Shown here: positions 1 through 64,000 of the stretch, piece by piece
Layout: every line of letters starts with the position of its first letter
How positions within the stretch are numbered: the stretch's first letter is position 1
Notes under the pieces: model-generated
Told to the model about the DNA's origin: nothing
What the model saw: only the letters and a program-made list of their open reading frames with translations
Databases searched by the model: none
Program-made: the position numbers and the translations under genes
Assembly: GCA_009838525.1 (NCBI GenBank)
Contig: VXRJ01000018.1
Span: forward strand, 521,087-585,086
Source: Acidobacteriota bacterium
GTDB taxonomy: Bacteria > Acidobacteriota > Vicinamibacteria > Vicinamibacterales > UBA8438
DNA length: 64,000 nucleotides
Reading direction: 5' to 3'

Positions 1-209
1 CCGACTTCACCGGGCAAGGGGCGGTCCCCTATGTGTGGCATATCGATCCCGTGATGAATGGCGCGAATTACGCTGCCGCCACCATCATGAACGAGGTGTT
101 CCCGGCCGACATCGAGGCGCTCTTCAACACCTACAACGGCTCGTTTACGCCCGGCCAGGTCAAGCAGCTTCCGGTCAATCTCGAACTGGTTATCGACTTC
201 GGCAACTAG
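1..209 (+). CDS. C-terminal fragment of a small secreted protein (paralogue of the next gene)
   Basis: The reading frame is open from the left edge (codons start at base 3) to TAG at 207-209, so only about 68 C-terminal residues are visible. They align by eye with the C-terminal half of the protein at 303-830: both have a YxW..DP core, a FPAD segment and an ALFNTY/QLYETY-like segment. The two genes therefore look like a tandem duplication. No family is recognised; the shape could suit a small dimeric alpha/beta-barrel protein, but that is a guess. Confidence 0.7.
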   Translation, partial: DFTGQGAVPYVWHIDPVMNGANYAAATIMNEVFPADIEALFNTYNGSFTPGQVKQLPVNLELVIDFGN

Positions 210-302
210 GCGCCGCACCTGTCGCGGCACCGCCAGTTCGTCCGCCCCGGCGGCTGCGTCGGGCCTGCTGCCGTGTACCCACACCTGATCGGGAGGTGAC
301 GC

Positions 303-830
303 ATGTCGTGTGTCGAGAATGGACCCGGTGCTGGCGGCTGGCGTGGGCTGAGACTCGGTGGCGCACTCTCGGTGGCCGTCGGCGTTGGCTTCGTCATTGG
401 TCTCGCCATTCCGTTCGACGGCGAGGCGCAGGACCCGCAGACCTTCGAGGCGCCTGTCGGCCTGGTCATCAACTACATCCGGCCGGCCGGCACGGCTGAT
501 TTCGAGTCAATCATGCTGCAGCTGCAGCAGGCGCTCGTCGAGGCTGAAGACGAGGAACGCCGGGCGCAGGGCGAAGGCTGGGCTGTCTACAAGGCTCAGG
601 AAACGGGCCCCAACAACCAGGCGGTCTACCTGTGGTTGCTCGATCCGGCGGTCTCGGGTGGGGATTACTCGGTTCCCCAGATTCTCGCGGAGGCTTTTCC
701 TGCCGACGCCCAACAGCTCTACGAGACCTACAAGGAGTCCTTCGGCGCCGGCCAGATCTGGCTGAACCTCGAACCCCTCGCCACTGGCGACGGCGCGAGT
801 GCTCCCGACGACACCGAGCCGAACCGCTAG
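303..830 (+). CDS. Small secreted protein, unknown function (tandem paralogue)
   Basis: This 175-residue protein has a Gly/Ala/Val-rich hydrophobic segment at about residues 17-40 ending near GEAQ, which reads as a signal peptide with a cleavage site. The ATG at 303 follows a GGGAGGTG ribosome-binding site. The mature part (about residues 45-155) alternates beta-like and helical stretches, and its second half resembles the truncated gene at 1-209. The Pro/Asp/Glu-rich C-terminus looks disordered. I do not recognise the family. The pair probably forms one transcript with 93 bp between them. Confidence 0.65.
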   Translation: MSCVENGPGAGGWRGLRLGGALSVAVGVGFVIGLAIPFDGEAQDPQTFEAPVGLVINYIRPAGTADFESIMLQLQQALVEAEDEERRAQGEGWAVYKAQETGPNNQAVYLWLLDPAVSGGDYSVPQILAEAFPADAQQLYETYKESFGAGQIWLNLEPLATGDGASAPDDTEPNR

Positions 831-901
831 GAGCCTGGCGCCGGCGCGCCCGCAAGGACGCGCTAGCGCTGGAAGTGACCGCGCCGCCGGAAATAGAGGC
901 G

Positions 902-1909
902 TCAGCGGCGGAGCGGGCGACCGTCGGCTTCCAGTTGGCGTGCACCCGCCAGGATACCGGTCAGACCGTAGTTTCCTTCGTGACAGGCGTATTCGTAGAG
1001 CACGCCATCCAACCGCCGGAGAGGCATCAACACCGTGTACGGCGCCGTGTACACGGTTTCGTCCGTGATCGTGTACTCGTAGGCGAGTGTGTCCGCGTCG
1101 ATCCGGGTGAACCGCTCGATCAGATGCATGTTCGGCCCGGTGCCGCCGCTCTGGCCACCCTTGAAGTTGGTGGTTTCCACCACCAGGGTGCCGCCTTCCC
1201 AGTGGGCGCGGGAGTCCCCGGCGTACTGCTTCAGATCATGTTTCGGCGCTTCGCTGTCGATCGGAATAATGCGGGCGTTGTGAACCATCTCGTTCACGAT
1301 GACGACGTAGCCGGGCGCCTGCAGGATCTGCACGTTGTTGTTGTACGCGCCTGACCGCATCGGCGGACCGGAGTTGAATCCCATGATGCAGCGGTCGAAC
1401 AGGCTGCGACTCTCGTGCGAGTCATAGCGATGCTCCTCGAGCCAGACCCGCCGTTCCTGTGCAGCCTGCGCCCCTTCCGGGGTCCGTCGCGGGAGCCGGC
1501 CGTCGGGAGGGTCGACAATCAGCGACGTCCGCTTGTCGGACGTGAGTTCAATACCGCGCTCGTACCAGAACTCGTTGTACGACAGGACTCCACCTTCGGC
1601 ACGGGGCTGGTAGCCAGCCGAGGGGGCGCCCCGTTCGGGGTCGAACAGGTCCCGATTCAGCCGGATCCGCTCCGACGCTTCGAACTGCGCCGCGGTCTCC
1701 GGATCCAGGGTTTCCACGTCCTCGAACTGCGACGGCCGCTGGAACGGCGTCAGGGTCCGGAACGTGAAGATGCCGGAGATGTCTGGCTGGCCATCGGGCG
1801 TACGCATTTCCGCAGCCGCGTTGTCCTGCGCGGCAACCGGCAGCGGCGCCAGTGCTGCGAATCCCAACACGAGTGCCGAAAGAACCATCCCTCGAGATCG
1901 ATTGACCAT
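902..1909 (-). CDS. Conserved secreted protein of an Acidobacteria-rich family, unknown function
   Basis: The ORF can extend to 1993, but the ATG at 1909 is preferred: it follows a GGGAG ribosome-binding site and leads straight into a signal peptide (hydrophobic stretch LSALVLGFAALAPL, cut near VAAQ). That gives 335 residues. The mature protein has short conserved blocks, including RCIMGFNSGP, PGYVVIVNEM and HWEGGTLVVETTNF, which recur in a large uncharacterised secreted family common in Acidobacteriota and some Proteobacteria (recalled, not searched). No catalytic motif is evident. It converges with the gene at 303-830, 71 bp apart. Confidence 0.75.
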   Translation of the reverse strand: MVNRSRGMVLSALVLGFAALAPLPVAAQDNAAAEMRTPDGQPDISGIFTFRTLTPFQRPSQFEDVETLDPETAAQFEASERIRLNRDLFDPERGAPSAGYQPRAEGGVLSYNEFWYERGIELTSDKRTSLIVDPPDGRLPRRTPEGAQAAQERRVWLEEHRYDSHESRSLFDRCIMGFNSGPPMRSGAYNNNVQILQAPGYVVIVNEMVHNARIIPIDSEAPKHDLKQYAGDSRAHWEGGTLVVETTNFKGGQSGGTGPNMHLIERFTRIDADTLAYEYTITDETVYTAPYTVLMPLRRLDGVLYEYACHEGNYGLTGILAGARQLEADGRPLRR

Positions 1910-1989
1910 TCCGTATCGCTCCCTAATCGCGCGCGAGTGACTTCCGCGACGGCTTGAGGATAATGCCGAACCCGTAACGGGGCAAGAAC

Positions 1990-2439
1990 TCAAGCCTGTC
2001 GGCGCCGCGCGGCCAGTATGCTGAGGCCGACGCCGACCGCAAGACCCAGGATCGCTCCCGTCAGCAGCATGTTGAAGGACGATTGGGCGACCGCCACGAG
2101 TACGGGATTCGGCTCATCGAAGGGTCCGGTGGCGCCGCGCACGATTACGGTCGAGAAGGGGAGCTGGCCGACCTCCGGCGCGGATGGCCGAAACAGGAAG
2201 CCGAGCAGGGCGCCCACCAGAGTGAGCCCTGCCACGGGGAGACGGGATTCTGTGGACGCCAGCCAGTACAGGCCGAGAATCACTGCCAGCAGGCACAGAA
2301 ACGTGTAGTGGACCGTGCTGTCCGCCTGGAACGTCGCCATCTGGTATGACGGGAATAGCGCGACGACGAAGAACATCATCACGTGCAGCACGCCCAGCAG
2401 GACCCGCTGGAGCAGGTTCGCCGAACTGGAATCAATCAT
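1990..2439 (-). CDS. Small integral membrane protein, unknown
   Basis: A 149-residue protein with about four hydrophobic segments: residues 12-29, 43-60, 68-85 and 118-142. It ends in a basic tail (ARRRQA), which suggests a cytosolic C-terminus. A polar loop at about 88-115 separates the third and fourth segments. It lies upstream of the secreted protein at 902-1909 on the same strand, 80 bp away, but shares no obvious function with it. No family is recognised. Confidence 0.6.
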   Translation of the reverse strand: MIDSSSANLLQRVLLGVLHVMMFFVVALFPSYQMATFQADSTVHYTFLCLLAVILGLYWLASTESRLPVAGLTLVGALLGFLFRPSAPEVGQLPFSTVIVRGATGPFDEPNPVLVAVAQSSFNMLLTGAILGLAVGVGLSILAARRRQA

Positions 2440-2528
2440 TATGTGTTTGTCCCCCGAGCAAAGAATGCGGTGGCGGTTCGCCGCCTGTCAAGCGGAGATC
2501 GTCGTTTGCGGGGCTATGATCGCCTGCG

Positions 2529-3095
2529 ATGATCATCGGCCAAACCGGGATGTCGGCGGCGCCCTTCAACCTACCCGGCAGTGACGGGCGGCAACACAGC
2601 CTCCAAGACTACCGGGGTGAATGGCTGTTGCTCGTCATGCATCGCCACCTTCGTTGACTCGCCTGCCGCCGGCACCTGCTGCAGTTGCAGCAGAAGGAAC
2701 ACCTGTTGCGCGAGTTGAGGATCCGTGTCTGCATCGTGACGTTCGAAGGGGAAGCGGCGGCCCGTGCGTACGCGGCAGAAACGGGAACGCCCTGGCCAGT
2801 GCTTTCGGACCGCGACAAGGGACTCTACGAAGCGTACGGCATGGGACGGTTGTCGTGGCGCCAGTTGGCCCAACCGTCCGCGATCGCCCTCTATCTTGGC
2901 GAAATCCTGAAGGGCAAACTTCCGCAGCAGCCGGAGGCCGATCCGCACCAGGCGGGAGGCGACGTCCTCATCGACCCGGCCGGCATCGTCCGACTGGTTC
3001 ACGCCAACAGCGGTTCAGCCGACCGGCCTACGGTTCAGCGCCTTCTGAATGCGCGGCGCGCCGCCGAACCGGCACCGCATCGTGAATCGCCGTGA
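2529..3095 (+). CDS. AhpC/TSA-like (SelL/PRXL2-related) thioredoxin-fold protein, probable selenoprotein with UGA-encoded Sec43
   Basis: Read straight through the single in-frame TGA at 2655-2657, the frame gives 188 residues with a peroxiredoxin-like layout: LPGSDGR and LQDYRGEW in the first 35 residues, then VMHRHLR, the TGA, LACRRHL, and later TGTPWPVLSD, LYEAYGMG and DVLIDPAG. Homologues carry a C-x-x-C motif after HRHL. Here the first Cys position is the TGA and the second is Cys46 (TGC at 2664-2666), giving U-x-x-C. A perfect hairpin lies 18 nt downstream, where bacterial SECIS elements sit. Coding similarity is strong on both sides of the TGA and the frame is unchanged, which argues against decay. 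An ORF caller would report only a truncated TTG-start protein from 2685. Start is ATG 2529 or ATG 2550; neither has a strong ribosome-binding site. Likely role: thiol or peroxide redox chemistry. Alternatives are a nonsense mutation or a sequencing error. Confidence 0.75.
2676..2693 (+). promoter_or_regulatory. Candidate bacterial SECIS hairpin
   Basis: CTGCTG (2676-2681) pairs perfectly with CAGCAG (2688-2693). The loop CAGTTG can close further by C2682-G2687 and A2683-T2686. The stem starts 18 nt after the TGA at 2655-2657, and a loop G lies at 2684, 27 nt downstream. Bacterial SECIS elements are known to lie inside the coding region shortly after the UGA with a G near the start of the apical loop, and this fits. 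Caution: the same bases encode Leu-Leu-Gln-Leu-Gln-Gln, and such codon runs can form palindromes by chance. Confidence 0.55.
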
Positions 3096-3129
3096 CCCGG
3101 TGACCGTCCGGTACAATTGAATCAGGGAC

Positions 3130-4365
3130 ATGGAAGTCAACAGGGAGACGCAGGACAAACCCGTTGCGACGGCGCAGGTGATGGACCATACAGGCGTCGA
3201 TCGCATGGTGTCGTTGCGGAGGCAGTTTCACCGGCGGCCGGAATTGGCGTTCGACGAGATAGAAACCGCGCGCACCATCATGCTGGAACTGGATCGTCTC
3301 GGCATCCCCTACGACTATGGGGGAGCTGGCGGCGGCGTGGTTGGTCGCCTCGTGGGCAGCGGCCCCGGCCGGCGCATCGCACTCCGCGCGGAAATGGACG
3401 CCCTCCCGTGCGAGGAGGAGACCGGACGCCCATTCACCTCCGCCATTCCCGGCCGGATGCACGCTTGCGGACATGATGTCCACATGGCGATGGTGCTCGG
3501 TAGCGCGGCGCGACTCGCCGCCGATCCGCCGCCCGGCGAGGTGGTATTCGTCTTCCAGCCGGCCGAGGAACGGGGAAACGGTGCTCGCATCATGGTGGAG
3601 GCGGGCGCCCTCGACGGCGTAGATGCGATCTTCGCCGGTCACGTCACGACGGAGTATCCGGTCGGTCGCATCATGGTTTCGGAGGGGACCATCACCGCGC
3701 ATTCCGACCGCTTCTGCATCGAGGTGCGCGGTGAGAGTGGCCATGGCGCACGGCCGCACGAGGCGGTGGATGCGGTGTTGGTGACCGGATTGCTAATCAC
3801 GTCAATCCAGTCGCTGGTGTCGCGATACGTCAACCCGGTCTGGCCATCGGTGGTCACGATCGGCCAGGTGCGGGCAGGAACGGCGGCCAACATCATCGCG
3901 GGCTACGCGGCCCTGGACGGGATCATTCGCACCACCCGGCCAGACGTGCGCAGGGAGATCATCGAGGGACTCGAGCGGACCGCGTCGGCATTGGGTGAAC
4001 TGCACCGCGCGCGGATTGACGTGCGGATCGACGAGAGCTGTCCGTCGGTCGTGAACACTCCGGCGGAAACGGCGCTTGCAGTGGATGCGGTAGGAGAGGT
4101 GCTGGGGGAGGACGCGGTAGTGGTCGCGGATCACCCCAGCATGGGTGCGGAGGATTTCTCCTGGTTCCTGACAGACACGCCCGGTTGCTACGTCCGCTTT
4201 GGCGCGCGGTCGGAGACGGGGGAGTACATACCCCTCCACTCACCTAAGTTCGATGTCGACGAACGGGTCCTGGCGGTGGCCGCCAGGTACTACGAAACGG
4301 TCGTGCGTCGCGCCGCTGGCCTATCGTGCGTCACACTTTCAGCAGACGTGGCAGATCTTCCATAA
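3130..4365 (+). CDS. M20-family amidohydrolase (IAA-amino acid / N-acyl amino acid hydrolase type)
   Basis: This 411-residue zinc-dependent amidohydrolase should cleave an N-acyl or amide-linked amino acid in the cytosol; no signal peptide is seen. The family signature is present in order: FHRRPEL near 34, RAEMDALP with metal Asp90, HACGHDVH at 111-118, QPAEER with Glu146/147, AGHVTT with His171, the ESGHGARP lid-domain motif, and MGAEDFSWF near the C-terminus. Length is normal for the family. ATG 3130 is used; Met18 is an alternative. Its last 35 bp overlap the converging ATP-grasp gene. The substrate cannot be told from sequence. Confidence 0.88.
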   Translation: MEVNRETQDKPVATAQVMDHTGVDRMVSLRRQFHRRPELAFDEIETARTIMLELDRLGIPYDYGGAGGGVVGRLVGSGPGRRIALRAEMDALPCEEETGRPFTSAIPGRMHACGHDVHMAMVLGSAARLAADPPPGEVVFVFQPAEERGNGARIMVEAGALDGVDAIFAGHVTTEYPVGRIMVSEGTITAHSDRFCIEVRGESGHGARPHEAVDAVLVTGLLITSIQSLVSRYVNPVWPSVVTIGQVRAGTAANIIAGYAALDGIIRTTRPDVRREIIEGLERTASALGELHRARIDVRIDESCPSVVNTPAETALAVDAVGEVLGEDAVVVADHPSMGAEDFSWFLTDTPGCYVRFGARSETGEYIPLHSPKFDVDERVLAVAARYYETVVRRAAGLSCVTLSADVADLP

Positions 4366-5815
4366 CCGCCGCATCAGCCTGCTCCGGCGTGGCGCCCATG
4401 GCAATCACGTCGAACTTGCCGAACCGGGCCAGCGGTCCCACGTTGTAGAGGATGAAGCGGCCCCTCCGGGTTGACGGGTCGTACAACTCATCCTCCATCA
4501 GTTCCAGCACGTCCCTGAAACATGCTCCCGCCAACCCGGGGAAGGTCACATCCTGCGCCCGGTACGGATCGAAACGCCCCGGCGCGCGCCGGTAGTGCGG
4601 TGCGACGCGTTCCACGAGAGCCATAGGCAGACTGGTGCCGCCCCATCGACCGTTGCATTCGGTGAACCGAACCTGATAGTCACCTTCCGGATCGCCCGTG
4701 ACGAGGTGATCGAACGAACAGCGACCGACGTAGCCCATTTCCTGCAGGGCCAATGCTATCCAGCGCCCAGCCTGCCTGAGCGTGCGGTCTACATCATCCG
4801 GCAGCGTGGACGTCCGGCTGCCGACGAACACCTTCCGGTCGCCTGCGAGGATCTGTTCATAGACTCCTTCGCACGTCACGCCGCTCGCCCGGTTGCCGAT
4901 CCAGAACTGCGTCGACGGCGACACGGTGGCGCTTTCCCACGCGACCGCCAGCACCGTTTCTCCAGGCACCCATTCGGTTCGCACCAGGAACTCCGCAACC
5001 AGCCGTTCGATCTCCTCAGATGGTCGGCCGCGAAGCGTCGAGCTGTCGAACACCTGGTTGCCCATCGCCGACGCGCAGCGCGTCCGCTTCAATCCGACAG
5101 CAGACCAGGTGGTTGACAGCGCCCCGAGATGCCGGGCCAGACCCGTGGCGTCGTTCGCGGGTCGGGTCTCGGGGATCCAGTCGGGGCCGAGCACCGCTTT
5201 CACCACCTCGTTGAAGGTCCCCTTGTCGTTGGCGATCCAGGTGACGGGGGGCGCGGGCCCCAACACCTGCACCGCATTGATGGATGGGGATGTCCGGTGG
5301 AGCGCACGAGCCAGTTCCCAACACGGTTCGATCGACATGTACGGATGGACCACCACGTGCTCGCGTGCGCCAATCAAGGAGACGAGCTGATCGAGGGTGG
5401 ATGCCTCAAGACAGCCGCGCGCAATGGCCAGCTGCTGGCCGGCAGGTGGTTCCACCGGGACACGGGGGTCGTTGGTCAGCCCAAGGCGTGTGGACCAGTA
5501 GGCGTCATAGTCGGGGTCAACCGGCGTCACCGTGACATAGCAGGCGGGCGAGACGCACCGGATGCGTGCCCGGTGCTGGTATTCCTCGACCCCGACGATG
5601 TCGTTCAGGAAAGGAATCGCGGAGAAATCATCCAGGCAGATCAGAAAGCGGTCTTCGCCTTGCGGCGGCCGGAACCGGCGATTCTCATAGGGTTTAACGC
5701 GGCGCGCCAGATCGAGCCCTTCCGCAATCGGTTGGACCGCCTTCCGAACGCACGCGCGGGCGTCCTCGTAGCTTGTCCAGGGAGGCAGGCGCTGGCCGCC
5801 CGCGAGCCTGCTCAC
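4331..5815 (-). CDS. ATP-grasp domain protein (pre-ATP-grasp type), probable carboxylate-amine ligase-like enzyme
   Basis: About 495 residues. The C-terminal half has ATP-grasp features: a GYVGRCSFDHLV beta-segment and the metal/ATP-binding segment FTECNGRWGGTS. The N-terminal half (RFLICLDDF, VHPYMSIEP, ANDKGTFNEV) resembles the pre-ATP-grasp domain found before some of these enzymes. Such proteins join a carboxylate to an amine or alcohol through an acyl phosphate; the substrate here is unknown. The frame stays open into the tRNA at 5883-5957, which cannot be coding, so a GTG start at 5815 (or 5824) is inferred, without a clear ribosome-binding site. It is a lone gene on this strand. Confidence 0.7.
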   Translation of the reverse strand: MSRLAGGQRLPPWTSYEDARACVRKAVQPIAEGLDLARRVKPYENRRFRPPQGEDRFLICLDDFSAIPFLNDIVGVEEYQHRARIRCVSPACYVTVTPVDPDYDAYWSTRLGLTNDPRVPVEPPAGQQLAIARGCLEASTLDQLVSLIGAREHVVVHPYMSIEPCWELARALHRTSPSINAVQVLGPAPPVTWIANDKGTFNEVVKAVLGPDWIPETRPANDATGLARHLGALSTTWSAVGLKRTRCASAMGNQVFDSSTLRGRPSEEIERLVAEFLVRTEWVPGETVLAVAWESATVSPSTQFWIGNRASGVTCEGVYEQILAGDRKVFVGSRTSTLPDDVDRTLRQAGRWIALALQEMGYVGRCSFDHLVTGDPEGDYQVRFTECNGRWGGTSLPMALVERVAPHYRRAPGRFDPYRAQDVTFPGLAGACFRDVLELMEDELYDPSTRRGRFILYNVGPLARFGKFDVIAMGATPEQADAAVMEDLPRLLKV

Positions 5816-5825
5816 GCGTGGCACG

Positions 5826-5842
5826 CCGGCGAAGCACGCCGG
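5826..5842 (-). terminator. Possible hairpin downstream of tRNA-Gly
   Basis: On the minus strand CCGGCG pairs with CGCCGG around a TGCTT loop, about 40 nt downstream of the tRNA 3' end. There is no T-run, so intrinsic termination is uncertain. It overlaps the region where the ATP-grasp gene is thought to begin. Confidence 0.3.
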
Positions 5843-5882
5843 TGTCCCTTGACGCGCGTGCGGTCTGCCGCAGATGAGGAAT

Positions 5883-5957
<75 letters not shown>

Positions 5958-6015
5958 TCCTCACACGAAGCCAACTCCAGCCGTGAGGGGCCATTCTAGC
6001 AGTCCGTGGTAAGAC

Positions 6016-6057
6016 CGCCGCTACATTCGAGCGGCGAGGCAGGCGCCCAGGCCTGCC
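6016..6057 (-). terminator. Two adjacent stem-loops after the phosphomannomutase gene
   Basis: Two perfect inverted repeats sit back to back between the mutase stop (6077, minus) and the tRNA: GGCAGGC/GCCTGCC at 6038-6057 with a 6-nt loop, and CGCCGCT/AGCGGCG at 6016-6036 with a 7-nt loop. Both are GC-rich 7-bp stems. There is no long T-run, so they may act as a weak or Rho-assisted terminator or protect the mRNA 3' end. Confidence 0.5.
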
Positions 6058-6076
6058 CTGACGGGCGCACAGGCCC

Positions 6077-7441
6077 CTACTGGCCGCGGAGCCAGGCGAT
6101 AATCTCGTCGCGCCGGCTCACCATCTCGGTTTCGGTGGTAGCTTCAAGGTTGAGCCGCAGCAGCGGCTCGGTATTCGACGGCCGCACGTTGAAGCGCCAC
6201 GTGTCGTAGTCCACCGAAACGCCGTCCAGCCGCGATATGCGGCCATCCTGGTACCGTTCGGCCAAGCGGCTGATCGTCGTGTCGACCGCCGCCATGTCGG
6301 GCATCTCGGTGTTTATCTCGCCAGAAAGGAAGTACTTCGCCCTGAGGGGCGCGAGCAGTTCACTCAGGCTCTCGTTGCGCACCGACATCAGTTCGAGCAG
6401 CAACAGGGCCGGGATGAGTCCGTTGTCGGCGAAGAAGTTGTCGCGAAAGTAGTAGTGGCCGGTTACTTCGCCGCCGAACAAAGCGCCCTCTTCGCGCATG
6501 CGTTTCTTGAAGAAAGCATGGCCCACGCGGTTGATCAGCGCAGTGCCGCCGAACCGGGCGACCGTGTCGGGCACTGCCAGGCTGGCCCGGACGTCGTAGA
6601 CGACCTTCGCCCCCCGGGTCTTCCGGAGAAACGCCTCGGCCAGAAGCGCCGTGATGAAATCACCCGGCACGAATTCGCCGTCGCCGTCGACGAAGAAGCA
6701 GCGATCGGCGTCACCGTCCCAGGCAATGCCGGCATCCGGGCCTTCCGCCAGCACCTGCTCCACGAGGTCACGCCGGTTCTCCTCGATGAGAGGGTTGGCT
6801 TCATGGTGCGGGAAGGTGCCATCGACGTCGAAGCAAATCCGTGTCGTCCTGCAGGGCAGCCGCGCGAACAGAGGTGGCGCCATCAGTCCCGCCATGCCGC
6901 TTCCGGCGTCGAGTACCAGATTGAACGGCTTGACGGCGGCGGGGTCAATGAACGTCAGCACGTGATCCACGTAGTCGTCGAGCAGTGACGCCTGGGTCCG
7001 GGTTCCCGGGGCGCCAGCCGGTGCGGGAATCGTCCGGCGCACGACCATGTCGCGGATCTCGCCGATCCCGGCGTCGCCGCTGAGCGGAAGCGCCTGAGCG
7101 CGCACGAGCTTCATCCCGATGTATTCCTTCGGGTTGTGCGAAGCAGTGATCTGGGCGCCGCCGTCGAAGTCATCGCGTGCGACGCCGTAGTAGAGCATGT
7201 CGGTCCCGACCAGGCCGAAGTCGGTGACGCTAGCACCCTGCGCGAGGGCTCCCTCAATGAACGCACCGGCGATCTCGGGCGCCGCGACTCGCATATCTCG
7301 GCCGACAGCGATGCGACGGGCGCCGAGGTAGTCCACGAAGGCGCGGCCGATCTGACGGGCGAGGTCTACGTCGATCTGGCGCGGGTGGATCCCGCGTATG
7401 TCGTACGCCTTGAAGATTGACGCGTCTATCGCTGCCGGCAT
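6077..7441 (-). CDS. manB: Phosphomannomutase/phosphoglucomutase
   Basis: A 454-residue alpha-D-phosphohexomutase interconverting hexose 6-phosphate and 1-phosphate. It has all four family signatures: the N-terminal FKAYDIRG, the phosphoserine loop ITASHNP, the magnesium loop WDGDADRC and the sugar-phosphate loop RPSNTEPLLRL near the C-terminus. Length is typical. The pyrophosphorylase gene lies 72 bp upstream on the same strand, so the pair can turn mannose- or glucose-6-P into an NDP-sugar for glycan synthesis. Mannose versus glucose preference cannot be read from sequence. Confidence 0.92.
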   Translation of the reverse strand: MPAAIDASIFKAYDIRGIHPRQIDVDLARQIGRAFVDYLGARRIAVGRDMRVAAPEIAGAFIEGALAQGASVTDFGLVGTDMLYYGVARDDFDGGAQITASHNPKEYIGMKLVRAQALPLSGDAGIGEIRDMVVRRTIPAPAGAPGTRTQASLLDDYVDHVLTFIDPAAVKPFNLVLDAGSGMAGLMAPPLFARLPCRTTRICFDVDGTFPHHEANPLIEENRRDLVEQVLAEGPDAGIAWDGDADRCFFVDGDGEFVPGDFITALLAEAFLRKTRGAKVVYDVRASLAVPDTVARFGGTALINRVGHAFFKKRMREEGALFGGEVTGHYYFRDNFFADNGLIPALLLLELMSVRNESLSELLAPLRAKYFLSGEINTEMPDMAAVDTTISRLAERYQDGRISRLDGVSVDYDTWRFNVRPSNTEPLLRLNLEATTETEMVSRRDEIIAWLRGQ

Positions 7442-7513
7442 CCGGTCAAGGTCGAATCAGTCGTACGGCCGGGCTTGCCGCGTGGAGCCCGCGAGCTCGC
7501 CCAACAGGTTCGT

Positions 7514-8578
7514 TCAGGCATGAGTATAGGAGGTGACGGTCGTGCTGTCGCCCAACACGGTACCGGGACCCAGTGTCGCATGGTTGCCAATGATGCAGTC
7601 ACGCCCGGCGATGGCGCCTCGAAGCACGGCGCCGATGCCGATGGTGCTGCCGGGCCACACGATTGAGTCGCGCAGCTCCGCTTCGGGCTTGACGAGCACG
7701 TCCTCGCCAATGACGGCGTAAGGGCCTACTTCGGCCCCGGCACGGATGGTCGCGCCGGGCCCGACGTAACACGGGCCGTTCAGGTTCGCGCCCGGATCGA
7801 CGGTCGCGCCGTCGGCCACCGTCGGCTCGCCAGTGCTAGCCGGACGGTCGCACAGGCAGGCCGAATGGCACAATCCATCCAGAATGTCGCGGTGCGCCGC
7901 CAGATAAGCCTCCGGCGTCCCGATATCGCGCCAGTAGCATTCCTCGATGTACGCGGCGACCGTCTCACCGCGTTCGATCAGTGCGGGGAAATAGCCACGT
8001 TCGATCGAGTGTTTCTCGTTCGCCGGGATCAGGTCGAAGGTGTCGGGTTCAAGAAGGTAGACGCCAGCGTTTATCGTCCGGCAGGTTACCTCCGACGGAT
8101 CGGGCTTCTCGACGAAGCGGGTGATCCGCCCCTCCGGGTCGGTCTCAACCAGGCCATAACGTGTTGGATCCTCAACCGGCTTGAGGAAAATCGTTGCGTG
8201 CGCGTCGAGTGCCCGGTGCCGCTGAAGCATGGCGTTGAGATCGATATCGGTGAGGACGTCACCGTTGAAGACGAACGTCGTGCCATCAAGATGCGACTCG
8301 GCGAATTTCACGGCGCCGCCCGTGCCGCGGGGTTCGGGCTCGACGAGGTAGCGGACCGGCAGGCCTGCGTCGCCGCCGCCCCGTACGGTCGCCTCAATCC
8401 GGTCCGGCCGGTAGTTGAGGCTCAGGATCACTTCGTCGACGGCGGGGACACGCCGGAGAAGGTCTATCTGGTGATAAAGGAAGGGTCGATCAAACAGAGG
8501 CACGATCGGCTTGGGCGTGGAGAGGGTCAGGGGTCTCAACCGTGTTCCGAAGCCGCCGGCAAGGAGAATCGCCTTCAT
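7514..8578 (-). CDS. NDP-sugar pyrophosphorylase (mannose-1-phosphate guanylyltransferase-like)
   Basis: A 354-residue sugar-1-phosphate nucleotidyltransferase. The N-terminal nucleotide-binding motif LAGGFGTRLRPLT is at residues 6-18, followed by TPKPIVP, the GTGGAV segment and the metal-binding Asp in FNGDVLTDID. The C-terminal third (from about 255) is a left-handed beta-helix with hexapeptide-like repeats (VDPGANLNG, GPGATIRAG). It makes GDP-mannose or a related NDP-sugar from the product of the downstream mutase. Start ATG at 8578. Confidence 0.9.
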   Translation of the reverse strand: MKAILLAGGFGTRLRPLTLSTPKPIVPLFDRPFLYHQIDLLRRVPAVDEVILSLNYRPDRIEATVRGGGDAGLPVRYLVEPEPRGTGGAVKFAESHLDGTTFVFNGDVLTDIDLNAMLQRHRALDAHATIFLKPVEDPTRYGLVETDPEGRITRFVEKPDPSEVTCRTINAGVYLLEPDTFDLIPANEKHSIERGYFPALIERGETVAAYIEECYWRDIGTPEAYLAAHRDILDGLCHSACLCDRPASTGEPTVADGATVDPGANLNGPCYVGPGATIRAGAEVGPYAVIGEDVLVKPEAELRDSIVWPGSTIGIGAVLRGAIAGRDCIIGNHATLGPGTVLGDSTTVTSYTHA

Positions 8579-8701
8579 CGAATCCCAGGATCATACCCAC
8601 ACGTTGAGACGGGCGGTTGCCGGCAGAGGCGACCGGACCCCTCGGAAAACCGACCCGCCCCCGAGCGTGGTTAGAATACAGATGGGTCGAGACAGCCGCG
8701 G

Positions 8702-9271
8702 ATGAACCTGCCCAATACGCTAACCCTCGCCCGGATCTTTCTGATCCCACTCCTGGTCGTCGTGCTGCTCACGCGGTTCGAGGCGGAGCGGATCTTCGGC
8801 CTCCCGAAGGAAGTTGTTGGCGCGGCGATCTTCGGTCTCGCGGCGTTCACCGACTGGCTCGACGGCTACGTGGCGCGTCGGCGCCGGCAAGTGACCCAAC
8901 TCGGCCAGTTGATGGACCCGCTGGCGGACAAGCTGCTGATTACCGCCGCGCTCATCTCGCTCGTGCAGATGGGGATGGCTCCCGCCTGGATGGTCGCGGT
9001 CATCCTCGGACGCGAACTGGCTATCACGGTGCTCCGAAGCATCGCCTATACGCGTGGCGTGACGATCCCTGCCTCGCGCCTCGGCAAGGTAAAGATGGCG
9101 TCACAGGTCGTAGCGATCCTCCTCCTGATCCTGGGCAACCAGGTGTGGATCTTCTGGCTGCTCGGGACGATCGCGCTCTGGCTGGTGCTGACCGCCGCGA
9201 TTTGGTCGGCGATCGACTACTACCGGCGGTATGGTGGTGTCATCACCGATCCAGGTCCATCGCAACCTTGA
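8702..9271 (+). CDS. pgsA: CDP-diacylglycerol--glycerol-3-phosphate 3-phosphatidyltransferase
   Basis: A 189-residue inner-membrane enzyme that makes phosphatidylglycerol phosphate from CDP-diacylglycerol and glycerol-3-phosphate, the committed step to acidic phospholipids. It begins MNLPNTLTLARI and carries the complete CDP-alcohol phosphotransferase signature DWLDGYVAR..G...D...D at about residues 58-82 (FTDWLDGYVARR, then GQLMDPLADK). Hydrophobic helices flank the motif, with a long pair at about 128-170. Length is typical. The 3' end overlaps bamD, on the other strand, by 29 bp. Confidence 0.93.
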   Translation: MNLPNTLTLARIFLIPLLVVVLLTRFEAERIFGLPKEVVGAAIFGLAAFTDWLDGYVARRRRQVTQLGQLMDPLADKLLITAALISLVQMGMAPAWMVAVILGRELAITVLRSIAYTRGVTIPASRLGKVKMASQVVAILLLILGNQVWIFWLLGTIALWLVLTAAIWSAIDYYRRYGGVITDPGPSQP

Positions 9272-10079
9272 GTTCGGCGATCCGGCGGTTGGCGTCCTCG
9301 ATGAACTCCGTATTGGGGAACTCCTCAACCAGCCGCTCGAAGTACGGCAGTGCTTCCGCTCCCCGGTTCAATTGGGCAAGCGAATCGCCAAGGTGGAAGT
9401 ACACCTGATCGCGCCGGGTGTAGGCCGGGTCTTCGTCCAGGATCTCGCGGAAACGGGAGATGGCCCCTGGAAAGTAATTGGCTCGATAGTAGTAGCGGCC
9501 GACGAGGAAACTCGAGTCGCTCAGCCGGTCGCGCGCCTCACGCAGCTTTGATCGCACTTCGTCGATCAGCTCGGCTGTGGAAAACTCGGAGTAGGTCTGC
9601 ATGAAGCGCTCGAACTCCTCGACGGCGAACCGGGTCTCCGACTGGTCACGCTCCGGGCGGCGCATCTGGTTGTAGTAGACCATCCCCAGTTTGTATTGGG
9701 CCTCGGGGCCCAGCGGGTGCGTGGGCGGATAGAGCCGGAGGAACTCGCGCAGTTCGGCGAGCGCAGCGACGAAGCCGGTTGCCGATCCCTCTCCTTCGTA
9801 AGTCTCCACGACGCCAATCCGCGCGTTGGCGCGCAGTTCGCTCTGCGGGTAGTTGTCGCGAATCTGAACGAAGTACTCGCGGGCAGTCGCCCATTCCTCC
9901 GCGGCCAGCGCCTCCTGGCCACGTTCGAAGAGAAGCGTGTCGGCTCCCTCGGCGGTAAACGGAACTTCCGGTTCCGGATTTCCACCGCAGGCGGAGAAAG
10001 CCGCCAGGGTGAGCATCGCGAGGGCGACTGCGACGGGCCGGAGTCGGCGCGGGCTTCGCGCCCGCAAGCCAAGCGTCAT
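9243..10079 (-). CDS. bamD: Outer membrane assembly lipoprotein BamD-like
   Basis: A 278-residue lipoprotein. The signal peptide ends in a lipobox (AFSAC, Cys31), followed by TPR-like helical repeats: ALAAEEWATAREYF, YPQSELRANARIG, EFERFMQTY, YFPGAISRFREIL, YFERLVEEFPNTEFIEDA. This matches BamD/ComL, a periplasmic part of the beta-barrel assembly machine. The frame extends to 10694 but the real start is ATG 10079, which overlaps the stop of the upstream epimerase gene as ATGA. It is the last gene of the def-to-bamD operon. The TPR tail also resembles CpoB/YbgF proteins, so another TPR lipoprotein is possible. Confidence 0.82.
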   Translation of the reverse strand: MTLGLRARSPRRLRPVAVALAMLTLAAFSACGGNPEPEVPFTAEGADTLLFERGQEALAAEEWATAREYFVQIRDNYPQSELRANARIGVVETYEGEGSATGFVAALAELREFLRLYPPTHPLGPEAQYKLGMVYYNQMRRPERDQSETRFAVEEFERFMQTYSEFSTAELIDEVRSKLREARDRLSDSSFLVGRYYYRANYFPGAISRFREILDEDPAYTRRDQVYFHLGDSLAQLNRGAEALPYFERLVEEFPNTEFIEDANRRIAELKVAMDLDR

Positions 10080-11026
10080 GCTACGTTGGACGGCACATTC
10101 GTCAACCATTGGTACTCTGCCAGTATCCCATCTTCCAGGGCAACAGTGGGAACGAACCCCAGGTCCGTCCGGGCGCGTGACGTGTCGGCGAACGTGTCGC
10201 GCATGTCGCCCTTCTGCGCCGCCTCGCAATGGATCTCGGGTTTGCGTCCCGTCACGTCGGCAATTACATCGAGAATCTCGTTCATCGAGACTCGGGAGCC
10301 CCCGCCGATGTTGTAAACGCCGCCGGGGCGGCCGCGGAAACCGGCGGCGACAGTCGCGGCGACCGCATCCTCGACGAAGGTGAAGTCGCGCGTCTGCTCT
10401 CCGTCGCCGTACAGATGGATTGGCTCGCCAGCCGCCACGGCGCGGAGGAACCGGTTGAAGGCCATGTCGGGGCGCTGGCGTGGGCCGTATACGGTGAAGT
10501 AGCGGAGGGCCACGGCCGGAACACCGTTCGTCGCCTGGTAGAGGAGGCAGAGGTGCTCGGCCGCCAGCTTCGTCACGCCGTAGGGTGAGACCGGCTGCGG
10601 TCGCGCATCTTCGACCATCGGCAACTCCACGCGGTCGCCGTAGACCGACGAACTCGACGCGTAGACGAACCGCTCGAGTTGGCGGCTGGCGCATGCCTCG
10701 AGCAGGATCTGCGTCGCGTCGATGTTCAACTCGGTATAGATCGCGAAGTCGCGACCCCAGCTCGCCCGGACACCGGCCTGTGCCGCAAGATGAAATACAT
10801 GCGTGACGCCGTCGAGCAGGTCTGGCAAGTCAGCGTTGCGAATGGAGGTCTCGACGAAGTTGAAGGCGGCCCGTTTCCGCAGTGACGCCAGGTTCGCTTC
10901 CTTTACTTCGCGTGCGTAGTAGTCGGTGAACGCGTCAAGTCCCGTCACCTCGTACCCGCGCTCCAGTAGATGTTCGGATAGATGCGAGCCGATGAACCCC
11001 GCCGCCCCCGTTACGAGCGCCCTCAT
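10076..11026 (-). CDS. NAD-dependent sugar-nucleotide epimerase/dehydratase (GalE / UDP-glucuronate epimerase type)
   Basis: A 316-residue extended short-chain dehydrogenase. It starts with the NAD-binding motif VTGAAGFIGSHL (residues 5-16). The catalytic triad is visible as YASSSSVYG (Ser) and SPYGVTK (Tyr-x3-Lys). GPRQRPDMAF is the substrate-binding region and GGVYNIGGGSRVS the C-terminal signature. This pattern suits UDP-sugar 4-epimerases such as GalE or UDP-glucuronate epimerase. It directly abuts rpe upstream and overlaps bamD downstream by 4 bp, so it is co-transcribed and probably feeds envelope glycans. Confidence 0.85.
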   Translation of the reverse strand: MRALVTGAAGFIGSHLSEHLLERGYEVTGLDAFTDYYAREVKEANLASLRKRAAFNFVETSIRNADLPDLLDGVTHVFHLAAQAGVRASWGRDFAIYTELNIDATQILLEACASRQLERFVYASSSSVYGDRVELPMVEDARPQPVSPYGVTKLAAEHLCLLYQATNGVPAVALRYFTVYGPRQRPDMAFNRFLRAVAAGEPIHLYGDGEQTRDFTFVEDAVAATVAAGFRGRPGGVYNIGGGSRVSMNEILDVIADVTGRKPEIHCEAAQKGDMRDTFADTSRARTDLGFVPTVALEDGILAEYQWLTNVPSNVA

Positions 11027-11719
11027 CTATCCTTCGCCTGCAACTGCGAGTCCCGACAACGCCGCCTCGCGCAGGGCATGCGTCGCGGAGGCCGGATTTT
11101 CAGCTCCATAGATGGCCGACGCCGCCACGAGAATCTCGGCGCCTGCCGCCACCAGTTCAGCGGCGTTCGCAGGGCTGACGCCGCCATCAACCTCGACCGG
11201 CGCACGGTTGCCGGCCGCATCGAGCAGGGCGCGCGCCTCGCCTACCCTCGCCGTGCTCTCGGGAATGAACAGTTGTCCTGCATAGCCCGGGTTGACGGAC
11301 ATCACGACTACGTAGTCCACCTGGTTCGCTACGGCCTTGAGCGCGTCAACCGGGGTTCCCGGATTGACTGCGGCGCCGGCGGCGAGGCCATGTGCACGGA
11401 TCGCGGAGAGGGTCCGGTGCAGGTGAGGAGTTGCTTCGAGATGAACCGAAATCATCGCCGCGCCCGCCATCGCGAACGCCTCGATGTGCCGTTCCGGCTC
11501 GATCACCATCAGGTGGACGTCGAGCGGCACGCCGGCCACTCGTTTGAGTGCTTCGACAATCGGAATCCCTATCGAGATGTTCGGCACGAACCGCCCGTCC
11601 ATGACGTCGACGTGCAGAAGGTCGGCGCCGCCGGCCTCTACCGCACGCGCGGCCTCACCCAGTGCGGCGAAGTCGCACGCCAGCACGGATGGCGCAATAC
11701 GAACGGCAGGTGCTGTCAC
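11027..11719 (-). CDS. rpe: Ribulose-phosphate 3-epimerase
   Basis: A 230-residue TIM-barrel enzyme interconverting ribulose-5-P and xylulose-5-P in the pentose phosphate pathway. Family motifs are in order: IAPSVLACDF at the N-terminus, LHVDVMDGRFVPN with the metal His/Asp, VHLMV, VMSVNPGYAGQ, and VEVDGGV with the catalytic Asp near the end. Length is standard. Its start overlaps the PASTA gene stop by 4 bp and its stop abuts the epimerase start, consistent with translational coupling. Confidence 0.95.
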   Translation of the reverse strand: MTAPAVRIAPSVLACDFAALGEAARAVEAGGADLLHVDVMDGRFVPNISIGIPIVEALKRVAGVPLDVHLMVIEPERHIEAFAMAGAAMISVHLEATPHLHRTLSAIRAHGLAAGAAVNPGTPVDALKAVANQVDYVVVMSVNPGYAGQLFIPESTARVGEARALLDAAGNRAPVEVDGGVSPANAAELVAAGAEILVAASAIYGAENPASATHALREAALSGLAVAGEG

Positions 11720-12441
11720 CGACTCACTTCCAGGGAGATTGCGTCGGCCTGAGTCACCTGATAGCCGGCGCTGGGCGCCTGATCGATCACGACGCCGGGG
11801 TCGATGCCCGGATACGGATGATCACCCACCACCGACACACGGAATCCGCGCGCCCGCAGGATGGCGGCGGCAGCCTCGCCATCCACACCAATCAAGTTCG
11901 GCATGACGTACGTCTGCCCGCGCTCCCCACGATTGACCAGCAGCGCGATCTGTTCGCCGCTGCCCGCCGGAGGCGGATCCTGCGCCACGACGGAGTTCGT
12001 GGGGTACCGGCTCGAACGGATCTCCGAAACGGCGTCGAGAATAAAGGCATTGTCGATCAGGCGCTGGCGCGCACCGGTTTCCGACTCGCCGATCAGCGAC
12101 GGCGCTTCACCCGCGTTCGGGCCGGAGCTGATCCAGAGTTTCACGTTGCGGCGTCGGCGCGTGTTGACACCGGGCCGCGGATCCTGGGCAGCGATGCGTC
12201 CTGGTTCGATGGCAGGGTGAATCCTGCGCTGCGGATCGAAGCGGGCCTGCAGTCCCTGGTCGGACAGGATACGTATTGCCTCCTGCGGGGCAAGGCCGCG
12301 CAGGTCGGGGGTCGGCACCTCACGTGCCCGGATCGCCAGTTGTAGTCCGGCAAACGTGAAGAGCCCGAAAGTGCCGGCCAATGCGCCAGCGAGCAGGATG
12401 AGCCTGGCGACCCTATGCAGCCCGGCCGAGACCCTCATCAA
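11716..12441 (-). CDS. PASTA-domain membrane protein
   Basis: A 241-residue protein with one N-terminal transmembrane helix (about 13-35) followed by three PASTA repeats. The repeats are recognisable by VPTPDLRGLAPQEA, APSLIGESETGARQRL and MPNLIGVDGEAAAAIL, each followed by a Q(D/A)P.PG turn. PASTA domains bind peptidoglycan or muropeptides outside the cytoplasm. There is no kinase or transpeptidase domain, so it may be an envelope-anchored accessory protein. A PASTA gene near rsmB and rpe recurs in several phyla (recalled). Coupled to rpe by an ATGA overlap. Confidence 0.85.
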   Translation of the reverse strand: MMRVSAGLHRVARLILLAGALAGTFGLFTFAGLQLAIRAREVPTPDLRGLAPQEAIRILSDQGLQARFDPQRRIHPAIEPGRIAAQDPRPGVNTRRRRNVKLWISSGPNAGEAPSLIGESETGARQRLIDNAFILDAVSEIRSSRYPTNSVVAQDPPPAGSGEQIALLVNRGERGQTYVMPNLIGVDGEAAAAILRARGFRVSVVGDHPYPGIDPGVVIDQAPSAGYQVTQADAISLEVSR

Positions 12442-12489
12442 ACCTCCAGTTTAAGAGACACGCTCCCGCTCCGACAAGGCCGGCTCGCC

Positions 12490-13932
12490 TCACGCAGCCT
12501 TCCGCCGCAGGACGGCGCCGAAGAATGCATCGACACCGTCGCGGAACGGAAGCGTCCGGAAGTAGCCCGCATTGTCGACGAACGGTCGTGCGACCGGGCT
12601 CTCCGGTTGGATCAGCGTGAACGCGGTGCGGTCTTCCAGGAACTGTGCAACCACTTCCTCGTTCTCTTCGGGTTCGCTCGAGCAGGTCGAATAGACCAGC
12701 CGACCACCGCGACGCACGCACGCGGCGGCGCGGCGCAGCATCGCGAGTTGCCGATCGGCGAAGACGTGCAAGTCACGGGGTTCGCGGCGCCATTTGATGT
12801 CCGGGTCGCGGCGGACGATTCCAAGGCCGGAGCAGGGGGCGTCGAGGAGGACGTGGTCGAACCGTTCACCGAATGGGAGTGGCGCGGTTGCGTCCAGCCT
12901 GACAACCGCGACGTTGGAGAGGCCAAGGCGCTCCCGGGCGCGCTTGAGGAGCGAGACGCGATGCGGGCGGTGGTCGCAGGCGACAACCAGCGCGACGCCG
13001 TCGTCCTGGCGGCGGGCCGACGGCGCCGACACCTCCACGCGGGGCGCGGCAAGACCGGCGGTCTTGTTTCCTGGTGAGGCGCACAGGTCGAGAATCGTGC
13101 CGCCCGCAGGTAGCGTTACGAGTTCGAGAATCAGTTGCGAGGCTTCGTCCTGTATGACGAAGAGGCCCTCCGCCGCAAGCGGGGTCGAGGCCGGGTCGCC
13201 GACCTGGACGTGGAGTCCGTGAGGGGCGTGACGGGCAGGAGTCGTCCTGACGTCGTAGGCGGCGAGGGCGGTGGCGAGACCCGACGCACTGATCCGCGCG
13301 AGATTGGGACGCAGCGTGACAGGCGGAACGCCATTGTTGAAACGGGTCCAGTCGACGGCCGCGTCGAATCCGTGGCGATCGAGCCAGCGGGCAACAAGCC
13401 AGCGCGGGTGGGAAAGGGTGACGCCGAGATAGTCAAGGGCTGGTTCACGAGAAATGAGAGGATTCTCGGCGTTCTCCGGGCGCGTGTCATGCGCTGGCGC
13501 ATCGGGAAGAGACAACGCCGGGGCACGCCGTGTATCAGCCAGGGCGCGAAGGACCGCGTTGACGAAGCCCGCGCCGCGAGGCTTGCCAATGACTCTGCTC
13601 AGCGTGACCGCGTCGGCGACGACAGCGTGGGGCGGTATTCGATCCAGCCAGTGGATCTGATACGTAGCGGCACGGAGCAGGTCGAGGATCGGGGGCGAGA
13701 TTCTCGCGAGCGGACGTGTTGACACCTGTGTCAGAAAGTGATCGATCGCGTTGCGCCAGCGGAGAGTGCCACACGCTATCTCGCCGGCCAGCGCCCGGTC
13801 GCGCGGGTCGTTGAGTTCCCGACGCGCCGCGGCGAGGGCGGTTGCCAGATCCCGACGCAGATGCACCGCGCGCAGCACCTGATGCGCCGCGACGCGCGCG
13901 GGTGCCACCTGTCTGGTCATGGTGGAGGTCAC
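12490..13932 (-). CDS. rsmB: 16S rRNA (cytosine(967)-C5)-methyltransferase
   Basis: A 480-residue RNA m5C methyltransferase. The N-terminal NusB-like helical domain (about 10-150, with ARVAAHQVLRAV and DRALAGEIACGTLRW) is followed by the SAM-binding Rossmann domain: LDLCASPGNKT, DATAPLPF, LLDAPCSGLG (motif IV) and YSTCSSEPEENE with the catalytic Cys (motif VI). It methylates C967 of 16S rRNA using SAM. The GTG at 13932 overlaps the fmt stop as GTGA; ATG 13920 is an alternative. The fmt-rsmB order is conserved in many bacteria. Confidence 0.95.
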   Translation of the reverse strand: MTSTMTRQVAPARVAAHQVLRAVHLRRDLATALAAARRELNDPRDRALAGEIACGTLRWRNAIDHFLTQVSTRPLARISPPILDLLRAATYQIHWLDRIPPHAVVADAVTLSRVIGKPRGAGFVNAVLRALADTRRAPALSLPDAPAHDTRPENAENPLISREPALDYLGVTLSHPRWLVARWLDRHGFDAAVDWTRFNNGVPPVTLRPNLARISASGLATALAAYDVRTTPARHAPHGLHVQVGDPASTPLAAEGLFVIQDEASQLILELVTLPAGGTILDLCASPGNKTAGLAAPRVEVSAPSARRQDDGVALVVACDHRPHRVSLLKRARERLGLSNVAVVRLDATAPLPFGERFDHVLLDAPCSGLGIVRRDPDIKWRREPRDLHVFADRQLAMLRRAAACVRRGGRLVYSTCSSEPEENEEVVAQFLEDRTAFTLIQPESPVARPFVDNAGYFRTLPFRDGVDAFFGAVLRRKAA

Positions 13933-14918
13933 ACCGGAAGATCGAATCGGACACCGGGCCGCCAGGGGCGGCCAGCGAGGAAGGCCCGGGCCGAAAGGCG
14001 CGAGCCACCTTCCGGCTGCAACTCGTGGATGGCAACGGAATGATCGTCGCCCGCGGCAACTATCAGGCTGTCAAGATGCGCCTCCACGATGGTGCCGGGC
14101 GGTTCCGCGGGCGAGGAGCCGTCAGACGGCGGCATAACCAGTGTCGTGCGGTGGATCAGATAGCGCTTGCCGTCCAGTGCCGCGGACGCGTGTGGCCAGG
14201 GCTGCAGGCCGCGCACCTGGTTGTGGATCGCCTCCGCCGGACGCCGCCAGTCGAGAACGCCGTCCGCCTTCGTCAGGCGGGGCGCGAGAGTCGCGAGCCC
14301 GTGATCCTGTTCCTCGAAGACCGCAGTGCCAGCGGCGATGCGGTCCACTGTATCGACCAGCAGGTCGGCGCCGATCTCCGCCAGAGCCGCTTCCACCGCA
14401 CTGCTCGTTTCCGACGGCTCGATTGGCCGTGCGCGCCTGGCCAGCATCGGGCCGGCGTCCATTTCCTTCACCAATTGGATGATCGTCACGCCGGTCTCGG
14501 TCTCTCCCGCCATGATCGCCCGATGGACCGGCGCTGCGCCGCGCCACTTCGGCAGGAGCGAAGCGTGCACGTTGATCGCTCCGTGCGCGCAGGCGCCTAG
14601 CAGCCACTCCGGCAACAGCCGACCGTACGCCGCCACCACCGCCAGGTCGTGCTCACAGGCGGTGAGCCGGGCGCGGAATGTCTCGTCAGTCAGGCGTTCC
14701 GGTTGAAGCACGAGAAGCTCCTTCGCCGCCGCCAGTTCCTTTACCGCCGAGGGAAACATGCGCCGCCCACGCCCGCGCGGGCGATCCGGTTGCGTAACCA
14801 CGGCGACCACGTCGTGCGCGGAGGCGAGCAGCCGGTCCAGGGTCGTGGCGGCAAACGACGGTGTGCCGTAGAAGACGATTCTCAGCGCTCGATTCTCCTG
14901 GCGAGTCGGGGCTACCAC
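13929..14918 (-). CDS. fmt: Methionyl-tRNA formyltransferase
   Basis: A 329-residue enzyme that formylates initiator Met-tRNA using 10-formyl-THF. Signature blocks are RIVFYGTPSFA at the N-terminus, the catalytic INVHASLLPKWRG (Asn and His), and MDAGPML with the catalytic Asp. A separate C-terminal tRNA-binding domain starts at about residue 210. The frame opens with GTG 14918, 7 bp inside def, giving a 12-residue lead before RIVFYG. A strong AGGAG lies within that lead, so initiation closer to RIVFYG, possibly at a non-standard CTG, is possible. Paired with def as in most bacteria. Confidence 0.95.
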   Translation of the reverse strand: MVAPTRQENRALRIVFYGTPSFAATTLDRLLASAHDVVAVVTQPDRPRGRGRRMFPSAVKELAAAKELLVLQPERLTDETFRARLTACEHDLAVVAAYGRLLPEWLLGACAHGAINVHASLLPKWRGAAPVHRAIMAGETETGVTIIQLVKEMDAGPMLARRARPIEPSETSSAVEAALAEIGADLLVDTVDRIAAGTAVFEEQDHGLATLAPRLTKADGVLDWRRPAEAIHNQVRGLQPWPHASAALDGKRYLIHRTTLVMPPSDGSSPAEPPGTIVEAHLDSLIVAAGDDHSVAIHELQPEGGSRLSARAFLAGRPWRPGVRFDLPV

Positions 14919-15421
14919 CGCCCGGCGCGCCGCAACCGTTTGATCTTCCTGGCAATCAGCTCCCGCCGGATGCCGCTCAGGCGATTCAGAAAGAGGGAGC
15001 CATCCAGGTGGTCCATCTCGTGGGCAAATGCCCTAGCCAGAACACCGGTACCTTCCGCCTCGCGTGATGTTCCATCGCGGTCCAGCCCACGTACGACGGC
15101 GCGCGCCGGTCGTGTTACTACCGCGCTGAATCCCGGGATGCTGAGGCACCCTTCGTCCTCCCGCTGGGTGCCCTCGCGGGCGATCCACTCCGGGTTGACC
15201 ATCACGAGAAGCGCGTTCGCATCGTGACCGCCCGACGGATCCACAACGAAGATCCGCTTGGCGACACCTACCTGCGAAGCTGCCAGTCCTATCCCCTGCG
15301 CCGCGTACATCGTCTCGACCATGTCGTCGATCAAGGCTTGCGTATCCGCCGTAATCTCTTCGACATCGACGGCCGGCCGGACGAGCAGCTCGTCGCCGAG
15401 TCGCAGGATTCTCCGAATCAC
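14912..15421 (-). CDS. def: Peptide deformylase
   Basis: Removes the N-formyl group from new proteins. All three metal-site motifs are present: GIGLAASQ (motif 1), EGCLS with the Cys ligand (motif 2) and HEMDH (motif 3). The frame is open to 15658, but the extra N-terminal sequence is low in family character. GTG 15421, just before IRRILRLGDELL, gives the usual 169 residues. Its stop overlaps the fmt start by 7 bp. This is the first gene of the def-fmt-rsmB-PASTA-rpe-epimerase-bamD operon. Confidence 0.94.
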   Translation of the reverse strand: MIRRILRLGDELLVRPAVDVEEITADTQALIDDMVETMYAAQGIGLAASQVGVAKRIFVVDPSGGHDANALLVMVNPEWIAREGTQREDEGCLSIPGFSAVVTRPARAVVRGLDRDGTSREAEGTGVLARAFAHEMDHLDGSLFLNRLSGIRRELIARKIKRLRRAGRW

Positions 15422-15534
15422 GCGGCGATTGTATTGCGGACCGTACGTCCGGCGAGCCGCGCGTCCGCCTGCTGGCCACCAGGGAGAGCCGAGAGGTTCT
15501 GAGTTGGCACGGAATTTGACAGTGGCGGAGCCCC

Positions 15535-16545
15535 ATGAGCCGACACTGGACCAAGCGTGACACGGAGAGCGGAAGACGGGTCGAGGGCGGGCTGGCGCGG
15601 CTGATGGGGAAGAGCCCGGCCATGGTCGCGCTACGCAAGGCCGTCGCGCGTGCGGCATCCGCTCCCTTTCCGGTGCTGATCGAAGGAGAGAGCGGTACCG
15701 GTAAGGAACTCGTGGCGCGGGCGCTGCACGAGGAAGGCCCGCGGCGGCACGAGCGGTTCTCGGCGGTCAACTGCGCGACATTCAGCGACGAGTTGATTGA
15801 TGCGGAACTGTTCGGTCACGCCAAGGGGGCGTTCACCGGCGCCGGGCAGGCGCGCCGTGGCCTGTTGGAGGAGACTTCCGGTGGAACCGTGTTCCTCGAC
15901 GAAGTGGGAGAGTTGTCGCCGCGCGGGCAGGCGAAGCTGCTGCGCACGTTGCAGGAGGGTGAGATCCGAAAACTGGGGGAGAACCGGACGCGGAACCTCG
16001 ACCTGCGGGTAGTTGCCGCCACCAACCGCGGCCTCACCAGGGAGGCCGACCGCGGCTGCTTCCGCCGCGACCTGCTCTATCGTCTCGATGTGGTCCACCT
16101 CGATGTGCCGCCGCTACGCGACCGACCGGACGACATCGAGGCGCTCGCCGAGCACTATTGGGGACGGACGCTGGCGCAGACCCAGGGACACGCCCGCCTG
16201 TCACGCGACACGCTGGCGGTGCTTGTCTCGCACGAATGGCCGGGCAACGTCCGTGAACTGCAGAACGTCCTCGCGGCATTGGCGATTCAGGCGCCACCGG
16301 AAGGGGAGGTGGGACCGCACCTGCTCCCCGCGGGATTTCGCCGCACGGTTGAGGAACGCCGCCCGACGCTGGCGGAAGCGCGGCGGGCATTCGAACGGGC
16401 GTTCGTGCGCGCCGCCCTCATCCGCGCGAACGGCCAGCGGCGCCGGGCCGCCCGGGAACTGGGGATGTCGCGCCAGGGATTGAGCAAGCTGATCGACCGT
16501 CTCGGCATCGATTCCGGCGGCGGAGCGACGACGCGCTCCACTTGA
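15535..16545 (+). CDS. Sigma-54-dependent transcriptional activator without a sensor domain
   Basis: A 336-residue bacterial enhancer-binding protein. The AAA+ core starts almost at once: Walker A GESGTGKE at about 50-57, the sigma-54-contacting loop GAFTGA near 100, Walker B GGTVFLDEVGEL, and the arginine finger region FRRDLLYRL. The C-terminus has a Fis-type helix-turn-helix (NGQRRRAARELGMSRQGLSKLI). No receiver, GAF or PAS domain precedes the core, and only about 25 residues lie before it, so regulation must come from a partner protein or expression level (PspF-like layout). Divergent from def, so it may control nearby or distant sigma-54 promoters. Confidence 0.9.
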   Translation: MSRHWTKRDTESGRRVEGGLARLMGKSPAMVALRKAVARAASAPFPVLIEGESGTGKELVARALHEEGPRRHERFSAVNCATFSDELIDAELFGHAKGAFTGAGQARRGLLEETSGGTVFLDEVGELSPRGQAKLLRTLQEGEIRKLGENRTRNLDLRVVAATNRGLTREADRGCFRRDLLYRLDVVHLDVPPLRDRPDDIEALAEHYWGRTLAQTQGHARLSRDTLAVLVSHEWPGNVRELQNVLAALAIQAPPEGEVGPHLLPAGFRRTVEERRPTLAEARRAFERAFVRAALIRANGQRRRAARELGMSRQGLSKLIDRLGIDSGGGATTRST

Positions 16546-16684
16546 CGCCGCCGTCCATTAGGCTGGCGGCGGTGCCGTCCGCCAGTCGCAGCCGGCCACG
16601 CGACTCAATTCAGTATCATTCGGGACGGACGTCATCGCTTGCGTTTTCCGACGTCCGCGAGGTCGCCGTCGAGCGTCGGGAGAC

Positions 16685-18016
16685 ATGGAAGTGGGTAACC
16701 GGATCTCGCGTCGCAGATTCCTGGCCGCGGCATCTGCGGCTTCGGTGATGATCGTGCCGCGTCACGTTCTCGGCGGGCGCGGCACGCAGGCGCCGAGCGA
16801 CACGCTCAACATCGCGGGAATCGGCGTGGGTGGCCGCGGACGGGCCGACGTGCGGGGCTGCGACAGCGAGAACATCGCGGCCCTGTGCGACGTGGATCTG
16901 GGCTTTGCCGCGCGCACCTTCCGCGAGTTTCCGGACGCCCGCGTCTACCAGGACTACCGGCGGATGCTCGATCTCGAACCCGGTCTCGACGCGGTAATTG
17001 TCGCGACCCCGGACCACACGCACGCCGTGATCGCGATGGAGGTGATGAGGCGGGGCAAGCACGTCTTCTGCGAGAAGCCGCTGACGCGCACGGTGGCAGA
17101 GGCGCGCGCACTGGCCGCCGCGGCTCGTGAGCACGGCGTCGCGACGCAGATGGGGAACCAGGGACACGCGGGAGAGGGGACGCGCCAGATTCGCGAGTGG
17201 CTCGAGGCGGGGACCATCGGCACGGTGCGCGAGGTGCACTACTGGACCAACCGGCCCATCTGGCCGCAGGCCATCGAACGCCCGACGGAAGCTCACCATG
17301 CACCGCCGGGACTCGACTGGGATTTGTTTCTCGGGCCGGCGCCGCACCGCCCGTTTCACCCGGCCTATCACCCGTTCCGTTGGCGCGGTTGGTGGGACTA
17401 CGGCACTGGCGCGCTGGGGGATATTGCCTGTCACGCCATGGACGCCGCGTTCTGGGCTCTCGAACTCGGGCAACCGACGCGCATCGAGGCGGAGACCACG
17501 CCTCTCTTCAAGGAAACGGCACCAGCCGTCTCACGCATCGTCTACGAGTTCCCGGCGCGCGGCGAGCGACCTCCGGTCCGGGTCGTCTGGCGCGACGGCA
17601 GCCTTGCGCCGCCGCGCCCGCCCCAGTTGGCCGACGGGGAACAGCTGCCGGGAGGGTCCAGCGGTCAATTGTTCGTGGGGGACGACGGCCTGATCGGCGC
17701 GGACATGTACGGCCGCGAGCCGCGCGCGTTTCCGACGGCGCTGCACGACGAGGTGACGGCCAGCCCGCCGCCAGAAAAGTACCCGCGGTCACCGGGTGTC
17801 TATCGGGAATGGATCGACGCCTGCAAGGGCCGTGGCGCCTCTGGTTCCAGCTTCGAAGAGCATGCCGGCCCGCTGACCGAGGTCGTGTTGCTCGGCAATC
17901 TGGCCGTGCGTAGCGGAGCCGCCATCGATTGGGACTCCGAGCGGATGCGCGTCTCGAACGTGCCTGAGGCGAACGCCTTCCTCGAAGAGGAGTACCGTGA
18001 AGGCTGGAGTCTGTGA
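16685..18016 (+). CDS. Gfo/Idh/MocA-family oxidoreductase with Tat signal
   Basis: A 443-residue protein opening with a twin-arginine signal (ISRRRFLAAASAAS) and then the NAD(P)-binding segment NIAGIGVGGRG. The family core follows: CDVD, YQDYRRML, VIVATPDHTHA and HVFCEKPLTRTVAEA with the Glu-Lys-Pro motif, then MGNQGHAGEGTRQIREW. Such enzymes oxidise or reduce sugar hydroxyls or act as glycosidase-like enzymes. The Tat-exported type is frequent in Acidobacteriota, Planctomycetota and Bacteroidota and is linked to glycan use. Substrate unknown. A 34-bp gap to the next gene suggests co-transcription. Confidence 0.9.
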   Translation: MEVGNRISRRRFLAAASAASVMIVPRHVLGGRGTQAPSDTLNIAGIGVGGRGRADVRGCDSENIAALCDVDLGFAARTFREFPDARVYQDYRRMLDLEPGLDAVIVATPDHTHAVIAMEVMRRGKHVFCEKPLTRTVAEARALAAAAREHGVATQMGNQGHAGEGTRQIREWLEAGTIGTVREVHYWTNRPIWPQAIERPTEAHHAPPGLDWDLFLGPAPHRPFHPAYHPFRWRGWWDYGTGALGDIACHAMDAAFWALELGQPTRIEAETTPLFKETAPAVSRIVYEFPARGERPPVRVVWRDGSLAPPRPPQLADGEQLPGGSSGQLFVGDDGLIGADMYGREPRAFPTALHDEVTASPPPEKYPRSPGVYREWIDACKGRGASGSSFEEHAGPLTEVVLLGNLAVRSGAAIDWDSERMRVSNVPEANAFLEEEYREGWSL

Positions 18017-18050
18017 CGCGTCCGGGCGTCTGGTTCTTCCGGGCAGGTAA

Positions 18051-18629
18051 GTGCAAACCGCGGCGCTAGCGGTTACCGTGTTGCTGATCGTCCCGACAGC
18101 CGGCGATCAGCGGATTGAGGCGGCACGGGATGCGGTCAGCTTCTGGAACGCCAGGTTGGCGGAGTTGGAAGTTGCCACCCGCCTCGACGGACCGCGCGTC
18201 GTAGTGGCCCCGCCGGAACTGCGTGACATCGAGAACTACGCGCGTCGGGTTGCTCAGCGCGCGGTCCGCCTTCCGGCAGGAGATGCGGAACCCGATGCGC
18301 CAGCGGAGGTGACGAACCTCGACGCCGATGTCATCCTGCTGCTGTCGGCGCAGGACATCCTGTCGTACGCTTGGCCGCTTCCGCGCATCGAACCGCCGCG
18401 CTACCTGGTTGTCATCCGTTCCGTCCGCGGTCCCGACCGGGGCGATGCGATGGTCACCCGACATGTCGTAGCGCACGAGCTGGGGCACACGCTCGGTCTG
18501 CTGCACAACGAGGAGCCCGATACGCTGATGTGCGGCCCATGTCAGCCGCTGCTGTCGATTCCCGACGAGACGGGTTACTTGCCCCTGACGGACAGCGAGC
18601 GGGCGCGCCTGCGCGCCCTGCACCCCTGA
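18051..18629 (+). CDS. Secreted metzincin-type metalloprotease-like protein
   Basis: A 192-residue protein with a short signal peptide (residues 1-17) and the extended zinc motif HELGHTLGLLH at about 143-153, which is HExxHxxGxxH, the metzincin signature. A Met-turn candidate (TLMCG) follows a few residues later. The catalytic Glu and three His ligands are all present. Matrixin and archaemetzincin families both use this pattern; the short spacing to the Met-turn is unusual. GTG start at 18051, 34 bp after the oxidoreductase. Substrate unknown. Confidence 0.72.
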   Translation: MQTAALAVTVLLIVPTAGDQRIEAARDAVSFWNARLAELEVATRLDGPRVVVAPPELRDIENYARRVAQRAVRLPAGDAEPDAPAEVTNLDADVILLLSAQDILSYAWPLPRIEPPRYLVVIRSVRGPDRGDAMVTRHVVAHELGHTLGLLHNEEPDTLMCGPCQPLLSIPDETGYLPLTDSERARLRALHP

Positions 18630-18631
18630 CC

Positions 18632-18677
18632 GGCGAGCCCGCCTTCCGTCACCCCTGGCGAGCCCGCCGAGTGACGG
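18632..18677. repeat. Direct and inverted repeats between converging genes
   Basis: GGCGAGCCCGCC occurs twice, at 18632-18643 and 18657-18668, each preceded by a CACCCCTG-like stretch, so the unit looks duplicated. CCGTCAC (18646-18652) and GTGACGG (18671-18677) form a perfect inverted repeat around 18 nt. The block fills the space between the protease stop and the converging esterase stop and could serve as a bidirectional terminator. Confidence 0.5.
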
Positions 18678-19661
18678 CTACTCGTTGGACGTGGCGGACG
18701 TCAGCCCATGTTCACCCAGGAACCGGCGGATGGTGTTGTAGATCATCTGATTCTGGTCGGGCGTAAAGCCGCCGTGGCCACCGCCGGGGATGGTCAGCAA
18801 CTGGTTCGGGGCGCCCGCGTCGTCGAGCGCTTCATGCAGGCGGGTCGCGTGGTCGTAGGGGACGATCGAATCGGCGTCGCCGTGGATCGTCAGGATGGGC
18901 GGCAGGTCGCCCCGGATGTAGTGCGTCGGGGATACGCGTGTCGCGACGTCGTTACGGTCGGGACGGCTGCCGAGCCAGGCCTCGGTGAAATTGCCGGATG
19001 TGCCGGGCGTCCGGTTTGCCAAGTCGTGGACGTCGGTGATCCCGTACCAATTGACGATCGCCGCCACCTTCAGTTCGGCGGTCGACGTGTTGCCGGTCGT
19101 CCACACCCGGCGTCGGTCTCCCGGGCACTGCGCGTCGAGGCCGGCCGAGGCGGGAAGCACGCCGGTCGTGAGCGCGAGGTGGCCGCCAGCGGAGTTGCCC
19201 GTCACGACGATTCGCTCGACATCGAAGTTGAACCCCTCGGCATTCCGGTAGATCCAGCGCAGCGCGCAACGGCAATCCTCCACTGCGGCCGGCGCGTGCG
19301 CCGCGTCGGCCAAGCGGTAGGAGACGTTCACCACGGCCCAGCCCATCTCGAGATAGGGAAGGAAGGTGAGCGCCGATGCTTCCTTGCTGCCGTTCGTCCA
19401 GCCACCGCCATGGATGTACATCAGCGTTGGGGCCGGGCCCGATGCGCCGCGCGGCCGGTAGACGTCCAGGGTCAGGTCGCGCCCGTCGGCGCGGTGGTAG
19501 ACGACGTTCGGCGTGAGTTGGTAACTCGTGGCGACGCGCACGAACGCCGCCGCGGCATCGCCTCCCTGCGCCGCGGCGGACGGCGTGAAGCCTGGGGCCA
19601 TCAGCAGCATGCCCACCAAACCGTAGGTCGCAGGTCGAGCAGCAGTCGTCGTTATCGCCAT
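18678..19661 (-). CDS. Secreted alpha/beta-hydrolase, esterase/lipase (BD-FAE-like)
   Basis: A 327-residue protein with a signal peptide (hydrophobic segment at about 10-30, Ala-rich end near SAAAQG). It has the HGGG oxyanion motif in MYIHGGGWTNG, the nucleophile elbow GNSAGG (Ser), the acid in HGDADSIVPYD and a catalytic His in GGGHGGF. Proteins of this type hydrolyse acetyl, feruloyl or other short esters. Its start overlaps the enolase-like stop by 10 bp, so the two are translationally linked, though a functional link is not obvious. Confidence 0.88.
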   Translation of the reverse strand: MAITTTAARPATYGLVGMLLMAPGFTPSAAAQGGDAAAAFVRVATSYQLTPNVVYHRADGRDLTLDVYRPRGASGPAPTLMYIHGGGWTNGSKEASALTFLPYLEMGWAVVNVSYRLADAAHAPAAVEDCRCALRWIYRNAEGFNFDVERIVVTGNSAGGHLALTTGVLPASAGLDAQCPGDRRRVWTTGNTSTAELKVAAIVNWYGITDVHDLANRTPGTSGNFTEAWLGSRPDRNDVATRVSPTHYIRGDLPPILTIHGDADSIVPYDHATRLHEALDDAGAPNQLLTIPGGGHGGFTPDQNQMIYNTIRRFLGEHGLTSATSNE

Positions 19662-21001
19662 CGCTGTTTCTCCTTCAGGACGCCATCGGCAGATTGAGTT
19701 CCGGGGCGTGCCGGACGCAACGCCGAGGCGCCGGCAAATCTGGCGTCACCGCCGAGCGCCTCCTCGATCCGGAGCATTTCGTTCCACTTCGCCATCCGTT
19801 CCGATCGGGCAAACGAACCCACCTTGAGCTGGCCGGCGCTCCACCCAACCGCGAGATGGGCGATTGTGACATCTTCCGTCTCTCCGGAGCGCGCGGAGAC
19901 GATCGTAGCGAAATCCGCGGCAACAGCTGCGTCGAGCGCGGCGCGGGTTTCGGTGATCGTACCCGCCTGATTCGGCTTGACGAGGAGGGCGTTGCAGGCG
20001 CAGGTTCGAGCCGCATCGGCGACGCGCGCCGCATTGGTCACGAGATAGTCGTCGCCGACGACCTGCACACGGTGGCCGACGGCGGCCGTGAAGCGCCGCA
20101 TGCCGTCGGCGTCCGTCTCCGCGAGGGGGTCCTCGACGGAGGCGATCGGATAACGGTCGATCCAATCGATCAGCATCTCCGCCAGGCCGTCGCTGTCGAC
20201 GTCCTGTCCGTCGAGACCGAGAACGTATCGCCCCCCCCGGTAGAAGGTCGACGCGGCGACGTCGAGCGAGATGGCCATTTCTTCACCCGGCCGCCGCCCC
20301 GCCGACTCGATGGCCTGGACCAGTTGCTCGATCGCGCTCTCGTTCGTGTCGAACGCGGGCCACCAGCCTCCTTCATCCGCGACGCCCTGCAGGCGTCCCG
20401 CTTCCTCCATCTGCCTTCCAGCCACACGGTAGACATCGGCCGTCCAGTCGAGGGCCTCGGCGAACGAGGTTGCGCCTACCGGCATCACCATCACATCCTG
20501 AAGGTCCGCCCGGCCGCGAGCATGTGCTCCGCCGCCGAAGATCTGTATTTCGGGCAGCGGCAGGATGGCCGGCGCATCACCCAGGAGATGACTCCAGAGC
20601 GGCAAGGGTTCGGCCGCGGCCGCGGCATGGAGGACCGCCATCGACACGGCGATTAGCGCATTGCCCCCGAGGCGGCTCCGGCTGTTCGTGCCATCGAGAT
20701 CGACGAGCGTCCGATCAATGGCAGTCTGAGCGCCTGCGTCCAGCCCAAGGAGGGCTCGCCGGATTACGCCGTTGACGTTCCGGACGGCGCCGCTAACGCC
20801 GTACCCGCCGAACGCATCACCTCCGTCACGAAGGTCGACCGCCTCGCCGCTCCCGGTTGATGCTCCCGCCGGTGCGATGGCGCGGCCCACGGCGCCGTTC
20901 GACAGGCCCACCTCCACCTCTATTGTCGGCCGCCCGCGTGAGTCCCAGACGCGCCGTGCGGTCACCTGCGTGATGGATCTCGCGTCGATCGATGCTGACA
21001 T
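19652..21001 (-). CDS. Divergent enolase-family protein
   Basis: A 449-residue protein clearly of the enolase family: WDSRGRPTIEVEV at the N-terminus, the GASTG catalytic loop, VADEGGW with Glu210, SLDVAAS, the metal Glu290 in SVEDPLAE, GDDYLVTN, Lys342 in LVKPNQAGT, SGETED and Lys393 in LKVGSFARSERMAKWNE. Two normally invariant positions differ: the Glu of the usual QEFM segment is Asp169, and the His of the usual SHRSGETED segment is Ala371. The usual NGGSHA motif reads GGGAHA. It may be a weak or altered enolase, and a canonical eno may exist elsewhere. Between a phosphotransferase (abutting) and an esterase (10-bp overlap). Confidence 0.85.
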   Translation of the reverse strand: MSASIDARSITQVTARRVWDSRGRPTIEVEVGLSNGAVGRAIAPAGASTGSGEAVDLRDGGDAFGGYGVSGAVRNVNGVIRRALLGLDAGAQTAIDRTLVDLDGTNSRSRLGGNALIAVSMAVLHAAAAAEPLPLWSHLLGDAPAILPLPEIQIFGGGAHARGRADLQDVMVMPVGATSFAEALDWTADVYRVAGRQMEEAGRLQGVADEGGWWPAFDTNESAIEQLVQAIESAGRRPGEEMAISLDVAASTFYRGGRYVLGLDGQDVDSDGLAEMLIDWIDRYPIASVEDPLAETDADGMRRFTAAVGHRVQVVGDDYLVTNAARVADAARTCACNALLVKPNQAGTITETRAALDAAVAADFATIVSARSGETEDVTIAHLAVGWSAGQLKVGSFARSERMAKWNEMLRIEEALGGDARFAGASALRPARPGTQSADGVLKEKQRWR

Positions 21002-22033
21002 CTAGCGCGCTTCTTCCAGTGTGTCGGCCCACGCGGCCGGGATCGGGGCGAGCGCCGGAACCGGCTCCAGCAGGAATCGGCGGGCCGTCCGGCGAACCTG
21101 GTTGCGACCAGTGTCGCCGGTGACGTACTCCACTGGCGACTTGCCGTCGACACGCGCCAGGAACAGCCCGGGGAGGAGATGTGCCGTCCGTTCCTCAAGT
21201 TCCGCGCTCGGCTCCCAGCTCACACCCTGAAGATAGGAGTCGGCGAGCGCCTCGAAGGCATCGAGGAAGCGCCCGCTCGCCGCGGGCGTCCAAAGACACT
21301 TCAGCAGCAGGTGGTTCAAGCAGAACGCGAGATCGAACGCCGGGTCGCCGTACCAGGCGCATTCGGCGTCGAGGAAGATCGGACCGTCCGGCCCTACCAG
21401 AATGTTTTTCGGACTGACGTCGCCATGGACCAGCGCCCGCTTCGTTGCTGCCGTCTTCGTGGCGAGGGCGCGCAGCCGCGGCGCCAATTCAGGGTGGCGG
21501 TCCGCTGTGGCCAGCAGGTACGGCTCCAGCCGGATGGCCAGGAAGATATCGTCCGTTCGAAAGCGCGCGGCGATTTCCTCCCGTCCGGCGGTGGCCGCAT
21601 GTATCGCGGCAAGGCGCTCGCCGACGGCGCGGGCGGTCGATATGCGAACGTCGCCGTTTCGGAGTTGCGCCTTCCAGAGGGGGTGCGTATGTGGATCGAG
21701 GAACCCCATTGCGAAGCAGCCTGCGCGCGCGTCCTGGGCGACGAGGGGAGGTACGGACCCGGGAACGATTCGCGCCGCCTCCCGCATCCAGGCCCACTCG
21801 TACCCGTTTCGTTCCACCGGCGCCTCCCACATCGCCGCGACCTTCAAGCGTGGCAGCGCCCGCTTGACGCAGAGGGGACCGGTTGGAAGATCGACACGCC
21901 AGATATCGGAGGAGACGCCGCCCGGTAATGGCGTGAGCGGAGGAGAGGCCGTCGCATCGATCAGGTTCATGCGGCGCAAGGCGTCCAGAATGGCGTCCGG
22001 ATGGGTCACGCAGCGCGTATGATACCGGCGCAC
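21002..22033 (-). CDS. Aminoglycoside-phosphotransferase-family kinase-like protein
   Basis: A 343-residue APH/choline-kinase-fold protein. The catalytic loop is HGDVSPKNILVG (Asp and Asn, about residues 205-216), followed by the metal Asp in IFLDAECAWYGDPAFDLAF. The N-lobe has LPGGVSSDIWRVDL and the ATP Lys in LCVKRAL. The family phosphorylates small molecules; the substrate here is unknown and antibiotic resistance should not be assumed. GTG starts at 22033 or 22009 are possible. It abuts the enolase-like gene, so a phosphorylated product for that enzyme is conceivable but speculative. Confidence 0.82.
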   Translation of the reverse strand: MRRYHTRCVTHPDAILDALRRMNLIDATASPPLTPLPGGVSSDIWRVDLPTGPLCVKRALPRLKVAAMWEAPVERNGYEWAWMREAARIVPGSVPPLVAQDARAGCFAMGFLDPHTHPLWKAQLRNGDVRISTARAVGERLAAIHAATAGREEIAARFRTDDIFLAIRLEPYLLATADRHPELAPRLRALATKTAATKRALVHGDVSPKNILVGPDGPIFLDAECAWYGDPAFDLAFCLNHLLLKCLWTPAASGRFLDAFEALADSYLQGVSWEPSAELEERTAHLLPGLFLARVDGKSPVEYVTGDTGRNQVRRTARRFLLEPVPALAPIPAAWADTLEEAR

Positions 22034-22077
22034 GTTGACGCCTTCGGGATTGCATCCTCCCAGGCGCGCTGATCACC

Positions 22078-23022
22078 ATGAAGGTGCTCTGCCACTACGC
22101 GGCCAGCCGTGACTTCGAACGCCGGTTCGCGAACCTGGCGCCGGACGCCGTCGAATTGGCGATCTGCCCGGTCGAGGATCTGGACCGCTACCACCGCCTG
22201 ATCGGCGACACGGACGTGCTCTGGCACGTTCTGCTGCCGCTGAGCGCGGAGATGATTGAGGCGGGGCCGTCCCTCCGCCTGATCCAGAAGATCGGGATCG
22301 GCGTGAACACGATCGACCTCGAGGCCGCGCGCCGCCGCGGCATTCCCGTCTGCAACATGCCGGGAACCAACACGCAGGCCGTCGCGGAGGCAACCCTGCT
22401 GCTGATGCTCGGGGCGCTTCGCCGCGCCGCTCAGGTCGACAGGACTACACGCGTGGGGAACGGCTGGGCACTGCAGACGGCATTGCAGGACGACTGCGGG
22501 GAGGTGGCGGGCCGGACGGTCGGCCTGATCGGCTTCGGCGCCGTTGCGCAGCGGCTGGCGCCGGTCCTCGCGGCGATGGGCGCGCGCGTCCTGTACGTGA
22601 GCCGGACGCCCAAGCCGGATGCGGCGGGGGAGCGGGTGCCGCTCGACCGGCTCCTGTCGGAAAGCGACATCGTTTCGCTGCACCTTCCGATCACGCCGGA
22701 AACGGAGCGCTTGATCGACGCTGCGGCGATCGAACGGATGAAGCCGGGCGCGGTGATCGTCAACACGGCGCGAGGCGGGCTGATCGATGAGGCGGAGCTG
22801 GTGGCGGCGCTGAGCGATGGCCGGATCGCCGCGGCCGGTCTGGACGTCTACGAAGCCGAACCCGCACCAGCGACGAATCCCCTCTTTGCCATGGAGAATG
22901 TGATCGTTGCGCCGCACCTGGCCTGGCTGACGCGCGAGACGATCGAGCGGAGCCTTGCGGTGGCGCTGGAGAACTGCCGCCGCCTGGGGGCGGGAGACGA
23001 GCTGCTGCACCGCGTCGTCTAA
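22078..23022 (+). CDS. D-isomer-specific 2-hydroxyacid dehydrogenase
   Basis: A 314-residue NAD-dependent dehydrogenase of the phosphoglycerate/glycerate dehydrogenase family. It has IGIGVNTIDLEAA, the Rossmann motif VGLIGFGAVAQRL at about 142-154, SLHLPITPETERLI, and VNTARGGLIDEAELV with the catalytic Arg. The catalytic His lies in APHLAWLT. Length is normal and no signal peptide is seen, so it is cytosolic. Divergent from the kinase-like gene with 44 bp between; 54 bp upstream of the quinoprotein. Its substrate could be a hydroxyacid from periplasmic oxidation (inference). Confidence 0.9.
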   Translation: MKVLCHYAASRDFERRFANLAPDAVELAICPVEDLDRYHRLIGDTDVLWHVLLPLSAEMIEAGPSLRLIQKIGIGVNTIDLEAARRRGIPVCNMPGTNTQAVAEATLLLMLGALRRAAQVDRTTRVGNGWALQTALQDDCGEVAGRTVGLIGFGAVAQRLAPVLAAMGARVLYVSRTPKPDAAGERVPLDRLLSESDIVSLHLPITPETERLIDAAAIERMKPGAVIVNTARGGLIDEAELVAALSDGRIAAAGLDVYEAEPAPATNPLFAMENVIVAPHLAWLTRETIERSLAVALENCRRLGAGDELLHRVV

Positions 23023-23076
23023 GGACATCCGCGGCTGAAGTATCATCGCGGGAATGCCGTCCCGGCGGAGGGAGGA

Positions 23077-24705
23077 ATGCCCATGTCCCGCATTGCAACG
23101 GCCGTCGCGCTGCTTGCTTCCCTATCGGTTGTCGCCGTCGCGCAGGAGGCGGACGTGCCCCGTTTCGAGCCTGTCACGTGGGAGCGCCTGGTGAACGCGG
23201 CCGACGAACCGCACAACTGGTTGATGTACAACGGCACCCTCGACGCCAGACGATTCAGCCGTCTCGATCAGGTCAACACCACGAACGTGGCGAACCTCGA
23301 GTTGAAATGGGCCTACAACATCCGGGCTCTCGATCGGGCCGAGACGACGCCGCTCGTGGTCGACGGCGTGATGTTCATCACGGAATCGCCGAGCAACGTC
23401 ACCGCGGTAGATGCCACCAACGGGCGACCTTACTGGCGCTACGTGCATCCCCTGCCCGAGGACATTCGGATCTGCTGCGGGCGGAACAACCGAGGCGTCG
23501 CCATTCTTGGGGAAACGCTTTACATGAGCACGCTGGACGCCCACCTCGTGGCAATCGATGCGCGAAGCGGCAGCGTTATCTGGGACGCCGAGGTGGCCAA
23601 CTACCAAGCCGGCTACAGCAAGACCGCGGCGCCGCTCGTCGTGAAGGACAAGGTGGTGACCGGGATCGCGGGGGGCGAATTCGGAATCCGGGGCTTCCTT
23701 GATTCCTACGACGCGGCTACGGGCGAACTCCACTGGCGGACCTACACCATCCCCGGGCCGGACGAGCCCGGCAACCAGACGTGGGCGGGCGAGTCGTGGC
23801 GGACGGGCGGATCGCCCACCTGGATTACCGGTTCGTACGATCCGGAGCTGAACCTGGTGTACTGGGGGACTGGCAACCCTGGACCCGACTGGAACGGCGA
23901 TGTCCGGCTGGGCGATAACCTCTATTCCGATTCGGTACTCGCACTGGACGGAGACACCGGCGAGATGGCGTGGTACTTCCAATTCACCCCGCACGACGTG
24001 CACGACTGGGACGCCATCCAGATCCCAGTGCTCGCCGATATCGAAATGGAGGGCGAGACGCGCCAGACGATGCTCTGGGCGAACCGCAACGCCTTCTATT
24101 ACACGCTCGACCGCGTTACCGGCGAGTTTCTTCTCGGCAAGCCGTTTGCGCTGCAGACCTGGGCGGAAGGGCTGGACGAGAACGGACGGCCGATCCGCCT
24201 TCCCAACACCGCGCCGACCGTTGAAGGAACCGTGGTGGCGCCGACCGCCGGTGGCGCAACGAATTGGTGGTCGCCATCGTTCAGCCCGGAAACCGGCCTG
24301 CTCTACGTCAACACCTTCGACGGCGAAGGGGAGTTCTTCACTCGGGAAGAGGAGTACGAGGAAGGGGAGCGCTACACCGGCGGCGGCGTGCAGTCGCCCA
24401 TGCCCGTCGACAATTACCGGAGCGCCATCCGCGCCCTTGAGCCAGCCACCGGCGACATAGCCTGGGAGTTCCCGATGAAACCGCGGGCACGGACCGGCGT
24501 GATGGCTACGGCGGGGGGTCTCGTGTTTGCCGCAACCGTCGACGGCTACTTCTTCGCCCTCGACGCCGACGACGGCACGGAACTCTGGAACATTCCGCTC
24601 GGCGGTCCCGTCAATGCGAACCCGATGACGTACGCGGTCGACGGCCGGCAGTACGTCACGATGACGGTTGGCAACGTCGTTTACACGTTCGGGCTGGCGG
24701 ACTGA
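23077..24705 (+). CDS. PQQ-dependent alcohol dehydrogenase (methanol/ethanol type quinoprotein), Asp-x-Asp type
   Basis: A 542-residue secreted eight-bladed propeller with a signal peptide (residues 1-22, cut near VAQE). The adjacent-cysteine pair is at Cys133-Cys134 (IRICCG), a hallmark of this family. The catalytic-base region is TPHDVHDWDA with Asp310 and Asp312. An extra Asp two residues after the catalytic Asp marks lanthanide-using members (XoxF-like), so lanthanide use is possible. No cytochrome domain is fused; electrons probably go to a separate cytochrome such as those encoded nearby. Shorter than MxaF/XoxF (about 600). Substrate unknown. Confidence 0.88.
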   Translation: MPMSRIATAVALLASLSVVAVAQEADVPRFEPVTWERLVNAADEPHNWLMYNGTLDARRFSRLDQVNTTNVANLELKWAYNIRALDRAETTPLVVDGVMFITESPSNVTAVDATNGRPYWRYVHPLPEDIRICCGRNNRGVAILGETLYMSTLDAHLVAIDARSGSVIWDAEVANYQAGYSKTAAPLVVKDKVVTGIAGGEFGIRGFLDSYDAATGELHWRTYTIPGPDEPGNQTWAGESWRTGGSPTWITGSYDPELNLVYWGTGNPGPDWNGDVRLGDNLYSDSVLALDGDTGEMAWYFQFTPHDVHDWDAIQIPVLADIEMEGETRQTMLWANRNAFYYTLDRVTGEFLLGKPFALQTWAEGLDENGRPIRLPNTAPTVEGTVVAPTAGGATNWWSPSFSPETGLLYVNTFDGEGEFFTREEEYEEGERYTGGGVQSPMPVDNYRSAIRALEPATGDIAWEFPMKPRARTGVMATAGGLVFAATVDGYFFALDADDGTELWNIPLGGPVNANPMTYAVDGRQYVTMTVGNVVYTFGLAD

Positions 24706-24823
24706 ACGCCCTTGTTGCGCGCCGACCCATCCCGTTCCGGCGAGGCCGGTTCCACCCTCACCGCGTGGCGGTGACCGGCGCGTGTGGTAGTGTCCGGGGA
24801 GACGAAACGGATGGAGGAAGACC

Positions 24824-26140
24824 ATGGCGCGATGGACGATTCAGCGCACCGGTAGGCAGGTCTGGCTCGCGGCGCTCCTTTTCGCTGCGGCCACGTTCAC
24901 CGTCGCGCCGGCCGAGGCCCAGGACGTCACGTTCACCAAGGATGTGGCGCCCATCATGTGGACGCACTGCGTCGAATGCCATCGGCCCGGCTCGTTCGCT
25001 CCGATGTCTCTGCTCGACTACGAGATGGCGAAGCGCTACTCCGACCGGATCAAGTTCCGCGTTCAGGAGCGCCTCATGCCGCCCTGGCACATCGACGCGA
25101 ACGTCGGCGTGCAGGCGTACAAGAACGACATCTCCCTGAGCGACGATCAGATCGACACGATCGTGCGATGGGTGGACGTCGGCGCGCCTCGCGGCCAGGG
25201 CGAGTTGCCGGCGGTGCCAGATTTCCCGGAGGGGGGATCGTGGCAGCTCGAGGCGGAACTGAAGCGTCCACCGGATCTCATCGTCCGGTCCACGCCCTAT
25301 GACGTCGAGGCCAACGGCCAGGACCAGTGGTGGGAGCCGACGGTGCAGGTCGAGGGGATCGACGAGCCCCGCTGGATCCAGGCTTACGAGTTCAAGCCGT
25401 CGTACCCCGGCGGCATGAAAGTCGTTCACCATGGCCACGCCTACTACCAGACGGCCGATAGCGAGCGCGGCGTCGCGATAGCCCATTACGGGGTTGGCAA
25501 GCGCTACGAGGTCTTCCCGGAGGACACCGGCATGCTCCTCCCGGCGGGCAAGGCGGACGTGAGGTGGAACCTGCACTATGCGCCGTTTGCCACGACGGAG
25601 GCTGTTCCCGATGACGTCGTGGAGGTCGGCCTTTGGTTCCATCCCGAAGGCGTGACGCCGCGGATCGCAACGGCGGGCGAGGTGCTGTTCCGGGTGGACC
25701 GGATGGGCGGCATGCCCCGCGGCGGCGACATCCTGATACCTCCCAACAGCTACAGGGTGATCCAGGGAGTCCACGTGCTCGACCGCCCCGCGCTGATCCA
25801 GAGCTTCCGCCCGCACATGCACACCCGCGGCAAGGAGATGTCGCTCGAGGCGCTTTACCCGGACGGCCGACGGGAGATGCTCGGCAAGATCGACAACTAC
25901 CGCCACAACTGGCAAATCACCTACCTGATCGAGGAAGGGGCACAGCCACTACTGCCGCGGGGCACGACGCTCCTGTTCACGTCGGTCTTCGATAACACGG
26001 CGGCCAACGAGATCAACCCCGACCCAAACCAATGGGTCGTCTTCGGGCGGCGCGGCGTAGACGAGATGTCGCATATGTGGGTTGGCATTTCGTATCTGGA
26101 TGAAGAGCAGTACGGCATGCTGCTGGCCGAACGCGACTAA
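24824..26140 (+). CDS. Cytochrome c domain fused to a copper type II (PHM-like) monooxygenase-like domain
   Basis: A 438-residue secreted protein with a signal peptide (to about residue 33, AEAQ). A short cytochrome c domain follows, with heme motif CVECH at 49-53 and possible distal ligand region ERLMPPWH. From about 140 on it resembles the PHM/DBH copper monooxygenase fold: HHGH at 202-205, LHY at 251, HMH at 331-333 and SHMW at 416-419. These suit the three-His and two-His-plus-Met copper sites of that family. It may hydroxylate a small molecule with electrons delivered through its own heme. The real substrate and activity are unknown. One base separates it from the next gene. Confidence 0.75.
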   Translation: MARWTIQRTGRQVWLAALLFAAATFTVAPAEAQDVTFTKDVAPIMWTHCVECHRPGSFAPMSLLDYEMAKRYSDRIKFRVQERLMPPWHIDANVGVQAYKNDISLSDDQIDTIVRWVDVGAPRGQGELPAVPDFPEGGSWQLEAELKRPPDLIVRSTPYDVEANGQDQWWEPTVQVEGIDEPRWIQAYEFKPSYPGGMKVVHHGHAYYQTADSERGVAIAHYGVGKRYEVFPEDTGMLLPAGKADVRWNLHYAPFATTEAVPDDVVEVGLWFHPEGVTPRIATAGEVLFRVDRMGGMPRGGDILIPPNSYRVIQGVHVLDRPALIQSFRPHMHTRGKEMSLEALYPDGRREMLGKIDNYRHNWQITYLIEEGAQPLLPRGTTLLFTSVFDNTAANEINPDPNQWVVFGRRGVDEMSHMWVGISYLDEEQYGMLLAERD

Positions 26141-26141
26141 G

Positions 26142-26993
26142 ATGCGCGGCTGGCGAAGCCTGATCGGCCTCGGGATCCTCGGCCTGCTCATGGCGAGCGC
26201 GGAACCCGCGGCCGGGCAGGTCATCCCCCTTGAGAACCGGACGTTCGACGAACAGACGCTACGTCCGCGCGGGCAGGGCATCATCCCGATCTTCGACGGG
26301 TGGTACCGGAACGTGGACGGCTCGTCCGACATCTGCTTTGGCTACTACAGCCTCAACACCGAAGAGGCGGTGGACATCCCGATAGGGTCCGCCAATGTCG
26401 TCGATCCGGCGGAGTTCAACGGCGGGCAGCCGACCCATTTCGATCCCGTTCCCGAGACACCGTATCGGCGGTACTACTGCGTTTTCACGGTGACGGTACC
26501 GAGCGGGTTCGGCCGGCGGCAGGAAGTCGTCTGGACGATCGAGCGGGGTACGGCGCGCGCCTCCACACCCGGCCACCTGCATCCCGACTACGTGCTCGAC
26601 GAGCCTGATTCCGACGGCCGGGCGGAATCGGCCCCAACGCTGCGCTTCGAGGAGAACGGACCGGGTTTCCGGGGACGTTCGGGACGGACGGCGGTAGGAC
26701 GAACGGTCGCGGTGGGGGAGCCGCTCGAACTCACGGTCTGGGCGGAGCACGGAGGCGAGCGTAGCTGGCTGGGCTGGACCAAACACCAGGGGCCGGGCGA
26801 CGTGACCATCACCGCCCCCGAACTCTGGGTCGAGCCGGCGGAGGGCAGCGCAACGGTCACGGCTACGTTCGATCAGCCTGGCGACTATCTGCTCCGGGTG
26901 CAGGGAATCGACGATCCGGTGGAAGACTTCGAGTTCCACTGCTGTTGGACCAACGGCTACGTGCCGGTCACCGTGACGGCGGGTGCCCGATGA
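26142..26993 (+). CDS. Secreted protein of unknown function in the quinoprotein cluster
   Basis: 283 residues with a signal peptide (residues 1-25, ending AAGQ). The mature protein begins [12 protein letters not shown] and contains [23 protein letters not shown] and a C-terminal FHCCWTNGY with adjacent cysteines. It looks mostly beta-stranded; the tail (about 195-280) resembles an immunoglobulin-like or cupredoxin-like sandwich without clear copper ligands. ATG 26142 is used because it follows the upstream stop at once; its stop overlaps the next start (ATGA). The tight packing implies joint action with the copper enzyme and the quinoprotein. Family not recognised. Confidence 0.7.
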
Positions 26994-29194
26994 TGCGCGG
27001 CTGGATCACGCTCGCCACCGCGATGGCGGCGCTGACGCTGGCCGGCGCGGTTGGCATGGTGGCACAGGCCGCCTTTGGGCAGGCGCCCGGCGACGATCAG
27101 GCGTCCTACACCGCCGACCAGGCGCAAACCGGTGAAGCGCTCTATCTCCAGCAGTGCGCCTCGTGTCACCTGGTCGACCTGCGCGGTCAGTTCGAGGCTC
27201 CCGAACTGGCCGGTCCCAATTTCCGCAACATCTGGGGCAACCGAACCGTCACCGACCTGCTCACGATCATCGACGAGACGATGCCGGTGCAGTCACCCGG
27301 CTCGCTCAGCGACGAGCAGCGTTCCGCGATCGTCGCATTCATCCTCCGTGAGAACGGGATCGCCGCGTCGGACGCGCGGCTGACCGTGGCTTCCGCCGGC
27401 CTGGTCCGACCGGATGGTCGCGGCGCGACGGCCCGTGCCGAGGACATCCTCCCGCCGGTACCGGGGCGTCTCGGAACCGGACCCTCACCGGATTCAATCG
27501 ACCGGCCACCGGAGGTCGTAGGCGACGTGAGCGAAACCCCGACGGGCGTCACCCGGACCTATCGACCCGCGGAGCGATTCATGCCGGTCCGGGATGCCGA
27601 TCTGGCCGATCCACCCGAGGGGGACTGGCTCCATTGGCGCGGCAACCCTGGCTCCTGGGGCTACAGCCCGCTGGATCAGGTCGACACCGGCAACGTCCAC
27701 CGCCTTCAGCTTGCGTGGTCGTGGGGCATGGAGCAGGGGCGGAGCCAGCAGGCGCCGCTGGTCAGGGACGGCGTTCTCTTCCTGAGCAACCCCGGCAACG
27801 TCGTCCAGGCGCTAGACGGCATCGACGGGACGCCGCTTTGGGAGTATCGCCGCACGTTTCCAGAAGGCCGGCGCGGCGGGCACCTCCGGACCCTTGCGGT
27901 CTGGGAGGACCTGATCTTCGTCGCCACGAGTGACGCCCACCTGGTCGCGCTCGACGCCCGTAGCGGCGTCGTACGGTGGGAAACCGAGGTGGCCGACGCC
28001 GAGCTCGGCTTCGGAAACACGTCGGGGCCTATCGTGATCGACGGTAAGGTCATCAACGGCATAAGCGGGTGCGGCCGATTCCACCCGGAGAGTTGCTTCA
28101 TCACGGCACACGACGCGCGCACCGGGGAAGAGCTGTGGCGGACGTTTACGGTCGCGCGTCCCGGCGAACCCGGGGGCGACTCGTGGGGTGACCTCCCGAT
28201 CGAGTTTCGCGGGGGCGCCGATGTCTGGATTCCGGGGAGCTGGGACGCCGAGCTTGGCCTGAGCTTCTGGGGAACGGCCCAGGCCAAGCCGTGGGTAGCG
28301 GCGAGCCGGGGACTCACGACGGAGCACGAGACGCTTTACGCCAACTCGACGTTGGCGCTGGACATCGACACCGGCGAGATCGTCTGGTACTTCACCCACG
28401 TGCCGGGCGAGACGCTCGACATGGACGAGTCCTTCGAGCGGATCGTCGTCGACCTCGACGGCGAGCGCGTCGTCCTGAGCGCGGGCAAGAACGGCATCCT
28501 CTGGAAGCTCGATGCCCGAACGGGCCGGTTCCTCGGCTTGACCGAGACTGTCTACCAGAACGTCTTCGAGACGGTCGACCGTGAAACCGGCCGGGTCGTC
28601 TACCGGGAGGACATTCGTAATGCGCAGATCGGCGACTGGATGTCGGTCTGTCCATCGACGGCGGGCGGTCACAATTGGCAGGCGGGCGCCTATCATTCCG
28701 AGACCGCCTTGCTGGTCCTGCCGCTCAGCCAGAGCTGCATGGAGATCGCCGGCCGCGAGGCGGTGCTCGAGATTGGGTCGGGGGGCTCCGCCGGCATCCG
28801 GGCCTGGCGTCCCATGCCCGGCAAGGAGGGGCTGTTCGGCAAACTCGCCGCCTACGACGTCCGCACCCTCGACGAAGTGTGGAGCGTCGAGCAGCCGGCC
28901 GCGTTCCTCACCGGCGCGCTCACCACCGCCGGAGGCCTCGTTTTCGCGGGCGACTTCGATCGTTGGATCCGCGCCTACGACGTCCGCACCGGCGAAGTGC
29001 TCTGGAAGAGCCGGCTGGGCACGGCGGTCATGGGGTTCCCGATCAGCTACGAGGCGGACGGTGTCCAGTACGTGGCGGTGGCGACCGCCCGCGGCGGCGG
29101 CAGCCCCTGGCGTATCCCTACGTTTCTGACCCCTGAGCTTGTGAGTCCGGAGGGCCACAACGCACTCTACGTCTTCCGGGTGAGCGAGCCCTAG
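26990..29194 (+). CDS. Secreted cytochrome c-PQQ quinoprotein fusion
   Basis: A 734-residue protein starting at ATG 26990 inside the upstream stop. A signal peptide (to about residue 31) is followed by a cytochrome c domain with heme motif CASCH at 56-60 and a Met ligand candidate in [15 protein letters not shown] propeller starts at about 200 ([20 protein letters not shown]). The catalytic-base region reads GETLDMDE with Asp477 and Asp479, again Asp-x-Asp. The adjacent-Cys disulphide is not seen; two separated cysteines lie near [11 protein letters not shown]. The cytochrome is N-terminal, whereas many quinohaemoproteins carry it C-terminally. Substrate unknown. Confidence 0.85.
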
Positions 29195-29231
29195 GCGAGA
29201 TGTAGAAGCGGGGCAGCCATGGAGGTGGCCG

Positions 29232-30248
29232 ATGGTGAAGCCGGAACCTACCCGCCGCGAGTTCCTTAGGCGCGCAGGCGTGGCGGGCGCCGCCGCGGCC
29301 CTGGCAAGCCGCGCGCCACGGGCGGGGGTAGAGGCGCAGGGCCGATCCACCACACCGACGCTTCGCAGCGTCGACACCCCGGTCCTCACGGTCGGCTACG
29401 AGGAAAGCGGGAGCCCGGGCGGTTTTCCGGTCGTGCTGCTCCACGGGTTCCCCTACGACATTCGCGCCTGGGATGGGGTGGCGCCGCCCCTCGCGGAGGC
29501 GGGCTACCGTGTTCTCGCGCCCTATCTCCGCGGCTACGGCACCACCCGGTTTCGCGATCCCGACGCGCCGCGTATGGCGGAACAGGCGGCGATAGCGCAG
29601 GACTTGGTCGACTTCGTCGACGCGCTGGGACTGGAGCGGGTTGCGACGGCCGGGTTCGACTGGGGAAACCGCGCCGCCTGCATTACGTCGATTCTCCATC
29701 CCGGGCGCGTACGCGCCCAGGTGGCGATCGGTGGATACTCGGTGCAGGACACGGTTTCGACGTCAGTGCCTTCTCCCTCCGCGCTGGTGGAGGCGCGCCT
29801 CTGGTACCAGTGGTACTTCAACACGGAGCGCGGCCGGGCCGGCCTGGAGGCGAACCGCCATGCCATCTGCCGCCACCTCTGGGAGACGTGGGCTCCCCAG
29901 TGGGAGTACACCGACGACGTGTGGGAACGTTCGGCGCCGTCGTTCGACAATCCCGACTTCGTCGAGGTGGTCATCCATTCCTACCGGCACCGCCACGGCT
30001 ACGCCCCTGGCGAGGAGCGCTTTCTCGATGTCGAGCGGCGGCTCGCCGAACGTCCGCCAATCACCGTGCCGGCGATCGTGCTGCGCGGGGCCGACAGCGG
30101 CTTCGGCCGGCCATCGGAGGATCCGACCGGCGATCAGCGCCGCTTTACGAACCTTGTCGCCCGCCGCATCGTCGAGGGAGCCGGCCATGATCTTGCGCCG
30201 CAACGTCCCGACGCGGTGGTGGACGCTCTGCTGGAGTTGCTGGAATAG
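29232..30248 (+). CDS. Tat-exported alpha/beta-hydrolase with Asp nucleophile (epoxide hydrolase/dehalogenase-like)
   Basis: 338 residues opening with a twin-arginine signal (TRREFLRRAGVAGAAAAL). The hydrolase core has LLHGFPYDIRAWD (oxyanion), the nucleophile elbow GFDWGN with Asp rather than Ser, as in epoxide hydrolases and haloalkane dehalogenases, and a catalytic His in GAGHDLAPQ. A cap domain lies at about residues 170-250. The acidic partner may be the Asp in LRGADSGFG. It follows the quinoprotein by 37 bp and may process a product of that cluster, but the substrate is unknown. Confidence 0.85.
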   Translation: MVKPEPTRREFLRRAGVAGAAAALASRAPRAGVEAQGRSTTPTLRSVDTPVLTVGYEESGSPGGFPVVLLHGFPYDIRAWDGVAPPLAEAGYRVLAPYLRGYGTTRFRDPDAPRMAEQAAIAQDLVDFVDALGLERVATAGFDWGNRAACITSILHPGRVRAQVAIGGYSVQDTVSTSVPSPSALVEARLWYQWYFNTERGRAGLEANRHAICRHLWETWAPQWEYTDDVWERSAPSFDNPDFVEVVIHSYRHRHGYAPGEERFLDVERRLAERPPITVPAIVLRGADSGFGRPSEDPTGDQRRFTNLVARRIVEGAGHDLAPQRPDAVVDALLELLE

Positions 30249-30327
30249 TCCACGTTAGTCGTCAAGTCGGGGGACACGGGCGGTATACTTCGCGTCACCA
30301 CAAGCCCGAAGCGGGCACGCAAGGAGG

Positions 30328-30933
30328 ATGAAAATGAACCGGTCACTGTTGCGCACGAGCTTCGCAGCCTTTGCGTTGATCGCGGTCGCCGGACTGGCGT
30401 TCCAGTCTGCGCCCGCGGTTACGGCCCAGGGCGGCTTCACCACGCTCTTCGACGGCTCCAATCTGGACAACTTCAATCCAATCGGCGATGCCAACTGGGA
30501 GTTGGCCGACGGCGCCGTGCAGGCCAACAGCGGCAGCGGCTTTCTGGTGACGAAGGAGTCCTACGCCGACTTTGAATTGACGCTCGAGTTCTGGGTGGAC
30601 GAGCCGGCCAACAGCGGGATCTTCATCCGTTGCGCCGATCCGACGACGGTCACCGACCGGAACTCGTACGAGGTCAACATCTACGACACTCGGGCGGATC
30701 AGACCTACCGGACAGGCGGCATCGTCCACATCGCGGCGCCCGCCAGCGTCATCAACGCGGGCGGTCAATGGAATACCTACGAGATTACGGCCCGCGGCAC
30801 CCGCCTGCAGGTGACCCTCAACGGCGAAGAGATGGTCGACGTCGAAGACACCCAGTTCGCCGAGGGCCCGATCGCCCTGCAGTACGGCGCGGGCGTCGTC
30901 CGATTCCGCAACGTTCGAATCCGGGAGCTGTAA
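30328..30933 (+). CDS. 3-keto-disaccharide hydrolase-like (DUF1080) secreted protein
   Basis: A 201-residue protein with a signal peptide (to about 34, VTAQ) followed by one DUF1080 jelly-roll: TLFDGSNLDNF, a GSGFLVTKESYADFEL strand, the SGIFIR motif, YEVNIYD, the N-W-NTYEITARG strand and PIALQYGAG. DUF1080 proteins have been linked to 3-keto-disaccharide hydrolysis and to glycan degradation generally. Single-domain secreted forms are abundant in Acidobacteriota and Planctomycetota. ATG 30328 or 30334; AGGAGG at 30321 supports the start. Confidence 0.88.
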   Translation: MKMNRSLLRTSFAAFALIAVAGLAFQSAPAVTAQGGFTTLFDGSNLDNFNPIGDANWELADGAVQANSGSGFLVTKESYADFELTLEFWVDEPANSGIFIRCADPTTVTDRNSYEVNIYDTRADQTYRTGGIVHIAAPASVINAGGQWNTYEITARGTRLQVTLNGEEMVDVEDTQFAEGPIALQYGAGVVRFRNVRIREL

Positions 30934-30951
30934 CCCGGAGCGCGCCGTTTC

Positions 30952-31000
30952 GGTACGCCGGTCTGGTGCGCCGGTCCGGTGCGCCGGTTTCCAAACCGGC
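30952..31000. repeat. Three 13-bp tandem repeats ending in a palindrome
   Basis: The unit GGT(A/G)CGCCGGTNN occurs three times without gaps, at 30952-30964, 30965-30977 and 30978-30990. The last copy runs into a perfect palindrome: GCCGGTTT (30983-30990), CC, AAACCGGC (30993-31000). It lies in the 94-bp gap between the DUF1080 and lactonase-like genes. It could be a transcript-end hairpin or a member of a dispersed palindromic repeat family. Confidence 0.7.
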
Positions 31001-31027
31001 ACGTAGACCGCAGGAGGGAGGATCGCC

Positions 31028-32047
31028 ATGCAGACCCGACGCCACATGTACGTCGCGCTCCAGGATGACGATCGGATCGCCATCTACACCATGGATGCGT
31101 CCGGCGGCCTCCACCATCAGGAGGATGTCGCGGTGGAGGGCGGTCCAGCACCGCTGGCTCTCTCGCCAGACCGCCAGGTGTTGCATGTCGGGCGCCGGGG
31201 CGCCCAAGCCGTTTCGAGCTACCGCGTCGATCAGCGGACCGGCAGCCTCTCGCTGATTGGCACCGCGCCGCTTCAGGGCGAGCCAGTCTACGTCGCGACA
31301 GATCGGACCGGACGCTTCGTGCTGTCGGCCTACTACTACCAGAGCACGGCGGCGGTCCACCGTGTCGGCGACGACGGCGCCGTCACGTTCCCGCCGGTAG
31401 AGTGGCGCTACACGTCGCATGGCGCCCACGCGATCCTGACCGACCGGTCGAATAGCTTCGCCTACGTTCCGCACATCGCAAACCGCGGACCCAACGCAAT
31501 CTTCCAGTTCCGGTTCGACGAGCGGAGCGGTCAACTGACGCCCAACGATCCGCCACGGCATGACCCGGCGGAGTATCTTGGGCCGCGCGCGCTGGCCTTC
31601 CACCCGACGCTCGACGTCGTCTATTTCTCCGACGAACAGGGGAGCAGCGTCACTGCCTATTCGATCAGCCCCACCGGCACGCTCGAGCCGGTTCAGACGA
31701 TTCCGACCCTGCCGGCTGACTACACCGGCGCGAACACCTGCTCGCAGATTCGCGTTTCCGCGTCGGGGCGATTCCTTTTTGCGCCCAACCGCGGCCATAA
31801 CAGTGTCGCGAGTTTCCGTGTCGATCCGTCCTCGGGCCACCTCACCTTCGTGGACCGGGCAAGTACGGATCCCGTCCCCCGCGCCTTCGGGCTCGATCCC
31901 GGCGACCAGTATCTCTTCGCGACCGGCCAGCAGACCGGCCGCCTAACCGCTTACCGGGTCGAGGAGACCGGCGTCCTGACCCCCCTCGAAACCTACGAGG
32001 TGGGCAACAACCCGATGTGGGTGCTCATGACCACCCTCGACGGGTAG
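31028..32047 (+). CDS. Lactonase-family seven-bladed beta-propeller (6-phosphogluconolactonase-like)
   Basis: A 339-residue protein with no signal peptide and repeated propeller strands such as YVALQDDDRIAIYTMD, LALSPDRQVLHVG, YVATDRTGRFVLSAYY and FLFAPNRGHNSVASFRVD. This matches the PF10282-type lactonase family, which includes the YbhE/Pgl-type 6-phosphogluconolactonase. Many members are annotated as such without proof. It may act on sugar lactones in the cytosol. It ends directly against the converging metallo-hydrolase stop at 32048. Confidence 0.8.
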   Translation: MQTRRHMYVALQDDDRIAIYTMDASGGLHHQEDVAVEGGPAPLALSPDRQVLHVGRRGAQAVSSYRVDQRTGSLSLIGTAPLQGEPVYVATDRTGRFVLSAYYYQSTAAVHRVGDDGAVTFPPVEWRYTSHGAHAILTDRSNSFAYVPHIANRGPNAIFQFRFDERSGQLTPNDPPRHDPAEYLGPRALAFHPTLDVVYFSDEQGSSVTAYSISPTGTLEPVQTIPTLPADYTGANTCSQIRVSASGRFLFAPNRGHNSVASFRVDPSSGHLTFVDRASTDPVPRAFGLDPGDQYLFATGQQTGRLTAYRVEETGVLTPLETYEVGNNPMWVLMTTLDG

Positions 32048-32971
32048 CTATTGCTCGCCGTAGACCCACTCGATGGCGCGGCGTAGGCCGCTCGCCGGAG
32101 CATCAAAGTCGCTGTACCGGCTTGGCAGGCTGTAGGCGGCGACCGCCTCGTCGATGGAGCGGCCGGCGGCATGGGAATTCTCGGTCTGGTCGACCATGTC
32201 GTTGTAGAAGCCGCTGAAGTTGACGAAGTCATCCCACTCGAGCAGCGTGTCGTTGTGACCGGAGATGACGAGGTCGACGTTGCTGATGCCGGCGACCGCC
32301 TTCTCGAGGGTGGAGCCGAACTCGACCGCGCTGCCGTTGCCGTTGGCGACATCGATGAAGGGCAGGCCCTTCCGCTGGAACATGTCGCCGGTGTGGATCG
32401 TGCGCGCGGCACGGAAGACGACGAACGTGTCGCCATCGGTATGGCCCCGGCCAAAGTAGTACAGGTCGATCTGATCGTCACCGCTGAACAGCGAGTGCGT
32501 GTCGCTGTAGGTGGTCTGCGGCAGGTACTTTGCATTCTCGCCCTGGAACGCCTCGCAGTTGGTGACCGGCTCGCAGCTCGGTCGCGCCATCTGCGCGCGC
32601 GTGTTCTCGTGCACGACGAAGTCGACCGTATCCGGGAACTCGTTGTTCGCGCCGGTATGGTCATAGTGGGTGTGCGTGTTGATGATGGTAGTCACCGGCT
32701 TGTCGGTGATCTCGCGCACGCGCGCCATGATGTCCGGCCCGTAGCCGGCGATCTTCGTGTCGACCAGGGTCACGCCGTCGTCACGGACGTAGACGGCGGT
32801 GTTGCCGCCGGACCGCATTCCCTGTTGGGCCGGGTCGTTGGCGAGCATCCAGAGGTTGTCGGCAACCTCGTGGATCAGGATGTTGAAGTTCTCCTGCCGC
32901 GCCTCGAAGGTGCTGGTGGTCAGGAACAGTCCGACGAGGACGAGAGCGGACAGAACCGTGCATCGTCTCAT
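32048..32971 (-). CDS. Secreted metallo-beta-lactamase-fold hydrolase
   Basis: A 307-residue protein with an N-terminal signal peptide (about 1-25). The zinc motif HTHYDH (HxHxDH) lies in NTHTHYDHTGANNEF at about 100-114, with further metal ligands in GRGHTDGDTFV and ISGHND. The fold and export suit hydrolysis of lactones, thioesters or sulphate esters, or a quinoprotein-relay role; a true beta-lactamase is not implied. It is expressed separately from the two propeller genes upstream on the same strand (49 bp away). Confidence 0.85.
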   Translation of the reverse strand: MRRCTVLSALVLVGLFLTTSTFEARQENFNILIHEVADNLWMLANDPAQQGMRSGGNTAVYVRDDGVTLVDTKIAGYGPDIMARVREITDKPVTTIINTHTHYDHTGANNEFPDTVDFVVHENTRAQMARPSCEPVTNCEAFQGENAKYLPQTTYSDTHSLFSGDDQIDLYYFGRGHTDGDTFVVFRAARTIHTGDMFQRKGLPFIDVANGNGSAVEFGSTLEKAVAGISNVDLVISGHNDTLLEWDDFVNFSGFYNDMVDQTENSHAAGRSIDEAVAAYSLPSRYSDFDAPASGLRRAIEWVYGEQ

Positions 32972-33020
32972 TTCACTACCTCCTTCCGGCGCGGTCCGGA
33001 CGCCGTGCGCTCGTGCCGCG

Positions 33021-34085
33021 TCATTGCGCTACCTGGCTGAGGACGACTACGTCACCATCCTCGTAGGTGTGTGACCTGCGGTGGATGGTCCCGTCTATGA
33101 GAAGGACAATCCCATCTCCGACCGCGACGTCACGCACGGTGCGCGGCGTCGCGTACGAACCAACCACTCGGGGAGCCTCCGGCGTCGACAGATCCACCAC
33201 CGAGAGGCCGGCCGGCCCGTCGGCCACATAGGCGAGGTGGTCGCGAAGCTCGGCCCGGTGCGCATCGCCCGGCGTCCGAAACGTGGTGATTAGCGTGGGC
33301 GCCGACGGGGCGGAAACGTCGTAGATCTGCAGCGTGCCGCGCGGGTCGACAGACGGCGCATCGTCACGAAGCGCCCGGAGGGGGTCGAACGGGACGCCGC
33401 CCACGAGCACCGCAACGTGAGGCGCACCGTCCAGGATCTCGACGTGACGAGGCGCCGACGCGGATTGCAGCGACCCGACCGCCTCCAGAGGATCGGGCGC
33501 CGTCATGTCGAGCACGTAGAAGCCGGCGGGATGGTCGACGGCATAGGCGCGCGATCCGAACATGGCGACGTCACGCGCGTAGCCGTCGGTGTAGACAGAG
33601 CCGACCTCGACCGGCGCGTCCACGTCGGAGATGTCGATGATGTCGACGCCCGACATGTGATCCGCCACTACGGCGTGCCCTCCCGACACCGCGACGTTCT
33701 TCGCCTGCCCGGGAGTGGCGATAGACCCGCGCGGGCGCGGGGTGTCCGGATCGGATACGTCCAGGATCCAGAGGCCGGAGTGCCCCGCCGCCACGTAGGC
33801 GAGGGCGCCGGCGACATGGAACCCCCAAATCTCCTCCGGGAAGGCATGTTCACCGCGCCGCACGGGCGCCGCCGGGTCGGAGAGGTCGAAGATCGTCAGC
33901 TTCATGCCACGCGTCAAGTAAGCGAACGTCCCTTCGGCCCGGACCAGGTCGACTGGTCCGGGTATGGTGGCAGCCGGCGTGAAGCCCATCGACTGGGCCT
34001 TCACCGAACCCGCCGTCAGCGTTGTGACGAGAACGGCGGCGCCGAATGCTGCGGCAGACGCGAGGACGGGATGCCGCACGCTCAC
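33021..34085 (-). CDS. LVIVD-repeat beta-propeller protein, secreted
   Basis: 354 residues with a signal peptide (about 1-30) and a chain of LVIVD-type repeats: LTIFDLSDPAAPVRRG, LWILDVSDPDTPRPRG, VDIIDISDVDAPVEVG, FYVLDMTAPDPLEAVG, LQIYDVSAPSAPTLI and LSVVDLSTPEAPRVVG. Each is followed by a GxAYVA.-type strand, building a propeller. The family is secreted and of unknown role, likely binding. Its start overlaps the PQQ-like gene stop by 4 bp, so the two propellers are made together. Confidence 0.85.
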   Translation of the reverse strand: MSVRHPVLASAAAFGAAVLVTTLTAGSVKAQSMGFTPAATIPGPVDLVRAEGTFAYLTRGMKLTIFDLSDPAAPVRRGEHAFPEEIWGFHVAGALAYVAAGHSGLWILDVSDPDTPRPRGSIATPGQAKNVAVSGGHAVVADHMSGVDIIDISDVDAPVEVGSVYTDGYARDVAMFGSRAYAVDHPAGFYVLDMTAPDPLEAVGSLQSASAPRHVEILDGAPHVAVLVGGVPFDPLRALRDDAPSVDPRGTLQIYDVSAPSAPTLITTFRTPGDAHRAELRDHLAYVADGPAGLSVVDLSTPEAPRVVGSYATPRTVRDVAVGDGIVLLIDGTIHRRSHTYEDGDVVVLSQVAQ

Positions 34086-35440
34086 GCGCCGCCCCCTTTC
34101 GAGAGGCAGTAGAGACTTCGCTGAGTCCGGATGATCAGGTTACCTCCTGCCACGGCGGGGGTCGCCAACGCCATCTCATTGAGGCGGTTCACCGCGAGAA
34201 TCTCGAACTCGCGGCCCGCCCGGATGACGTAGGTGTCGCCATCCTCGCTCAGGACGAAGACCCGGTCGTTGTATGCCCAGGGCGAGGCGGTGAACCCGCT
34301 GCCGGGGCGGAGCCGTGTCCGCCCGTAGATCTCCGCGCCGGTGGCGGCGTCGTGCGCCAGCAGCATCCCCCGGTCGAGCAGCGTGTAGTAGATACCCTGG
34401 TAGACCAGCGCCGACGTGACGTAGGTGCCGAGCATCGGCTGGAACCAGGCAATGTAGGGGTGGTCGGTCGGGTTGTCCGGGTCGAGCGAGATGTCGCCCG
34501 AACCGCCCGGCCGCACCGCGTAGACGGGTCGCACGGCCGAGCCGGGATAGCCGGAGCTGAGGTAAGCCAGCCCGTTGCTGGCGAAGGGGCTCGGCGCGAC
34601 ATTGACGGTCATCCCCTGCAGCTCCCACAACACGTTCCCGTCGAGATCGTAGGACCGTACCCTGCCGCGTCCCGTTGTCACGAGCTCGGTTCGCAGGCGG
34701 TTCTCCCACACGAAGGGCGTCGACCAGTTCTCGGTCTCGTCTCGTACGACGCGCCACACTGGTTCGCCGGTCCCGGCATCGAAGGCGGTCAGGAACGACT
34801 CGGTCGTGTTGTCGTTGACAACGTAGAGACGGCCGTCGTGGAGCACCGGCGATGCGGCAGTGCCGAACTCCTGTCCCCCGTTGAATGCGCCGACATTCCG
34901 GGTCCACACGATCTCGCCGGTCTCCAGTTCCAGTGCCGCGACCAGGCCGATGGTGCCGAAGTAGACGTAAACGCGCTCACCGTCCGTGACTGGCGTCTCG
35001 GAGGCGAAGCTCGACTTGAGGTGCCGCTTGATGGGAGGCAGGGCCGCCCGCAGTTCCTGCTCCCACCGCACCGCGCCGGTGGAGAGGTCGATGTCGAGAA
35101 CCAGCCAACGGTGCTCCGCCGCCGCGTCCTGCTTGCCATGCTCGTCGCCCGGGTCGTAGAGCCCCTTGACCGGCTGCGGCTCTTCCCCGGCACTGATTGC
35201 GGTCGTCACGATGACGTGGTCGCCCCAGACGATCGGCGAGCTCCAGCCGAGGCCCGGAATATCGGTTCGCCACCGGACGTTCTCCGTCTCACTCCAGGTC
35301 TCGGGCAGGTCGGGATGAGCCGGAGCAACGCCATCATCAGCGCCCCGGAAGCGGGGCCACTCGCTGGCTGACAGGACGGGAAGCGCGATCAGCGCGATCG
35401 ACAGAAGTCCGACCGCTGCGGGCAATGACCTGCGCCGCAT
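34082..35440 (-). CDS. PQQ-like beta-propeller repeat protein, secreted
   Basis: 452 residues with a signal peptide (about 1-25) and the opening WPRFRGADDGVAP, typical of the PQQ-like (BamB-type) propeller proteins common in Planctomycetota and Acidobacteriota. Repeats such as VAALELETGEIVWTRN, LTAFDAGTGEPVWRVV and LLAHDAATGAEIYGRT have the tryptophan-docking pattern. No catalytic Asp or adjacent Cys pair is visible, so it is probably a binding or assembly protein, not a dehydrogenase. Translationally coupled to the LVIVD gene. Confidence 0.85.
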   Translation of the reverse strand: MRRRSLPAAVGLLSIALIALPVLSASEWPRFRGADDGVAPAHPDLPETWSETENVRWRTDIPGLGWSSPIVWGDHVIVTTAISAGEEPQPVKGLYDPGDEHGKQDAAAEHRWLVLDIDLSTGAVRWEQELRAALPPIKRHLKSSFASETPVTDGERVYVYFGTIGLVAALELETGEIVWTRNVGAFNGGQEFGTAASPVLHDGRLYVVNDNTTESFLTAFDAGTGEPVWRVVRDETENWSTPFVWENRLRTELVTTGRGRVRSYDLDGNVLWELQGMTVNVAPSPFASNGLAYLSSGYPGSAVRPVYAVRPGGSGDISLDPDNPTDHPYIAWFQPMLGTYVTSALVYQGIYYTLLDRGMLLAHDAATGAEIYGRTRLRPGSGFTASPWAYNDRVFVLSEDGDTYVIRAGREFEILAVNRLNEMALATPAVAGGNLIIRTQRSLYCLSKGGGA

Positions 35441-35477
35441 GATTGCGCGAATTATAGTCCCGGCGCCCGCACCGTCA

Positions 35478-36863
35478 CTACAAGTTGGGCGGGATCAGGA
35501 ACATCGCGATCACGCTGATGATCGTACAGACGATGGCGACGATGCCGGTATAGCCGAGAACGTCGCCGAACTTGAGACGCGTGACCGTCAGGATGGGAAT
35601 CGCCCAGAACGGCTGGATGAAGTTCGTAATCGAATCGCCGTAGGCGTAGGCCAGCACCGTGGTCGTCGGGGATACGCCCAGCTCCCTCGCCGCGGGCAGC
35701 AGATAGGGCGCTTCGATCAGCCACTTGGACCCGCCGGACGGCACGAAGAGGTTCACGAAACCGGAGTAGAAGTAGACCACCGCCGGATAGGTCTCCGTGG
35801 TGGCGAAGGTAACGAAGAGTTCGCCCAGCCAGGCGCCCAGCCCGGTGTTGTTGATGACGCCGAAGATGCCCGCATAGAACGGAAACTGCAGGATGACGCC
35901 GGAAGCAGTGCGTGCACCGTTTCCGAACGCCCGGACGATGTTGGACGGCCGGCCCTGAAGGAGCAGCGCCGTCACCAGGAAGACCGCATTGTAGGCGTTG
36001 ATGGTCCACGTGGCCCCGAAACCGCGGGTGACCATGGAATAGCCCAGGGGATAACCGATCAGGATCGCGGCGAGGACTATCCAGCCTCGAAACGCCTCCA
36101 TGCGGTGCGCCGGGCTCTGGGGCGGCTGTTCGTCGGGAAGCGCCGGCATCATCTGGTCGATCTGCTCGGAGCTCAACGTCTGGATGTTCCGGCGCGGATG
36201 GAGCAGCATCACCGTCCCCAGGGCGACCGCCCCGAGAATGGCAATGAAGATGAGATTGAACGGGATGAACAGGGTTTCGGTGACCGGGAGCACGCGGTCG
36301 ATGATCGGCTCGCCGGCGGCCGGCGCCAACAGCGGATTCCCGGGCGTGGCGAGGATGAGGGGCGCCGATCCCGACAGGCCTCCGTGCCAGACCGTGCAGA
36401 TTCCGAGATAACCCGCTGCGATGATCAGGCGGATGTCGGCTTTCGGATTGCGACGCGCGATAAACGGGACGAAGAGGGCCGAGGCCACTACGCTGAGGGC
36501 CCAGTTCATGTAGCCGGTGACCAGTGAGTAGGCGCCGATCACGGCGATCGCCTGGATGGGCCGATCGCTGTCTGGAAGGCCGGCCAGCCAATCGAGGAAG
36601 CGGTAGACCGGCCGGGAGGCGACGCAGGCGTGAGCCGCGATCATGGCGATGGAAAACTGCATCGCCAACTCGAGCAGCGCCCACATTCCGTCGCCCCAGG
36701 CCAGTACCGACTCGTTCAGGGTCGCCCCCGCGCCCACCATGGCCAGCACGATCGCCAGGACGGTCAGGATCATGCAGACGACCCACGAGTCGGGAATCCA
36801 GCGCTGGGTGAACCGGCACAGGCGGTCGCCCAGTTCGCCGACGAGCGTGATGAGGCTGCCCAT
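35478..36863 (-). CDS. Short-chain fatty acid transporter, AtoE family
   Basis: A 461-residue multi-spanning membrane protein (about 10-12 helices). AtoE features include GDRLCRFTQRWIPDSWV at the N-terminus, the SLVTGYMNWALSVV helix, YLGICTVWHGGLSGSAPL, and the C-terminal SGGSKWLIEAPYLLPAA and YGDSITNFIQPFWAIP. The family imports short-chain fatty acids or related C4 acids. The OFA-family transporter gene lies 6 bp upstream, so the two form a transport operon for small organic acids. Longer overlapping ORFs in this region are frame shadows. Confidence 0.88.
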   Translation of the reverse strand: MGSLITLVGELGDRLCRFTQRWIPDSWVVCMILTVLAIVLAMVGAGATLNESVLAWGDGMWALLELAMQFSIAMIAAHACVASRPVYRFLDWLAGLPDSDRPIQAIAVIGAYSLVTGYMNWALSVVASALFVPFIARRNPKADIRLIIAAGYLGICTVWHGGLSGSAPLILATPGNPLLAPAAGEPIIDRVLPVTETLFIPFNLIFIAILGAVALGTVMLLHPRRNIQTLSSEQIDQMMPALPDEQPPQSPAHRMEAFRGWIVLAAILIGYPLGYSMVTRGFGATWTINAYNAVFLVTALLLQGRPSNIVRAFGNGARTASGVILQFPFYAGIFGVINNTGLGAWLGELFVTFATTETYPAVVYFYSGFVNLFVPSGGSKWLIEAPYLLPAARELGVSPTTTVLAYAYGDSITNFIQPFWAIPILTVTRLKFGDVLGYTGIVAIVCTIISVIAMFLIPPNL

Positions 36864-36869
36864 CGGGGC

Positions 36870-38114
36870 TCAGGCGGCGCTCCGGTCCGACCCGGGTGCG
36901 GCCGGCTGCCTTGCAAGCATCAGCGAGCCTAGCGCCACCACCGACAGGCCGGCGGCGAGGTAGAACGCGTACTCGTAGGTGCCGGTGGCGTCGAAGACGC
37001 GCCCCGCGATGACCGGTCCGACGATGCCGGCAACACCCCAGGCGGAGAAGAGGAGGCCGTAGTTGACCCCCATGTTCCGCGTGCCGTAGAAGTCCGCGCA
37101 CGTGGAGGCAAAGACCGATAGCAACGTCCCGTAGCCGTAGTAGATCAGGACGAGCAACAGGTAGAAAAGCACCACTTGTCCCGCGAAGAGCGGGAACAGC
37201 GGCAGCGCCGCCGCCGACAGCAGGACCATCAACCGGAGCGTGTTCAGCCGGCCGAAGGTATCCGACATCCATCCCGACAGCACGCGGCCGCCGGTGTTGC
37301 CTATTGCGCCGATCGTCAGGCCCAGCGCCGCCGCGGCGCCCAGTCCCGCTGCTTCGCCGACAGGAACGAGTTGGCTGATCACCATCAGGCCGGCTGCAGC
37401 ACCGAGACAGTAGGCGACCCAGAGGAAGTAGAAGGTCGGCGTGCGGACCATCTCTCCCGTTCTGAAATCGCGCCCCGCCGCGGGAGCGGCCGCGGGCTGC
37501 GCGCCGCCCGCCGCCGGGGCCGCGGCGGGAGGCCGGTAACCCTCGGGCGGGTTCTTCAGCAGATAGGCCGCCACCAGCGTCATGACCAGAAAGATGACGG
37601 CGGAGATCTGCATCGTTCCCTGCCAGCCGTAGGCTGGAATAAGCCACTCGCGGGCGAGCGGACCATAGATGCCGGAGCCCGCGCCGTAACCACCTACGAC
37701 GAGGCCGACGGCAAGGCCGCGCCGGTCGGGGAACCACTTCGAGCAGACGGGAATCGGGATGGCGTAGCCGAAGCCGTTGCCCGCCCCCGCGATGGCCCCG
37801 AAAGTCACGTAGAGCCATATGAGCGATTCGGTCTGGCTGGCGAGAAAGAAACCGACAGCGTAAAGGATGCCGCCGAACGCTGCCACCAGCCGCGGTCCGA
37901 AGCGGTCCTGGAGGAACCCTGCGACGACAAACCACGAGCCGACCGAAAGGATGGCGATGGTGAAGACCACCGAGACCTCGGTGCGGGTCCAGCCGAAGTC
38001 GGCATCGAACGGCGCCACAAAAACGCTCCAGGCATAGATGACGCCCAGCGCGAGGTTCATCAACACTCCCCCAAGGAGCGGTAGCCAGCGGTTATGGACC
38101 TGTGCCTCAGTCAT
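36870..38114 (-). CDS. OFA-family MFS transporter (oxalate/formate antiporter-like)
   Basis: A 414-residue, 12-helix major facilitator. ATG 38114 with GGGAGG upstream is preferred over the longer frame to 38156. It has the OFA-type start RWLPLLGGVLMNLALGVIYAWSVF, then DRFGPRL (MFS motif A), GAGNGFGYAIPIPVCSKWFPDRRGLA, and a cytosolic loop rich in Ala/Pro at about 205-230. OFA members move oxalate, formate, lactate or related monocarboxylates. Next to an AtoE-like permease, a carboxylate substrate is likely. Confidence 0.88.
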   Translation of the reverse strand: MTEAQVHNRWLPLLGGVLMNLALGVIYAWSVFVAPFDADFGWTRTEVSVVFTIAILSVGSWFVVAGFLQDRFGPRLVAAFGGILYAVGFFLASQTESLIWLYVTFGAIAGAGNGFGYAIPIPVCSKWFPDRRGLAVGLVVGGYGAGSGIYGPLAREWLIPAYGWQGTMQISAVIFLVMTLVAAYLLKNPPEGYRPPAAAPAAGGAQPAAAPAAGRDFRTGEMVRTPTFYFLWVAYCLGAAAGLMVISQLVPVGEAAGLGAAAALGLTIGAIGNTGGRVLSGWMSDTFGRLNTLRLMVLLSAAALPLFPLFAGQVVLFYLLLVLIYYGYGTLLSVFASTCADFYGTRNMGVNYGLLFSAWGVAGIVGPVIAGRVFDATGTYEYAFYLAAGLSVVALGSLMLARQPAAPGSDRSAA

Positions 38115-38258
38115 GTGGCGTTCCTCCCTCGGCCGCACGAGTGGTTGCCGGCACATTCTACTCCGCGGGCGGCGTTGGGAATGACGCTACAATAGGGTCG
38201 GTCGCACGGGGCGTTACGGAACCGGCGGCCAATCCGGGCTTCTCGGGGGTAGACGTCT

Positions 38259-38639
38259 GTGATCAAGCTTGTTCCGGAAATCTTCGCGGTTGCCACCTTG
38301 GTGGCCGGACTGTCGACGGCGGGGCTTGCTCAGTCGGACATCAGCGGCATCTGGGAGATCACCCTGGACACGCAGACCGGTGAACAGGTCTGGACCGCGA
38401 CGTTCGACCAGGAAGGGACGACACTCGAGGGCGAGATAGACATGAACGATGGCGAGGGGCCGTTGCCTCTCGCCGGCTCGCTCGAAGGCGGAATGATCAA
38501 GTGGGGCTTCATCGTCCCGGACCTCGACGGCGATATGCCGATTAACTTCTCCGGCGAGGTGCAGGGCGCCACGATGAAGGGCGACGAGGGCAGTTTTGTC
38601 TGGTACGGCACAGGCGTCTGGACCGCGGCAAAGCAGTAG
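38259..38639 (+). CDS. Small secreted beta-rich protein, unknown
   Basis: 126 residues with a signal peptide (about 1-24, ending GLAQ). The mature part starts SDISGIWEITLDTQTGEQ and has the WxxTFDQEGTTLEGEID pattern, looking like a small beta-barrel repeat also seen in secreted proteins of Acidobacteriota. GTG start at 38259; the ribosome-binding site is weak. It ends 78 bp before the TonB receptor start, with a hairpin in between. No function is known. Confidence 0.65.
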   Translation: MIKLVPEIFAVATLVAGLSTAGLAQSDISGIWEITLDTQTGEQVWTATFDQEGTTLEGEIDMNDGEGPLPLAGSLEGGMIKWGFIVPDLDGDMPINFSGEVQGATMKGDEGSFVWYGTGVWTAAKQ

Positions 38640-38680
38640 GTGACCCTGCCCGCTCGGGTTGTCCGCGTCCTTTGGATCTG

Positions 38681-38700
38681 GTGTCACCGGGGAGTGACAC
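38681..38700. promoter_or_regulatory. Perfect 7-bp inverted repeat before the TonB receptor
   Basis: GTGTCAC (38681-38687) and GTGACAC (38694-38700) are exact reverse complements around CGGGGA. The repeat ends 8 nt before the GGAGGGG ribosome-binding site of the receptor. It could be an operator for a dimeric regulator, an mRNA hairpin limiting access to the ribosome-binding site, or the end hairpin of the upstream gene. There is no T-run after it. Confidence 0.5.
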
Positions 38701-38717
38701 AAGCGTATGGAGGGGAT

Positions 38718-41153
38718 ATGTTCGCGACGCTTCCTTCTCACGCCGGCCGGTTCCGGCCGGCGCTAACTGGCACCGCCACCTTCGTCGCGCTGCTCAGTGC
38801 GGCGCTGGTGCTTGGGCCCGGTGCTCCGGCGGCTTCGGCGCAGGACGACGCTGGCTCGATCATCGGCGCCGTCGTCGACGAGCTGGGTGGGGTGCTGCCA
38901 GGCGCGACAGTGACGCTGGAACACGAGCAAACCGGTCTGGTGCGCAGTGCCGTGACCGACGCTCAGGGCATCTACAGCATCTCACGGCTTCCGGCGGGCG
39001 ACTACGGCGTAACCGTGCTGATGCCCGGCTTCCTGGGCGAGTCGACCACGGTTACCGTCGGGTCTACGGCTGCGAGGCTTGATCTCACGCTGGGCATTGC
39101 ACCGATTGCCGAGACGGTGGAGGTAACCCGCTCGGCGCAGACGCTGGCGACCGTGCCGAATGCAGTAGCGGTCGTCGGGAACGAACAGATCAACTTCACG
39201 GAGCGCCGGTCGTCCCTCGACGAGGTGCTGCGCGGCATTCCGGGGCTGTTCGTGCAAAACCGGCGCAACTATGGACTATCGGGGGGCGTCGGCCTGAGCA
39301 TCCGGGCGCCGCAGCCTCGGTTCGGCCTGCGCGGTCTCGCAATTATCCAGGATGGCATCCCGATTACCACGGCGGACGGAACGACCGAACCGGGCAACGT
39401 CGACCTCGGATCGGTGCGGCGCATCGAAGTGATCCGGGGCCCCAGTTCCGTTCTGTACGGCAACTCCGCCGGGGGCGTGATCAGCCTGTTCACCGAAATC
39501 GATCCGAGCCGCCGGTTCGCCATCCGGCCCGATCTTCAGTGGGGGAGCAACGGCTACCAACGCCAGCAGGTGCGGGCCGACGGACACAACAACAGCGGGA
39601 CGAGCTTCATGGGGAGTTTCACCCGCTTCCAGACCGACGGCTGGCGCGATCACAGCGAGGCGGATATCCGCCAGACGAACGTAGTGGTGCGCCAGGCGGT
39701 GGGCGCCCGTTGGCACCTCACGGGGGTTTTTAATCACTACGATTCGCCGTTCGCGGAGAGCGCCAGTTTCCTGACGGCCGCGCAGGCCGGCGACCCGCGC
39801 CTGCCGGCGGCCGAGACTGCCAACGCCAATCCTCGTCAGGCCCGTCCCTGCATGGGCCGGTTCGGCTGTTCGGGGCATCGCAGCGCGACCGTGGCCGAGC
39901 AGAACTGGGGTGAGATCGCAAGGCAGGGGCAAGGCGGCGCCACTCTGGAGTACCGCTTCGCCGGCACGCAGGTTTTTCGGGCGACCGGCTGGGCATCCAA
40001 TCGGAAGCTGGATGCAGGCGGCGTCGGCCAGGTGATCGACCTGAGCCGCCAGGGTCGCGGGCTCCGCTCCGAGTACCTCGGCGCATCGGAGAGCGGAGCG
40101 GTCACGTGGACCACCGGCGTCGACGTCGCCACACAGGACGACGACCGGATGGAGTTCGGATTCATGCCTCCGTTCGCCCCCGGGAGCACGTCCCACCGTG
40201 CCGAGCTCCGGCTCGATCAGCAGGAACAGGTTCTTTCGGCCGGTCCCTTTGCCCAGGTCGGCCTTTCGCCGCACGCGCGCGTAACCTTGACGGCCGGCGT
40301 CCGATACGACTACTACCGCTTCCGTGCAATCGACCGCCTGTTGGCGGACGGCGATCAGTCGGGGGAACGGACGATGGGCGCGGCGAGCCCGTCGGTCGGC
40401 CTGACGGTGGCGGCGACGGAGAATCTCAACCTGTACGGCAACGTCTCCACCGCCTACGAAACGCCGACGACCGTCGAGCTATCCAACACGCCGACCGGTG
40501 AGGGCGGGTTCAACCAGGCGCTCGATCCGGAACGGCTCCGGAGCGTCGAATTTGGTATCCGCGGCCTCGTGGAGCCGGCCCGTCTGCACTACGACATCGC
40601 CGTTTACCGCGCCCGCGTGCTTGATGCGTTCGTGCCGTTCAACCGGCCCGACGATCGGACCTTCTTCGCCAACGCCGGCGAGACGGACCGCACCGGCCTG
40701 GAGTTCTCGATCAACTGGCAGCCGGTATCCGTCTTCAGTGCGCGTGCGGCGTACACTCGCCAGCACTTCGTCTTCGATGAGTTCCTGCTCGGTGGCCACG
40801 ACTTCAGTGGCAATCTGGAACCGGGGACGCCACCGCACCGTTTCTTTGCCGGGATCGACTACGCGATTCCGGGCGGACTTCGGGGCAGCATGACGGTTCG
40901 CCACGTCGCTGAGTTCACGCTGACGAACGACGAGAGCCAGTCAAACTGGGCCCACACCGTGGTCGACCTTCGTTTCGGTCTCGATCAGCAGGCGGGCGAT
41001 GTCGAGATCCGTCCGTTCGTCGGAATCGACAACCTGTTCGGCGTGCGCTACAACTCGTCCGCCATCACGAACGCCTTCGGCCGCCGCTACTACGAACCTT
41101 CCCCCGGCCGGGAGATCTACGTTGGCATCACTTTCGGGGGCGGCGTCCGGTAG
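38718..41153 (+). CDS. TonB-dependent receptor with carboxypeptidase-regulatory-like N-terminal domain
   Basis: 811 residues from ATG 38718 (GGAGGGGAT just upstream; the frame opens further but has no better start). Signal peptide to about 41, then a carboxypeptidase-regulatory-like domain (IIGAVVDELGGVLPGATVTL) at 47-125. The plug follows (AVVGNEQINFTERR, LRGLAIIQDGIPI, RIEVIRGPSSVLYGNSAGGVI) and then a 22-strand barrel ending YEPSPGREIYVGITFGGGVR. It takes up siderophores, glycan fragments or other ligands through the outer membrane. The ligand is unknown. No TonB box is obvious by eye. Confidence 0.9.
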   Translation: MFATLPSHAGRFRPALTGTATFVALLSAALVLGPGAPAASAQDDAGSIIGAVVDELGGVLPGATVTLEHEQTGLVRSAVTDAQGIYSISRLPAGDYGVTVLMPGFLGESTTVTVGSTAARLDLTLGIAPIAETVEVTRSAQTLATVPNAVAVVGNEQINFTERRSSLDEVLRGIPGLFVQNRRNYGLSGGVGLSIRAPQPRFGLRGLAIIQDGIPITTADGTTEPGNVDLGSVRRIEVIRGPSSVLYGNSAGGVISLFTEIDPSRRFAIRPDLQWGSNGYQRQQVRADGHNNSGTSFMGSFTRFQTDGWRDHSEADIRQTNVVVRQAVGARWHLTGVFNHYDSPFAESASFLTAAQAGDPRLPAAETANANPRQARPCMGRFGCSGHRSATVAEQNWGEIARQGQGGATLEYRFAGTQVFRATGWASNRKLDAGGVGQVIDLSRQGRGLRSEYLGASESGAVTWTTGVDVATQDDDRMEFGFMPPFAPGSTSHRAELRLDQQEQVLSAGPFAQVGLSPHARVTLTAGVRYDYYRFRAIDRLLADGDQSGERTMGAASPSVGLTVAATENLNLYGNVSTAYETPTTVELSNTPTGEGGFNQALDPERLRSVEFGIRGLVEPARLHYDIAVYRARVLDAFVPFNRPDDRTFFANAGETDRTGLEFSINWQPVSVFSARAAYTRQHFVFDEFLLGGHDFSGNLEPGTPPHRFFAGIDYAIPGGLRGSMTVRHVAEFTLTNDESQSNWAHTVVDLRFGLDQQAGDVEIRPFVGIDNLFGVRYNSSAITNAFGRRYYEPSPGREIYVGITFGGGVR

Positions 41154-41204
41154 ATAGAAACCGAGATGCTTGACATGCAAGACGGATGACATCAACTTGA
41201 ATGC

Positions 41205-41435
41205 ATGGCCAAGCTCATTCAGGTTCGGAACGTTCCGAATGATGTTCACGGTCACGTGAAGGCCCGCGCCGCGCTCGCAGGTATGTCCCTGTCCGACTAT
41301 GTCTTGCGTGAGATCGAGGCGTCGCTCGCCAGGCCGACACGTGAGGAGCTCTTCGCCCGCATTGCACGGCTGCCGCCCATCGATCTCGATCCGTCGCCGG
41401 CCGATGTGGTGCGGTATGACCGCGACAACCACTGA
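41205..41435 (+). CDS. FitA/VapB-type ribbon-helix-helix antitoxin
   Basis: A 76-residue protein with an N-terminal ribbon-helix-helix: the strand KLIQVRNVP, then HGHVKARAALAGMSLSDYVLREIEA. This matches FitA-like antitoxins that bind their operator and cover the toxin active site with the C-terminal tail (here LPPIDLDPSPADVV). The toxin gene begins 5 bp after the stop. A TTGACA lies at 41170-41175, 35 bp before the start, without a convincing -10, so the promoter is uncertain. Autoregulation is usual in the family. Confidence 0.88.
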   Translation: MAKLIQVRNVPNDVHGHVKARAALAGMSLSDYVLREIEASLARPTREELFARIARLPPIDLDPSPADVVRYDRDNH

Positions 41436-41440
41436 AATCA

Positions 41441-41848
41441 GTGGCCGTCGTTCTGGACGCTTCGGTCGTAGTTGAACTTGTACTAGGCACGCGTTCCGGC
41501 GAGGGAATCAGGCGCGCCCTTCCCGCGCCGCAGGTTTCGTTGCACACCCTCGACTTAGTCGATCTCGAGGTGTTGAACGCGCTCCGTCGCTACGTGGGCA
41601 GCGGAACGGTTGAGGCCGGCAGAGCGGCTCTTGCTGTCGATCATCTGAACGAGTTCGATCTTCTCCGACGCAGTCACCGGGCGATGCTGCATCGCATCTG
41701 GTCGTGGCGCCACAATCTGACGCCGTACGACGCAGCGTATGTGACGCTTGCCGAGGCGTTGAGCGTCCCGCTCCTGACAATGGACCGGCGCCTCGCCCAG
41801 GCGCCCGGTCTGCCCATAGACGTTGACGTGTTTACTCCACCTTCGTGA
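41441..41848 (+). CDS. PIN-domain toxin (VapC/FitB type)
   Basis: A 135-residue predicted ribonuclease. PIN-domain acidic residues are present: VVLDAS with Asp6, VDLEVLNAL (Glu), LTPYDAAYVTLAE (Asp) and LLTMDRRL (Asp). Length is standard. GTG start at 41441, 5 bp after the antitoxin stop, a typical operon. Such toxins cleave tRNA, rRNA or mRNA when freed from the antitoxin. The 3' end overlaps the converging HpaB-family gene by 17 bp. Confidence 0.88.
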   Translation: MAVVLDASVVVELVLGTRSGEGIRRALPAPQVSLHTLDLVDLEVLNALRRYVGSGTVEAGRAALAVDHLNEFDLLRRSHRAMLHRIWSWRHNLTPYDAAYVTLAEALSVPLLTMDRRLAQAPGLPIDVDVFTPPS

Positions 41849-43268
41849 TCCCGGCCAGGCGCCTCGCGTAGGCGACATCCGGTTCGATGTCGTGCTGTCG
41901 CCAGATCGTCATCTTCTCTGCCTCGATGCTGCCTTCGGCATGGATGGCAAGGGTGGACTGGTAGCCGGCAAAATCGCTGGCCGTCAGATCCGCGATCAGG
42001 TTGATCAGCCGGAGGCGCTCCTCGGCGTTGGGGTTGGCGGCGCCGAGGTAGCGGTCGACGAGGGGACGGAGGGTCGCGTCGTCGAGATCCTCGGCGCTCG
42101 GTCCCGTCACCAGGAGACCGCCGGCGATGTCCTGGACCCAGGCAAGCGCCTGGTGGTAGTTGGTGGCGAAGTAGAGCTTCGCGATGTTGATCAACTCGGC
42201 GTCGGGCACGGCCACGCCGTCGACGACGCTGGCCTCGCGGGCCGCTTCGCGCGTCATGCCGCGGCAGATTTGGGCATAGCTGATCAGTCGGGCGAGCTTG
42301 TCGCGAACATGCCCGGCCTTCAACACCCCGTTGTACTCCGCCATCAGGTGTGAGGCGCCGACGAACAGGTCGACCAGCGGCAGCTTGTAACTGACCGCCG
42401 TGAAGCGGTGGAATTCCACGAAGGTCTTCGCGAGCGGGCCCGCCATGGCGACCTCTCCATTCAGGAAGACCCGGTTCCACGGCACCTTGACGTCGTCGAA
42501 GACAGTCAGCGTTTCCATCATCTTGTGCCGCGCGCTGAGCGGTTGCTCGAACGCGTTGCCGCGCCGGCCGTATCCGCTCGCCAGCATGGTCAGGCCGGGT
42601 GCGTTCGCCGGCACCGCGCAGGCGACCGCATAGGACTCCTCGCCTTCGGCCAGATTGCGCGTCGGGAGCACGATGATTTCGTGCGCATTGGTCGAGACAG
42701 ACGTGTGCACCTTGGCGCCGCGCAAGGTGATGCCGTCGTTGTCCTTGGCGACGACGCGAACGTAGTAGTCGGGATGAACCTGTGCCGTCGGCCCACCCGC
42801 CCGGTTGCCTTTGACGTCGGTCTGAGCGACGGCGACCGCCAGGTCCCGGTCGCGGCAGTGTGCGTGGAACGCCTCCACGCGCGGGAGGTAGGTGGTGCCG
42901 AGGGTCCGGTCCATATGACCGGCGATGAGGCGAAGCGCGAAGAGGGCGTCGGTGCCGATTTCCTTGATGAGCACGACCAGCGTGCCGCCCAGCGCCGTTG
43001 CACGCTCAATCAGGGCGCTGCGCCGAAGCAGATCGTCCGGCGTGCGCGGGATCTCGTAGTAGCGGGAGTACGGCCCGTCGGGACCGTCAACCACCGCGAG
43101 TTCGCGCTCCGCCGCATCCTCGGCCATCCGGTAGTCGATCGCGGCATGTTCAACCGCCAGGCCGATTACCGGGTGCGTGGTCACGTCGTTCACCCGCTCG
43201 CCGCGGTACCAGACGTTGCGTCCGTCCCGCAGACTCTCCACGTACTGTTCCGCCGTCATCAATGGCAT
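41832..43268 (-). CDS. 4-hydroxyphenylacetate 3-hydroxylase (HpaB) family flavoprotein
   Basis: A 478-residue member of the HpaB / 4-hydroxybutyryl-CoA dehydratase family. It starts MTAEQYVESLRDGRNVW and contains DVKGNRAG, PDYYVRVVAKDNDGITLRGAKVHTS (flavin region), RHKMMETLTVFDDVKVPWNRVF and EDLDDATLRPLVDRYL. The dehydratase branch binds a 4Fe-4S cluster through conserved Cys residues; only three scattered cysteines are visible here and no CxxxC, so a flavin monooxygenase or another activity is more likely. Monooxygenase members need an HpaC-type reductase, which is not in the window. Substrate unknown. Confidence 0.8.
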   Translation of the reverse strand: MPLMTAEQYVESLRDGRNVWYRGERVNDVTTHPVIGLAVEHAAIDYRMAEDAAERELAVVDGPDGPYSRYYEIPRTPDDLLRRSALIERATALGGTLVVLIKEIGTDALFALRLIAGHMDRTLGTTYLPRVEAFHAHCRDRDLAVAVAQTDVKGNRAGGPTAQVHPDYYVRVVAKDNDGITLRGAKVHTSVSTNAHEIIVLPTRNLAEGEESYAVACAVPANAPGLTMLASGYGRRGNAFEQPLSARHKMMETLTVFDDVKVPWNRVFLNGEVAMAGPLAKTFVEFHRFTAVSYKLPLVDLFVGASHLMAEYNGVLKAGHVRDKLARLISYAQICRGMTREAAREASVVDGVAVPDAELINIAKLYFATNYHQALAWVQDIAGGLLVTGPSAEDLDDATLRPLVDRYLGAANPNAEERLRLINLIADLTASDFAGYQSTLAIHAEGSIEAEKMTIWRQHDIEPDVAYARRLAGITKVE

Positions 43269-43458
43269 CGAACCTCCTTCTTCGGACGGTCATGTTGGCA
43301 TCCCGACGGGAGAAACGCCAGTCGCCCGTGCCCTGCTGGCATCATCGGCGCGGTAGCGCCAAGGCACCGTCGCTGCTATGCTTGGCTGTTTTTCCGACGG
43401 AACGTGCCGCCGGTTTGCCGGACGCAGTTGCCGGCGGGGTAGGGGAGTGCCGTTGCCG

Positions 43459-44589
43459 ATGAGTGTCGAGACCAAGCTGGCCGAGGAGAAACCGGCCATC
43501 GATCATGATCGCGCGCAGGAGGTGGTTCAACGGTTCCAGCGGGAGTCGACGAAGTGGCTCTACGGGCTGGACGACGCGGCGCGCATTCTCTCCTGGGCCT
43601 TCTTCACGCTGCTGCCCTACACGGACAAGCTGAGTCAGGGCAAGAAGCTCCGTCAGCCCCACGTCATGTTCAAGGGGCCGACCGGTACCGGCAAGACGGA
43701 TCTGGTCAGCGCCTGCGCGATGGCCATCGACGCCAAGTTCGAGCGGATCCAGGGGCTCCCAACTTATATGCCGGAGGACATCCTGGGCTACGAGACCATC
43801 GTCGAGGAAGTGGACGGTACCCGCCGTATCCACTTCAAGCCGGGCAAGCTGATGGCGCACATCGTCCTGATCGACGAGGACAACCGGCTCTCCGGCAAAA
43901 CGAAGGCCGCGGTGCTGGAGGGAATGGAGGAGAGCTCGGCGACGCTGAACTCCGACTACGGCGAACTGGCCGAAGGGAAGATGCTGCCCCTCTTTCCGCT
44001 CTCGTGCGACTACAGCGACATAACCGGGCCCCGCTTTTTCATGGTCATCTGCACCGAGAACATCTTCGGCGAAGAGGAGGGCACTTTCGCCAATCCGGTT
44101 GCGCAACTCGACCGGACGACGCTCTCCATCAACATGATGGATCCGGAGGACGAAGAGGACGAACTGAACATCAGCGCCCGCAACGTCGTGGGCAAGCAGG
44201 TCGAGAAGCTGACGAACCTGTACGAGGTGCTGGAAATCGCGGAGCACATCTTCGATACCGTGAAGATGTCCGACTACGGCCAGCAGTACAAGACCCGCCT
44301 GATCCGGAACACGCGTCCGCACCGGGTCCAGGGCCGGTCGACGCGAACCGTCCGCGAGTACATCCGGGTCGGCATCTCGCCCCGGGTTCATTTCCACCTG
44401 GAGGCGGTGGCCCGGACGTTCGCCTTCTTTCACGGCGACACCATCATCACGCCGGACCACATCAAGGCGGTGGCCGAACCGGTTCTCGCGCACCGCCTGG
44501 TGCTTCGGGAGGGAATGGAGTTCTCGGTCAACAAGGAGGACCTGCTCCGCCAGGTCGTTGCGGACATGGAGGTTCCGCCGTGGAAATAG
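43459..44589 (+). CDS. mxaR: MoxR-family AAA+ ATPase (MxaR-like)
   Basis: A 376-residue AAA+ ATPase. Walker A is GPTGTGKTD, Walker B is HIVLIDEDNR, followed by sensor-1 region FFMVICTENI and the MoxR-type C-terminal lid. ATG 43459 is chosen because upstream sequence has no family character; GTG 43447 is possible. MoxR ATPases act with vWA-domain proteins as chaperones for metal-cofactor insertion. It leads a six-gene run in mxaRSACKL order. The stop overlaps the DUF58 start by 10 bp. Part of the evidence for the symbol is gene order, so it is provisional. Confidence 0.82.
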   Translation: MSVETKLAEEKPAIDHDRAQEVVQRFQRESTKWLYGLDDAARILSWAFFTLLPYTDKLSQGKKLRQPHVMFKGPTGTGKTDLVSACAMAIDAKFERIQGLPTYMPEDILGYETIVEEVDGTRRIHFKPGKLMAHIVLIDEDNRLSGKTKAAVLEGMEESSATLNSDYGELAEGKMLPLFPLSCDYSDITGPRFFMVICTENIFGEEEGTFANPVAQLDRTTLSINMMDPEDEEDELNISARNVVGKQVEKLTNLYEVLEIAEHIFDTVKMSDYGQQYKTRLIRNTRPHRVQGRSTRTVREYIRVGISPRVHFHLEAVARTFAFFHGDTIITPDHIKAVAEPVLAHRLVLREGMEFSVNKEDLLRQVVADMEVPPWK

Positions 44590-45497
44590 AGGAGGTCTAC
44601 GCGCGCTTCCGGGACATCAAACATGGGATCCGGACGCGCAAGAAGTCCCACTCGATGAACTACGGCGACCACAAGAGCACCTACAAGGGATCGGGCTACG
44701 ACATCGTCGGCGTCGATCAATGGCGTCCCGGCCAGCCGCTGAAGGACATCGCATGGGTGCTCAGCCTGCGCACCTATCCCGAGAAGCTGTTCCGCATCGA
44801 GCGGATGGAGCCGAAAGAGCTCCGGACGCTGTTCCTCCTCGACCTCTCCACATCGGTCCTCTTCCAGTTGTCGAAGGCGTCGAACATCGCCTTGCTGATG
44901 CTCGACCTGATTGGCAACATCGGACTCACCCGATCGAACGGCCGCGACCCGGTCGGACTGCTGGCCTTCTCGGACCGCGTGGAGCTCTACATCAAGCCGA
45001 AACTGGGCAGTTCCCAAATCTTCTACATGGCGGCGCAGATTTTTGAGAAGTTGAAGCTGCAGAGGGAGTTTCCGGAGCGGCGAGCCGCCGACTTCAACGT
45101 ACCGTTCCGGTTCGTCGCTTCCCGGCTCAAGGTCCGGCATTCGATCATCGTCGTCTCGGACGTGGTCGACCTCGTCAACGACCGCGACTCCATGGACTTT
45201 AAGCTGCTCGCCACGCTGGCCGCCAAGCACGATATGATGATGCTGTTACTGGACGATCCCGACGAGTTCAGCTTCCGCAGCCGCATGGGCTACGTCCGGA
45301 TCGCCGACATGGAAACCGGCCGGCAGACCGTGATTTCTGCCCGCAAGGCAGGCGACATCCGGCGGACCATCGAGGAGCGACGCGCGGAATTGCAGTACAT
45401 GCTGAAACACAAGGCGGGCATCGATTCGGTCGTGCTCACGCCAGCGAACCACATTGATGAACTCCCGAAGTTCTTCATCGCAAGGACGGCCCGATAG
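44580..45497 (+). CDS. mxaS: DUF58-domain protein (MxaS-like)
   Basis: A 305-residue DUF58 protein starting at GTG 44580 inside the MoxR gene, with GGAGG 8 bp before. It has the DUF58 core GDHKSTYKGSGYDIVGVDQWRP (cited in part), RRIE-like FRIERMEPKELRTLFLLDLSTSV and LLAFSDRVELYIKP, a vWA-like fold with a degenerate metal site. DUF58 proteins pair with MoxR ATPases. MxaS is the DUF58 member of the methanol dehydrogenase maturation set. No transmembrane helix is seen. It abuts the next gene. Confidence 0.8.
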   Translation: MEIEEVYARFRDIKHGIRTRKKSHSMNYGDHKSTYKGSGYDIVGVDQWRPGQPLKDIAWVLSLRTYPEKLFRIERMEPKELRTLFLLDLSTSVLFQLSKASNIALLMLDLIGNIGLTRSNGRDPVGLLAFSDRVELYIKPKLGSSQIFYMAAQIFEKLKLQREFPERRAADFNVPFRFVASRLKVRHSIIVVSDVVDLVNDRDSMDFKLLATLAAKHDMMMLLLDDPDEFSFRSRMGYVRIADMETGRQTVISARKAGDIRRTIEERRAELQYMLKHKAGIDSVVLTPANHIDELPKFFIARTAR

Positions 45498-46634
45498 ATG
45501 CGCGAGCGAGACACCGTGAGGCATCGTCCGAAGCGACAGCCCCCCATCTCCATGTTGCTGGCGATTCCGCTGGTCGCGGTGGCGGCAGGATGGGCGGTTC
45601 CACTCACGGCTCAGGAGACCGGCGTGCCGCCTATCGCCATCGAGACGCTGGAGATCGAGCCGACCGTCGTCAAGACGGGCGACCTGATCACGCAGACCTA
45701 TCGCGTTCGGTTTCCGGACCTGATCGACGAGGGGCGCGAGCTGCTGATTCTCGAAGACCGGATGGCTCCGGAGAACCTGCCGGTCCACCCGTTCGAGGCC
45801 GTTTCGCTCGAGGTGGACAAGCGGCAGATAGAAGACGAGCACATCTGGGACTTCGCGTACGGGCTCCGTCTGATCGCGCCGGAGAAGGCCGTCTACGTTA
45901 TCCCGTCGTTCGGTTTCTATTACCTGATCCGCGACTTGGGTGAAGATATCGAGGACGCGGAGATCCAGCAGGTCGACGGCGGTCAGCGGATGGTCCGCTA
46001 CGTTACGACCATGAACGACCTGCCGATCCTCGATATTCGCGACACGATAGAACTGGGAGAGTTCGGTGGCTGGGCCGCGCTTTTCCGGGCTATGGCCTGG
46101 ACCCTCGCGCCGCTGCCACTGGCATTCTGGTTGTTCCTGTTGTTCCGACAGGCCCGCAGGACCGAGACGGTGCCGACTGAGGTGGCTCGCGAACTCGAGG
46201 AAATCGAGCGCCTCGAGTCGCTGATGCCGGCGCCGCCATCCATCTGGGAGGCTCGCCGCACACTCCGGAAGCAAGTGCAGGCGCTGCAGGAGGTCCCGAC
46301 CAGCGACAACGGCTCGCTCCAGGCGTTGACGCGCGATCTGGTGATCGCGACGCGCGAATACCTGCGGGCCGAGCTGCCCGATCTGCGCAATGGAGATACC
46401 GCGAAGGACATTCAGCGTTACGTGGACGGGCTGAAGGACGGCGGACGCAAGGAGGCGCTCGCATCGCTCTCGTCGCGCCTGGTCGTCTACCAGGCCGGTC
46501 TGGAGCGGGACGACAGCGCGACGATTGCGGATCCGATGGAGGAGGCGGAAGCCATCGACGCGTCGCTCACGGAGCTGCGACCGCACATCCAGCTCTGGCG
46601 ATCGATAACCGGGTTGTTTGGCGGACGCGGATAA
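45498..46634 (+). CDS. mxaA: Membrane-anchored periplasmic protein (MxaA-like)
   Basis: 378 residues: a signal peptide or N-terminal helix at about 18-38 (MLLAIPLVAVAAGWAVPL), a periplasmic beta-rich region (40-190), a transmembrane helix at about 205-222 (TLAPLPLAFWLFLLFR) and a cytosolic helical tail rich in Glu/Leu. It sits between DUF58 and vWA genes where mxaA lies in the mxaRSACKL order. MxaA is needed for active methanol dehydrogenase. Sequence similarity alone does not prove it; BatD-like proteins share the layout. Confidence 0.65.
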   Translation: MRERDTVRHRPKRQPPISMLLAIPLVAVAAGWAVPLTAQETGVPPIAIETLEIEPTVVKTGDLITQTYRVRFPDLIDEGRELLILEDRMAPENLPVHPFEAVSLEVDKRQIEDEHIWDFAYGLRLIAPEKAVYVIPSFGFYYLIRDLGEDIEDAEIQQVDGGQRMVRYVTTMNDLPILDIRDTIELGEFGGWAALFRAMAWTLAPLPLAFWLFLLFRQARRTETVPTEVARELEEIERLESLMPAPPSIWEARRTLRKQVQALQEVPTSDNGSLQALTRDLVIATREYLRAELPDLRNGDTAKDIQRYVDGLKDGGRKEALASLSSRLVVYQAGLERDDSATIADPMEEAEAIDASLTELRPHIQLWRSITGLFGGRG

Positions 46635-46661
46635 GCGGGGACGGCAGCGGACCAAGACGTC

Positions 46662-47792
46662 ATGTTCTTGCCCTGGAACGAGATCGTCAGCTTCTTCACG
46701 ACCAGCGTGCAGGAGCTCTTCGAGACCGAGTTCGCCCAGGTGCGCTACGGCAACATCGGCATGGCTACCTGGCTCGCGGTCGCAGTCGGCGTGGTGGCCG
46801 TCGCCTCGCTAGCCCGCCTCGTGCTTCGGCAGCGCAAGCACGCACGGCACCATTCCGGCTACCTCATCGATCAGGAGCACAAGAAGCCGCTCTGGGTTCG
46901 CGTCGCCCATTCCGTGCCAAAACTGGCCGTGGCCGCCGCGCTGGCCCTGATGGTGGCCGCCTCGGCGGATCCCTTCCTGACCGCAACCGAGGAGGTAACC
47001 GGCTACATCGAGTCGCGGGTTCGGGTAGACCTCGTCGACACGTCGGGATCGATGGCGTGGGAGTTCCCCGACACCGGCAAGTCGAAGGCGGAGGTGGCGC
47101 GCGACGCGCACCTCCGGTTCCTCGAGATGCGGAGCGGAAAGAACGACCGCGTGTCGCTCTGGCTGTTTTCCACGTATCCCTACATGGTGGACGATTTCGT
47201 CATGGACGACGAGCTGTACTACTTCCAGGTCTGGGATGCGCCCTACGTGATGACCCAGCGGCTCGACAAGGCGATGGTGGTGCCGCGCGACAAGGTACGG
47301 ATTGTGCCCGCGGAGGGAGACACCAACATCATTCGGCCGCTGCAGTCGATCACGAAGCAGTTCGATCAGGACGATGCCGCCCTCGGAAGCGACGACCGGC
47401 CGAACCGCGCGGTGCTGATCGTGACCGACGCGGCGGTGGACGAATTCCCCGACTCGGAGTTCGCAGCCCTCAGCCAGCGCAACATCGTGCCCTACATCAT
47501 CTATATCAACACGTCCGATGCCCGGACGGCGATGATTGGCCACCCGAGCACCCCGCGTCTCATCGAAATGATTCGCGAGTACGGCGGCGACTACTTCGAC
47601 GTGACCGACGAGGACAGCCTGCAGGAGGCGTACGAGGCGATCGACGAGCGGGAGGCGGTCCGCGTGGAGCAGCGGCACCGCGCGCTGAAGGTGCCTATCT
47701 ACGCCCGGTTCCTGCTGGTGGCGATGGCGTTCCTGGTAATCGGTATCCCGGCCGGGCTCCTGGCCGAGTTGGTCTGGGGGACAACGCCGTAA
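46662..47792 (+). CDS. mxaC: vWA-domain membrane protein (MxaC-like)
   Basis: 376 residues with two N-terminal transmembrane helices (about 33-50 and 85-102), a periplasmic or cytosolic vWA domain with the metal-ion-dependent motif DTSGSM at about 127-132 and Thr/Asp in VTDAAVDEF, and a final helix at about 347-370. BatA/BatB and MxaC share this topology. Position between MxaA-like and MxaK-like genes supports MxaC. It begins 27 bp after the upstream stop. Confidence 0.72.
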   Translation: MFLPWNEIVSFFTTSVQELFETEFAQVRYGNIGMATWLAVAVGVVAVASLARLVLRQRKHARHHSGYLIDQEHKKPLWVRVAHSVPKLAVAAALALMVAASADPFLTATEEVTGYIESRVRVDLVDTSGSMAWEFPDTGKSKAEVARDAHLRFLEMRSGKNDRVSLWLFSTYPYMVDDFVMDDELYYFQVWDAPYVMTQRLDKAMVVPRDKVRIVPAEGDTNIIRPLQSITKQFDQDDAALGSDDRPNRAVLIVTDAAVDEFPDSEFAALSQRNIVPYIIYINTSDARTAMIGHPSTPRLIEMIREYGGDYFDVTDEDSLQEAYEAIDEREAVRVEQRHRALKVPIYARFLLVAMAFLVIGIPAGLLAELVWGTTP

Positions 47793-47822
47793 GCCGGCCC
47801 CGGGGACGAAGGAGAACACCAC

Positions 47823-48494
47823 GTGCGACTGCGACTGACGGACCTGCTCGACCGCGAATCGGCCTTCCGGTTTCTGATCGGCTTCATTCTGGCCCTCGTA
47901 TTCCTCGCGGCGGTTGCTGTCCCCTCCAACTCCCTCGCCAACTTCTACGACCGGTTGGACAGCCTCAGTGACGCGGTGGACCGGGGCGACTACGAGCAGG
48001 CAGACACGGAACTGGCGGCGGTAACCGGCTTCTATGAGAGTAGCCGAGGATACGGCCTCGGCTGGTTCGCCGACGCGTACCTTTTCTCCGACGCGTTCCT
48101 GCAGCAGGCTTCCTACAACTACCTCACGGGCGACTATGAAGCGGTGGTCCGCGATCTGGCCGACGAGGTCGACGACCCCCGCGCGTCGCACCTGCTCGCG
48201 AGCGCCAAGTTTCAGCTCGCGCGGCAGCGCTACCGGGCCATTCCCGAAGACGATCCCGAGATTGAGCCGAAGAAGCTGGCGATCATCCAGGAGGTCCTCG
48301 ACGACGTGAACGCCGACTACGAGCGGGCGTTGCGAGGCGATACGTCCGGGCGATTCGACTTCAAGTGGAACTACGATCTGACGAGCGACCCGGAGGCGGT
48401 TCGCCGCGCTCTCGAGCCGTTGCGCGAAGCGGAGCCGCCGCAACTCGAGCAGATGCGGGGCGAAGGAACGCCGGTGCGCCGCCGGCGCGGCTGA
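47823..48494 (+). CDS. mxaK: Small membrane-anchored protein (MxaK-like)
   Basis: 223 residues with one N-terminal transmembrane helix (about 16-36, RFLIGFILALVFLAAVAV) and a helical, TPR-like periplasmic region (FYDRLDSLSDAVDRGDYEQADTEL in part, and LLASAKFQLARQRY). The Arg-rich C-terminus ends VRRRRG. It fits the small MxaK slot between two vWA genes. GTG 47823 with GGAG upstream. A BatE-like TPR protein is the main alternative. Confidence 0.62.
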   Translation: MRLRLTDLLDRESAFRFLIGFILALVFLAAVAVPSNSLANFYDRLDSLSDAVDRGDYEQADTELAAVTGFYESSRGYGLGWFADAYLFSDAFLQQASYNYLTGDYEAVVRDLADEVDDPRASHLLASAKFQLARQRYRAIPEDDPEIEPKKLAIIQEVLDDVNADYERALRGDTSGRFDFKWNYDLTSDPEAVRRALEPLREAEPPQLEQMRGEGTPVRRRRG

Positions 48495-48495
48495 A

Positions 48496-49584
48496 ATGAA
48501 CGCCCTGCAGTCGGCCCTGAGCGAGAGCGTCGAGTTCCAGAACCCCGAGTACCTCACCATCGTACCCATCGCCGGACTGCTGATGCTGTTCGGCGTCCTC
48601 GTGTTCCTTCTCCGGTTGCGGCTCCGGCCGGCGCGAACGGAGGGATCCATCTACCCCTGGGTCGGCCACATCAAGTTCTGGTTCATCGTGACGCTGGCCC
48701 TCGCCGTCCTCGGAGTGGCGGCCGCACGCCCCTTCTGGGTGTACGGCGCGTCGAGCTTCAAGCGCGGCGACGTGGACGTCGCCGTGATCGTCGACGCCTC
48801 CGCGTCGATGTGGGTGCGCGACCTCGGTCCTTCACGTCTGGAGCTGGGGGTACGCGAGGCGCTCGGCCTCTACACGCAGGACATCCTGACACCGGGAGAC
48901 CGAGTGGCGCTGTTCGTCTTTGGGACCACCGCGCTGCGCCAGGTTCATCTTTCGTCCAACGCCGAGCGTTTTGTCGAGCAGGTGGGGCAAATCCAGCCTC
49001 CCGATCAGTTGTCGGGCGACGCGTTCCCGTGGGACAGCGACATCGCGACAGCCTTCGAACACGTTTACCAATCGCTGGACAATCAGGACCGGTTCGACAG
49101 CGGCGACGAGGAGTGGCAGCCGGTAGAGCGCGACGACCGCGTGGTGCTTCTCTTCACCGACGGCGACTTCGCGGCCGATGCCGAGCAGGTCGTGCGGCTC
49201 GACGAGGCGCTGGTCGAATTCCGGCGGCGCGGCCTGGCGATCTATCCGGTCGTGATTGGTTCGCGGACCGGTGCCGATCTGGACATCGTTCTGCAGGACT
49301 TCGTCCGCGGGGTCGACTACGATCAGACACTCGAGGCCGATTTGGAAGGGATCAGGACGCGGTTGAACCCCGAGGGGGTTGGTATGTTCGACGCGCGCTC
49401 CGGTGGCGGGTCGTTCATCCTCGACAATGCGAACCTGTCGTCGGGATCGTTCCTCCGTAACGCGATCGACGACCACCGCGCAATCACCTTCCAGTTGATC
49501 CCGGCCGAGGACAAACAGGAAGTGTGGCAGTGGGTGGTGCTATTCGCCATTCTCGTGATTGTTGCCGCGATGCTTCTTTATTGA
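48496..49584 (+). CDS. mxaL: vWA-domain membrane protein (MxaL-like)
   Basis: 362 residues with two N-terminal helices (about 22-40 and 58-76), a vWA domain with a slightly changed metal motif DASASM (about 98-103), and [12 protein letters not shown] as the second metal loop. A C-terminal helix ([17 protein letters not shown]) ends the protein. One base separates it from the MxaK-like gene. Final gene of the six; MxaL is the second vWA protein of the mxa set. The Gly-to-Ala change in DxSxS keeps the metal ligands. Confidence 0.72.
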
Positions 49585-49637
49585 CGGCGGGTTGGGGAAG
49601 AACGCGAACGACAACCACCAGGAGCCGGAGGGACCAA

Positions 49638-50723
49638 GTGACTACAGGCGTGCTGGAGCGAACCGCAACGGGAGTGAACGGGATTGTCGACATTCTGGGC
49701 GAGGATGCCGCCCTGCTGGAGCACAGGTGCGACACGATCCCGGCGGCACGGCTGCACCTCCCCGGACCGGACTTCATCGACCGCTGCGTGGCGACGACGG
49801 ACCGGCCGGCCCGCGTGCTCACCAGCCTGCAGTCGCTCTTCGATCACGGGCGGCTGGCAGGCACAGGTTACGTCTCGATCCTGCCCGTCGATCAGGGCAT
49901 CGAACACTCGGCCGGCGCATCGTTCGCGCCGAATCCCGACTACTTCGATCCCGAGAACATCGTCCGGCTGGCCATCGAGGGAGGTTGTAACGCGGTTGCT
50001 TCGACGCTCGGCGTGCTGGGCGCGGTTGCCCGCCGCTACGCTCACCGGATCCCGTTCATTCTGAAGTTCAACCACAACGAGTTCCTGTCGTACCCCAACT
50101 CTTACGATCAAATCCGCTTCGCGAACATGGAACAGGCGTTCGACATGGGCGCAATGGGCGTCGGCGCGACGATTTACTTCGGATCGGAGGAGTCGGACCG
50201 CCAGCTCCAGGAGGTGACGGAACTGTTCCACCAGGCCCACGAACTGGGGATGTTCACCGTGCTCTGGTGCTATCTCCGCAACTCGGCGTTCAAGTCCGGC
50301 GGCACGGACTATCACGCGGCGGCCGACCTGACCGGACAGGCGAACCACCTGGGCGTCACCATCGAGGCGGACATCATCAAGCAGAAGCTGCCGGAGACGA
50401 ACGGGGGCTACACGGCGCTGAAGTTCGGGAAGACGCACCCGAGGGTCTACGACACGCTTACTTCGGATCATCCGATTGACTTGACCCGCTACCAGGTCGC
50501 CAGCTGCTACCTGGGCCGGGCCGGCCTGATCAATTCGGGCGGCGCGTCCTCTGGGCAGAGCGACTTAAAGGAGGCCGTCAGGACCGCCGTCATCAACAAG
50601 CGGGCGGGAGGCACCGGCCTTATCTCCGGCCGCAAGGCGTTCCAGCGACCGATGGCCGAAGGCGTCGCCCTGCTCAACGCCATCCAGAACGTCTATCTGT
50701 CGGAGGAGATCACGATCGCCTGA
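49638..50723 (+). CDS. fbaB: Class I fructose-bisphosphate aldolase (DhnA/FbaB type)
   Basis: 361 residues. The Schiff-base-forming aldolase fold is shown by [13 protein letters not shown], the [16 protein letters not shown] segment, [17 protein letters not shown], the Lys region [18 protein letters not shown] and [14 protein letters not shown]. It cleaves fructose-1,6-bisphosphate to glyceraldehyde-3-P and DHAP. The GTG at 49638 follows GGAGGG; the frame opens further but without coding character. It lies 53 bp after the mxaL-like stop and may share its transcript. Confidence 0.9.
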
Positions 50724-50793
50724 TCCGTTCTCGCCCGACTACGCGACCGCGCGGCAGCGCTTTCGTGTCGCGGCGCATGGCGTCGGCGCGGAG

Positions 50794-51798
50794 TTGGCGC
50801 ACCAGCCCGTTGACGGACGCGGGCCCGACGGTGAAGCACTCACCATCGACGTAGCGTTGATGGGCGCCCGAACGCCGGAACGTGCGGTCGTTGTCTCGTC
50901 CGGACTGCACGGGGTCGAGGGCTTCATCGGGTCTGCGATTCAACTTGCGTGGCTCCGGCGGCTTGGCGGTGGGGCGGTGGCCATTCCGGCTGACACGCGC
51001 GTCGTCCTCCTTCACGGGCTCAATCCCTATGGTTTCGCGTGGCGCCGGCGTGTCAACGAACGGAACGTCGATCTGAATCGGAACTTCCTGGACGCGGAAG
51101 AAAGCTACCGAGGGGTTCCTCCCGGCTACGGACTGGTCCACGGGCTGCTCAATCCGCCCAGGCCGCCCGACCGTCTCGATGCGTTCCCCTTTCGTGCGGG
51201 ATGGGCGATATGCCGGCACGGCCTCCAGACAGTGACGACGGCAGTTGCCGCCGGCCAGTACGATCACCCGGACGGCCTTTTCTTCGGCGGCCTGGAACCG
51301 GAGGAATCCACACGCCTGGTGCAGGCGCACTACGACGATTGGATCGGGACGGCAGCCACGGTCGTTCATCTCGACCTTCATAGTGGTCTTGGGCGGTGGG
51401 GCAGGGCACAGCTCATCGTCGAACCCGATCAGGGTGCGTACATCAACTGGTACCGCGAGGCGTTCAGACCGGTGCGGACGGTGCTGGCGGGAGAAGATGC
51501 CCCTTACGCGGCGCGCGGCACGATGGGGACATGGCTCGCTCGGCGCATCGGCGCGGCCAGGCGCTGCCGTACCGCCGTGGTGGAGTTCGGAACCTACTCG
51601 CAGGTGCGCGTCCTGGCGGCGCTGCGGGCCGAGCAGGCTGTCCGTCGGGCCGGAAATCAGTCGTCTCTCCGCGCGGTGGCGGTCGCACGGACACTGATGG
51701 ACTGTTTTTGCCCCAACGACAGGGGCTGGCGCCAGACGACCGTGCAGGTCGGCGACCGTCTCGTCGAGCAGGCGCTGGCAGCCCGGGTTCCTCGTTGA
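50794..51798 (+). CDS. DUF2817 / M14-like zinc carboxypeptidase-family protein
   Basis: At least 334 residues. M14-like metal and catalytic motifs are visible: SSGLHGVEGFIGS (His and Glu), NVDLNRNF, HLDLHSGLG (His) and VVEFGTY (Glu). The first in-frame start is TTG 50794. However, the same frame upstream (50728-50793) still reads like family sequence ([16 protein letters not shown]), with no ATG, GTG or TTG between it and the aldolase stop. The true N-terminus is therefore uncertain: a non-standard start, a lost start or an error is possible. Role probably peptide or amide hydrolysis in the cytosol. Confidence 0.8.
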   Translation: MAHQPVDGRGPDGEALTIDVALMGARTPERAVVVSSGLHGVEGFIGSAIQLAWLRRLGGGAVAIPADTRVVLLHGLNPYGFAWRRRVNERNVDLNRNFLDAEESYRGVPPGYGLVHGLLNPPRPPDRLDAFPFRAGWAICRHGLQTVTTAVAAGQYDHPDGLFFGGLEPEESTRLVQAHYDDWIGTAATVVHLDLHSGLGRWGRAQLIVEPDQGAYINWYREAFRPVRTVLAGEDAPYAARGTMGTWLARRIGAARRCRTAVVEFGTYSQVRVLAALRAEQAVRRAGNQSSLRAVAVARTLMDCFCPNDRGWRQTTVQVGDRLVEQALAARVPR

Positions 51799-51819
51799 AC
51801 TGGTAGGTTCGGCGGTCGG

Positions 51820-52578
51820 ATGCGGCTCGGGTCGGGTGCCGCTGGCAGTTACACTGAACGGATGGCGCAGACGCGCGGCATGCCGTACCTCGTTGGACGG
51901 CTCGCCGGAAAGAAGTTCAAGAAGGCGAAGTGGATCTGGGAGTCTGCGGCCGGGAGCGAGGAAGACGCGATCGTCGCGGAGCGGCAGATGGGTCTCGACC
52001 TTGCCGCCAAGGTGCGGGAGGCGTCGCGCTTGCCGGTTGCCCCGGAGGTCCAGGCGCTGCTGAATGACATTCTGGCGGCCCTGGCGGATCGCGTTGCAAA
52101 CCGGGCGCACCGCTTCGAGATAACCGCGCTGGCGGATACCCAGCGGGCCGCATTCGCGCTTCCCGGTGGTTACATTTTTGTCTCGACAGCTCTGGTGGAG
52201 TTGGCGGAACGCGACCACGACGAGCTGGCGTTCGTGGTGGCCCACGAGATGGCGCACGTGATCCGTCGACACGCTATCGACCGCTGGCTCACCGACAAGG
52301 CGCTGGCGGCGGTTTCGATGGCAACTCCCGCGACACGGCGACTGTCGCCCCTGATCCGGCGGCTGGGAATGGACGGCCTGTCGAAGGCTTACTCGCGCCA
52401 ACAGGAGGACGAGGCGGACGAACTCGGGGTCAAGCTGGCCAGTGCCGCCGGTTTCGATCCGGCAGGGGCAGTCCGGGTCCTTCAGCGACTCGCGGCGGCC
52501 GACGAAGGCTTCTCGTTTCTCTCGACCCACCCGCCGACCGCGGACCGAATTCGTCGCCTGCGCGTCCGGCCGGAGTGA
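51820..52578 (+). CDS. M48-family metallopeptidase
   Basis: 252 residues (238 if ATG 51862 is used). The zinc motif HEMAH is at about 142-146 (AFVVAHEMAHVIRRH), and the third ligand Glu lies in QQEDEADELGVKLASAAG. Further family blocks are LPGGYIFVSTALVE and STHPPTADRI, as in BepA/LoiP-type M48 proteases. It lacks an obvious signal peptide, so it is either cytosolic or starts elsewhere. Its stop overlaps the next gene as GTGA. Confidence 0.88.
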   Translation: MRLGSGAAGSYTERMAQTRGMPYLVGRLAGKKFKKAKWIWESAAGSEEDAIVAERQMGLDLAAKVREASRLPVAPEVQALLNDILAALADRVANRAHRFEITALADTQRAAFALPGGYIFVSTALVELAERDHDELAFVVAHEMAHVIRRHAIDRWLTDKALAAVSMATPATRRLSPLIRRLGMDGLSKAYSRQQEDEADELGVKLASAAGFDPAGAVRVLQRLAAADEGFSFLSTHPPTADRIRRLRVRPE

Positions 52579-53351
52579 CGGCACGTGCTATCCTGCACCG
52601 CCCCGCTCCCGATTCCATGCACGGCCCGACCGAGGAACGTCCCCACCAGGTAATCAGCCGGCCCGACAAGGGCGCCACCGCGTGGTCGCGCGAGGGACGG
52701 ATCCGCCGGCGTTTCGATCGGCGCCTGCAGTTGCTCCGGATCCCGGACGATCTTTCAGGCTGGTCGGTTCTGGACATCGGTGCCTGGCACGGCTTCTTTT
52801 CGTTCGAGTGCGAACGGCGTGGTGCCGACCGCGTGCTTGCCGTGGACCGTTTTGCCTGGGACCGCTTCGGCATGGAGGAGTTCCTATCGGCCCACAAACG
52901 GCTCGGTTCGCGAGTCGAATACCGCCACGCCGACGTGCACGAACTGGACCCGAGGACAATCGGAGAGTTCGACCTGGTGCTGCTGCTCGGCGTCTTCTAT
53001 CACCTGCGGAACCCGCTGGCGGCGCTCGAGCGCGTCCGCGCCGTCACCAAGCGGCTGCTGATTTGCGAGACGCACGTCTTGCTGCCGGCGCTCCACGAGC
53101 GCTACCCGCTAGTGCCGTTCTTTCCGGGCGACGAGGGAGCCCGCGAGGCGAGCGACGAACTCTGTGCGATGCCGACACTGACGGCCCTGAGGCAGATGCT
53201 ACAATCTGCCGGCTTCAGCGACGTCGAAACCGTGTACACGCCGTCTTTCCGCTACTGGAAGAAGTTCCTCGCGCTCGTCACCAACCGGCCGCGGTCAGGG
53301 CGCGGGATCGTTCACGCACATGTGACGGACGAAGGAGTATCGAGACCATGA
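52575..53351 (+). CDS. SAM-dependent methyltransferase (DUF1698/CmoB-like)
   Basis: 258 residues. The SAM-binding motif I is VLDIGAWHGFFSFE, followed by LAVDRF (motif II), FDLVLLLGVFYHLRNPL and a C-terminal segment LRQMLQSAGFSDVET. The block after motif I and the YHLRNP motif resemble the CmoB/DUF1698 group, which modifies tRNA wobble uridine, but small-molecule methylation is equally possible. GTG 52575 overlaps the protease stop; a second start, ATG 52617, would be 14 codons later. The stop overlaps the next start as ATGA. Confidence 0.8.
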   Translation: MTARAILHRPAPDSMHGPTEERPHQVISRPDKGATAWSREGRIRRRFDRRLQLLRIPDDLSGWSVLDIGAWHGFFSFECERRGADRVLAVDRFAWDRFGMEEFLSAHKRLGSRVEYRHADVHELDPRTIGEFDLVLLLGVFYHLRNPLAALERVRAVTKRLLICETHVLLPALHERYPLVPFFPGDEGAREASDELCAMPTLTALRQMLQSAGFSDVETVYTPSFRYWKKFLALVTNRPRSGRGIVHAHVTDEGVSRP

Positions 53352-54244
53352 AGATTGCCGTGCTGGGAATGGGCACGATGGGCGCCCCGATGGCCACCAA
53401 CCTGATCAAGGCCGGGTGCGAGGTTACGGTCCACAACCGGACGCGCGCGCGTGAAGAACCGCTCGAGAAGCTGGGCGCCGCGCGCGCCGATTCACCCGCC
53501 GCCGCTGCCGCAAGCGCCGAGATCATCCTGTCGTGCGTTTCCGACACCCCGGATGTCGAGCGTGTGCTTCTCGATCCCGAAGGCGGCGCGATCAACGGTC
53601 TTGCATCGGGCGGGCTCGTGATCGACTGCTCGTCGATAGCACCCGCCGCGACGCGCCGCATCGCCGATCAGTTCCGCGAAAAGGGGATCGGCTACGTCGA
53701 CGCGCCGGTATCTGGCGGATCGGAGGGTGCGATCAAGGGAACCCTCACCATCATGTGCGGCGGGAGCGAAGAGGATTTCGCCCGCGCCGAGCCGGTCCTG
53801 CAGATCATCGGCGCCAAGGTCACACGCATCGGTCCGGTCGGCTGCGGCCAGATCGCCAAGGTGGCTAACCAGGTGGCGATCACCGGAACGTTCATGGCGC
53901 TTGCCGAGGCGTTGACGCTCGCCTACCGGGCGGGCGCAAATCCGGAGCGGGTGGTAGAGGCAATCGGTGGCGGTGTCGCCGGTTCCTGGATCCTCAACAA
54001 CCGGTCGGACAAGATGCTGAACGACAAGTATCCGCTGGGCTTCCGCACCCGCCTGCATCGAAAGGACCTCGGCATAGCGCTGGAAACCGCCCGCGAGTTC
54101 CAGGTTCCTTTGCCCATCGCCAGTCTCGTCGCGACGATCGAGGACGCCCTGATCGCCCAGGGCTATGGCGACGAGGATATGTCGAATCTCGCGCGCTTCG
54201 TCCGCCAGGGCGCCGGTGTGCCCGAAGGCCCGATGAAGGCGTAG
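53348..54244 (+). CDS. 3-hydroxyisobutyrate dehydrogenase-family oxidoreductase
   Basis: 298 residues, NAD(P)-dependent. The Rossmann motif is AVLGMGTMGAPMATNLIKAG, followed by the family signature DAPVSGGSEGAIKGTL with the GGS element, and the catalytic Lys in GQIAKVANQ. The C-terminal domain has KDLGIALETA. Substrates in this family include 3-hydroxyisobutyrate, tartronate semialdehyde and glyoxylate/succinate semialdehyde. ATG 53348 follows GGAGT and overlaps the methyltransferase stop. The longer frame upstream to 52442 is a shadow. Confidence 0.9.
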   Translation: MKIAVLGMGTMGAPMATNLIKAGCEVTVHNRTRAREEPLEKLGAARADSPAAAAASAEIILSCVSDTPDVERVLLDPEGGAINGLASGGLVIDCSSIAPAATRRIADQFREKGIGYVDAPVSGGSEGAIKGTLTIMCGGSEEDFARAEPVLQIIGAKVTRIGPVGCGQIAKVANQVAITGTFMALAEALTLAYRAGANPERVVEAIGGGVAGSWILNNRSDKMLNDKYPLGFRTRLHRKDLGIALETAREFQVPLPIASLVATIEDALIAQGYGDEDMSNLARFVRQGAGVPEGPMKA

Positions 54245-54268
54245 CGCCGTTCACAGCCCGAGATTGAC

Positions 54269-54970
54269 GTGCGCCGCAAGGTCTATTCCAGTTCCGCCGC
54301 CGCCCTCGACGGCCTGCTGCATGACGGAATGACTGTCATGGTCGGCGGGTTCGGCCTTTGCGGCGTTCCCCGCAACCTGTGCATCGCGCTGCGTGATTCG
54401 GGCGTCCGCAACCTCACGTGCATCAGCAACAACGCCGGAGTCGACCATGACGGCCTCGGCCTTCTGCTCGACACACGCCAGATCAGGAAGATGATCGCAA
54501 GCTACGTCGGAGAGAACAAGACCTTCGAGCGTCAGTTCCTCGACGGCAGCCTGGAGGTGGAACTCAATCCGCAGGGGACGATGGCGGAACGGATCCGGGC
54601 GGGCGGGGCCGGTATCGGCGCCTTCTTCACGCCGACCGGTTACGGGACGCCACTCGCCGAGGGGAAGGAGGTCCGCGAGTTCGACGGCCGGCCGCAAGTC
54701 CTGGAGACCGCTCTACACGCGGACCTGTCGCTCGTCAAGGCATGGAAGGCGGACGAGGCGGGCAATCTGGTCTATCGGATGACGTCGCAGAACTTCAACC
54801 CTTCGATGGCGGAAGCCGGTGTCGTGACGGTCGCCGAGGTGGAGGAGATCGTGCCGGCTGGCGCCATCGACGCGCACCACGTCCACACGCCGGGCATCTA
54901 CGTGGACCGCATCGTAGTGGGCGAGGATCCGGAGAAAGTGATCGAGAAGCGGACTACCCGCGCCGGCTGA
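54269..54970 (+). CDS. scoA: 3-oxoacid CoA-transferase subunit A
   Basis: 233 residues. CoA-transferase subunit A features: [18 protein letters not shown] at the N-terminus, the [12 protein letters not shown] segment, and [15 protein letters not shown]. Together with the following subunit B it moves CoA between acyl-CoA and a ketoacid such as acetoacetate, linking succinyl-CoA and ketone-body use. GTG 54269. Subunit B starts 44 bp after its stop. The AtoE-like transporter elsewhere in the window is a known partner of such enzymes, though not adjacent. Confidence 0.92.
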
Positions 54971-55013
54971 TGGCATATCGGCCGGTGGCGCCGCCGGAGC
55001 AGGACTAACGACC

Positions 55014-55673
55014 ATGGCGTTGACACGGGTACAGATCGCTGCCCGCGCCGCTCGCGAGATGCGGGACGGCGACTACGTCAACCTCGGCATCGGCATCCCC
55101 ACCCTCTGCGCCAACCTGCTCCCGGACGGAGTGCAGATCCTGCTCCAGAGCGAGAACGGCCTGCTCGGCATCGGCCCCTACCCGACGGAGGCCGAAATCG
55201 ACGCCGACCTGATCAACGCGGGCAAGGAAACCGTCACCGCGGTTAACGGAGCCAGCTACTTCAGCAGCGCCCAGAGCTTCGCGATGATCCGGGGACGCCA
55301 TATCGATCTGGCGATCCTGGGAGCGATGCAGGTGTCAGCCTCTGGCGACCTCGCCAACTGGATGATTCCGGGAGCGATGGTGAAGGGCCCCGGCGGCGCC
55401 ATGGATCTGGTGTCCGGTGCGAAACGCGTCCTGATCGTGATGGACCACGTCTCGAAGCGCGGTGACCACAAGGTCCTCGCGGAGTGCACGCTGCCGCTGA
55501 CGGGCAAGGGTGTGGTCGACACCATCGTGACGTCGCTCGCCGTCCTGAAGGTCACGCCCGAGGGGCTACGCCTGCTGGAGCGCGCGCCCGGGGTCGGCGT
55601 CGAGGAGATCCGCGCCGCCACCGGAGCCGAACTGCTCGCCGACGGCGATGTCCCGGAGATCCCGACAAGCTAG
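55014..55673 (+). CDS. scoB: 3-oxoacid CoA-transferase subunit B
   Basis: 219 residues. It carries the catalytic Glu in [11 protein letters not shown] at about 44-54, preceded by [13 protein letters not shown], and the family blocks [15 protein letters not shown] and [16 protein letters not shown]. Length is normal. ATG 55014 is preceded by GGAGCAGGA. Acts as heterodimer with subunit A. Confidence 0.92.
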
Positions 55674-55695
55674 CGCCGCGGCCTGACGGCAAGAC

Positions 55696-56427
55696 TCAGC
55701 CCCCCTGCCGCTCCGTCGTGAAACGCCCTTCCGCGAGTGCTCCGGCCAGCAGGTAAGTCAGCAGTTCCTTCATCGAGCGGTTGGCCTCCGCGTAGCGCTC
55801 CGTGGGGGCCTCGCGGAGATCAGCCTCCGATTGCACATAGGGTCCCGGGACCAGCTCGTCCCGGCAGTGCTCGACCAGCGACGTCACGCTGGCGGGTGTC
55901 GTCTCCAGATGGAATTGGAGGGCGACCACGTTTTGGCCGACCTGAAACGCCTGATTCTCGCAGGCCGCGCTACGGGCCAGGCGCACGGCGCCATCGGGAA
56001 GATCGAAGGTCTCCCCGTGCCAGTGGAAGACGAGGCTCTCGGGCGGGAACTGAAAGCACGGCGCTACGCCCGGGACTCCCTGAACGGGGAACCAGCCAAT
56101 CTCCGGGGCAGAACCACGGTAGACGCGGGCGCCGAGCGCGCTTGCGATCAACTGCGCGCCCAGGCAGACGCCCAGCACCGGGATTCCGCGCGCCACGGCG
56201 TCGCGCACCAGTTGTTTCTCGGGCCGCAGCCAGGGCAGCGTGTCCTCGTCGTTGACGCTCATCGGCCCGCCCAGCGCGACAAGGGCGTCGATCTCGTCGG
56301 CGCCTGGCAGTGGGTCGCCGGCGAATAGCCGGGTGGTCTCAGTGTCCACGCCTTGTGCCGCGAGCCAGTCGCCGATACTGCCCGGGCCTTCGAACGGAAC
56401 GTGCTGAAGCACCTGCACCTGCTTCAT
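55696..56427 (-). CDS. Class I glutamine amidotransferase-like protein
   Basis: 243 residues with the triad-type fold. The nucleophile is Cys in VLGVCLGAQLIASALGA at about 94-110; a His lies in VFHWHGETFDLP and the QFHLETT segment carries the triad His. LVALGGPMSVNDED forms the oxyanion region. Standalone members hydrolyse glutamine or other gamma-glutamyl compounds, and several are GMP synthase-like proteins of unknown use. It converges with scoB, 22 bp apart. Confidence 0.85.
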   Translation of the reverse strand: MKQVQVLQHVPFEGPGSIGDWLAAQGVDTETTRLFAGDPLPGADEIDALVALGGPMSVNDEDTLPWLRPEKQLVRDAVARGIPVLGVCLGAQLIASALGARVYRGSAPEIGWFPVQGVPGVAPCFQFPPESLVFHWHGETFDLPDGAVRLARSAACENQAFQVGQNVVALQFHLETTPASVTSLVEHCRDELVPGPYVQSEADLREAPTERYAEANRSMKELLTYLLAGALAEGRFTTERQGG

Positions 56428-56469
56428 TTGCCGATGTGTGTGTCCCCTGAAAACGGTGGTGCCCCGGTC

Positions 56470-56562
56470 GTTAATTCCATATTAACTAAATGAGTGGTAC
56501 ATAAGAATAAACGGGATTTGGAATTGACTCAATATTAATTTAAAAGGGTTTGCATTTAATAA
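56470..56562. other. AT-rich intergenic patch
   Basis: About 90 bp are dominated by A and T (TTAATTCCATATTAAC, AATATTAATTTAAAAG) within an otherwise GC-rich window. The patch lies in the 232-bp gap between the divergently transcribed amidotransferase and the deoxyribosyltransferase-like gene. TTGACT occurs at 56524-56529 but no well-spaced -10 is clear. It may hold the promoter of the downstream gene or mark an insertion boundary. Confidence 0.75.
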
Positions 56563-56659
56563 GCACCCCATGCGCACCGCAATGCCGTCTGGCTCCCGCG
56601 TTAAGCTGCTACAAGATCCTCGATGACAGGACGTGCGGCCCAACAAAGTGGGGTGAGAA

Positions 56660-57805
56660 ATGATGCGACGCGCGAGGTTCCGGGTATACCTGGGCGGACC
56701 GATTTCCGGCTGCAACGAGACCCAGCGGCGGGAGTGGCGCCAGCAGGTCAAGAAGAAATACGGAAGCCAGTTGGACTTCATTGACCCGACCGACAACCTC
56801 GTCGGCAGAGACGCGTCGCCGTACGAGTTCGTGCAGGCGGATCTGAAGGCAATCGAAGATGCGGACGGGCTACTGGTCAACATGTGGCGCGAGTCCATCG
56901 GATCGGCGATGGGAGTAGTGCATGCGCACCGACACGGTAGACCGGTGGTGGTGGCCGATCCGAACCGATTGCGACAGAAGATGCTGGAGTTCTACGCCGA
57001 CGAGGTGGTCGAATTGCCGCTCAAGGGAGCGAACTCCCTGCTCGATCTGTTAAGGGCGGAGGGGAACTGGCTAGTTCTCAAGTCCGGCGGCAAGCCTGAA
57101 GAACCATTCCAGCGCCAGAAGATCATCGAGGCGGTCCGCTCCGCCTGCCGGCAGGCAAAGTCGGACTACATCGCCGGGCCGGGACTCGTGCTGCCGGGTG
57201 TGATCAAGCACTTACGCGGCAGCACGCGGCGCCTGAAGCACTCCGTGACGACCAGCGACATCAATACGGCCGTCATGGAGGTCTTGGTGAAGCTGGAAGA
57301 CGACCCGCTGGCTGCCGGTGCGATACACGGCGTACGTGAGGTCTGGCACACCCGGATGGAGGAGAAGCGCAGGCCACCGATGGGTACGACTCGCGCGCGT
57401 CCGGAAACGGCGCGTGACGGGACGAGCAGCCCCTACGGTTCGCGCGATGTAGCCTTGCCCATCACCAGCCCGAAGTCGCACGCAACGATCTGGGGGAAGG
57501 GCGTCAAGAAACTCGAGGACGTTCCGTCCGCCAAGGCACGCGAAGTGCTACAAACCATCATGTCAGTGCCCGGATTGACCTCAATCACGCTCGGACCCTT
57601 CGGCCGGAAAGGAACACGGAAGCACTGCCAAGCGACCGTGACGGCGTCGCCAACGCCATACGTCGTCGAGGGCATTCTCTACGACCATGGTCCGAAAGGA
57701 ACGACGCAGACATTCCAGGTGCGCGTGCAACAGGAGCATGAGAAGGCGAGCATTGCAAACGAGATTGAGCGGAGACTGAGGGGCAGCGGCCGGTGGGCGA
57801 ATTAG
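56660..57805 (+). CDS. Nucleoside 2-deoxyribosyltransferase-like domain fused to an ATP-cone and an unknown C-terminal domain
   Basis: 381 residues in three parts. Residues 7-130 resemble the nucleoside deoxyribosyltransferase-like Rossmann fold: RVYLGGPISGC, then DLKAIEDADGLLVNM and IGSAMGVVHAHRHGRPVVV. The Glu usually found in the GTAxE motif appears replaced by Gly85. Residues about 136-230 resemble an ATP-cone (LVLKSGGKPEEPFQRQKI, TTSDINTAVMEVLVKL), a regulatory nucleotide-binding module of ribonucleotide reductases and NrdR. Residues 265-378 (IWGKGVKKLEDVPSAKA, LGPFGRKGTRKH) are not recognised. It stands alone behind an AT-rich patch, with GGGGTGAG before the start. A nucleotide-sensing role is likely; the function is unknown. 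Confidence 0.65.
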   Translation: MMRRARFRVYLGGPISGCNETQRREWRQQVKKKYGSQLDFIDPTDNLVGRDASPYEFVQADLKAIEDADGLLVNMWRESIGSAMGVVHAHRHGRPVVVADPNRLRQKMLEFYADEVVELPLKGANSLLDLLRAEGNWLVLKSGGKPEEPFQRQKIIEAVRSACRQAKSDYIAGPGLVLPGVIKHLRGSTRRLKHSVTTSDINTAVMEVLVKLEDDPLAAGAIHGVREVWHTRMEEKRRPPMGTTRARPETARDGTSSPYGSRDVALPITSPKSHATIWGKGVKKLEDVPSAKAREVLQTIMSVPGLTSITLGPFGRKGTRKHCQATVTASPTPYVVEGILYDHGPKGTTQTFQVRVQQEHEKASIANEIERRLRGSGRWAN

Positions 57806-57815
57806 CGCTGGACCG

Positions 57816-59087
57816 CTAGTGCAGGCCGGTGGAGGCGGCCAGCTTCGGATCGGAAACCGGCAGGGTTGGAAAGCGCTCGAGGAAGGAGAGATAGCACCAG
57901 GCGAAGAGTCCGCCGACGCCTGCCGTCATCAGCAGCTCTGGGATCCCCAGCGGGAGAGTCGCCTCGTGCCAGAGCGACGGGGCAACGAGGATGAAGCGCT
58001 CCAGCCACATGCCGGCGAGGGCGATGCCGGCAATCGTGGCGAGCCCCTTCGGGCGCATCTTGAGCGCGCGGCTCAACAGCGTAGCGAACGGGATCGCGAA
58101 CGCGGCGGCGGCAACGGTCCAGGCGATGACGGTCCATTGGCCGTGCATCCGGTGGTAGATGAACTCGGTTTCTTCCGCCAGGTCGCCGTACCAGATCACC
58201 AGGTACTGCGACCAGAACATGTAGGCCCAGAGAATCGAAAAGCCGAAGAGCAGCTTGCCGATGTCGTGGAGCTGCTGGCGACTGACCGCGGCGCCTATCC
58301 CGATGGGTCCGCTTCCAACCGCGGCGACGATCGCGAGGAACGCCAGGCCGGAGAACAGCGCTCCGATGAAGTAGTAGCCGCCGAAAAGGGTTGAGAACCA
58401 GTGCGGTTCCAGCGACATCACGAAGTCGAAGGCGATTAGCGTATAGACCCAGCCATAGGCGATCAGCAGCGCCACCGCCAGGCGGTCCTGCGAGCGCTGG
58501 CCAGCCTCGCGCTCGCTGCCGATGCCGCGCCAGTCCGCGATGCAACGGGCGGCAAGCCCGCTGACGGGCCGCTCGCCGGATTCGTGCAGCATCCCGACGT
58601 CGGGTCGGACCGAACGGTAGATATAAACCAGACTCAGGCCGCTCAGGAGCGCGATGGCGACCACTTCGCGCGCGACGAAGAACGGGACGTTCAGCCACGC
58701 GGCCTTTGCTTCCACCGGCTCCGCGACCCACGGCGCCCAGACTCCGATGCCTGCCAGCAGGACCAGCGTCAGGATGAATGCCGCGGGCAGGAAGGCGCCG
58801 GTCGCTTCCGCGACCCGCTTCAGGGGGCGTCCCCAGCCGGCCGACGTAGCCTGGAGCAACGCGGAAAAAACCACGCCCGCCTGTGCCAGGCCGGCGAAGA
58901 AGAGAACGTTCACGAGCAACGCCTGCCAGACGCGTCCCGCATCGTCCAGCAGGACATAGGCCAGGAAGGCGAGCGCGCCCGCCCCCGCAGCGGCCAGAAA
59001 CACGTTCTTCAACTGCGGCGGCGCCACGTATGGCGGCGCTAGCGCGCCGCCGGAGTCCGTCGGCGTGTGATCCGTCGCGGTATTCAC
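57816..59087 (-). CDS. actF: Alternative complex III subunit ActF
   Basis: 423 residues with about ten transmembrane helices (for example AAAGAGALAFLAYVLL, AWLNVPFFVAREVVAIALL and ALFSGLAFLAIVAAVG). It is the last gene of an actBCDEF order. ActF is an integral membrane subunit of the quinol-oxidising alternative complex III, distantly related to NrfD/ActC. YHRMHGQWTVIAW and SLEPHWFSTLFGGYYFIG are typical segments. Its start overlaps the actE stop by 4 bp; 10 bp separate its stop from the converging gene. Confidence 0.88.
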   Translation of the reverse strand: MNTATDHTPTDSGGALAPPYVAPPQLKNVFLAAAGAGALAFLAYVLLDDAGRVWQALLVNVLFFAGLAQAGVVFSALLQATSAGWGRPLKRVAEATGAFLPAAFILTLVLLAGIGVWAPWVAEPVEAKAAWLNVPFFVAREVVAIALLSGLSLVYIYRSVRPDVGMLHESGERPVSGLAARCIADWRGIGSEREAGQRSQDRLAVALLIAYGWVYTLIAFDFVMSLEPHWFSTLFGGYYFIGALFSGLAFLAIVAAVGSGPIGIGAAVSRQQLHDIGKLLFGFSILWAYMFWSQYLVIWYGDLAEETEFIYHRMHGQWTVIAWTVAAAAFAIPFATLLSRALKMRPKGLATIAGIALAGMWLERFILVAPSLWHEATLPLGIPELLMTAGVGGLFAWCYLSFLERFPTLPVSDPKLAASTGLH

Positions 59088-59638
59088 GGGGACGACCTCG
59101 CCCGGGCGGATGCGCCGTCGGGGTCAAGGGTTCGGAGGTGGTGAACCAGGGCCCAGCGTTCATCGATGCTGAGCGCATCGGCGAATCGTGGCATGTTGCG
59201 CCCACCCTCGCGGATGATCGAGTAGACGAAACCGTCCGGGTAGTTGAGGACGTAACGCTGCGTCAAGTCGGGCATCCGGCGGTACCGGTCGGCGAGTTGG
59301 CCGTCGCCGGCGCCGGCGTCACCGTGGCAGAGGGCGCAGTAGGCGGCATACAGGGCGGCCCCGTCGGCCAGAACTTCCGGCGTCGGCTCCAGGGGGTTCG
59401 TCAACGCAAGACGCGCCTCGCGCCGGTTCAGCAACCGGTGCCCGTCTATTGCCATTGTGTGTTCAGGCAACGACCGCGCCGCCGTTTCCTGCGGCAGCAC
59501 CGCCGGTCCGGTCCACATGTTCCGGATCCAGGTGCGAGCCTCAGGGTCGCGCGGTTCCGTCTGCGCCGCGCAGCCAGCACCTCCGGCGGCGGCGACGAAG
59601 GTGGTCAGCGCGAGGACCGACAGCTTGGTTCTATCCAT
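59084..59638 (-). CDS. actE: Alternative complex III monohaem cytochrome c subunit ActE (lipoprotein)
   Basis: 184 residues. The signal peptide ends in a lipobox (AGGAGC, Cys23), then a cytochrome c domain with heme motif CALCH at about 103-107 and a Met ligand candidate in GGRNMPRFAD. ActE receives electrons from the quinol site and passes them to an oxidase. ATG 59638 is chosen over the longer frame to 59761 because it starts the lipoprotein signal. It overlaps actD by 8 bp and actF by 4 bp. Confidence 0.88.
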   Translation of the reverse strand: MDRTKLSVLALTTFVAAAGGAGCAAQTEPRDPEARTWIRNMWTGPAVLPQETAARSLPEHTMAIDGHRLLNRREARLALTNPLEPTPEVLADGAALYAAYCALCHGDAGAGDGQLADRYRRMPDLTQRYVLNYPDGFVYSIIREGGRNMPRFADALSIDERWALVHHLRTLDPDGASARARSSP

Positions 59639-60161
59639 CGGATCGGATCTCCAGCGCGCCCGCCGCCTCGAGCGCGGCGCGGGCGACATCGCTCTGCGCT
59701 TCGCCGTCGCACGGCACCAGGACGCCGAAGCAGTCGTGCGAGAAGCGCGGGTCGAGAGCAAGGGTTGTGGCCGGACGCGACAATCCGGGCAGCCGAGGAA
59801 GGCGCGACAGCGTCAGGAACCCGAGCATGCCGGCGAGCGCGCCGAACAGGATTGTCAATTCAAACGCAATTACGACAAATGGCGGGATCGAATAGAGCGC
59901 CTTGCCGCCGGTAATCAGCGGCCAGTCGTAGACGGTGGCCATGGGCAGCGCGAAGCCGCTGGCGCAGCCGAGGAGGGCGCCCACCAGCGTGAACGTGCGG
60001 ACGGGACTGACCGGGTCGTCCAGCGCCGCTTCGATGTCGTGGTTGGGCGCCGGCGCGTACGCCGTCACGCCACCCAGGCCGTCGTCGCGGAGCCGCACAA
60101 TGGCACGCGCGGCGTTTGCGCCGTCGCTGAATACGCCGATCAGGTGCGTCCCGCTAGCCAA
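59631..60161 (-). CDS. actD: Alternative complex III subunit ActD (DUF3341)
   Basis: 176 residues. N-terminal THLIGVFSDGANAARAIVRLRDDGLG, then two transmembrane helices (about 60-80 and 98-118) with FGALAGMLGFL. The pattern is typical of DUF3341/ActD, a small membrane subunit of ACIII. Its start overlaps actC by 8 bp. Confidence 0.9.
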   Translation of the reverse strand: MASGTHLIGVFSDGANAARAIVRLRDDGLGGVTAYAPAPNHDIEAALDDPVSPVRTFTLVGALLGCASGFALPMATVYDWPLITGGKALYSIPPFVVIAFELTILFGALAGMLGFLTLSRLPRLPGLSRPATTLALDPRFSHDCFGVLVPCDGEAQSDVARAALEAAGALEIRSDG

Positions 60162-61515
60162 GGTCGGACGCCTCCTTCATCTCGGTGATAGACACCGCGG
60201 GGAAGTTCTTCACGAACACCAGGAACAGGAAGAAGAACATCGAGAACGCGCCGAGGGTAATCGCACCCTCCACCCAGGTAGGCGTGTAGATGCCCGCCCA
60301 GTTGGCCGGGTTGAAGTCGTGCGACAGCGACGTCACGATGATGACGAACCGTTCTAGCCACATGCCGACGTTCACGAGGAGCGAGATGACGAAAAGCGCC
60401 GGCAGACTCGTCCGGATCCGCTTGGCGAAGAGGAACAGCGGGACGATTACGTTGCAGGTGAGCATCGCCCAGGTGAACAGCCGGTACTGCCCGAACATCC
60501 GATCGTAGAAGGCCGCTTGCTCATACGGGCTGCCGCTGTACCACGCGATGAAGAACTCCACCATGTAGGCGTAGCCGACGATCATCGACGTGAGAATGAT
60601 CATCTTCGCCAGGTTCTCGAAGTGGTGGATGGTGATGTATTCCTCGAGCCCGAGCAGCCTGCGGAGCGGAATGAGCAGCGTGATCACCATCGCCAAGCCC
60701 GAGAAAATGGCGCCGGCGACGAAGTACGGGGCGAAGATGGTGCTGTGCCAACCTGGCAGGATGGACATCGCGAAATCCCACGACACGACGCTGTGCACCG
60801 ACACCACCAGCGGTGTCGCCAGCGCGGCGAAGAAGGCATAAAGCGCCGTATAGTGGCGCCACCGCCGGGTCGAACCGTCCCAGCCAAGCGCGAGAACGCG
60901 GTAGATCGGCTTCCGCCAGTCGGTCGTCCGGTCGCGCGCCGCGGCAATGTCGGGAATCAGGCCGAGGTAGAGGAACATCGCGCTGACCGTCAAGTAGGTC
61001 GAGATCGCGAAGACATCCCAAACCAGCGGCGAGCGGAAGTTGACCCAGAGCTGGCGCTCGTTGGGGTAGGGGATCAGCCAGTAGAAGAACCAGGGGCGCC
61101 CTATATGGATGATCGGAAAGAGCCCCGCCGTCATGACGGCAAACACCGTCATCGCTTCTGACGCCCGTGCCACGGCGGTCCGCCACCGGGCGCGGAAGAG
61201 GAACAGCACCGCCGAGATCAGCGTGCCAGAGTGCGCGATGCCGACCCAGAAGACGAAGTTCGTGATGTAGACGCCCCAGTAGATCGGGTGCTGGTAACCG
61301 GCGACGCCCAGGCCGGCGCGCCACTGCACGGAGAAGGCGTATGCGCCAAACGTCAGGCCGCCAAGCGCCAGGGCGAGCGCGCCCAGGTAGGCGATGCCGG
61401 GCGGGCGCATCGTCCTGAGGATGTCGGCGTCGATTCGGGCGTACCGGACGCCCGCGGCCGCGGCGCCGCTCGTGATGTTGCCGGCCGCCCCCACCGCTGC
61501 GCCGGATCCGTTCAC
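60154..61515 (-). CDS. actC: Alternative complex III quinol-oxidising membrane subunit ActC (NrfD family)
   Basis: 453 residues with about ten helices. NrfD-type features include PIYWGVYITNFVFWVGIAHSG, HIGRPWFFYWLIPYPN and HSVVSWDFAMSILPGWHSTIFAPYF (given in part) and YTPTWVEGAITLGAF. It forms a quinol-oxidation site in the inner membrane. GTG 61515 overlaps the actB stop as GTGA, with GGAAGG upstream; the longer frame to 61902 is a shadow of actB. Confidence 0.93.
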   Translation of the reverse strand: MNGSGAAVGAAGNITSGAAAAGVRYARIDADILRTMRPPGIAYLGALALALGGLTFGAYAFSVQWRAGLGVAGYQHPIYWGVYITNFVFWVGIAHSGTLISAVLFLFRARWRTAVARASEAMTVFAVMTAGLFPIIHIGRPWFFYWLIPYPNERQLWVNFRSPLVWDVFAISTYLTVSAMFLYLGLIPDIAAARDRTTDWRKPIYRVLALGWDGSTRRWRHYTALYAFFAALATPLVVSVHSVVSWDFAMSILPGWHSTIFAPYFVAGAIFSGLAMVITLLIPLRRLLGLEEYITIHHFENLAKMIILTSMIVGYAYMVEFFIAWYSGSPYEQAAFYDRMFGQYRLFTWAMLTCNVIVPLFLFAKRIRTSLPALFVISLLVNVGMWLERFVIIVTSLSHDFNPANWAGIYTPTWVEGAITLGAFSMFFFLFLVFVKNFPAVSITEMKEASDLG

Positions 61516-64000
61516 CGGAGCACCTTCCGGAGGTAAGTCACCCCCGGCCGCGTATTCGTTTCTGACAGCGCGTGATAGCCACGAGCATCCGCCGAGAGTT
61601 GCGACACGCGGCTGTTCGGGTCGTTCAGGTCGCCGAAGACAATCGCCTGCGCCGGACACGTCTGCGCGCACGCCGGGGTAACGTCGCCATCCTGCATCGG
61701 CCGGTCTTCGTCCCGCGCCAGATCGCGTCCTTCCGCGATCCGCTGCACGCAGAACGTGCACTTCTCCATGACGCCGGCGCTCCGCGGGGTGACGTCTGGA
61801 TTCAATTGGAGTGGCAAGGGGTCGGGGAACTCCGCCTGGAACCAGTTGAAGCGCCGGACCTTGTAGGGACAGTTGTTGGCGCAATAGCGCGTCCCAACGC
61901 ACCGGTTGTAGACCTGCGCGTTCAATCCCTCGTCGGTGTGGTACGTCGCGTATGTGGGGCAGACCGTCTCGCAGGGCGCATGATCACAGTGCTGGCAGAG
62001 CATCGGCAGAAAGCGTGTCTCTCCACCGGTCGCGCCGGTCGCCCCTGGGTCCGCCGTCGGCTCGACGAACCGATCGATGCGTAGCCAGGACATCGCCCGG
62101 CGCCATTGCATCTGGTCGGCGCCCAGCGTCGGCACGTTGTTCTCCGCGTAGCAGGCCGCGACGCAGGCGTTGCAACCCGTGCACGCGTCGATGTCGATCG
62201 CCATTCCCCAGCGGTGCTCCGGGTGAACCAGCGGTGGGTTGAGGGTGAGGTGCTCCTCCTCATGCGGAATGTCACCCGCATCGAGCGCCTGCTGCGTAAC
62301 CGCCCGAGCCAGACCACGGCCATGCTGATCGAACGTACCCTGCAAACGATGCACCGGCCGGTGCAGTTCACGCGGCGTCAAATCGACCCTCGTGCCGGCA
62401 AAGCGCAGGCCGCGTGACGCGCCCGCCGGAACCGGATCGAGCAGGGCCAGGGGATTCGCTCCCCTGCCGCTGGCGTAGCGGCCCGCAGCGGTCTGTCCCT
62501 GACCAATCGGCATCGCGGCGGCCCCCGCATGGAGGTGCAGGTTGAGCAGAACTGTCGCCTCGACACGGCCGTGATCCGATTCGACGGTGACCAGTTGGTT
62601 TTCCTCGGCGCCGATCGCCGCCGCCGTCTCCGGGTGAAGTTCGATCCAGCTTCCCCAGGTCGCCTTCAGGATCGGATCCGGAATCTCCTGCAGCCATGGC
62701 CGGTTGGCGGCACGGCCGTCGTAGAAGTGAAGTGACGGGTAGGGGAGGAGCGTCAGCGCGCGTCCGTTGCCCGTGCCCGCCGCGTCGCGTGCCAGGGCGC
62801 CGAAGTCGAGACCGTCGAATGAGTCGTTCAGACTGACGGGCTCGGGTTCGACCAGCCACCAGAGCCCGCCCCGGCGAATCGCGTCGGCCCAGAAGTCCTC
62901 GAAGTCCTGCGGTTCGGGCGCTTCGGCATCGTCCGGCGCCTCGACCTCGTCGGGCGCGGCGGCCGCCTCCGCCGCGATCCGTGCCGCCTGCAGCGCCCGC
63001 CACCGCTCGCGCAGCACATCGTAGAACTCGCCGTCCGGCAACGTCGCCGGAACTTCGTTGTCCCCGGTTTCCGCGGCCGTTGCGTCCGCCTGAGCGTCCG
63101 CCAGCGCCGCGCGACCCACCGCCAGGAAGATGTCGCCCGTGTGCCGCGTGTCGTACAGCGGTCGCATCGCCGGCTGCATCAACCCCTCGACACCGGTGGC
63201 GAGCACGTGATCGCCCCACGATTCCAGCGGCGTGTGCGCTGGCAGAACGATGTCGGCGCGAGCCGTTGTGTCGTTCGGACTGGAGGCAATCGCAACGGCC
63301 AGCGGAACCTGTTCCATCGCCCCGGCGAAGTCGGCCGCCGCCGGCATCGTGTGGACCGGGTTCACCTGGTGGAGCACCAGCAGATCGATCTCGCCGGCGT
63401 GCATCGCCTCCGCGAGGGACGTCATGTCGGCGTACGTTGCGGCGCCGTCCCACATCGTCTCCGGCGCCATCCGGACGGTCGCGCCGATGTTGCCGGCAAC
63501 GTAGTTCAGCAGCGCGACCGCCGCTGCCGCCTCGGCCCCATCGCTCCCCGACGCGGCGACCGCGCCGCCCGCCGCCAGCGTCCGTCCCGCGCCGGCCACG
63601 GGATCCGAAAAGGCGCGCGCCAACTCGGCAATTCGCTCCGCGGGTACGCCGCTTCGTTCCGCCGCCGTCTGGGGCGTCCAGTCGGCGACGACGCCGGCGA
63701 TCCGCTCGAGCCCGGCTTCGTCCTCGACCTGCGCGCGGCCCTCGGCAACGATCACCTGCACCATCGCTGCGGCAATCGCGCCTTCGCTGCCGGGCTCAAT
63801 CGCCACCCATTCGTCGGCGTTCGACGCAGTGAGCGAGAGGCGTGGCTCGAAGTGGACGGCACGCGCCCGCGCGCCGGTTGTCGAACCATCCGGCCGCCGG
63901 GCGTCGGCGTAATCGCGCGCATGCGCCACGCTGGCAAGCCAGGTCTCCAGGAAGTCCGCACTGAACGAAACCACCAGCTCCGCCCGGCTGAAGTCATGGT
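61512..64000 (-). CDS. actB: Alternative complex III Fe-S/molybdopterin-oxidoreductase-like subunit ActB (5' part beyond window)
   Basis: 828 residues are visible; the frame is open through the right edge (codons begin at base 63998), so the N-terminus and the actA gene lie outside. The upstream part is a molybdopterin-oxidoreductase-like domain (FSRAELVVSFSADFLETW, PAHTPLESWGDHVL, LVTVESDHGRVEATV) of the kind that has lost the cofactor in ACIII. The C-terminal ferredoxin part has cluster motifs CTGCNACVAAC, CQHCDHAPCETVC, CVGTRYCANNCPYKV and CTFCVQR with CAQTCPAQAI. ActB links the pentahaem ActA to the quinol site. Confidence 0.92.
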   Translation of the reverse strand, partial: HDFSRAELVVSFSADFLETWLASVAHARDYADARRPDGSTTGARARAVHFEPRLSLTASNADEWVAIEPGSEGAIAAAMVQVIVAEGRAQVEDEAGLERIAGVVADWTPQTAAERSGVPAERIAELARAFSDPVAGAGRTLAAGGAVAASGSDGAEAAAAVALLNYVAGNIGATVRMAPETMWDGAATYADMTSLAEAMHAGEIDLLVLHQVNPVHTMPAAADFAGAMEQVPLAVAIASSPNDTTARADIVLPAHTPLESWGDHVLATGVEGLMQPAMRPLYDTRHTGDIFLAVGRAALADAQADATAAETGDNEVPATLPDGEFYDVLRERWRALQAARIAAEAAAAPDEVEAPDDAEAPEPQDFEDFWADAIRRGGLWWLVEPEPVSLNDSFDGLDFGALARDAAGTGNGRALTLLPYPSLHFYDGRAANRPWLQEIPDPILKATWGSWIELHPETAAAIGAEENQLVTVESDHGRVEATVLLNLHLHAGAAAMPIGQGQTAAGRYASGRGANPLALLDPVPAGASRGLRFAGTRVDLTPRELHRPVHRLQGTFDQHGRGLARAVTQQALDAGDIPHEEEHLTLNPPLVHPEHRWGMAIDIDACTGCNACVAACYAENNVPTLGADQMQWRRAMSWLRIDRFVEPTADPGATGATGGETRFLPMLCQHCDHAPCETVCPTYATYHTDEGLNAQVYNRCVGTRYCANNCPYKVRRFNWFQAEFPDPLPLQLNPDVTPRSAGVMEKCTFCVQRIAEGRDLARDEDRPMQDGDVTPACAQTCPAQAIVFGDLNDPNSRVSQLSADARGYHALSETNTRPGVTYLRKVLR

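Follow-up and report, generated by a model that had tools for sequence, protein, structure and literature searches.

Prx-like thiol:disulfide oxidoreductases bearing selenocysteine (Sec) in a UxxC or UxxU motif were already recorded in the genome surveys of 2006 and 2008 (PMC1794560, PMC2398784), and they are tabulated as a selenoprotein class in reviews (PMC13188914, PMC9312934). The related selenoprotein SelL (Shchedrina et al. 2007, as cited in PMC2397514), reported from fish, invertebrates and marine bacteria, carries two Sec residues that form a diselenide (PMC2397514, PMC3473315). Here we describe a gene at positions 2529-3095 (forward strand) of the window, by which we mean the whole 64,000-nucleotide stretch of acidobacterial DNA that was analysed. 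Its predicted product has in common with SelL a Prx-like character and a Sec in the redox motif, and differs from it in having U-x-x-C where SelL has two Sec residues.

An in-frame TGA within a conserved redox domain

The frame opens with an ATG at 2529 and closes with a TGA at 3093-3095, giving a product of 188 residues whose sole internal stop is the TGA of codon 43 (2655-2657). The read-through translation around this codon is HRHLR-U-LAC-RRH, in which U is the predicted Sec43 and the TGC at 2664-2666 encodes its partner residue, Cys46. The first-pass annotation had proposed that a conventional ORF call would truncate this gene, that the two sides of the TGA form one continuous protein, and that the TGA falls at the first Cys of a C-x-x-C motif, and all three proposals hold. 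Gene calling under table 11 returned merely a 136-residue fragment beginning at TTG 2685. The read-through product is matched by NF040769 SelL_rel_redox (NCBIfam) over residues 10-174 with 144.3 bits (curated cut-off 120), by PF00578 AhpC-TSA with 60.7 bits (cut-off 26) and by PF13911 AhpC-TSA_2 with 46 bits (cut-off 27). Since these matches span both sides of the TGA, the codon falls within one domain and corresponds to the first residue of the family's C-x-x-C motif, where distant homologues have Cys or Sec. Standard calling would truncate or miss the gene, and reading through the TGA corrects the gene model.

A search of 100 related genomes recovered 22 further homologues covering the site, each of which was oriented before reading. 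All 22 close homologues carry TGA at the equivalent of codon 43 and none carries Cys; their context is HRHL[RFG]-U-LPC-R, or HRHL[RFG]-U-L[AP]C across all 23 clade members. Cys46 is present in 23 of 23, is replaced by Sec in three distant homologues, and occupies a column that is invariant across the alignment once Sec is read as Cys. The standard code does stop the frame at the TGA, as it would if the gene were decayed or the TGA a sequencing error, with a true stop followed by a relic. The occurrence of the same TGA at the same codon in 22 homologues from other genomes, a conservation that extends across genera, is, however, neither chance nor sequencing error, and the true stop in relatives with loss of downstream similarity that the first-pass annotation had named as counter-evidence was not what we found: protein identity to the homologues, about 48-60%, continues past the TGA. 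Furthermore, in comparisons of the window gene with nine homologues, third codon positions differ more often than first and second positions on either side of the TGA, and this third-position excess indicates that the downstream part is under protein-level selection. We therefore reject a pseudogene or sequencing error, a reading to which we assign next to no probability. The frame is almost certainly a selenoprotein gene whose TGA would be decoded as Sec within a redox active site.

Beyond these relatives, a scan of genome contigs, in a set that may leave out near relatives, returned a single, distant relative with the TGA, located in a Deltaproteobacteria MAG, and a search for plasmid relatives returned none. 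In the window, a divergently oriented gene for a hydrophobic membrane protein with no Pfam match lies upstream (1990-2439, reverse strand) and is conserved at this place in four relatives belonging to a single genus, and an M20 peptidase gene lies downstream (3130-4365, forward strand). An operon with the peptidase is unsupported, as the M20 gene adjoins the selenoprotein gene in convergent orientation in the four relatives, inverted with respect to the window, while the divergent membrane protein gene is kept. Rfam models matched the window at one place only, a tRNA gene at 5886-5957 (reverse strand), which overlaps the start of a 534-residue frame (4331-5935) listed from GTG; given this overlap, the true start of that frame is probably further in.

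A predicted SECIS hairpin and the genes for Sec machinery

The published model for bacterial SECIS elements specifies a loop of 3-9 nt with G in its first two positions, a stem of 4-16 bp, a spacing of 16-37 nt from the UGA and an MFE of at most -7.5 (PMC13188914). A predicted hairpin at 2676-2693 (forward strand) agrees with this model in all four of the published constraints, having a 7-bp stem (2676-2682 with 2687-2693), a four-nucleotide AGUU loop (2683-2686) located 25 nt past the UGA, and a folding energy of -12.6 kcal/mol. Folding of the full 54-nt region from the window sequence alone is unexceptional (z -0.8), and the evidence for the hairpin is accordingly comparative. In the alignment, columns 21-28 pair with columns 33-40 around the AGUU loop, and the inner six pairs are present in all 23 genes. 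On 22 distinct sequences 96% of the paired cells are pairable, against at most 73% in slid versions of the pairing, and the number of cells altered on both sides is seven, compared with 2.3 in shuffles, a value that none of 500 shuffles attained for the real count of seven; this covariation is confined to two base pairs and constitutes a moderate signal. Codon usage adds to the comparison: Leu at +10 is TTG in 23 of 23 genes, where TTG makes up 40 of 443 Leu codons (9%) elsewhere in the same genes, and Gln at +9 is likewise invariably CAG (23/23). This invariance is a synonymous constraint and, on the evidence of these sequences, marks a putative SECIS-like element under selection. The clade adds a well-supported group of selenoproteins with a clearly conserved predicted SECIS downstream of the TGA.

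The source genome, which is 96.85% complete, encodes each component of the Sec machinery for which the first-pass annotation had recommended a search: SelA (540.7 bits), SelD (308.5 bits), SelB above its cut-off, and a tRNA-Sec with anticodon TCA above the Rfam cut-off. Matches resembling tRNA under that cut-off, which control genomes show too, were left out of the count. These findings bear on whether UGA might insert some other amino acid, through near-cognate suppression or a reassigned code. The identity of an inserted residue is not readable from sequence alone, which leaves such a reading some room, but the gene itself terminates in TGA, distant homologues have Cys at position 43, and a SECIS-like hairpin under selection occurs together with the genes for Sec machinery. 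We regard non-Sec read-through as highly improbable.

We are thus confident that the gene is best explained as encoding a Prx-fold, SelL-related oxidoreductase in which UGA 43 would be translated as Sec by the host's own SelA, SelB, SelD and tRNA-Sec, insertion being directed by the hairpin whose loop lies downstream of the codon. An AlphaFold2 model built from 33 sequences (mean pLDDT 87.6) has a Prx/Trx-like fold, with a helix at residues 44-55 directly after residue 43. By analogy with thioredoxin-fold enzymes, the selenolate of Sec43, at the N-terminus of this first active-site helix, would attack a disulfide or peroxide substrate; Cys46 would then resolve the intermediate by forming a Sec43-Cys46 selenenylsulfide, and a reductant resembling thioredoxin may reduce this bond.

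Whether the selenoprotein acts on peroxides, as a peroxiredoxin-type peroxidase, or as a thiol-disulfide oxidoreductase is a matter on which the structural and motif evidence point in different directions. Foldseek matches in the PDB comprise Bcp/AhpE peroxiredoxins (the best), ResA and human prostamide/PGF synthase, a sequence search of the PDB gave weak ResA and Bcp matches only, and the top structural matches and the PF00578 domain both favour a peroxidase. The T-x-x-C/U peroxidatic signature of classical peroxiredoxins is, however, absent from the product, which has HRHLR-U-LAC in its place, and the U-x-x-C motif is thioredoxin/TlpA-like. A peroxidase is a serious but unlikely alternative, and the best reading is that of a genuine U-x-x-C selenoprotein, a probable Prx-like, SelL-related thiol oxidoreductase. 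The motif U-L-A-C, with TGC at 2664-2666, also differs from the U-x-x-U (two Sec residues) of SelL proper, and we class the gene as SelL-related and not as a SelL sensu stricto.

Motif diversity across the phylum

A member of the family was found in 60 of the 396 genomes of the phylum surveyed, with more than half of the members classed by their count of stops alone and the rest read residue by residue. Among the latter, U-x-x-C is found in most; U-x-x-U, with two TGA codons as in SelL proper, occurs in three distant members (L061, L064 and L072), and C-x-x-C occupies the same columns in six (L066, L068, L073, L074, L076 and L077). The first-pass annotation had presented U-x-x-C as a mixed, unusual form of an unannotated selenoprotein. 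The selenoprotein and its motif are supported, but U-x-x-C is the usual state here and belongs to an already tabulated class; similarly, "unannotated" applies at most to this single gene copy, because an NCBIfam model for the family exists.

Distribution of selA was compared in 59 genomes, the window's own being left out, of which 20 have only stop-free forms and 39 have a TGA-containing form. selA is missing from 10 of the former and from one of the latter (Fisher p = 2.6e-5, which overstates independence, since a single genus, g92, supplies eight of the ten selA-less genomes with stop-free forms), and the association is partly phylogenetic. The sole genome with a TGA-bearing member but no selA match (L081; G197:C83:3583-4071) is 91% complete in 750 contigs, and the absence is possibly an assembly gap.

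The presence of U-x-x-C, U-x-x-U and C-x-x-C at one site makes this a convenient family for comparing Sec and Cys chemistry. A more speculative proposal, which we consider doubtful, is that this bacterial family retains its SelL-related enzyme solely in the U-x-x-C form, with other lineages of the phylum using U-x-x-U or C-x-x-C. If this were true, the group would form a natural series for testing the contribution of each Sec, and a specific, undiscovered substrate might forbid reversion to Cys.

Other AhpC/TSA-like frames in the source genome are likewise interrupted by a single in-frame TGA (L022, L023 and L024 at G000:C32:68024, C19:88926 and C33:16606, and a frame at G000:C35:156628), three of which have the motif W-U-P-Y-C. 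These are probably additional U-x-x-C selenoproteins, and such candidates suggest a redox-rich selenoproteome.

Relation to described selenoproteins and Cys-containing relatives

Comparison with known systems places the gene close to what has been described. NF040769 matches the product at near full length across the TGA and above its cut-off, with nothing that excludes membership, and relative to this model the window gene's clade is distinguished by being uniformly U-x-x-C. The bacterial Prx-like UxxC/UxxU selenoproteins are likened to it by description, through the PF00578 domain, Sec as the first residue of U-x-x-C and a SECIS just downstream. Human prostamide/PGF synthase (PDB 9usa, PRXL2-type; AhpC-TSA_2, PF13911) has a similar fold and a Cys44/Cys47 pair, the structure being that of a C44S/C47S mutant and thus implying a C-x-x-C pair in the human protein; it has Cys instead of Sec and shares 18% identity with the window product. 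The selenoprotein alters no general picture, and its novelty is modest: the gene is a sound new example of a family, and of a kind of selenoprotein, that have both already been described.
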